Part shown: positions 1-27,799 of the stretch, piece after piece
Numbering within the stretch: the first letter of the stretch is position 1
How the letters are laid out: each line of letters opens with the position of its first letter
Virus record (IMG/VR): IMGVR_UViG_3300020182_000149
Coordinates: 1-27,799 of that record
Length of the DNA stretch: 27,799 bases
Origin: a virus
Direction: 5' to 3' (one strand)
Notes under the pieces: generated by a model
What the model was told of the DNA's origin: nothing
The model's input: the letters and a program-made list of their open reading frames with translations, nothing else
Database searches by the model: none
Position numbers and translations under genes: made by a program

Positions 1-465
1 AGTATCTCGGTATCCTGTTGGGTCATCAAAACATTGCTTTATCTCTGTATAATTATAAGCAATACTTTCCCCTTCCGTAAGTTCCGCCATCGTAATATTA
101 GACAAAGTAGCTTTCAGGTCAGTTTCGCTGCCTTGAAATATCATCTCAACCTCTTTACTATCTCCTTTAGTTGTATTTACCACAAAGAAACTTCCAACAA
201 ACCTTTCAAATCCATCAACTAAAATTCTACCTTTTATTGATTTGTTCAGGTTGACCTTTGCTGCTTGTGCAGGATCAGTAACGTCACCTATTGCATCCAA
301 TAATCCACCGATAAGCGGAAGCCTAAATGACTGCCTTGTAACTGTTCCCTGACTTCCTAAATTGTCTATTGAAGCAACTACCTTATTAATTTGAATGCTT
401 TCATTTTCAAAGGTTCTGCAAACGTGTGAAACTCCATCAATGTCTAAAATTATAGTAACTACCAT
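1..465 (-). CDS. Tail hub protein, N-terminal part (allele 2, cut by window edge)
   Basis: This encodes the first 155 residues of a protein almost identical to the N-terminus of the 751-aa protein at 25327-27582. It starts MVVTIILDIDGVSHV and runs off the left edge at codon 155. Only three residues differ from the full-length copy (one V/I, two A/S) although about 30 bases differ, so both versions have been under selection as protein. Its ATG follows directly on the TAA of the gene at 466-1701, exactly as in the other copy. The likely explanation is the other strain allele of the same gene at the closure point of a circular genome. Role by context: tail tip or hub protein next to the tape measure. 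The family is uncharacterised to my knowledge. Confidence 0.85.
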   Translation of the reverse strand, partial: MVVTIILDIDGVSHVCRTFENESIQINKVVASIDNLGSQGTVTRQSFRLPLIGGLLDAIGDVTDPAQAAKVNLNKSIKGRILVDGFERFVGSFFVVNTTKGDSKEVEMIFQGSETDLKATLSNITMAELTEGESIAYNYTEIKQCFDDPTGYRDT

Positions 466-682
466 TTATTGAATCTGCATTAGTTCGTTATTTGCATACT
501 GAAGATTTACCTCAACCTTGTATAGTTCCTGTTGAACGCTGACTATTCGGTAGCTTGTTGTTGTTACCACCATCGGATGCGTTCCATCATCGTCAAACAT
601 TACTACAATCGCTGACTTGTATAATTCTGCCAAAGCATCAACCTCTATCTGTGAAAGGTAATCACTTCGCAAAACAATGTTC
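1..682. repeat. Imperfect terminal overlap, copy 1
   Basis: It matches 27118-27799 over 682 bases. The first 99 and last 123 bases are identical; the middle 460 bases carry about 40 substitutions and no gaps. Confidence 0.95.
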
Positions 683-1701
683 TTTGTCGCTGAATTACCG
701 AACTCCTGAATGTTAGGATTATTGATGTTTAAGATGTCTGTGAATGTTGTGGCTTTGTAGTCTATGCCATCGCTTTGAATCCGCTTACCTTTCTTAATAT
801 TGATGCTTTGCTCTGACAACATAGTGAAGTTTTGGTATTCATCTCCACCATATCTGTTAACCCAATACAATCTGTGATTGCTTTGCTTAGGATTGCAATC
901 CTGTCTGCGAACAGTTATTATTTCTGAATCAAAGGTTGTGTCCTCTTCGTTAGTGTATCGTATTAGTATTTTCCAAGATGCCGCAGCAGCAGGAATTGAA
1001 GAATCAAGCAAATTAAGTTGCTGCCTTGCATAACCTATTTCGGTAGGTTCTTCAAGTTGAACATCTGTTGCAGTTCCTGTTATCTCCGAACCATTCAACC
1101 TATGGAATGTAGTTATAACATTTGTAGCAGTTAAGATTGAATCTGTGTTATCGTAAAATCCTCTAAATTGATTTGGATAAGATAGGTTCTCGCCATCGTT
1201 TGTTAGCAATGAAATGTCCTGCTTTATCTTTGGCAGCTTAATCGGTTCAAAATTGTACCAATAAAAATCTCTGTAATTAATTGCCACAGGTTGGTTCTCG
1301 TAGCCGTTGTAAACGTAGAACTCTTTTGTCTGTGTTTCATCGTAGTCCTGCCATACAGGAGGAACAGGTATAGCAGGAGGAGTAACGCTTGGCGAACTTG
1401 ATTGTCCTACCTCAATTTTGACAATGTTAAAAGAATTAGGTGATAGTGAAAGAAAGTCAAAGTTTGATTTGAAAAAGGTATCTTGTAAAAGTTTGAAAGG
1501 TTCTACTACTGCCGTTTGACCTATTGGATTAATGTCCCTTATTACTTCTGTGTCTGCAATATCTTTTATTGAAACCTTAATTCTAAAAGTCAAGTTTGCT
1601 CTTGCAGCACCATCGTTAGAAATTATTACCGCAAAAGGATTATATAACCCATAGATACCAATATCAGGGTTTGAGTTAGTATATGTTGCTACTGTTGCCA
1701 T
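466..1701 (-). CDS. Tail protein, 411 aa, upstream of the tail hub gene
   Basis: This 411-aa protein is beta-rich with no signal peptide or membrane segment. It has a proline-rich linker near residues 105-117, a cluster of aromatic residues after it, and a WVNRYGGDEYQNFTM stretch in the C-terminal third of a kind I associate with tail-tip proteins of Bacteroidota phages. The ATG at 1701 follows directly on the TAA of the preceding gene (TAAATG junction), and its own TAA is directly followed by the hub ATG, so the three genes are translationally coupled. Position between the gp10-like completion protein and the hub and tape measure supports a tail-tip or distal-tail role. No enzymatic motif is visible. 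The C-terminal 71 residues recur unchanged in protein sequence at 27583-27799. Confidence 0.7.
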   Translation of the reverse strand: MATVATYTNSNPDIGIYGLYNPFAVIISNDGAARANLTFRIKVSIKDIADTEVIRDINPIGQTAVVEPFKLLQDTFFKSNFDFLSLSPNSFNIVKIEVGQSSSPSVTPPAIPVPPVWQDYDETQTKEFYVYNGYENQPVAINYRDFYWYNFEPIKLPKIKQDISLLTNDGENLSYPNQFRGFYDNTDSILTATNVITTFHRLNGSEITGTATDVQLEEPTEIGYARQQLNLLDSSIPAAAASWKILIRYTNEEDTTFDSEIITVRRQDCNPKQSNHRLYWVNRYGGDEYQNFTMLSEQSINIKKGKRIQSDGIDYKATTFTDILNINNPNIQEFGNSATKNIVLRSDYLSQIEVDALAELYKSAIVVMFDDDGTHPMVVTTTSYRIVSVQQELYKVEVNLQYANNELMQIQ

Positions 1702-2292
1702 TTAGGTTGATTTTTGTGTTACTGTGAAACCTTGTTTTCTAAGTGTGTTTCCTATTTCAAAAGCCATATCTACTGCCATAGTTTTTTCTAAAGATTGTTT
1801 GTTTTCTTTAAATGCCCTGTCAGATGCCTTACCCATAAAATTAGTTCTTATAATTCCATCTCTTGCTATTGCTCTTCCCATCATAAAAGCTGCCGCCTTT
1901 ATGTTCTCAGGAGTCTTTGCTACAAATTGTGAAACTTTTTGACCTGACTTATTTCTGAATACTTTCTTCAAACGCATTTTGGAAGTTTTTATGTACTCTT
2001 CCATTACACCCTTTGCAAGGTTTTTCTTCTTGAATTTAAAAGGTGCTTTCTGTGACTTTTTCCAACCATTAACTCCTTTCTCTATAAAAATGCCATACAT
2101 TTCTTTTGAAGTAAACTCTAATTCAAAACCTTTGTTGTTTTCTTTTAAGTCATATCCCAACCCTTTGCTTAAATCTCCTGTATTGTTAGTCTTTCTTTTT
2201 TTACCTGCAAAGCCTGTCAAGTTCAAATTGCTTCTTGCTTGTTTTATAGAATCAGCAGCATATTTTTCTAATGCCTTTTTTAGTTCTTCCAT
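1702..2292 (-). CDS. HK97 gp10-like tail completion protein
   Basis: This 196-aa basic protein carries the pattern TGDLSKGLGYDL (about 38-49), then KEMYGIFIEKGVNGW (about 63-77). This resembles the phage HK97 gp10 and tail-completion family, where a short N-terminal helix is followed by a beta domain. These proteins act at the head-tail junction or cap the tail tube. The family match is by eye and remote. The start at 2292 overlaps the upstream stop by one base, typical of coupled genes. It sits between the 139-aa gene and the 411-aa tail protein, downstream of TerL, in a connector-like block. Confidence 0.65.
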   Translation of the reverse strand: MEELKKALEKYAADSIKQARSNLNLTGFAGKKRKTNNTGDLSKGLGYDLKENNKGFELEFTSKEMYGIFIEKGVNGWKKSQKAPFKFKKKNLAKGVMEEYIKTSKMRLKKVFRNKSGQKVSQFVAKTPENIKAAAFMMGRAIARDGIIRTNFMGKASDRAFKENKQSLEKTMAVDMAFEIGNTLRKQGFTVTQKST

Positions 2293-2711
2293 TACACTAA
2301 GCAGGTTTTTTGTAGATCAAAGTTGATGGTAAATTCTACTCCTCCTAATCCATCTTTGTACCTTTTATGAACTGTGTTGGCTGAAATACTATCAGGGAAG
2401 TAATATCCGTTCTTTTTAAGGTAGTCAACAAACATAGAAGCTATCCCAAAGCAGTCAGAAATTACCTCTTTTCTTCTTTCATCTTGGTTGCCAATGGTGT
2501 TGATTAGGTCAAGCATTTCAAACTTTAGAGCAAAGGTATCAACCTGCAAGTTCATTACCATCGTATCTGCTAAGGAATACACCAAACGAACTCCTGTTTT
2601 ATCTAAACCTTTGTCTGAGTATTTCTCAAAGTCTACATAGTTAATTTCTGTGAAGTTCGTTTCAACAAGAACCTTAATGTTTTCTATGATTTGCTTGATT
2701 GACGTTTGCAT
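2292..2711 (-). CDS. Probable neck or tail-terminator protein, 139 aa
   Basis: This 139-aa protein starts MQTSIKQIIENIKVLVETNF. It is mixed alpha/beta and ends in a beta stretch (GGVEFTINFDLQ) as in small tail-terminator proteins. It overlaps the end of the preceding gene by 38 bases, and the next gene begins at its stop codon. Size, position just before the gp10-like gene and the TerL-side context suggest a neck or tail-terminator role. That is inference from order; I see no diagnostic motif. Confidence 0.5.
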   Translation of the reverse strand: MQTSIKQIIENIKVLVETNFTEINYVDFEKYSDKGLDKTGVRLVYSLADTMVMNLQVDTFALKFEMLDLINTIGNQDERRKEVISDCFGIASMFVDYLKKNGYYFPDSISANTVHKRYKDGLGGVEFTINFDLQKTCLV

Positions 2712-3375
2712 TCTTTTCGTTTATTTCGTTTATCTTACTTTGCTCTATCCAAGTGAACGCTCTCCATATTGGCATCTGCTCGGCTTTCTCCATTTTAGTT
2801 GCATCGTCATTTGCTAATATTTTTAGCAATCCGTACAACTTCCTCCCATCACTTTCTTCAGCACTTTGCTCCCCTTTGTAAAGTATTGGGTAATTTTCTT
2901 GCAAAGTTACAATAATTTGATTAAAGAGTTTTGTACTCCATAGCGAAAATATAAAAGGAGCATCGTAAAAAATAGGTTGCATTTCTAAATATTCTTTTTT
3001 GCTGAACTGCTTGGTCCAATCTTTCCTATAAATCAAAGCAGTAATTGCATAAAGAAATTCATTAGTATCGTAGTTTACATCTACGTTAACCAATTCAATC
3101 AAGAATTTTAAAGGAATATCAAGCAAGTCATCAGGAGCAAAGTAATCAGTTCCGTTGTAAGTTATCTTCGCAGGTGCTTCTCCTATGTCCTCGTTTCCGA
3201 TGTAAGCATAAAATGTCAGCAATACTGCCAAAGCATCTTCTTCAGCAAACCTTTCTTTGGTAATTTGTAGGTGCTTAAAAAAAGTCGCTACCTGCTCGGT
3301 TTCGTTCTGAGTTCCAAGTTGCTGCATTAAAGCCTGTGGAATCTCCCTTGATGAACTTGGTATGTGTATTTTCAT
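2674..3375 (-). CDS. Uncharacterised virion-module protein overlapping terL
   Basis: This 233-aa protein begins MKIHIPSSSREIP, a compact N-terminus that I associate with conserved proteins of Bacteroidota phage morphogenesis modules. It is mostly helical and aromatic-rich, with no membrane segment. The first 34 codons lie inside the 3' end of terL in another frame, a 101-base overlap. A start at Met17 (3327) would cut the overlap to 53 bases, but the residues before it look like genuine protein. Its C-terminus overlaps the next gene by 38 bases. Function unknown; a role in head-tail or tail assembly is inferred from its neighbours. Confidence 0.6.
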   Translation of the reverse strand: MKIHIPSSSREIPQALMQQLGTQNETEQVATFFKHLQITKERFAEEDALAVLLTFYAYIGNEDIGEAPAKITYNGTDYFAPDDLLDIPLKFLIELVNVDVNYDTNEFLYAITALIYRKDWTKQFSKKEYLEMQPIFYDAPFIFSLWSTKLFNQIIVTLQENYPILYKGEQSAEESDGRKLYGLLKILANDDATKMEKAEQMPIWRAFTWIEQSKINEINEKNANVNQANHRKH

Positions 3376-4822
3376 AATTGGGTTGTTTAGGTGTTTTAAA
3401 GACTATATTCTTTTCAATAATTCCTGTCAGCACATCAGCAGCGTCATCGTGAGCATTTGCTCTGAAGTTCTTTTTAAAGCCTGTTAGATGCTTCCAAAAC
3501 ATCCCCCAACGGTTATGCCAATCCTTCGGAAATAGAATGTGCCTTTGAACTTGTGCTGAATTGGAAACAATCCTTGCCTCTTTGTTTAATGACTGATGGA
3601 AAGAATTTATCGCAGCTTTGGTATTCTTTTGTACGTTAATTGCAAAGTATCTTCCTCCGTTGTTACTTTCAAAATCTGCTTGTTTAGTTCCGTTATCATT
3701 TAACATCTTTGGCAGCATTACCTCAGTAGCTTCCATTGAATCCATTGTGTAAAGTATGTCGGTTATGTAGATGTCATCGCCAACTCTGTCGTAACAAATT
3801 GAGCAAAGGTAATCGTTACCTGCGTCTGCCGTATCTGTGTAGTTTCCTTTCTTAGTTACGTTCTCAGGAATATGGTCATAGGTTCGCCATTCGCCTGAGT
3901 AAAGCAATCCCTCTTTTGAAGTTGGATTACCTTGATGTAAGCATTCAAACTTATTAGGATCAATTCTTCGCTCCTCAGTTAGCTTATCAATAGAATGTCT
4001 GTTTTCCCATAGTGCTTCGCCAACTGCTCGTTCATCAATAGACGTCTTTTGGCTTGTTTTAATGGCTTCAAAGTTTAGCTTTACCCATTCGTTAGGGTTG
4101 AATGAATCTAAGTCATCTAAGCAAGTAATTACGTTTACCTTTTCGTTCTCCTCAATCCTTCCTATTACATCTTCCTCGTGCCACCTCGTGAACACAATTA
4201 GCTGCTGACTATTATTGTGAAGTCTTGTTTTAACTACCGATGTGTACCAATCCCAAGCTGATTCCCTAATAACAGGAGAAGAACCTTCCGCATAGTCTTT
4301 GTACAAGTCATCCATTATAACGCAATCCAAAGTGATTGAAGTTAATGCTCCACCTCTACCAACTGCTTTCAACATTCCTTTGTGTCCTACTATCTCAAAC
4401 TCTTCTGAGTTTCTTAAGAATGAACTTGCAACTGTTACAACATTACTTGAGTTTAATTTGGTGTCAGGAAATAAAGCAGCGTATTCAGGAGTATCAATTA
4501 TCCTTTGATTGTCTCTGTTAAATTTCCTTGCTATGGTTGCGTTGTATGAAGTAATTGCAAGTCTTAAATTAGGGTTTAGACCAAACATAAAAGAAGGCAA
4601 CCGCCTTGTGCTACCTTCTGATTTTCCGTGTTGCGGAGGCATTGAAACCATCAGCTTCTTAATCTTACCCTTTGCGAACCTATCTAAAATTTCGTAATAA
4701 ACTTTGTGGTATGGCTGCCAATCAAATGATGTTGTTGTGTAGCTTGTGTAATCCTTTAAGTTGGTTCTTGCTTTTCTTCTTGCTATCTCCTCCTCAATTA
4801 TTACTTCTTCAAGTTTAGCCAT
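3275..4822 (-). CDS. terL: Terminase large subunit
   Basis: This 515-aa packaging motor drives DNA into the prohead by ATP hydrolysis and cuts the concatemer. ATPase domain: Walker A variant SMPPQHGKS at about 60-68, Walker B VIMDD at about 168-172, and a coupling-type segment FTRWHEED at about 211-218. RNase H-like nuclease domain: TDTADAG at about 329-335 (Asp330/Asp333), DFESNNGG near Glu385, and HDDAADV at about 458-464. All expected acidic residues are present and the length is typical. The ATG at 4822 overlaps the TerS stop by 8 bases. The last 33 codons overlap the next gene, and the stop lies in a run of seven T. A circularly permuted genome fits a headful mechanism, but that is inference. 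Confidence 0.95.
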   Translation of the reverse strand: MAKLEEVIIEEEIARRKARTNLKDYTSYTTTSFDWQPYHKVYYEILDRFAKGKIKKLMVSMPPQHGKSEGSTRRLPSFMFGLNPNLRLAITSYNATIARKFNRDNQRIIDTPEYAALFPDTKLNSSNVVTVASSFLRNSEEFEIVGHKGMLKAVGRGGALTSITLDCVIMDDLYKDYAEGSSPVIRESAWDWYTSVVKTRLHNNSQQLIVFTRWHEEDVIGRIEENEKVNVITCLDDLDSFNPNEWVKLNFEAIKTSQKTSIDERAVGEALWENRHSIDKLTEERRIDPNKFECLHQGNPTSKEGLLYSGEWRTYDHIPENVTKKGNYTDTADAGNDYLCSICYDRVGDDIYITDILYTMDSMEATEVMLPKMLNDNGTKQADFESNNGGRYFAINVQKNTKAAINSFHQSLNKEARIVSNSAQVQRHILFPKDWHNRWGMFWKHLTGFKKNFRANAHDDAADVLTGIIEKNIVFKTPKQPNYENTHTKFIKGDSTGFNAATWNSERNRAGSDFF

Positions 4823-5195
4823 CAGTTACTCTTTTAGCCTGTTTTAAACGTGCCTCAAGTTCTTCGTCAGTTAAGTTGGATAGGTCAAGGTTCTTGTTAG
4901 TATTTTCAGTTTCCATTCTTTCAATATAACCACGTTTCTTCCCTTTGGTCTTTAGGTAGAAAATGGTTGACGTTGGAACATTATCTTTTATCTGCTGATG
5001 TAATTGCGTTTCTGCGAAATCCAAAGCTACGTTTTCAATATCCTTTACCTGCTTTGCAAATTCTTCGTCATCTTTTAACCATCCGTAGAAAGTAGTTCTA
5101 CCAACTCCAACCTTTTTACAAGCAGTTGTGACGATTCCAAGCGATTGCTCCAACGCTTCAATTATTGCCTTTTTATGTTGTGCGGTTTTGTTCAT
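4815..5195 (-). CDS. terS: Terminase small subunit
   Basis: This 126-aa protein has an N-terminal helix-turn-helix: GIVTTACKKVGVGRTTFYGW at about 20-39, followed by a charged helical region. It matches small terminase subunits with the layout HTH, oligomerisation helices and charged C-terminal tail that contacts TerL. It would recognise phage DNA and start packaging. It lies directly upstream of terL and overlaps it by 8 bases, the classic arrangement. The ATG at 5195 lies two bases after the stop of the small membrane protein gene, so the three are probably one transcript. Confidence 0.85.
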   Translation of the reverse strand: MNKTAQHKKAIIEALEQSLGIVTTACKKVGVGRTTFYGWLKDDEEFAKQVKDIENVALDFAETQLHQQIKDNVPTSTIFYLKTKGKKRGYIERMETENTNKNLDLSNLTDEELEARLKQAKRVTDG

Positions 5196-5197
5196 AG

Positions 5198-5356
5198 CTA
5201 CGTTCTTTTTAAAATTTCATCAATCTGCTCCTGCGTCAACTTATCATCAGGCTTACCTCCATAGGATTTATAGATAATTATCAAAGCAATTCCAAATCCT
5301 GCAAGTGCAATTAAAACAACTATTGCTGCGAGTATTATTACGTTTAAGATATACAT
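5198..5356 (-). CDS. Small single-span membrane protein upstream of terS
   Basis: This 52-aa protein has a short N-terminus, one hydrophobic span from about residue 3 to 28 (VIILAAIVVLIALAGFGIAL within it) and a polar C-terminal tail ending DEILKRT. The stop lies two bases before the terS start, which argues for a real coupled gene. A -7-like sequence with one mismatch (TATATTGG) lies just before its ATG. Membrane anchoring is clear from sequence. Role unknown; a holin, superinfection-exclusion or membrane factor are all possible, and nothing decides between them. Confidence 0.6.
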   Translation of the reverse strand: MYILNVIILAAIVVLIALAGFGIALIIIYKSYGGKPDDKLTQEQIDEILKRT

Positions 5357-5396
5357 TAGTTCCAATATATAAAAGTGTATTCTGATTCCTCTTCTT

Positions 5397-5513
5397 TCAA
5401 TTCTGTTGAGTTATGTGCAATATTACTAAGCATCCTATTTCTTCGTTTTTATCATTGTAAAAGTAAATCGTGTTCTCAAGATATAAATCAAAAAGAACAT
5501 CTGCATCTACCAT
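5397..5513 (-). CDS. Possible 38-aa acidic protein
   Basis: This short reading frame starts MVDADVLFDLYLENTIYFYN and has alternating hydrophobic and acidic residues that look protein-like. A TAAATTTG element lies 4 bases before the ATG, giving it a potential leaderless transcript. No homology is recognised. Its small size keeps confidence low. Confidence 0.35.
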   Translation of the reverse strand: MVDADVLFDLYLENTIYFYNDKNEEIGCLVILHITQQN

Positions 5514-5517
5514 TTTA

Positions 5518-5525
5518 CAAATTTA
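5518..5525 (-). promoter_or_regulatory. -7 element (TAAATTTG) before the 5513 gene
   Basis: On the minus strand it reads TAAATTTG, matching the Bacteroidota -7 consensus TAnnTTTG. No TTG was found at the usual 17-23 bases upstream, so this is a half match. It lies close to the ATG at 5513. Confidence 0.3.
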
Positions 5526-5687
5526 CAGAATTTTGTGTTTAGCATCGTAAGCTATCAAGTCACGAATGTACTTTGACAGGCTTCGGTAATCGTCATAAAT
5601 TTCAATACTTCGTTGCCTTGCTATTTTTTTCTCAGCTTCAGGCATCGTTAATACTACATTGGGTTGTGATTTCTTTTCTTTTTCCAT
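5523..5687 (-). CDS. Ribbon-helix-helix-like small protein
   Basis: This 54-aa charged protein has the layout of an Arc/MetJ-type ribbon-helix-helix DNA-binding protein: a short beta-like strand NVVLTMPEAEK at about 10-20, a first helix with IARQRSIEIYDDY, and a second helix SLSKYIRDLIAYDA at about 36-49. Such dimeric proteins usually repress their own or neighbouring promoters. It sits between the NinG-like gene and the packaging block, with a TATATTTG element 4 bases before its ATG. The fold is inferred by pattern only. Confidence 0.5.
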   Translation of the reverse strand: MEKEKKSQPNVVLTMPEAEKKIARQRSIEIYDDYRSLSKYIRDLIAYDAKHKIL

Positions 5688-5691
5688 CGTA

Positions 5692-5699
5692 CAAATATA
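5692..5699 (-). promoter_or_regulatory. -7 element TATATTTG (AATAG-preceded class)
   Basis: On the minus strand it reads AATAG then TATATTTG, followed within 5 bases by the ATG at 5687. The same 13-base string precedes the gene at 7649. No TTG lies at the canonical upstream spacing. Confidence 0.4.
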
Positions 5700-6236
5700 C
5701 TATTTTAAACTATTTATCTTTGTTTTATACTCTTTAATTTTTTCCTTTATTTCAGGTATGAGCATTTTATTACTCGGTTGATAACCTTCAAGCCATTCTA
5801 CTTTCTCAACTCCTATGCGGTTGATCAACTCTTTCCGGTATTCAATCAAGTTTCCGTGCAAGTAAGTATTGCAGGTAGCACATTGCCGCCAAACATTTAG
5901 TTCATTAAATCTTAGTTCAGGACAACTGCCAACAGAACGATAGTGACCTGCGTGGAATTGCTTTTCGTTATTCTTGCCACAGGATATACAAGGAAGGTCT
6001 TTATCTCTTAACCTTATGTAACTATTAAATACTGTCTGAAATAGCTTCAGGTAATCTCTGTGAGTTAATAAGGCTTCCTTTGCCTTCTTCTTTTCCTTCC
6101 GTTCCTGCTTCGCTTTCTTTTCCCTTTCTTTTTTTACTAATTCCTTTACTCCTAAATTATGACAAAGGTCTTTATCACAATACTTCCAATTAAACCACTT
6201 CGGTTCAAAGTTATCTTTGCAGTTCTTACATCTCAT
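5700..6236 (-). CDS. ninG: NinG/Rap-like recombination endonuclease
   Basis: This 178-aa protein has two zinc-binding modules. The N-terminal one has Cys3, Cys6, Cys20 and Cys25. After a very lysine/glutamate-rich helix (about 31-58) comes an HNH-like core: CISC at 83-86, HAGH at 95-98, and CATC at 119-122 with following NTYLHGN. This pattern matches NinG (lambda Rap), a structure-specific nuclease that helps resolve recombination intermediates. It overlaps the preceding 69-aa gene by 11 bases and lies next to a phosphoesterase, consistent with a DNA recombination and repair cluster. No residue appears to be missing. The symbol is used for the family. Confidence 0.85.
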   Translation of the reverse strand: MRCKNCKDNFEPKWFNWKYCDKDLCHNLGVKELVKKEREKKAKQERKEKKKAKEALLTHRDYLKLFQTVFNSYIRLRDKDLPCISCGKNNEKQFHAGHYRSVGSCPELRFNELNVWRQCATCNTYLHGNLIEYRKELINRIGVEKVEWLEGYQPSNKMLIPEIKEKIKEYKTKINSLK

Positions 6237-6435
6237 TCTTGAACCTGTCTAAATCTGCTTTGAAATTATCAAGCCTTGTCTTTTCGTGAGCATAAAATTG
6301 TTCAAGATATGCAACTGCATCTTCTTTATCTTTTACTGTTACAATTACAGGGCTTTCAAAATACTTAAAGTAAATTTCCTTTCTTGTTTTTAACTTGTCC
6401 AAATAGTGTATCCAAGTGTCTATATTATCTTTCAT
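6226..6435 (-). CDS. Uncharacterised 69-aa charged protein
   Basis: This small helical protein starts MKDNIDTWIHYLDKLKTR and ends in a lysine/aspartate-rich helix. It overlaps the phosphoesterase stop by 4 bases (ATGA) and the NinG start by 11 bases, so it is embedded in a coupled recombination cluster. No family recognised. Confidence 0.6.
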   Translation of the reverse strand: MKDNIDTWIHYLDKLKTRKEIYFKYFESPVIVTVKDKEDAVAYLEQFYAHEKTRLDNFKADLDRFKNEM

Positions 6436-7649
6436 TTTATGAATTTTGGTTTTAAATATACGTCAAGATCTTTGTAGCTTTCTAAAAAGAAACCTCTTCT
6501 GCCTTTCTTAAAATTGTTTTGTACCCATTGGGAAGATGGACTTAAAGCAGGATAATTAAAATAATAGAAATCATCTGAACTGCACATATCAAATAATGCT
6601 TGATGCGAATCTCCCTTGCAGAAAATAACCAAATCCGCAGTTTTGTAAATGTTATTGTTTTTGCAGTATTGATCTATCTTTTCTATTGAGTCAGGTTTGA
6701 GTTGTGGTTTGAAGCCAAACTTTAAACTCTTATCATCTTTTCCGTGAGAAATCACAAAGCAAATATTACCTATAAAATAGTGATTGATAAATTTCCTGTG
6801 GTTCGTAACCTTTACGTTGTCATATTTCAATTCAAGAATCTGCTTCATTGTCTTGTTAACAAAGTATCCGAATGCTCCTGAATGATTGTCATTACAAATG
6901 TTGTTAACTTCTACCCTGCTATAATGAGCAAGTAATGGTTCAATAAGTTTAATCTTAAATTCTACGGCAGTATCAAACGCTTCTTCGTTGGTCATATTCT
7001 GCGGAAGTTCGTGTCCTCCTCTTGTGGTCTTGCCATCAAACCCATCCATTAAATCTCCGTAATCGTCTACAACTATGAAGTTAGATTTCCTTTCTTTTAT
7101 GGCAGCTTCAGCTATTCGTGTGCAGTCTTTCAGAACTTCCTCCTTGTTCCATTTGACTGCATACATTGAGTTGTCATACTTGTTAGTTTCCATTCCTATG
7201 TGAACGTCAGAAATAACAAGCCTGTCAAAGTCTGCTGCATTGTCTATTATTGGAACAACCAACCTGTCTAATCTTTTGATGTGCTTTTTTACGATGCCTT
7301 CAAAGTCAAAATCTTTTACTTCTTCTTTCTCCTGCTTTGCTGCATATTGTATCCATTGCTGACCTGTGGTCTTGGAAGTAGATATTTTAATAACCTCAAA
7401 ATTCTCAGGAATATCTATGGCTTCGGATTGTAGCTTTTCAAGAGATGAAATTACGTTGCCATTTTTGTCAAGTTTATTTTGAGTATTGACAAATTTTCGA
7501 GGATTTGGTTGCATTCTTTTCCTTAGAATATCTTCATAAACTTCAGAGTCAATGGTGTATTTCGCCTGCCTTTCCCCTTTTATCTGTTTATTTAAACTTA
7601 AACCTAATTGCTTTGCTTCTGAATCATATAACCTTTTCCTTACTTTCAT
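6432..7649 (-). CDS. Calcineurin-like metallophosphoesterase (SbcD/MRE11-type fold)
   Basis: This 405-aa protein contains the five metal-binding motifs of the metallophosphoesterase superfamily: ISDVHIG (Asp148, His150), VVDDYGDLMDGF (Asp199), a degenerate GNHD motif NICNDNHSGAF (about 250-260, Asn255/His256), VISHGKDD (His302) and KGDSHQAL (Asp347, His349). The first 110 residues form a separate domain beginning KRLYDSEAKQLGLSLNK, possibly a helix-turn-helix. The fold includes nucleases such as SbcD, but no SbcC-like ATPase is present. I chose the ATG at 7649, since the longer frame would begin at a TTG lying within the promoter-like element. Next to NinG, a DNA end-processing role is plausible but unproven. 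Confidence 0.8.
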   Translation of the reverse strand: MKVRKRLYDSEAKQLGLSLNKQIKGERQAKYTIDSEVYEDILRKRMQPNPRKFVNTQNKLDKNGNVISSLEKLQSEAIDIPENFEVIKISTSKTTGQQWIQYAAKQEKEEVKDFDFEGIVKKHIKRLDRLVVPIIDNAADFDRLVISDVHIGMETNKYDNSMYAVKWNKEEVLKDCTRIAEAAIKERKSNFIVVDDYGDLMDGFDGKTTRGGHELPQNMTNEEAFDTAVEFKIKLIEPLLAHYSRVEVNNICNDNHSGAFGYFVNKTMKQILELKYDNVKVTNHRKFINHYFIGNICFVISHGKDDKSLKFGFKPQLKPDSIEKIDQYCKNNNIYKTADLVIFCKGDSHQALFDMCSSDDFYYFNYPALSPSSQWVQNNFKKGRRGFFLESYKDLDVYLKPKFIK

Positions 7650-7661
7650 TGTCAGTTTTTG

Positions 7662-7669
7662 CAAATATA
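7662..7669 (-). promoter_or_regulatory. -7 element TATATTTG before the phosphoesterase gene
   Basis: On the minus strand it reads AATAG then TATATTTG, 12 bases upstream of the ATG at 7649. It matches the Bacteroidota -7 consensus and is identical to the element at 5692-5699. No TTG is visible at 17-23 bases upstream. Confidence 0.4.
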
Positions 7670-7672
7670 CTA

Positions 7673-7987
7673 TTAAAAATTATGCTTGTAATTATGTCTT
7701 TCAACTTCAATCTTTTGATTTGCAAATGCAGTCATTCCGTTTATGTGTGAATCTGTTGGCACAAAATAATTCCATTTCTTAAAAGCAGGAATGTAATAAA
7801 AGAAAAATGCTGCTCTTTTACCTGTATTTTTTTCATAAATAACTGTTGCAGTATGGTCGCTTGTCGGAATTATTTCTTGCACTTCAAAAGTTTCATTGTT
7901 AAAATTGTTGGCTCTATTTTTATTAGAATACCTTTGACAAACTTCATTTGTGAAACTTTTTAATTCAATCGCTACTTGTTTATTCAT
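7673..7987 (-). CDS. Uncharacterised early protein, 104 aa
   Basis: It starts MNKQVAIELKSFTNEVCQRY at 7987; a longer reading frame exists but its extra N-terminus is hydrophobic read-through of the junction. The C-terminal half has an aromatic block (RAAFFFYYIPAFKKWNYFVP) that suggests a small beta fold. It starts one base after the upstream stop codon, so the two genes are coupled. No family recognised. Confidence 0.6.
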   Translation of the reverse strand: MNKQVAIELKSFTNEVCQRYSNKNRANNFNNETFEVQEIIPTSDHTATVIYEKNTGKRAAFFFYYIPAFKKWNYFVPTDSHINGMTAFANQKIEVERHNYKHNF

Positions 7988-7988
7988 C

Positions 7989-8174
7989 TTAATAAAGTTG
8001 ATTAAAAACACAATCGTGAACAAATTCTGAATTTTCGTTTAATTCATCCAACTGCTCATCTGTCATTTCTACACCATCGTAATCTGCTGAAGAAATAAAT
8101 GCGTCAACAAAATCAGGATAATCTTTAAAGTCTATTCCTTCAACTTCTATGTTGTCTATTAGTTTAAAATCCAT
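7989..8174 (-). CDS. Acidic 61-aa early protein
   Basis: This very acidic protein starts MDFKLIDNIEVEGIDFKDYP and continues with Asp/Glu-rich helices (MTDEQLDELNEN). The ATG at 8174 was chosen because the upstream in-frame extension overlaps a duplicated gene fragment and is unrelated hydrophobic sequence. Acidic small phage proteins sometimes mimic DNA or block host enzymes, but nothing here proves that. Confidence 0.55.
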   Translation of the reverse strand: MDFKLIDNIEVEGIDFKDYPDFVDAFISSADYDGVEMTDEQLDELNENSEFVHDCVFNQLY

Positions 8175-8175
8175 C

Positions 8176-8274
8176 TTATGATTTTTTAAAAAGTGAAATG
8201 TTAATATTATCGTTACTATTAATTTGTAAGGAAAAAACTGCACTAAAAACAGATTTTAAACCTAAAGCTACTGC
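8176..8274. repeat. 99-bp direct repeat, copy A
   Basis: This stretch matches 8787-8885 with four mismatches over 99 bases and in the same orientation. Together they bound a 611-bp unit. Copy A lies directly before the gene at 7989-8174. Confidence 0.9.
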
Positions 8275-8299
8275 GTGAAAAAGCAAGTGCAGGAAATTA
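8176..8299 (-). pseudogene. Truncated duplicate of the 8787-9047 gene (C-terminal remnant)
   Basis: The minus strand encodes AVALGLKSVFSAVFSLQINS and continues to FKKS and a stop. This is the C-terminal third of the 86-aa protein at 8787-9047, with three amino acid changes from four base changes. Upstream of the repeat boundary (8274) the frame carries unrelated sequence and lacks an ATG before a stop near 8313, so no start is available. The excess of amino acid changes suggests relaxed selection. Only 8176-8274 is certain homology; the upper limit is approximate. Confidence 0.6.
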
Positions 8300-8333
8300 C
8301 ATTCCGCTCAGACCTATACGACAGACTAAAGAC

Positions 8334-8618
8334 TCACGATGTAGCTTTTCTAAAATTATTAAATTGAGTTCTTGGCTCTCCATTGCACCAAAACATACGA
8401 ATTATAGAACCACCTTCTAATTCAATGAATTTTCGGAATGTTTCAACCGCACCATTGTATTGTATTATCGTATCTTCCTTGATTGACTTAACTTGCTTGG
8501 TTACATTTCTTTCTATTGTGTTAATAGCTGAAGCGTAACCAGATACACCTCTAACAGAAACGGTTGAATATGTTACTTCTGTTGGTTTACTGTCCATTTG
8601 AATGTCTTGAATTTTCAT
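8334..8618 (-). CDS. Uncharacterised 94-aa protein in a repeat-bounded cassette
   Basis: This is a soluble, mixed alpha/beta protein starting MKIQDIQMDSKPTEVTYSTV. No motif recognised. With the 48-aa gene just upstream, it forms the content of the 611-bp unit flanked by direct repeats. About 60 bases between its stop and the repeat copy A show no supported minus-strand gene. Confidence 0.55.
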   Translation of the reverse strand: MKIQDIQMDSKPTEVTYSTVSVRGVSGYASAINTIERNVTKQVKSIKEDTIIQYNGAVETFRKFIELEGGSIIRMFWCNGEPRTQFNNFRKATS

Positions 8619-8637
8619 CTTAATTGTTTTAAATTAT

Positions 8638-8784
8638 TTATAGTTTAGATATTGATGCAGGTTTACTACCTATTTGTTCCCAAATAAATTCGTGAGCATC
8701 ATTAACTTTTGAAAAGGGTACGCTTATTATAATAGGTTGGCTATCCTTGTTTACCCATACTTGCCATTGTGTTAAAGTTTTCAT
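8638..8784 (-). CDS. 48-aa protein, start coupled to the upstream gene
   Basis: This small frame starts MKTLTQWQVWVNKDSQPIII and ends SISKL. Its ATG lies two bases after the stop of the 86-aa gene, with the same AAG-ATG junction as the 8174 gene behind repeat copy A. The composition (tryptophans, alternating strands, one helix around KVNDAHEFIWEQIG) looks like a real small alpha/beta protein. Function unknown. Confidence 0.55.
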   Translation of the reverse strand: MKTLTQWQVWVNKDSQPIIISVPFSKVNDAHEFIWEQIGSKPASISKL

Positions 8785-8786
8785 CT

Positions 8787-8885
8787 TTATGATTTTTTAA
8801 AAAGTAAAATGTTAACATTATCGTTACTATTAATTTGTACTGAAAAAACTGCACTAAAAACAGATTTTAAACCTAAAGCTACTGC
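8787..8885. repeat. 99-bp direct repeat, copy B
   Basis: This is the intact-context partner of 8176-8274. It encodes the C-terminus of the 86-aa gene at 8787-9047. Confidence 0.9.
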
Positions 8886-9047
8886 CGCTGCGTCATAGCC
8901 TTTTATGTTAATTACAATGTAATTTTCTGTTTCTTCCTTTGTGATTTGTAAACTTAAATCAGATTGTGTTTTTTCGTAACCTAAGTTTCTTGCTTTAATT
9001 GCAGCTTCTACTGCTATTAATATTAAATTGCTTTCTGTCTTGTTCAT
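8787..9047 (-). CDS. Uncharacterised 86-aa early protein
   Basis: It starts MNKTESNLILIAVEAAIKAR at 9047. An upstream extension was rejected because it reads through the promoter-like leader. An amphipathic helix is followed by beta strands and a C-terminal VALGLKSVFSAVF segment. A TATATTTG element lies 22 bases upstream of the ATG. Its 3' third is duplicated at 8176-8274. No family recognised. Confidence 0.6.
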   Translation of the reverse strand: MNKTESNLILIAVEAAIKARNLGYEKTQSDLSLQITKEETENYIVINIKGYDAAAVALGLKSVFSAVFSVQINSNDNVNILLFKKS

Positions 9048-9069
9048 TTTGTTTTGTTTTATTATACAA

Positions 9070-9077
9070 CAAATATA
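9070..9077 (-). promoter_or_regulatory. -7 element TATATTTG (TATTTG-preceded class)
   Basis: On the minus strand it reads TATTTGTATATTTG, a 14-base string also present at 11859-11872 and 13065-13078. It lies 22 bases before the 9047 start. The nearest TTG is about 26 bases upstream, beyond the usual spacing. Confidence 0.45.
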
Positions 9078-9085
9078 CAAATACT

Positions 9086-9724
9086 TTATCGAATAAAACG
9101 CATCAATGACTTTTTTCTGCATAAAAATTCTACGCTCTTATCTTCAAACTCTGATATTGAACCTTTTACCCCTGTTTCCAAACGCTTTTGAACCTGCTTT
9201 AATTTGATTTCTTCAACAACTTCCTTCTTAATTTTCTGCTTTTCTTCCGCTGAAAGGTTAATTAATCCATTAGCTTGAGCGTATAAAAAGGCATCTGACC
9301 AATTAGCAATGATTGGAAATTGACCTTCTTCCTTGTAAACTCTTTCTATAAATTTAAAAGCCTTTTCCATTTCAACTATTGGGTCTTGATTATTCTCAAG
9401 CTGATGCGTTGGTTCAATATAGGCTTTAGGCTTTAAATTAGCCTTTCTAAGCCATTCTTTGTAACTGTTCAGTATAAGTCCTACAAACGCAGTTGAAAAG
9501 TTGTTATATGGTTTATCCTTGTAATCTAATTTCTGAGCAGCATACAGTTCAAATGCTTTGGAGTATTCGCTAATTTCTAAATTCCCGTAATAGTTTTTTA
9601 TGAAATCCAAAAGCAGGTTCATAGTCAGATCATCCATTGTACCATTAATTCCTACCTGAACTGCTGACTTTAGAATATAAAGTGTTAGTTCCTTATCCTG
9701 TGATTCTTTTATTTTCTTGCTCAT
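9086..9724 (-). CDS. Probable replication accessory protein, 212 aa
   Basis: This soluble helical protein (ATG at 9724, MSKKIKESQ) directly follows and overlaps a DUF6291-like replisome organiser by 32 bases. It has a helical N-terminal half with KDKPYNNFSTAFVGLILNSY at about 73-92, a linker, then a long charged helix (about 160-180) and a basic tail. Pairing with an organiser-type gene suggests a helicase-loader or primosome role, but there is no Walker motif, so it is not an AAA+ loader. Confidence in the function is low; the gene itself is certain by length and overlap. Confidence 0.6.
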   Translation of the reverse strand: MSKKIKESQDKELTLYILKSAVQVGINGTMDDLTMNLLLDFIKNYYGNLEISEYSKAFELYAAQKLDYKDKPYNNFSTAFVGLILNSYKEWLRKANLKPKAYIEPTHQLENNQDPIVEMEKAFKFIERVYKEEGQFPIIANWSDAFLYAQANGLINLSAEEKQKIKKEVVEEIKLKQVQKRLETGVKGSISEFEDKSVEFLCRKKSLMRFIR

Positions 9725-10400
9725 TTTTTTCAAGTGTTAAATTATTTAATTGCTTTGCTATGGTGTTTGCTTCTTCGTAATATTCCCCAAATACCTTTTC
9801 CGCAGGTGTTGGTTTAGTGCTTTTTTCTGAACTTAATTTTTTCTTTACCCTCAGCCAATTTAAAAAATGACTTTTAAATTTTTTTTCTTGCTTAATGATA
9901 TCGCCTGTGGATTCCAAATGTAAAATAAAATCATCAAGTTTTGCAAGTAAATCTTCTTTGCTAAATGCTAACTGTTCCCCATTTTTTAAAACTGCTTCAA
10001 TTATTCTTTCATTATTTTTATAATCTTCAACAATAACTTCAATACTTTTATAAACACCATCTTGTTGTTGTTGTTTCTCTTCCTCTTTCCCTTTCTCTTC
10101 CTCTTTCCCTTTCTCTTGTAGGGTAGGGGTTGAATCACCCCTTAATAACCCCCCTTGCTTACCCCCTTGCATAGGGTCTTTGGTCTTTGACTTATAACCT
10201 TTTACCTGTTGGTCAATAGAATTGTATTGGCTAATCCAAGCGAACTTGGTCATTCCTGTTAAATTATCAGGGTCAATGTCTAAAAATTGCTTGTTTAATA
10301 ATGCTTCAATAAATGTTAATTTATCCGCATCTTCAAGTTCATTGTAGACGTCATAATATGACCTGTAAAAATTAAAGCCTTTCCTTCGTGTTTCTTTCAT
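9693..10400 (-). CDS. DUF6291-like replisome organiser
   Basis: This 235-aa protein has an N-terminal domain (FNFYRSYYDVYNELEDADKL at about 10-29, then LLNKQFLDIDPDNLTGMTKFAWISQYNSIDQQVKGYKSK) that matches my recollection of the DUF6291 family of phage replication-initiation proteins. A low-complexity linker rich in Lys, Glu and Gln (about 92-115) separates it from a C-terminal domain with KFKSHFLNWLRVKKKL, resembling the C-terminal part of DnaD/replication-O type proteins. Such two-domain proteins bind the phage origin and recruit the host helicase. It may mark the replication origin nearby, but I could not identify iterons. Confidence 0.6.
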   Translation of the reverse strand: MKETRRKGFNFYRSYYDVYNELEDADKLTFIEALLNKQFLDIDPDNLTGMTKFAWISQYNSIDQQVKGYKSKTKDPMQGGKQGGLLRGDSTPTLQEKGKEEEKGKEEEKQQQQDGVYKSIEVIVEDYKNNERIIEAVLKNGEQLAFSKEDLLAKLDDFILHLESTGDIIKQEKKFKSHFLNWLRVKKKLSSEKSTKPTPAEKVFGEYYEEANTIAKQLNNLTLEKNEQENKRITG

Positions 10401-10410
10401 TTTTTTAATT

Positions 10411-10437
10411 AAAAAACCCCTCTACATCATTTGGGGG
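10411..10437 (-). terminator. Weak hairpin with U-tract just before the replisome organiser start
   Basis: On the minus strand a CCCC/GGGG stem (10417-10420 pairing with bases in 10433-10437) with a loop of about 12 bases is followed by six T. It ends about 10 bases before the ATG at 10400. The four-pair stem is short, so it may be a weak terminator or an attenuator for the downstream gene. Confidence 0.35.
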
Positions 10438-10513
10438 CTGACTTCCAAAATCCGTAAAAGGGTCTGTTAATATTTCTTTAAACTCTATAATGTCAGCACC
10501 GAGTTTGAATTGC

Positions 10514-10521
10514 AAAGATAC
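10514..10521 (-). promoter_or_regulatory. -7 element TATCTTTG upstream of the replisome organiser leader
   Basis: On the minus strand it reads TATCTTTG, matching TAnnTTTG. It would give a leader of about 105 bases. No TTG was found at the normal upstream spacing. Confidence 0.35.
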
Positions 10522-10525
10522 TAAT

Positions 10526-10801
10526 TTAATCTATGCCATAACTTGCTTTCCTTAAACAAAGTTTACAAATTTTGGTCTTTGTTGGTTGTGAGTATTTAAA
10601 GAACTCAGGTAAAGTTTTATGTTCGTGGCAGATGCTGCATTGCTTAAATGGCATCTTTGTTCCTGTATCTTCTTCGTATTTATGAACGTGGTTTAATTCG
10701 TGAATGACTTCCTCAAATTTGTATTGTGTAAAGTATTCTTTTTCTACTTCCTCAATTTCGTAGTTGTCATCGTTCATCTTGCTTTGAAATGTAACTGTCA
10801 T
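10526..10801 (-). CDS. Zinc-ribbon protein, 91 aa
   Basis: The C-terminal half has CSIC (Cys55, Cys58) and CKLC (Cys79, Cys82) separated by 20 residues. This is a treble-clef or zinc-ribbon pattern common in phage HNH-related and transcription-associated proteins, but the HNH catalytic residues are absent. Upstream is HELNHVH (His34, Glu35, His38), which resembles a zincin motif but is probably chance in so small a protein. The start overlaps the upstream stop by 4 bases. Role unknown. Confidence 0.6.
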   Translation of the reverse strand: MTVTFQSKMNDDNYEIEEVEKEYFTQYKFEEVIHELNHVHKYEEDTGTKMPFKQCSICHEHKTLPEFFKYSQPTKTKICKLCLRKASYGID

Positions 10802-11091
10802 TTTAACGATTTTAAAAGTTCTTCCTTGTCCTTAAAACTCATTTTGTTTAAAGCCTTAAAAATCTCGGTATGTTGGTCAATCTCTTTTGTAATCATCTCC
10901 ATTCTGTCATCGTCAACATTAGCAAAGATTCGGTTATTTGTTTTTTCAATTAAACCTTCATATCTCTTCGCTGCCCTCTTGACATCTTGAAAGAAATACC
11001 CACGCTCAATCATAATCGTTAAACAATCAGATAGAGCGTGGCTTAGAATAACCGAATTTACAACGTAGTTTAGTTCTTCTTTTCTTTCCAT
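10798..11091 (-). CDS. Helical 97-aa early protein
   Basis: This all-helical charged protein starts MERKEELNYVVNSVILSHAL and ends MSFKDKEELLKSLK. It overlaps the zinc-ribbon gene start by 4 bases and follows the SSB-like gene by 3 bases, so it is coupled in the early operon. No family recognised. Confidence 0.6.
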   Translation of the reverse strand: MERKEELNYVVNSVILSHALSDCLTIMIERGYFFQDVKRAAKRYEGLIEKTNNRIFANVDDDRMEMITKEIDQHTEIFKALNKMSFKDKEELLKSLK

Positions 11092-11094
11092 AAC

Positions 11095-11442
11095 TTAAAA
11101 AGGTAAGCCATCATTTGAACTACTTCCTAAATCAGCAGGTTCTAACTTTTCGCTTTCTTCAGGTTGTCTATCACCTAATGATTCAATCTTCCAAGCATCA
11201 ATGTTGTGGTAATACTTTCCATTGTATTCTCTACTTGATACATTAAAAGCCACAGATACTTCCTGACCTTCTTCAAATCTGTTCAGCATCTCACATTTAT
11301 CTCCAAATGTTTGGAAGCATACTTCAGGATTGTATTGCGCTCCTGTATCAATTACAAATGATTGCTTTTGCCAAGACTTACCTGCCTTGCTTGTTCCTGT
11401 TTCTACTGCCAATTTCTTGGTAATTCTTCCTTTGATTTCCAT
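11095..11442 (-). CDS. SSB-like DUF3127 protein
   Basis: This 115-aa protein has an OB-fold-like N-terminal domain (MEIKGRITKKLAVETGTSK, then WQKQSFVIDT, then EGQEVSVAFNVSSREYNGKY and a final ...INAWKIESL-like strand reading IDAWKIESL) matching DUF3127, a Bacteroidota single-strand DNA-binding type family. A serine/glutamate-rich linker leads to the extreme C-terminus NDGLPF, resembling the acidic-hydrophobic tip by which SSB recruits partners. Expected role: protecting single-stranded DNA and recruiting replication or recombination factors. It stands in an early operon with the replisome organiser and recombination genes. Confidence 0.8.
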   Translation of the reverse strand: MEIKGRITKKLAVETGTSKAGKSWQKQSFVIDTGAQYNPEVCFQTFGDKCEMLNRFEEGQEVSVAFNVSSREYNGKYYHNIDAWKIESLGDRQPEESEKLEPADLGSSSNDGLPF

Positions 11443-11444
11443 TT

Positions 11445-11630
11445 TTAAATATGGTTTTTTAAAATTAATAATTTATTGATTGCTAATTTTTTTAGTTCCT
11501 TCGCTTGGAATTTGTCATTCATTTTCTCTGCTAAATAAATCCAATTTAATATTGAATCTATTTGCGAAGGTCTTACTGAATAATTAATGCTTTTAAGGAT
11601 TCTGTAATATTCTGTGCTTAACCTATACAT
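11445..11630 (-). CDS. 61-aa basic early protein
   Basis: This small helical protein starts MYRLSTEYYRILKSINYSVR. It overlaps the upstream gene by 13 bases and lies 2 bases from the next ATG. No family recognised; the coupled position supports it as real. Confidence 0.5.
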   Translation of the reverse strand: MYRLSTEYYRILKSINYSVRPSQIDSILNWIYLAEKMNDKFQAKELKKLAINKLLILKNHI

Positions 11631-11842
11631 TGCAATTCGCTTTTAAGTGAGTTTATCAAAACCTGCTTTCGGTTAATTGCGTGATTGTACTTAGCAATGT
11701 TTTTTTGATCAAGCAAATCAAAATGCTTTCGTAATACTGATTTTCTACTTTCTACCATATTGCAAAACCTTATAAGTTGGTTGGCTTTGTCAAGCATTAA
11801 TTCAGCTTTTAATCTTAGTTTGTTCAATTCTTGTCCTGTCAT
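11618..11842 (-). CDS. Coiled-coil 74-aa early protein
   Basis: A long amphipathic helix (MTGQELNKLRLKAELMLDKA) and a second basic helix suggest a helical-hairpin protein. It has the best -33/-7 promoter of the early region just upstream (11859-11888). Role unknown. Confidence 0.55.
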   Translation of the reverse strand: MTGQELNKLRLKAELMLDKANQLIRFCNMVESRKSVLRKHFDLLDQKNIAKYNHAINRKQVLINSLKSELQCIG

Positions 11843-11858
11843 AACTTTATATTTTTTT

Positions 11859-11888
11859 CAAATATACAAATACTTTTAAGAAATACAA
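11859..11888 (-). promoter_or_regulatory. Bacteroidota-type promoter for the 11842 gene
   Basis: On the minus strand: TTG (11886-11888), a 19-base spacer, then TATATTTG (11859-11866). Both boxes and the spacing fit the -33 TTG/-7 TAnnTTTG consensus. The leader to the ATG at 11842 is about 10 bases, so translation starts close to the predicted 5' end. Confidence 0.6.
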
Positions 11889-11891
11889 GTA

Positions 11892-12188
11892 TCAATTCAT
11901 TTTTAATTCTATTGACATAGCAATAGAAACTCCTTTTGCGGCATCCATTATCTTCCTGCACAGGTAAAGTTCAGGAACTAACTTGTCAGCTTCACGTTCT
12001 TTTCCTGCGTTGGTTTTCTCTTGGGAATTATAATAGGCTGCGTTGTGCCTTTGGTTGGCTTCTACCTGCTCCCTTGCAAGAAATAGCATATTACAAGATA
12101 ACTTGCGATGACCTTCGTACAGGTCTTTATATTGACCGCTTTGATATGCTTCAACTATTTCGTAGATTTCTGATAAAATTTCATCCAT
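11892..12188 (-). CDS. Helical 98-aa early protein
   Basis: It starts MDEILSEIYEIVEAYQSGQY and ends with LYLCRKIMDAAKGVSIAMSI, a pattern that I associate with conserved small proteins near recombinase genes of Bacteroidota phages. It overlaps the preceding gene by 8 bases. Function unknown; a recombination accessory role is guesswork from context. Confidence 0.6.
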   Translation of the reverse strand: MDEILSEIYEIVEAYQSGQYKDLYEGHRKLSCNMLFLAREQVEANQRHNAAYYNSQEKTNAGKEREADKLVPELYLCRKIMDAAKGVSIAMSIELKMN

Positions 12189-12378
12189 TTCTCAAGTCAA
12201 ATTTGTAATCTTCTAATTGCCTTTTTGATTTCTTGTACACCTTGTACAAGGCTTTAAACCTTTCGTCATCCTTGTAGGTATCGTAATCGTTATCCACAAA
12301 GGTTGCTCTTATTCTAAAGGCAGGAGGAATATCCATATACTCCTCCTCGCTAAATCTTATGTAATATTCTTTTGCCAT
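12181..12378 (-). CDS. Acidic/basic 65-aa early protein
   Basis: I chose MAKEYYIRFSEEEYMDIPPA at 12378, one base after the preceding stop; longer in-frame starts overlap the preceding gene. The body has a beta-like N-terminus and a lysine-rich C-terminal helix. No family recognised. Confidence 0.55.
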   Translation of the reverse strand: MAKEYYIRFSEEEYMDIPPAFRIRATFVDNDYDTYKDDERFKALYKVYKKSKRQLEDYKFDLRNG

Positions 12379-12379
12379 T

Positions 12380-12766
12380 TTACTTGCGTTTAAAATCTTC
12401 TGATTCATCTTCACCAAAAACACCTAATTCATAAAAGCCTGTTAACTTTAAAACTGCTCTACTCATTGAACGCTTCTCTGCCATCTCTATAACATACCAA
12501 GAATTGGTATTGCCATCTTTGAATCCTGCACCTTTCAATGCTGATCCGAAGGTCTGAATTTTTGTGCCTTCTTTTGATGCGTTTGCTTTTACAACTGCGA
12601 AGTTGGTTTCGCATTTTATGACCTCATAGTCTATAAAGATTTTTTCTTTGGCTTGTATCTTATCAATGCCGCTTCTCGTTATAATTGTAAAGTGTTGGTG
12701 TTTAAAAATGTCATCACTTGTCAACTCATAATGCTTGTACAATTCAATTAGTTTTTCTCTGTTCAT
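12380..12766 (-). CDS. Possible ssDNA-binding or annealing protein, 128 aa
   Basis: It starts MNREKLIELYKHYELTSDDI at 12766; a longer start lies inside the upstream gene. The body resembles early recombination proteins: a beta region (FIDYEVIKCETNFAVVKANA), a KIQTFGSAL segment, then the helix EMAEKRSMSRAVLKLTGFYE and the tail GEDESED. Helices of the type AEKRAxxRAVLKL occur in phage single-strand annealing families of the Erf/Rad52-like kind. This is pattern resemblance only. Its place next to the SSB-like gene and far from any exonuclease neither proves nor excludes the idea. Confidence 0.4.
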   Translation of the reverse strand: MNREKLIELYKHYELTSDDIFKHQHFTIITRSGIDKIQAKEKIFIDYEVIKCETNFAVVKANASKEGTKIQTFGSALKGAGFKDGNTNSWYVIEMAEKRSMSRAVLKLTGFYELGVFGEDESEDFKRK

Positions 12767-12776
12767 CTTATTATTT

Positions 12777-13049
12777 TTAATGGTGAGTATTCCAACTTGC
12801 AAGCGTTTCTGCCTTGCCGTTGATATAATTGTTTCTTGATTGTTCTATGGAAGGAATGACAACCTTTTGTTTGTCGTTTATTGTTCTACTGAAATGACAT
12901 TCTTCTTCGCCTGTGAATCGCATCTTTTCAATCCAATTGCTCAAGACATTTCTGTTCAACTCCCATACAACTGTATGGCTATCATCGTAGTTTGGTAGGT
13001 TACAATCTTTGTGAATGTTAACCCCTTCTTGCAAATCTTTTATTCTCAT
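12777..13049 (-). CDS. First gene of the early operon, 90 aa
   Basis: It starts MRIKDLQEGVNIHKDCNLPN and is soluble, with no recognised family. It is the first open frame after the terminator at 13091-13121, with a TATATTTG element 15 bases upstream of its ATG. First early genes often encode host-takeover factors, but nothing here shows that. Confidence 0.55.
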   Translation of the reverse strand: MRIKDLQEGVNIHKDCNLPNYDDSHTVVWELNRNVLSNWIEKMRFTGEEECHFSRTINDKQKVVIPSIEQSRNNYINGKAETLASWNTHH

Positions 13050-13064
13050 AACTTATATTTTGGA

Positions 13065-13072
13065 CAAATATA
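13065..13072 (-). promoter_or_regulatory. -7 element TATATTTG at head of the early operon
   Basis: On the minus strand it reads TATTTGTATATTTG and lies 15 bases before the ATG at 13049, between the late terminator and the first early gene. The -33 TTG is missing at 17-23 bases. Confidence 0.5.
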
Positions 13073-13090
13073 CAAATAATAAATGGATAT

Positions 13091-13121
13091 AAAAAAACCC
13101 TCACAAGGTTGCAAGGGTTTT
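13091..13121 (-). terminator. Rho-independent terminator of the late lysis operon
   Basis: Stem AAAACCCT (13094-13101) pairs with AGGGTTTT (13114-13121) around a 12-base loop. On the minus strand the hairpin is followed by T (13091-13097, partly in the stem). It lies between the holin gene (ends 13189) and the early operon and separates late from early transcription. Confidence 0.75.
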
Positions 13122-13188
13122 CCTAAAAAAATAATAAATTATGAACAAGAAGCCACAAAGCTAATCCTAATATTTCGTTATTGCAAAT

Positions 13189-13632
13189 TTATTTTTCCGC
13201 TGAACTTCCGTAATAGTATGCAAAGATGTTTGAGATCACAACTCCTTCAACCATTCCCATTAAATGCACGAACAATTCATTGTGCAAAACACCCTCCTCG
13301 TAAACTACTGCGTAGATGATAAAGAGAAAAGAAACCAATCCAACTATGCCTGTAAGCATCATCATAATATCCTTACTTCCTGTCTTCTTAACTTCTACTT
13401 CTCTGCTCCTTGCTGAATCTCTATCCTTGATTTCAAGGTCGTACATTTCTTTGGTCTTTGCTAAAGCAGATTTTTTAGCTTCAGGACTAATGTTTTCGTC
13501 TTTCTCAATAAGGTTCTTAACTACACCAAGAACTCCTGCATCAGGTAGTAAATCGCCTGCGATGTCAAGTATATTGGGAGCAGTATTTGCCAAAAACTTT
13601 CCAAGATTCGTGTCTTTAAATTTCTTCTTCAT
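13189..13632 (-). CDS. Phage holin, two C-terminal membrane spans
   Basis: This 147-aa protein has a soluble N-terminal region with a charged helix (KTKEMYDLEIKDRDSARSRE), then two hydrophobic spans (about 92-113 and 122-143) and a C-terminus ending YYYGSSAEK. The layout matches a holin family of Bacteroidota phages that I recall as having paired spans and a GSS end. It would form the lesion that lets the endolysin reach the cell wall. The start overlaps the endolysin stop by 4 bases, so lysis genes are coupled. It is the last gene before the terminator. Confidence 0.7.
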   Translation of the reverse strand: MKKKFKDTNLGKFLANTAPNILDIAGDLLPDAGVLGVVKNLIEKDENISPEAKKSALAKTKEMYDLEIKDRDSARSREVEVKKTGSKDIMMMLTGIVGLVSFLFIIYAVVYEEGVLHNELFVHLMGMVEGVVISNIFAYYYGSSAEK

Positions 13633-14075
13633 ACGTCAAATAAATAAACCTTTGGATTTTTTGCTTCTTGGTATACATCTAAGTGTACCCAATTAATCGG
13701 ACTGCCTTTCAAATTACGTTCCAATCTAACCTTGCAAGGAAACTTCTCAGGATTCGTTCTAATCCATTCTCTCACCTCATTTGGTGTTACACCCTCAATA
13801 TTAAAATCAAACGCCTTACCCATCATATGAGCGGACAAATAGATGCTTTTTTTATTGCGTACCATAGGACTTTGATTATGTCTTAATCCTCTTTGACTAA
13901 ATTTACTTCCAAATGCCCAATTGTTTACTGTGATTGGATTACCGAAATGCTCACGAACAATTACCAAGCATTCAAGCAGTTTTTCATCAAAGAACTTCCA
14001 AGCACCTTCGCCATAACGATTATAAACATTTTCGTCAACCAATTCCTTGATGTCAAAGTATTCTTTAATCTTCAT
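13629..14075 (-). CDS. Endolysin, peptidase M15 family
   Basis: This 148-aa protein resembles zinc D,D-carboxypeptidase or L-Ala-D-Glu peptidases used as endolysins. Metal and catalytic residues appear in SAHMMGKAFDF (His83, Asp90) and INWVHLDV (His131, Asp133), giving the H-D-H triad. It begins MKIKEYFDIKELV, and no signal peptide is seen, so release needs the holin. It overlaps the preceding membrane protein by 11 bases and the holin start by 4 bases, forming a compact lysis cassette. Confidence 0.85.
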   Translation of the reverse strand: MKIKEYFDIKELVDENVYNRYGEGAWKFFDEKLLECLVIVREHFGNPITVNNWAFGSKFSQRGLRHNQSPMVRNKKSIYLSAHMMGKAFDFNIEGVTPNEVREWIRTNPEKFPCKVRLERNLKGSPINWVHLDVYQEAKNPKVYLFDV

Positions 14076-14379
14076 TTGTTCTTTTTTTATTAACTCTTTT
14101 TTTGGCAGTTAAAACGATGCGTTCCTCAAGTCTTGCAATAGTTTGACTTTGTTCAATTAGAATGTCGTTATACTCCTCCAATTTTGCTCTTAAAATTGCA
14201 ATCTCTTCTTTTAGTTCTTGAATTGTTGCCTCGTGATTTCTGACAATTGCAGCCGCTTGAATTGTTGCTACAATCCACCCTGTGATTTTTTTGTAATTCA
14301 AAGCAATGCCAAATGCCAAAGCTGCAATTATTACTGTTGAAAATCCGTGCTTATTGACTAATTCTAAAAACTGCTCCAT
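14065..14379 (-). CDS. Membrane-anchored coiled-coil protein, lysis cassette (spanin/holin candidate)
   Basis: This 104-aa protein has one N-terminal span at about 15-28 (TVIIAALAFGIALN) and a second weakly hydrophobic region, then a long coiled coil (ATIQELKEEIAILRAKLEEY) and a basic tail. The layout fits an inner-membrane spanin or a holin. It is directly upstream of the endolysin and overlaps its start. No lipoprotein partner was found, so a two-part spanin is not demonstrated. Confidence 0.55.
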   Translation of the reverse strand: MEQFLELVNKHGFSTVIIAALAFGIALNYKKITGWIVATIQAAAIVRNHEATIQELKEEIAILRAKLEEYNDILIEQSQTIARLEERIVLTAKKRVNKKRTNED

Positions 14380-14388
14380 TCTGTAAAG

Positions 14389-14592
14389 TTATATAATTTC
14401 ATCGTCAATCACAGGTAATTCTGTGACAGTTGTTAGTGATGTTGGATACCTATCGTGTACTGTGATATAATAATAGCTATCAATTAACATAGGCTCTGCC
14501 CACCTAATTGTTCCACCTGTGTAGTTTTCGCCTACTGTTACTTCAGCGTCATACGTTAAACATTCCTGCTCTGTTCCTTTAATATATGGCAT
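14389..14592 (-). CDS. Small tail-fibre-associated protein, 67 aa
   Basis: This beta-rich acidic protein begins MPYIKGTEQECLTYDAEVTV and overlaps the end of the adhesin gene by 14 bases. It has no domain I recognise. Position between the adhesin and the lysis genes suggests a fibre chaperone or accessory, which is unproven. Confidence 0.5.
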   Translation of the reverse strand: MPYIKGTEQECLTYDAEVTVGENYTGGTIRWAEPMLIDSYYYITVHDRYPTSLTTVTELPVIDDEII

Positions 14593-15505
14593 AATAATCG
14601 TTTATGTTTGTTTCTATTCCTACCCTGTTTGATGATTGCTCTCCTGTTTTTAACAAAACCTCTGATACATCTCCAATGTATCTAAATAAGTTATCATCTC
14701 TTGTACCCAATGTTTGAATAAAATCACTAAATGTAGCGTTGCTTGTTCCGTTATGAGTTGCTGTTAAAGTTGCCTGCACTGAATTAATATATATTTCTAT
14801 TGCGTTGGCGGTTGTTTGACCGCCTCTAATCCTAACGCTTATTATTTTATTGCCTGTGGTAATAGGTGTTTTAGATTGAACGTATGTTGCACCCTGAATA
14901 CCCACAAATAAATCGCCTCCACCTAAATATATATTAAAACCTCCGTCATTATTACTTGGAGCAGAACTACCATAAATCCAATTATAAGTGCTAACATTAG
15001 TCAAATTTACAACACAAAAAATCCACATTTCACTTGGCGAACCCAAACTTACCGCTGATGCAGTCTTCATAAATCTGTTAGAGCCAAACCTTGATGTAGC
15101 TTTCTCATTCAATGTAATTAATGAGCCTGAATTAACAATTTGCGGTTGGGGAGAACTTGCAGTTTGAATTTGATTGTTGGTATTTCCACTTTGGTCATAC
15201 CATATTGGCACAGTTCCATTGTTACCTGCACCTACGAATGAAAGCAAAGATGCGGTATCTAATTCTGCGTTAGAATCAAAACCGATGTCTTGATATGAAT
15301 TGTCAGAACTTCTTCTTACTTCAATAGAATCTCCTGTATATGCAGTTCGTAGTTTTCGCAAAGAATATGCAGCGGCAGCGTCAGGATAGTCATCTAATAA
15401 TAAACCACCTCCTGCTTCCCATACTAAATTTGAACCTAAGTAAACCTTGTTCACATCGGTTGAACCTATTTTAACTGCACTTACATCGTTTGCTCCTAAC
15501 TTCAT
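14579..15505 (-). CDS. Tail adhesin with AbfB-like (concanavalin-fold) domain
   Basis: This 308-aa protein has a short N-terminal beta strand region (VKIGSTDVNKVYLGSNLVW at about 11-29) typical of virion-attached fibre tips. It is followed by a domain with AYSLRKLRTAYTGDSIEVRR at about 46-65 and IWYDQSGNTN at about 101-110, signatures of the arabinofuranosidase B / concanavalin-type catalytic-like domain (PF09206-type, by memory). In phages such domains bind or hydrolyse surface sugars, so this is a candidate receptor-binding tip. I do not claim enzymatic activity. It directly follows the heptad-repeat fibre and is one base apart, suggesting a shaft-plus-tip arrangement. Confidence 0.75.
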   Translation of the reverse strand: MKLGANDVSAVKIGSTDVNKVYLGSNLVWEAGGGLLLDDYPDAAAAYSLRKLRTAYTGDSIEVRRSSDNSYQDIGFDSNAELDTASLLSFVGAGNNGTVPIWYDQSGNTNNQIQTASSPQPQIVNSGSLITLNEKATSRFGSNRFMKTASAVSLGSPSEMWIFCVVNLTNVSTYNWIYGSSAPSNNDGGFNIYLGGGDLFVGIQGATYVQSKTPITTGNKIISVRIRGGQTTANAIEIYINSVQATLTATHNGTSNATFSDFIQTLGTRDDNLFRYIGDVSEVLLKTGEQSSNRVGIETNINDYYAIY

Positions 15506-15506
15506 A

Positions 15507-16847
15507 TTATATTATAAAATAAATTGTCGTTGCCACAGGTGTTAAAGCATCGTACTCCGCCTGAGTTACTGTTGTTAAAGCATTTGTTGTGTAGGTAGTT
15601 CCTACGTTCTTCTGAATTGATGTTGTTCCTAAAGCTGCACCACTTGTAACTGTGGCAACTGCAACTGAATTAATTGTTCCTACTGTTGTTGCTCCTGTAT
15701 TGTCAATCGTTACATCTCCACTCATTGCAACAGATGCTGATTGATTGGAAGCGTTTCCAAGAAACATCTTTGCAGAGTCTAAGTTAGGTGTTGCATTTGC
15801 TCTACCTGCCCCTCCTACTTTTATAATCCCTTCACTTGCGTGGCTTCGGATAACCTTTCCGATGTTTTGAATTGCCGCTGCTTCTCCTGTTGGTGCAGTT
15901 GCAGTTAATCCTCCTGCGGTAATATCAACGTAAAGTATATCTCCCTCGCTAAATGCTGAAGTGTCAACTCCTGTTAAATTTCCAAAGGTTACAACCTCAC
16001 AGGCTGCGTTGTTATTTGCGTCTGCATATACTAAACCAAAAGCAGGTCTTGCAGTTGCATCATCAGCATCTGCTAAATCAACCAAAGTTTCATTGCCGCT
16101 AACTCCTGTAATTGATACAACCTTCCCTTTTAACAATGTTGAACCACTATCATTCTTCGCTTCAAATCTTACTGCACCATTTAAATCTCCCACAAAATCA
16201 GGAGCAGTAACTGAACCTGTAAATGTCGCACCTGTTAAGTCTGCTTTACCTGCTAATGCTGAAGTATTAGAAGCTATGTTTGTAACATTTGTTGCAATGC
16301 CTGAAGTATTGGTTGCAATGTTGGTTGTATTTGTTGAAATATTAGAAAGGTTCGTTGCAATACCACTTGTATTGGTAGCAATATCTGTCGTATTCGTTGA
16401 TATGTTAGATACATTCGTTGCTATTCCTGAAGTGTTAGTTGCTATATCTGTTGTGTTTGTAGCAATTCCTGAAGTATTGGTAGCAATATCAGCTACATTG
16501 GTTGCAATGTTGGTTGTATTTGTTGAAATATTTGTAACATTCGTTGCAATACCACTTGTGTTGGTTGCTATATTTGTTGTGTTCGTTCCAATACTTGCAA
16601 GGTTGGCAGCAACTCCGCTTGTGTTGGTAGCGATGTTTGTTACATTCGTAGCAATATCTGTTACATTAGTAGCTATTCCGCTTGTATTTGTGGCAACATC
16701 AGTTTGCGTTGAAGTCAATTCTGCTGCATTATTATTTACAACAGTCTTGATTTCATTCGCATTCGTGAATGTCAATTTTTTATTCTCAGGCAAAGCATTC
16801 GCTTGTCCTAAAATTTTATCGTCAAAGGTTATATTAGTAGCTGCCAT
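15507..16847 (-). CDS. Tail fibre shaft with 21 seven-residue repeats
   Basis: This 446-aa protein has an N-terminal region 1-50, then 21 imperfect heptads from about residue 51 to 197 with patterns such as IATNTSG, IATNVTN and ISTNTTD, consistent with a trimeric coiled coil. A central ALAGKADLTGATFTGSV region and a glycine/threonine-rich beta C-terminal part follow, as in phage side fibres. It shares one base with the connector gene upstream. It probably forms the shaft that presents the adhesin. Its open antisense strand is a consequence of the repeats and is not a gene. Confidence 0.8.
   Translation of the reverse strand: MAATNITFDDKILGQANALPENKKLTFTNANEIKTVVNNNAAELTSTQTDVATNTSGIATNVTDIATNVTNIATNTSGVAANLASIGTNTTNIATNTSGIATNVTNISTNTTNIATNVADIATNTSGIATNTTDIATNTSGIATNVSNISTNTTDIATNTSGIATNLSNISTNTTNIATNTSGIATNVTNIASNTSALAGKADLTGATFTGSVTAPDFVGDLNGAVRFEAKNDSGSTLLKGKVVSITGVSGNETLVDLADADDATARPAFGLVYADANNNAACEVVTFGNLTGVDTSAFSEGDILYVDITAGGLTATAPTGEAAAIQNIGKVIRSHASEGIIKVGGAGRANATPNLDSAKMFLGNASNQSASVAMSGDVTIDNTGATTVGTINSVAVATVTSGAALGTTSIQKNVGTTYTTNALTTVTQAEYDALTPVATTIYFII
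16257..16697 (-). repeat. 21-bp tandem heptad-encoding repeats
   Basis: About 21 tandem units of 21 bases encode the heptad repeats of the fibre. Units differ at many third positions, so they are not recent perfect copies. The hydrophobic position is mostly I/V and the rest Asn/Thr/Ser. Confidence 0.85.
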
Positions 16848-17392
16848 TATATGTCGTAAATTTTATTTTGTGTATATGTTGTGCCTTCTGAAGAATAGCT
16901 TGTTTGTCGGTTACTTCTGATGTATTCAGGTGTATTTTCTGCAAGTTCAGGAATATCACCGTAGTTCTGAGTCAAATAATTCTTGACTTGATTCTCGTAA
17001 AAAACTTTACTTGCCGTTGCTTGTCGCTGCATATTGCCCAACTCATCAGAACCGATAGAAGTAACCTCATCAGTATCTCCGATTGAAATAGTTTCTGCTC
17101 CTATCTTATAAAGCATTCTCGGCAAAGCCATCACATAAGTTTGCCAAATGATCATCTTCATTACTGAAGCCTTATCGCTATCATATAACTCTTGGTACAA
17201 CCCTGTTAAAGTGTTTGAATTATAATCGTTTCTCAGCTTAATCATCAAAGAAGTTCCGAGTACATTCTGTGCTGCAAGGTCTGTTGACTGAATAACCAAA
17301 GGTTCAAGCAATCTTGAATCAAAGTTTTCTGTAATGCCTAAGTAAAATTTTAGGTCATCTAATCCAATAAGTAAAGGTATTGTTACTGCCAT
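16847..17392 (-). CDS. Head-tail connector, DUF6712-like
   Basis: This 181-aa protein starts MAVTIPLLIGLDDLKFYLGI and has a helical body with KASVMKMIIWQTYVMALPRM and a C-terminal tail ending with TTYTQNKIYDI. It resembles the DUF6712 family of Bacteroidota phage virion proteins by my recollection. It follows the portal gene and precedes the fibre, a position where neck connectors occur. Precise neck versus fibre-base role is not decidable from sequence alone. Confidence 0.6.
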   Translation of the reverse strand: MAVTIPLLIGLDDLKFYLGITENFDSRLLEPLVIQSTDLAAQNVLGTSLMIKLRNDYNSNTLTGLYQELYDSDKASVMKMIIWQTYVMALPRMLYKIGAETISIGDTDEVTSIGSDELGNMQRQATASKVFYENQVKNYLTQNYGDIPELAENTPEYIRSNRQTSYSSEGTTYTQNKIYDI

Positions 17393-17403
17393 TTTTTTAA
17401 ATT

Positions 17404-19857
17404 TTAACTTGGATATGCTCCTCCATCTTTCATATCTCTTGGTGCTTTCTTCGCATCTCTTTGAGCAGATGTTCTTTTTGGTTTGTACTTGCTTGGTATA
17501 TTGTCAACTTCTTTACCTCTTGAAAGGTACTTTTCCGTCTTGCTTTTAAACCTGTAAAGTTCCTCTTGCCAAAAATGACCGCATTGAACTCCGCCTTTGT
17601 AACGGAACAAAGAATAGTTTTGACCATTATGCCCAAACTGTTTATTTACTCCATCATCTGAAGCCTTGTCAATATCCTCTAAACGATAAACAACTCCGTT
17701 GTCTGTTCTTGTCATCATTGACTTACAGAACTGTCTGCTATTGTTTGAAGAATATTTTTCTTGATAGGTGTATCGGACTTTGTAGTAATCTTTGTCAAGT
17801 TTACTTTCCTTATTTGGTGCTGACTTAATAAATTCTGCTAAACGCTGAATAGATGACTTCTTAGGCTTTATTAAGCTGTTTGCCCAATCTTCTATGTTTT
17901 CTCCGTTTGCCTCTCTTACATCTACTAATTCCCACTCTTGGAAGTCTATCTTTTCGCCTGCTAATGCGTCAAGCATTTGCTCGTCATCAAAGTCCTTTTT
18001 TTTTAACTTTTCTTTGTCGATTTCTTCAAGTTTTCTTGACGCCCATTCAATGCCTGAAGTTCCGCCCCAAGAATCCCACATCAAACCTCCGCAACCTTCT
18101 GAATAAGGAACGTCTTTATGTTGTTGATGTCTTTTAAATGAAGCCATTCTTGCAATAGTATCTCTTGAAATATTTTCACCCTTTGCTAATTGGTTTGCTC
18201 TGTTCTTTCCTGTTGCTTCTCCGCAACTACCCCAACCATTTTTTTCTGCCCAATCTAATGCTCTTTGAGCATTGTTGCTTGCTGACTTTGGATAATCATT
18301 GTAAGATAATTCTATGCTTGAAAGTTGCTCTTCGTTGGTTAACCAAACTGAAGCATCTTCATCTGAGAAACCATAACCTGCTTTCAGCATCAATTTCGCT
18401 TGTGCTTCTGTCAACTGACCTTTGCTAAACTTCCGAACTATTCGTTCAATACCTTGCATCTGCCGACCTGTCAAGTTCTTTAAAGATTCATTGACTTCAG
18501 TTGTTTCTTTTAAATCTTCTTCTTCGTCTTTAATTACATCTGTTGGACTTGCTTGTTGTCCTTCAGGAAATAATGATTCCGCCAATTCAGGAGTAAATTG
18601 AAGCATCTGAACAAGGAATGCTTTCGCTTGGTCAACTGTCAAGATGCCTTCGTTTACGTTGGTCATAATACCTAACGCTGAAGAAATCTGCGCTCCGTTG
18701 TAACTTGCCTCTTTGTCTTTTGCAATCAAATCAAGTTCAGCCTGTGTTTCTCCACCTTGTGGTTCTATACCTTCAGATGTCGGCATATCAATAACGGAAA
18801 CAACTGCTGCTTCTTCTACTTCTTTGAACCTTACATCCTCGCATTCTAATTCTGCAAAGATTGGACTTAGAATTTCAAGTATTTGTTCCCTTCTTGGAAT
18901 CACAATTTTCTCCATCATTCTCTCAGTAGCAAATGCAAGTTCTTCAGTTTCGCTTGTAAACCCTGCACCTTTAGAGTTTAATCCGCTAATCAAGTTAGCT
19001 GATGGTATTCTGTGTGCTTTTAATATTCCAATCTCAGCAGTTTCATATTGGTTTTCGTAAATCTTATCAATACCTGTTAAATTAGGTGTTGAAAAGGTTG
19101 GTGCGTTACCACCTTGTCGGTAAAAGGTTGTGATCACCTTTCCTGCGTTAGCTGCTCCTGTGGTTTGATGTTGCGTTTCAACCGAATCTTGTTTGTCAAT
19201 CTCAGCATCTCCACTTGTTTCTTTTGAGATAATCATTGATGGAAACATACCATTCTGTGCGCCGTGATTATGCATCATATAAATAGCAATCTCTAACTCA
19301 ATAGCATCTGCTGCTGAAAGGTACTTAGGTCTGCCGTAAGGTGTGTTAAATGTTCCACTATCGTAATAGTATAAAAGCGACTTTGCTTCTTCGTTATTGT
19401 ACGAATTTATGTAGGTGTTTTTGTAGTTATAAATTGGACTCTTAGGATTCCAATCTTCCTTATAAGAAAACCTGCAAGGGTAACCATCTTCTAATTCTAC
19501 CACTCTAAAATGTGCAACATTGATATTCTCAACTGCTTTGATTTCCATTAACGGATTTCTGCGAATCTCTAAACTAATGCTTTCCTGAACTAATAACCCT
19601 GAAGCAATTGAAAGCAAGTTTTTCTTTTTGAAGAACTCTTGCAATTTTGCATTCTTTTGTTTATCGTCACAGGTTAACCCTAAACCAACAATCTGTTGTG
19701 CAACATCGTCAACTATACATTGATGAGTTGGACTGTTATTGTAAAGTGAATTTAAGTAGTTTGAGAAAAGGTTATCAAACGCATTTGGGTAGTAGGTGCT
19801 TAACCTTCTTTGTCCTTGTATTGCATTTGTTTTATAGCGAGATAATTGAATTTTCAT
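17404..19857 (-). CDS. Portal protein fused to two extra C-terminal domains
   Basis: This 817-aa protein is much longer than a typical portal of 450-550 aa. Residues 1 to about 440 form the portal: TYYPNAFDNL, HQCIVDDVAQQIVGLGL, LYYYDSGTFNTPYGRPKYL, AHRIPSANLISGL, then helical ALGIMTNVNEGILTVDQ. Residues 455-510 (NLTGRQMQGIERIVRKFSKG) continue the Bacteroidota portal C-terminal pattern. Two extra domains follow: about 520-612 with NRANQLAKGENISRDTIARM and MWDSWGGTSGIEW, and about 690-772 with SLFRYKGGVQCGHFWQEEL. The first resembles a domain seen in phage virion or protease proteins; the second resembles a domain of capsid-associated proteins. The portal forms the dodecameric DNA gate; the fused parts may act inside the prohead. 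Confidence 0.85.
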   Translation of the reverse strand: MKIQLSRYKTNAIQGQRRLSTYYPNAFDNLFSNYLNSLYNNSPTHQCIVDDVAQQIVGLGLTCDDKQKNAKLQEFFKKKNLLSIASGLLVQESISLEIRRNPLMEIKAVENINVAHFRVVELEDGYPCRFSYKEDWNPKSPIYNYKNTYINSYNNEEAKSLLYYYDSGTFNTPYGRPKYLSAADAIELEIAIYMMHNHGAQNGMFPSMIISKETSGDAEIDKQDSVETQHQTTGAANAGKVITTFYRQGGNAPTFSTPNLTGIDKIYENQYETAEIGILKAHRIPSANLISGLNSKGAGFTSETEELAFATERMMEKIVIPRREQILEILSPIFAELECEDVRFKEVEEAAVVSVIDMPTSEGIEPQGGETQAELDLIAKDKEASYNGAQISSALGIMTNVNEGILTVDQAKAFLVQMLQFTPELAESLFPEGQQASPTDVIKDEEEDLKETTEVNESLKNLTGRQMQGIERIVRKFSKGQLTEAQAKLMLKAGYGFSDEDASVWLTNEEQLSSIELSYNDYPKSASNNAQRALDWAEKNGWGSCGEATGKNRANQLAKGENISRDTIARMASFKRHQQHKDVPYSEGCGGLMWDSWGGTSGIEWASRKLEEIDKEKLKKKDFDDEQMLDALAGEKIDFQEWELVDVREANGENIEDWANSLIKPKKSSIQRLAEFIKSAPNKESKLDKDYYKVRYTYQEKYSSNNSRQFCKSMMTRTDNGVVYRLEDIDKASDDGVNKQFGHNGQNYSLFRYKGGVQCGHFWQEELYRFKSKTEKYLSRGKEVDNIPSKYKPKRTSAQRDAKKAPRDMKDGGAYPS

Positions 19858-20177
19858 TACGCAAGTGTGAAATCAAGTGTATAATCAAAGGCATTATTAG
19901 TATCTGTATCTTCTAAGAATCTAACTACTCCCTTCTTTAAATCCACATCTTCTTGCGATATGGAATAGAAATAGGTATCATCTATTAATTGAGAAGTATC
20001 TGCTACCTCTAAATTAAATGAATAATACCCATCGCTTATGGTTGTAATAACTGAAGAAAAAACAAGCTGACTCCTTGAAGGACTGTCAAGCGTAATTGTA
20101 ATTGTATCACCAACTACGTTACTTTGATTTAGCCTTACTCGTATCGGACTTACTTGATTCTTCGTTATCGTTATCAC
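19857..20177 (-). CDS. Small beta-rich virion protein, 106 aa
   Basis: This protein is nearly all beta-strand by composition (MITITKNQVSPIRVRLNQSN, then a SDGYYSFNLEV strand). Its GTG start at 20177 lies inside the preceding gene (59-base overlap), and no ATG alternative exists near the start. Its stop shares one base with the portal start. It may be a head decoration or neck protein; no family recognised. Confidence 0.55.
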   Translation of the reverse strand: MITITKNQVSPIRVRLNQSNVVGDTITITLDSPSRSQLVFSSVITTISDGYYSFNLEVADTSQLIDDTYFYSISQEDVDLKKGVVRFLEDTDTNNAFDYTLDFTLA

Positions 20178-20331
20178 TTACCTTTTTCTTTTTTGGTTTA
20201 GGATTCTGTAAAATTACTGATTCTAACTCAGGAAATTTGTCGAGAACCCATTTGATGTTTTCAAAAGTAGTAGCATCCGTAATCTCGAATGCTACCCTTT
20301 TGTATTGGTATTTACCTTTTTTTAGAACCAC
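20119..20331 (-). CDS. Small basic virion protein 2, GTG start, overlaps neighbour
   Basis: This 70-aa protein starts at a GTG within the last codons of the gene upstream. It has a compact domain (YQYKRVAFEITDATTFENIK then WVLDKFPELESVI) and a Lys/Ser/Asp-rich tail with PKKKKVSDNDNEESSKSD. The part PELESVI resembles PELKSYI in the neighbouring 71-aa protein, so the two may be paralogues. It overlaps the 20312 gene by 20 bases at A/T runs (see findings). Role unknown, in the position where tail assembly chaperones often lie. Confidence 0.55.
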   Translation of the reverse strand: MVLKKGKYQYKRVAFEITDATTFENIKWVLDKFPELESVILQNPKPKKKKVSDNDNEESSKSDTSKAKSK

Positions 20332-20527
20332 TTTTTTTGGCTTTAGTTTCTACTTTTGGTAATTCCAAACCCATCAATTTGTACTGTGCAATTACCCTAT
20401 CTTTATTGGTAATGTATGACTTTAACTCAGGATTATCGTTTAGAAATTTTTCAATTTCCGTTTTTTTTGTTTTGGCGTCAATAATCAAATTAGACTTTGA
20501 GCCTTTATAATTCCCAAACAAATACAT
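20312..20527 (-). CDS. Small basic virion protein 1, 71 aa
   Basis: This 71-aa protein starts MYLFGNYKGSKSNLIIDAKT and has an internal helix IEKFLNDNPELKSYITN, then a short lysine-rich tail (KVETKAKKSGSKKR). It directly follows the probable tail tube gene. Its stop lies 20 bases inside the next frame with two seven-A runs on the coding strand. Tail assembly chaperone or head-completion protein are both possible. Confidence 0.55.
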   Translation of the reverse strand: MYLFGNYKGSKSNLIIDAKTKKTEIEKFLNDNPELKSYITNKDRVIAQYKLMGLELPKVETKAKKSGSKKR

Positions 20528-20528
20528 A

Positions 20529-21071
20529 TTAAACAGGTTCAGTTATTGCAAATGCAGCAGAAAATTCTGAAAAGTCAACCATTGGCATTGGTGCAGTAGC
20601 TTCTTCCATTAAGGTTAAAGTAACACCTTTCGCATCTGATAACGCAGTTCCCGAAGTTCCTGCATCACTTCCTGTTGCTGAACAACCTCTTTCATTGCCC
20701 ATATATGTATAACTTCCGTTAACCCATTTGATCAGAACTTCTGTTCTACCTTTTACCAAGTTTTCAGTTAAGGTAGAAATTGCAGCATCATAACCATCTA
20801 ACTTAAATTCTAAGTTTCTGTCGTATTTGAATGCGTTAGAAGTAGCATCTGAAGTGATTGGAGTAGTTACTGTTGATGTATTAAAGACAGGTTCAACGTG
20901 ATAGGCAGGTACTGAACTACCTGCGTTTGTAATTGTTAACGCTCCTGCCGTAATACTAAAAACAACCTCTGAACTCTTTCGTGCTTCGTGGTCTATAAGG
21001 TAAATTGAGTCAATTCCTGAAGGAGTTGCACAACCTCTTTTATAGGCACTTAATATTAATGTACAAGACAT
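20529..21071 (-). CDS. Probable major tail tube protein
   Basis: This 180-aa protein is a Ser/Thr-rich beta protein with an N-terminal MSCTLILSAYKRGCATPSGI, similar to small tail tube proteins of Bacteroidota phages (CxxG-type start by memory). Its expected role is polymerising as hexamers around the tape measure. It follows the capsid gene after a hairpin-containing gap and is 1 base before the small basic gene. A head-decoration role is the alternative; the identification is only moderate. Confidence 0.5.
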   Translation of the reverse strand: MSCTLILSAYKRGCATPSGIDSIYLIDHEARKSSEVVFSITAGALTITNAGSSVPAYHVEPVFNTSTVTTPITSDATSNAFKYDRNLEFKLDGYDAAISTLTENLVKGRTEVLIKWVNGSYTYMGNERGCSATGSDAGTSGTALSDAKGVTLTLMEEATAPMPMVDFSEFSAAFAITEPV

Positions 21072-21093
21072 ATTTTTGTTTTTTAGTAATGAA

Positions 21094-21117
21094 GGGGAGC
21101 GAACTTAATCACTCCCC
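21094..21117 (-). terminator. Hairpin between major capsid and tail tube genes
   Basis: GGGGAG (21094-21099) pairs perfectly with CTCCCC (21112-21117) around a 12-base loop. On the minus strand the hairpin is followed by TTCATTACT rather than a pure U-run, so it may be a partial terminator or an mRNA-stability hairpin for the capsid message. Confidence 0.45.
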
Positions 21118-21128
21118 AAAAATATAAA

Positions 21129-22064
21129 TTATGCTGTTGTGTCCTCGTAAGTAACCCAATCAGTCGTTACTGCTCCTGCTCCGTATCCGAAGTTTCCGAA
21201 GATGTTAGCTTGATTTTTCAAGTTATCTCTTTGGTCAATAACATCTAATGAGATGATATCGTTTGGTGCAGATGGTAAACCTATTCCTAAGTTTGAAGTT
21301 TTACCAAGTACCGCCCATCTTGAGTTCAAGTTAGGTACAACCTTGATTCCAAATCCTCCGAAGTTTGTAGGCTCAGAAGAAAGAACTGCCATATTTTGAG
21401 TTTGTAAACTTCTTCTATAAGCCCAAGCCGTAGCAGGAGAAACGTGGAAGAATACATCCGCTTGCTCGTTCAATAAAGCCGTTGGGATAACATCAACCAT
21501 TTCATTGAACCTTGCCTGAATCGTTGTAGGGTCTACTAATGAATTAGCACCTGAAAGAATCTGACCTGTTAATGAAGCAGCCGTTAGCTTGTCATTAATC
21601 AATTTACAGAATCCGTTGATAGTTGCAGTTGGGTCACCTGTTGCTCCTGCGTTAGAACTCCATAATTCGCTTTCAACTACTTTTAACGCTTTCTCAGAAA
21701 TGTTTGAAACCATTGCTACTTTCAATTCTTCAGGTATACCCATTGCGTGAATGTTAGCTACTGCATCTTTCCACTCTGTGTTTTTGAACAAATCGTAAGG
21801 TAGCGGAAGGTTGATTGACTTTTTGTCAATTGTAAACTCAGTGTCGCTTATTGCTGCCGTACCTGCTTCTAAAGGTACTGGTGCATAAGCTTGAACGATG
21901 TCTGTTCCTGTTGTCATTTCCCACATTGAGAACTTGTCTCTTGTGCCTTGTACTTGCTTAATTCCAAAGCCTGCATCAAAAGACGCTGCTTGTAATACTG
22001 CTTCTAAGAATACTTCCTCTACTCTGCTTATCGAGTCGGAAGCCTGTGTGATAGTTACTGCCAT
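21129..22064 (-). CDS. Major capsid protein candidate
   Basis: This 311-aa protein starts MAVTITQASDSISRVEEVFL. It has HK97-like traits: N-terminal helix, central KKSINLPLPYDLFKN region, a helical segment with AMVSNISEKALKVVESEL, and a late beta region with FFHVSPATAWAYRRSL then GGFGIKVVPNL and GLPSAPNDIISLDVIDQRDN. It lies directly after the protease-scaffold, where capsid genes occur, and its stop is followed by a stable hairpin. Identity rests on context and fold-like pattern; no database search was made. Confidence 0.75.
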   Translation of the reverse strand: MAVTITQASDSISRVEEVFLEAVLQAASFDAGFGIKQVQGTRDKFSMWEMTTGTDIVQAYAPVPLEAGTAAISDTEFTIDKKSINLPLPYDLFKNTEWKDAVANIHAMGIPEELKVAMVSNISEKALKVVESELWSSNAGATGDPTATINGFCKLINDKLTAASLTGQILSGANSLVDPTTIQARFNEMVDVIPTALLNEQADVFFHVSPATAWAYRRSLQTQNMAVLSSEPTNFGGFGIKVVPNLNSRWAVLGKTSNLGIGLPSAPNDIISLDVIDQRDNLKNQANIFGNFGYGAGAVTTDWVTYEDTTA

Positions 22065-22067
22065 TTT

Positions 22068-23219
22068 TTAGTAATTTAATCTGTTTTGTAAATAATTTGC
22101 AACTGAACTTCCGCTTTCGTTGCTGAGTTTAGTGATTGATTTTGGTGCTTCATTTGACACCTTTGATAATTTTTCTGTGTTCAAGTTTGTTGCTTTTGCA
22201 AGACTTGAAAGTGTTTCTTTTACTGAAACTAACTCAGATTTCATTTCTTCGTTTTCCTTCTTCATAGATTCAGCAGCTTCAACTTGTGCTGCAACTGCGT
22301 CAACTAAAGTATCAATAAGAACGCTTACATCTTCTTTAGCTACTTCCTTCACTTCTTCAACGACTTCTTCTTCCATCATTTCTTCCTTCTCCTTGTAGAC
22401 CATTTCTTCTTCGTCTTCCTTTTTCAAGTCAGCAGCTTCAGTCATAGATACTAAAACACCAGCCTCAACTGTGTAAGTTTTACCATCAATATCATACGAA
22501 TCATTTGCTGGAATAGTCATAGCTTCATCGGTGTATACCTTGCTACCTTCCGTAAAAGATTCAGCGTATATCATTACTCCTTCACCAACATCCATTGATG
22601 CCAATTCAGTTTTTTTGCTCGGAATCATTTCACCGAGTTTCGTTAGAATAGCATCTAACTTCACGTTTGTGTTACTCATTTCTGATTTATTTAGTTGTGT
22701 TAATTCGTGGTTCATATCAGCTTCTACCGATATACCTTTATAAGTTCCGTCTTTAATTTTTGCCCAAACCTCATCGTTTGAAATGTATGTTCCCTGCATC
22801 CAAGTTTTCGCAGGTACTTTAAACCCTAACTCGGTAGCTTTATCATTTAATGGATTTTCAACAATCCAATTTTCAACTACATCTACACCTTCCAACTTTT
22901 GGTTTTCATCGTGTTCGCTATTCCATTCGCCTAATGTTACTTTTTTAAGCATATAGTCTTTGGCTATATCTTCAATAGTTTCTCCGCTAAAATAAATTTC
23001 GTATGGGTCACCTGCGTCAGATACTCGTGGAATAACTTTGTCAGGAATTAGAACAGGCGAATAAATCATTCGCTTTTCGTCTTGAACTGAAAGCTGAATA
23101 GGCTTGTCTTCTTTAGATAAAAAGATAAAATCAGTTTCTATTGCAGGACTTTCGACCAATGCAATTCTAAAAACAGAACTGTCTAACCAATCTTTTTTCT
23201 TTAGTTCAAATCGTTTCAT
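22068..23219 (-). CDS. Prohead serine protease (S78/XkdF-like) with C-terminal scaffold
   Basis: I chose the ATG at 23219; a longer reading frame starts at 23258 but its extra residues (QIQLVLLCNFAL) are read-through of the promoter region. The protease resembles the XkdF/S78_2 family: VTLGEWNSEHDENQ (His103), NWIVENP (about 117-123) and GTYKGISVEA (Ser164). A beta-like SYDIDGKTYTVEAG region follows (about 240-250), then a very acidic coiled coil (EEEMVYKEKEEMMEEE), and a short C-terminal tail. The protease cleaves scaffold and capsid during prohead maturation, and the coiled coil is the likely scaffold. It immediately precedes the capsid gene. Confidence 0.8.
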   Translation of the reverse strand: MKRFELKKKDWLDSSVFRIALVESPAIETDFIFLSKEDKPIQLSVQDEKRMIYSPVLIPDKVIPRVSDAGDPYEIYFSGETIEDIAKDYMLKKVTLGEWNSEHDENQKLEGVDVVENWIVENPLNDKATELGFKVPAKTWMQGTYISNDEVWAKIKDGTYKGISVEADMNHELTQLNKSEMSNTNVKLDAILTKLGEMIPSKKTELASMDVGEGVMIYAESFTEGSKVYTDEAMTIPANDSYDIDGKTYTVEAGVLVSMTEAADLKKEDEEEMVYKEKEEMMEEEVVEEVKEVAKEDVSVLIDTLVDAVAAQVEAAESMKKENEEMKSELVSVKETLSSLAKATNLNTEKLSKVSNEAPKSITKLSNESGSSVANYLQNRLNY

Positions 23220-23224
23220 TAAAG

Positions 23225-23232
23225 CAAAATTA
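23225..23232 (-). promoter_or_regulatory. -7 element TAATTTTG for the protease-capsid operon
   Basis: On the minus strand TAATTTTG ends 5 bases before the ATG at 23219, giving a possible leaderless start. No TTG was found at 17-23 bases upstream. It faces away from the plus-strand promoter 53 bases away. Confidence 0.4.
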
Positions 23233-23265
23233 CATAACAATACAAGTTGAATTTGCATCGTTTCG

Positions 23266-23293
23266 TTGCTTTGCTTTTTCTTTCTTACTTTTG
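23266..23293 (+). promoter_or_regulatory. Bacteroidota-type promoter for the plus-strand HTH gene
   Basis: TTG (23266-23268), a 17-base spacer, then TACTTTTG (23286-23293), fitting the -33/-7 consensus. The ATG follows 4 bases later, so the message would be nearly or fully leaderless. It lies in the divergent gap between the protease gene and this gene. Confidence 0.6.
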
Positions 23294-23297
23294 CTGA

Positions 23298-23486
23298 ATG
23301 GCAAAACCGATAAAATACTTTTTAGATTTGGAAATACTTCGCAAGGTTGAAGTCTGCGAGATGATAGGATGCTCTCTAAGAACAATTGACAACTACGTTA
23401 AAAAGGGTTTACCTGTCCACAAACCGACAAACGCAGCACCTTATTACTTAGCTTCTGAAGTTTACGAATGGATTCAGCGTAATTAA
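23298..23486 (+). CDS. HTH_17/Nu1-like DNA-binding protein (only plus-strand gene)
   Basis: This 62-aa protein has a helix-turn-helix of the excisionase/MerR-like or Nu1-like type: LRKVEVCEMIGCSLRTIDNY at about 14-33, then a KKGLPVHKP wing and YLASEVYEWIQRN. It is the only convincing gene on the plus strand. Its stop (23484-23486) touches the stop of the convergent tape-measure gene (23487) with no gap, and its start diverges from the protease gene. A DNA-binding regulator of the late operons, or a packaging-type protein, are both plausible; excisionase is less so because no integrase is seen. Confidence 0.7.
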   Translation: MAKPIKYFLDLEILRKVEVCEMIGCSLRTIDNYVKKGLPVHKPTNAAPYYLASEVYEWIQRN

Positions 23487-25325
23487 TTACTTTCCAATCT
23501 TTACAAGGTCATCAACCCTGTTGTCTAAGGATGCAGAATCTTTGATGTCCTGCTGAACTACTACCGCCCTAACTGAACCAAATCCATCTCTTCCTCCTAC
23601 ACCTTGATTCTGTGCGTTAAAGTTTGGTATTCGTGGAGTTTCTGTTGATGGTCTTGTACCTCCACCACCTGCTCCTCCACCTGAAACAGTTGGTGTTTGT
23701 GTAGAACTTGTTTTAGTGCTTAGTATTTTTTTCACTTGTAACATTCCGAAAACACCTGTTGCAACTGCTTGTGCTATTGCGTATCCGGGAATCGCTGCTC
23801 CGGGACTTGTTTGTGCTGCCCTTAGAGTTCCTACTATTGCTGCATAAGTATCAAAGGTTGCCTGTGCTGCGGCAATACCTTTCTGTGCTTTCTCATTCTT
23901 TCCTGCTAACTCTTGCAAGATGTTAAACCCTGAACTAACTAAGCCAACTTTAATATCAAACAATGTTTTTGCATCAGCCTTTTCTTTATCAAAAGCAGCT
24001 TGGTCAGCAGCATCTTTTTTCGCTTTTGCGTCTGCATCTATTGCCGTTAGTTTATTTTGATATTCTTGTTCTATTGCTGCTAATGCTTCTTTTTTCGCTT
24101 GTTCATCTGTTATTGCTAACTCAGCATCAAGCAACCTTTGTTCACGTTCTTGTGCTGCTTCATCTTTTTGCCTTTCAAATTCAGATTTTCCTACTAATGA
24201 TAATTCATCAACAATTTGTTTCTGCTCCCTTAATAAAGAATTTCTGTTGGTTAACTGCTCCGCTTCAAATCCTGCCACTTGTGCAAGTGTAGCAGCATAT
24301 TCATTCTCCGCATTTTTTAATGCAACTTTTGCTTCTTGATTATTCTTATCTAATTTAAGTTGACCTTTTGCTGCATCAATAGAAACCTGTGCTAATTTTA
24401 ACTGCTCCTCCTGTTGCTTTTTTAATACAACTGCTAAATCTTCATTGGCTTTAATTCGTTCTTTAAATGTTAACCTGTCATCATCTCTAATTTGTCTTAA
24501 CCTCTCCGCTTGTAAATCATATTTTTCAATTAATCCTCTGATCCCTGCCTCTGCTAATTCTGCTGATTTTTTTAGTTCAGTATTTGCTTTAACAGTTTCG
24601 TAGGTTGCTTCAATGCTTATATCTTTAACCCCCTTAATAACCCCTTTAGAAACTTTACCAACTTCTTCTATTGCTCCTGCAAAATTTGTTACAACGCTTT
24701 TTCCTGCATCAACCGCATCAAATGCTACCTCTGCAATATTGTTTTTAGTTTCTAAAATTGCAAGATTTAATTCTTTTATTGTTTCAGGGTCTTTATCGCC
24801 AAGAAAACTCTTTTCCCAAGCTAATTGTGCTTCTTGCAAACCTAAACTTAAAGCGTAAAATGATAGTTTTATAGGTGTCAATGCAATAGTCATTAACCCT
24901 TTTGCAACCTTAGTTAAGTTATCAAACCCACCTTCTGCTTTACTAACTTCGCTAACAACATCGGAAACAACATTTGCAACCTGTGTACCTACTGCCGAAA
25001 TAGTGCCTAACACATTTGTGAAGACATCCATTACCTTTTGGTTGGATTTGAAAGCAGCAACTAATAATCCAACAGTTCCAACTAATAAACCAATACCTGC
25101 TGCTTTAATTGCACCACCAAGTGCTTTAAATCCTTTTCCTGCTTTTCCTGTTGCTTTAGCAGTCATTTCCCCTGCCTTCTTTCCTGCTTGTCCTGAAGCC
25201 TTTTGATTTGCAGTTGCTTCTTTTTGTGTGTCAACAAATTCTTCTGACTTCTTGACAAGTTTACCCATTGAACTTAACCCTTCGGTTGTATCAACTACTG
25301 TCTTAACTTCTAATATTTCTGCCAT
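23487..25325 (-). CDS. Tail tape measure protein
   Basis: This 612-aa protein is largely helical and low in cysteine, with a hydrophobic stretch around 70-92 (GAIKAAGIGLLVGTVGLLVA), a long coiled coil region (about 245-450, with DAAQEREQRLLDAELA), a second hydrophobic stretch at about 500-535 (GAAIPGYAIAQAVATGVFGM), and a Gly-rich linker before a beta tail. This is typical of tape measures that set tail length and are ejected at infection. The length predicts a tail of the order of 90 nm by the usual rule of thumb. It follows the hub protein by one base and ends at the convergent HTH gene. Confidence 0.85.
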   Translation of the reverse strand: MAEILEVKTVVDTTEGLSSMGKLVKKSEEFVDTQKEATANQKASGQAGKKAGEMTAKATGKAGKGFKALGGAIKAAGIGLLVGTVGLLVAAFKSNQKVMDVFTNVLGTISAVGTQVANVVSDVVSEVSKAEGGFDNLTKVAKGLMTIALTPIKLSFYALSLGLQEAQLAWEKSFLGDKDPETIKELNLAILETKNNIAEVAFDAVDAGKSVVTNFAGAIEEVGKVSKGVIKGVKDISIEATYETVKANTELKKSAELAEAGIRGLIEKYDLQAERLRQIRDDDRLTFKERIKANEDLAVVLKKQQEEQLKLAQVSIDAAKGQLKLDKNNQEAKVALKNAENEYAATLAQVAGFEAEQLTNRNSLLREQKQIVDELSLVGKSEFERQKDEAAQEREQRLLDAELAITDEQAKKEALAAIEQEYQNKLTAIDADAKAKKDAADQAAFDKEKADAKTLFDIKVGLVSSGFNILQELAGKNEKAQKGIAAAQATFDTYAAIVGTLRAAQTSPGAAIPGYAIAQAVATGVFGMLQVKKILSTKTSSTQTPTVSGGGAGGGGTRPSTETPRIPNFNAQNQGVGGRDGFGSVRAVVVQQDIKDSASLDNRVDDLVKIGK

Positions 25326-25326
25326 C

Positions 25327-27582
25327 TTATGTGATTAAAATTTGTCCTCTTTGTGTTGCTATATCTAAGTTGCTATCGTAAAAGAATCCGTATGCAATAG
25401 CACTATCTTCAATGCTTGGAGTTTCCCCATTCCCATCGCCTACGCTTACATTGTCAGAACTACGTTTCCATTGAACTATTGAGTTTATTACGTCATAAGG
25501 ATAATACGTTGCTATGTCGCTTGGATAAACTTTAAACCTCTTCATAAAGGTAGCAGTTGCAGGTTGATCACTTGTTAAACTTATCCCTTCCAACTTAACC
25601 AATCTGAGCAAGGTGTTCTTATAATAAAACTTTTCGTTAAACTTTAAGCCATCAATTTGGTTTCTGTTTAGCTTGATGTTCATCTTTATTTCTCTGCTTT
25701 GCTCAGAATAGGTTTCTTCCAAATACTTTTTCCAATATCTTTCATACAGATTTTGACTTGGATAACCTGTGCTTGACCAATATGAAAGTGACTGACCAAA
25801 GTTTTGGTCTGTTGTGTTATAACCGCCTGCCAAACCTTCCCAATTCCCTATAAATGGAATGCTTAAATAACGTGTTTCGGATGCACTAAACAAAGAGCCC
25901 AATATTATAGGTTGGGTCATTGTTGTTTCACTTGTCTGTAATAAAGTAGCCTTGCCTTTTATGGTCTTAAATTCATCGTCATATATTTTAGGGATAGCAG
26001 CTTCCGATGAATCTATTTTTACGCTGGGAATAACTGCAAATGGGACTTCAATCGATAACTCATTCTTTGCAAATTCAGTTCCTGTGTTCTCAATAAACTT
26101 CTCTCCAAAACTTTCGTCAGTTAATTCTTTATATTTCTTTGAATAAAAATCGTCATTCTCTTTGTATCCCAAACGAATAGACTTAGCGCCTTGAATGCTG
26201 AAAGGTTTTATCTGAACATCAACTGCATCTTCAATAATATCATCTAAAATTATTACCTCGTCGTTATCTTCAATCCAATCATTAAAAGGTGTCATCTCAT
26301 AAGTTCCATCTGAGTTGGCAATTATTTGCCCATTACATTGGAGTGCTACTGTTCGGAATATATCCCAAGCAGTAACGTCAGGACAATTAGCAGGAACATC
26401 TATATTTGATGTAGGCGATATTGAAGGAGCTTGAACCACTGCAAATTTAAAACCTTGAAATAAAGAAGTTTGTTGAGGAGAGCCTGTTGTTTTTGATTCT
26501 ATACTTATCCTTTGATTTAATAATAAACTTTTAGGAATCTGAACATTAATGTTAAATGATTGAAAACCACCTGCAAAAAGAGTAGTTGGTAAAGATAGTA
26601 TTAGCTGTCTTGTTGCCGTTACAGATTCGTATAAAAACAGTTCAATTACATAAGATGTCGTAGACGTGCCCGTGTTGCTTAAAAATACTGAACCCTCTAC
26701 TTGAGCAACATAATTACCATCAATAGGTGCTACATATTCATCATTCGCCAAATCAAAATTTGCGGTATTTGCAATATCATAAACTGATTTACTTTGAAAT
26801 AGTAATTTATTTATTACTCCGTTTGTATATTGCTGTTGGAGTGTTGATATAAAAGTTCCAGTATTGGTAAATTCACTATCATCTAATTTAGGGACTCTTT
26901 GCTTATCATTATGTAAAAGGATAGCTTGCTTTAATAATCTATCTGCACCGTTAACCGTTATATTAAATGGCATTAACTCCAAACACTTTTCTATTGTTAT
27001 AGCCGCCTTAAAATCTGTTTCAAATAAAGTTTCTGTTGTTAATGACCTTTTAGTCAAAGAAGCTATTGCGCCTGTAAATCTTTGCCCGAAATCAACCAAT
27101 GGAAAAACATACCCGTTAGTATCTCGGTATCCTGTTGGGTCATCAAAACATTGCTTTATCTCTGTATAATTATAAGCAATACTTTCCCCTTCCGTAAGTT
27201 CCGCCATCGTAATATTTGACAAAGTAGCTTTCAGGTCTGTTTCACTACCTTGAAATATCATCTCTACTTCTTTGGAATCTCCTTTAGTTGTGTTTACTAC
27301 AAAGAAACTTCCAACAAACCTTTCAAATCCATCTACTAAAATTCTTCCTTTTATTGATTTGTTCAGGTTAACCTTTGCTGATTGTGAAGGGTCAGTAACG
27401 TCACCTATCGCATCTAATAACCCACCTATAAGCGGAAGCCTAAATGACTGCCTTGTAATCGTTCCCTGACTTCCTAAGTTGTCAATAGAAGCAACTACCT
27501 TATTAATTTGTATGCTTTCATTTTCAAAGGTTCTGCAAACGTGAGAAACCCCATCAATATCTAAAATTATAGTTACTACCAT
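25327..27582 (-). CDS. Tail hub / distal tail-tip protein, 751 aa
   Basis: This 751-aa beta-rich protein begins MVVTIILDIDGVSHVCRTFE and lacks signal or membrane segments. It has an N-terminal domain resembling tail-hub proteins (FRLPLIGGLLDAIGDVTDP and KGRILVDGFERFVGSFFV), a middle region with GTSTTSYVIELFLYES (jelly-roll-like) and a C-terminal part with a helical segment ERYWKKYLEETYSEQSREI. It is upstream of the tape measure by one base and follows the 411-aa gene; such proteins form the distal ring or baseplate hub. The identification is by context and low-level pattern. Its first 155 residues recur in the allele at 1-465. Confidence 0.65.
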   Translation of the reverse strand: MVVTIILDIDGVSHVCRTFENESIQINKVVASIDNLGSQGTITRQSFRLPLIGGLLDAIGDVTDPSQSAKVNLNKSIKGRILVDGFERFVGSFFVVNTTKGDSKEVEMIFQGSETDLKATLSNITMAELTEGESIAYNYTEIKQCFDDPTGYRDTNGYVFPLVDFGQRFTGAIASLTKRSLTTETLFETDFKAAITIEKCLELMPFNITVNGADRLLKQAILLHNDKQRVPKLDDSEFTNTGTFISTLQQQYTNGVINKLLFQSKSVYDIANTANFDLANDEYVAPIDGNYVAQVEGSVFLSNTGTSTTSYVIELFLYESVTATRQLILSLPTTLFAGGFQSFNINVQIPKSLLLNQRISIESKTTGSPQQTSLFQGFKFAVVQAPSISPTSNIDVPANCPDVTAWDIFRTVALQCNGQIIANSDGTYEMTPFNDWIEDNDEVIILDDIIEDAVDVQIKPFSIQGAKSIRLGYKENDDFYSKKYKELTDESFGEKFIENTGTEFAKNELSIEVPFAVIPSVKIDSSEAAIPKIYDDEFKTIKGKATLLQTSETTMTQPIILGSLFSASETRYLSIPFIGNWEGLAGGYNTTDQNFGQSLSYWSSTGYPSQNLYERYWKKYLEETYSEQSREIKMNIKLNRNQIDGLKFNEKFYYKNTLLRLVKLEGISLTSDQPATATFMKRFKVYPSDIATYYPYDVINSIVQWKRSSDNVSVGDGNGETPSIEDSAIAYGFFYDSNLDIATQRGQILIT

Positions 27583-27799
27583 TTATTGAATCTGCATTAA
27601 TTCGTTATTAGCATATTGCAAGTTAACCTCAACCTTGTAAAGTTCCTGCTGAACGCTGACTATTCGGTAGCTTGTAGTTGTTACCACCATCGGATGCGTT
27701 CCATCATCGTCAAACATTACTACAATCGCTGACTTGTATAATTCTGCCAAAGCATCAACCTCTATCTGTGAAAGGTAATCACTTCGCAAAACAATGTTC
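27118..27799. repeat. Imperfect terminal overlap, copy 2
   Basis: It matches 1-682 with an offset of 27117, which gives the size of the implied circle. Confidence 0.95.
27583..27799 (-). CDS. C-terminal part of 411-aa tail protein (allele 2, cut by window edge)
   Basis: This encodes the last 71 residues (from NIVLRSDYLSQIEVDALAEL to the stop) of a protein identical to the C-terminus of the 466-1701 gene, although 10-11 bases differ. The TAA is followed directly by the hub ATG. It continues beyond the right edge and is best read as the other allele across the circular closure. Confidence 0.85.
   Translation of the reverse strand, partial: NIVLRSDYLSQIEVDALAELYKSAIVVMFDDDGTHPMVVTTTSYRIVSVQQELYKVEVNLQYANNELMQIQ

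Follow-up and report, generated by a model that had tools for sequence, protein, structure and literature searches.

What does a small helix-turn-helix (HTH) gene do when it stands alone on the plus strand of a phage genome, between the genes for the tail and those for the head? The question is raised by the window, that is, the whole stretch of 27,799 bases analysed here, which carries a siphovirus-like gene set (TerS/TerL, portal, XkdF-like protease and tape measure). The ends of the record are near-identical (1-300 versus 27118-27417, 94% over 300 bases), which makes it probable that the contig is circular, with variation between strains where the ends meet, and that the record goes once around a circularly permuted genome of about 27.1 kb. 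With the exception of the HTH gene, all genes of the window lie on the minus strand; the remaining long plus-strand open reading frames (ORFs) are shadows of minus-strand genes, and a related Vicingaceae contig is likewise one-stranded except for its HTH gene.

A backward gene kept in place

The genes on which the argument turns are the following.

4815-5195: TerS candidate adjoining TerL (phrog_4044, 8e-8)
22068-23219, minus strand: XkdF-like head maturation protease, with which the head block begins (PF14550, 1e-16)
23298-23486, plus strand: gene of a 62-aa winged HTH (wHTH) protein of the HTH_17 / Nu1-BldC-Xis fold (ORF, PF12728, PHROG, AF2 model, Foldseek, purifying selection)
23487-25325, minus strand: tape-measure protein, whose gene ends the tail block and converges on the HTH gene (phrog_9483 tape measure, 2e-8)

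The HTH gene has 62 codons, from an ATG at 23298 to a TAA at 23484-23486, and lies between the tape-measure and protease genes. Its stop abuts that of the tape measure (23487-23489, minus strand), and a 78-bp intergenic gap (23220-23297) separates its ATG from that of the protease (23217-23219). The sequence-only reading of this locus, which had described a lone plus-strand gene between the two blocks with abutting stops, is exact to the base on both counts, and the gene is the sole credible one on its strand.

That reading had also proposed to see whether related phages keep the gene at the same place. They do: it is present in all 12 relatives that cover the site, at 97 to 39% identity and three levels of divergence. 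These comprise ten IMG/VR contigs (92-97% or 67%), one at 39% (L027/L031) and the Vicingaceae contig, which has another close copy, whereas L013, L023-L026, L032 and L034 are uninformative, as each of them either starts within the protease or has next to nothing upstream of it. In each of the 12 the HTH gene is upstream of the protease and divergent from it, and in every relative with sequence on its far side it points towards the tape measure. Pairwise dN/dS is about 0.04-0.15 in most pairs with usable dS, indicating purifying selection. A DNA-level search of the phage collection gave no match; at the protein level the protease matched only Nonlabens phages P12024S/L, and the HTH protein only, and weakly, large Aeromonas phages. 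The Vicingaceae contig, a complete-looking relative of 29.6 kb (L038/L043/L044, JAOKCF010000017.1), stands as a separate contig among those assembled for Vicingaceae bacterium AH-578-N02, which may point to a host of the phage clade; a literature search found no paper on Vicingaceae phages.

Several features elsewhere in the window were observed in passing. A 99-bp direct repeat among small genes (8176-8274 and 8787-8885, 96% identity, 611 bp apart) suggests that the end of a gene was duplicated recently. A repeat with a 21-bp period, or 7-residue unit, occupies 16246-16686 inside a 446-aa probable tail or fibre protein, whose version in the Vicingaceae contig is shorter (411 aa). Directly after the capsid stop, between capsid and next gene, lies a minus-strand hairpin GGGGAG...CTCCCC (21094-21117) that is kept in six aligned sequences with two pairs changed on both sides, and which may be a processing site or partial terminator setting the capsid level. 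Ahead of the gene that follows the capsid, a TATTTTTG box (21117-21124) was not counted as a promoter, since it is not conserved in L037.

A single winged helix-turn-helix domain

The AF2 model of the HTH protein (pLDDT 89.6) shows an H-H-H-E-H arrangement with an HTH and a β-wing, and on this model the protein is predicted to be a single wHTH domain of the HTH_17 / Nu1-BldC-Xis fold without a dimerisation tail. HTH_17 (PF12728) scores 19.7 bits in the window protein, below the gathering score of 27, and 27.6 bits in the L031 homologue, above it. Matches among PHROG families (phrog_668, 1.3e-6; phrog_57, 4.2e-5; also phrog_66 and phrog_4691) are to HTH proteins, terminase small subunits and excisionases. 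Foldseek returns 7lw0, 6ama, 6amk, 8dgl and 4j2n, that is, lambda-type TerS domains, BldC, RdfS and Xis; the matches to Nu1, BldC and RdfS have a probability of 1.00 and TM values of 0.6-0.68, but E-values of 0.005 or weaker. Neither the sequence nor the fold matches name a function.

In the PDB, the best matches are Nu1-type terminase small subunits, by sequence (E 0.006-0.02) as well as by fold, and the fact that these are lambda-type TerS proteins, not transcription factors, counts against reading the protein as a regulator. A role in packaging, as a Nu1-like small terminase or an accessory that marks the packaging site, would agree with the nearest PDB sequences and folds (7lw0, matched with a TM of 0.68, 1j9i and 6hn7) and with phrog_57. 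We regard such a role as improbable. The separate TerS candidate beside TerL disfavours it, the HTH gene lies far from the terminase genes rather than next to TerL, and its single-domain product of 62 residues does not have the long TerL-contacting tail of a TerS.

The same fold is found in the RdfS and Xis excisionases (HTH_17), which also regulate transcription (PMC11963761). Together with phrog_66 and phrog_4691, this likeness could point to the excisionase (recombination directionality factor) of a temperate phage. Recombinases of the tyrosine and serine types, and matches to PF00589 and PF00239, were looked for in the window and in three related records, and none was found; as an excisionase would need this partner, the reading was rejected and is given very little credence.

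BldC and RdfS regulate transcription as lone wHTH proteins that form oligomers on DNA (PMC5859096, PMC11963761). BldC of Streptomyces resembles the HTH protein in being a lone MerR-like wHTH of 68 aa without a dimerisation domain (Foldseek 6ama, 6amk), but identity is about 22%, and inspection of the gap by eye brought to notice no regular direct repeats of 9-10 bp of the BldC type.

Divergent promoter boxes close to both starts

Both starts that border the gap are preceded by promoter-like elements in the sequence.

23225-23232, minus strand: -7 promoter box TAATTTTG of the protease gene, whose ATG follows after 5 nt; also seen in relatives
23266-23268, plus strand: possible -33 element TTG, spacer 17
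23286-23293, plus strand: -7 promoter box TACTTTTG of the HTH gene, whose ATG follows after 4 nt; relatives keep TATTTTTG, TATCTTTG or TATATTTG

The window thus holds the TTG-N17 promoter that had been described, with the HTH start 4 bases past the -7 box, as well as the minus-strand box 5 bases before the protease ATG within the 78-bp gap. The Bacteroidetes -7 box reads TAnnTTTG and is spaced 4-5 nt from the transcript start in Flavobacterium johnsoniae (PMC6847099). TAHHTTTG has a frequency of 5.2e-4 per strand-base, the probability of a box ending 3-7 nt before a given start is about 0.003, and that of boxes before both divergent starts by chance is about 7e-6, the latter being a post hoc estimate. 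On the protease side, TAATTTTG, TAATTTTA or TAACTTTG is found 4-5 nt before the ATG in all relatives, across three lineages. On the HTH side the box lies 4 nt from the start in the close group only, L007-L010 having a leader of about 30 nt and L031 one of about 15 nt; the TTG-N17 element is not conserved, short-gap relatives carrying TTTG at N20 instead. The boxes of the divergent pair are therefore conserved in sequence and place, and the promoters are predicted from them. A conserved HTH gene with divergent promoters is highly likely, and the observation itself, namely the gene, the boxes and their positions, is near certain to hold.

With the 4-5 nt spacing of F. johnsoniae, both messages would start at the A of the ATG. 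The proposal that both are potentially leaderless gains from the protease box layout, which recurs in three lineages, and is weakened on the HTH side, where the layout is confined to the close group; leaderless transcription of the divergent messages is a prediction from box spacing. For comparison, 87% of predicted leaders in F. johnsoniae are longer than 10 nt (PMC6847099), and 5' UTRs shorter than 10 nt make up only 3.7% in B. thetaiotaomicron (PMC7366714).

Elsewhere on the minus strand, five TATATTTG boxes (5699, 7669, 9077, 11866 and 13072) stand 4-22 nt before genes of the non-structural block. Early (TATATTTG) and late (TAATTTTG/TACTTTTG) promoters may differ in two middle bases.

A slowly changing gap with a candidate operator

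Across relatives the gap measures 68-88 bp. It changes more slowly than fourfold sites of the protease (0.06 versus 0.37 for L001/L005; 0.19 versus 0.33 for the window and L001) in the usable pairs, the exception being the nearly identical L005/L006; the Vicingaceae protease pair was left out. Three further features lie within it.

23221-23277, minus strand: extended imperfect hairpin, with outer arms AAAGCAAA/TTTGCTTT around the dyad (z -3.06)
23236-23262: operator-like dyad AACAATACAA-N7-TTGCATCGTT, 8/10 in the window, centred at about -30 of the protease start
23274-23283: 10-bp segment, about one helical turn, aligned in the window and the Vicingaceae contig and absent in other relatives

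The dyad, given for close relatives as AACAATACAA-N7-TTGTATTGTT, is perfect (10/10) in L005/L006. Taken alone as DNA, it is significant in L005/L006 only (P 0.007) and not above chance in the window (P 0.51), and no counterpart was found in the gaps of L007-L010 or L031. Being at chance level in the window and absent from these two more distant lineages, it is taken as a candidate operator, and the reading of it as a proven one was downgraded.

As minus-strand RNA, the gap folds with unusual stability in the window (z -3.06, with 0/200 shuffles as good) and in L005/L006 (z about -3.9), and the fold is similar in close relatives. The hairpin is absent in the L007 group and in L031, and 0/16 pairs show a compensatory change in close relatives, for which reason it is not claimed as a conserved RNA element. 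Rfam matches in the region all fall far short of the gathering scores.

A probable insertion into an ancestral operon

Two relatives outside the inner clade (at least 58% protease identity) have a different layout. In L053 (protease 38% identical) and L054 (32%), tape measure, protease, capsid and a tail-tube-like gene are collinear; no HTH gene is present, and only 32-38 nt separate tape measure from protease. Homology to the window is given by the tape measure and the upstream tail gene in L053, where the order is tail gene, tape measure, protease, capsid, and by the protease and the tail-tube-like gene in L054. Since the tape measure runs into the protease in both, the HTH gene is most likely an insertion: there is a good probability that it entered a collinear tape-measure-to-protease operon in the ancestor of the inner clade and split it, a polarity that we infer from gene order. 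In Nonlabens phage P12024S, the protease homologue (28.7%) starts a late block divergent from small genes, and no HTH gene neighbours it.

Absence from the syntenic L053/L054 and an own -7 box are traits of a moron; an own terminator directly after the HTH gene was not found in the window. The island around the gene varies, with an RNA polymerase α-CTD gene added in L031, a 57-aa ORF in L007 and a 64-aa minus-strand ORF in L003. The insertion-like history and these varying contents would also suit a moron whose protein acts elsewhere (host takeover, superinfection or nucleoid-like coating) and whose position is a tolerated insertion site, the more so as many roles are known for wHTH proteins of the same fold (PMC11963761). 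However, throughout the inner clade the HTH gene is invariant in presence, place and orientation while its neighbours vary, and the gap is conserved above fourfold sites; we consider action elsewhere unlikely.

In L003/L014, the tail block ends ahead of the HTH gene in an intrinsic terminator on the minus strand, so that the head block there needs its own promoter. No terminator between the tail and head blocks was found in the window. Read-through could thus make the protease promoter dispensable, which weighs against the explanation that we favour.

An RNA polymerase α-CTD gene next door in one relative

In L031 (IMGVR_UViG_3300008221_000026), a gene of 110 aa at 6207-6536 follows the HTH gene directly on the same strand. 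Its product is an RNA polymerase α-CTD (PF03118, 1.7e-8, above cut-off; PDB alpha subunits, 3e-5). No other relative searched contains the gene, and in the phage collection two unannotated gut-phage records match it weakly (E 9e-5 and 0.04). The neighbour points to a role of the HTH protein in transcription, and its occurrence in one phage only counts against the regulator reading.

The adjoining α-CTD gene also speaks for a second reading. The HTH protein might be an activator of the protease-capsid promoter that helps the host polymerase at a site near -30 to -40: no TTTG or TTG partner at -33 was found for the protease -7 box, and the dyad is centred at about -30 of that start. Yet the -33 motif is weak in Flavobacterium generally (PMC6847099), so that its absence says little, and the candidate site lies across the core promoter, as would be expected of a repressor site. 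Activation is ranked second, and seems rather unlikely.

The reading ranked first is autorepression that also affects the head block. The gene of a small wHTH regulator would have been inserted backwards, in the manner of a moron, between tape measure and protease of a single late operon, and the insertion would have created a divergent promoter pair, one promoter for the regulator and one restarting transcription for the protease-capsid block. The wHTH protein would most likely bind the 68-88 bp gap as a dimer or head-to-tail oligomer, and, once bound, would repress its own promoter and set the timing or level of the protease-capsid promoter. We give a probability of about 50% to the HTH protein being an autorepressor that acts on the gap with an effect on the head block; that it is a regulator acting on the gap, of either sign, is probable. 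Both gap binding and the sign of control are what we infer for the protein. The original idea of a regulator sitting between two promoters that it could control therefore stands as far as a conserved wHTH gene between divergent Bacteroidetes-type promoters is concerned, the protein itself being a candidate regulator. The full scheme, in which a lone wHTH protein, paired in one lineage with an α-CTD, re-times head versus tail block through back-to-back leaderless promoters, is doubtful.

Relation to known systems and significance

The sequence-only reading knew of no regulator at such a place in a phage structural module. This is too strong, as the immI region of P22 (mnt, arc) lies inside the late operon, between genes 16 and 9; the late message mostly does not express this region, which differs from phage to phage and has been proposed to influence the level of tailspike (PMC8022706, PMC2629481). 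The likeness to immI, or the 'ant moron' (mnt, arc, ant), lies in the presence of regulators inside a late structural operon. P22 is temperate and its Mnt and Arc, which are ribbon-helix-helix proteins, control an antirepressor, whereas the present protein is a wHTH, no integrase was detected, and the gene is directly divergent from the head block.

Regulators within a structural operon are thus already known. What sets the present case apart is a combination: a wHTH gene that runs backwards between the tail and head genes of a marine Bacteroidetes phage, near-leaderless divergent promoters, and, in one relative, an α-CTD partner; no paper describing the arrangement was found in the literature searched, which covered few subscription journals. 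Control of late genes in Bacteroidetes phages is poorly described, and the α-CTD gene of L031 gives a tangible starting point for studying how phages control the sigma-ABfr polymerase. If confirmed, the arrangement would illustrate how the insertion of a regulator can divide a structural operon and provide the head block with a promoter of its own, and it would add a natural example of late messages without leaders to a phylum in which such messages are rare.
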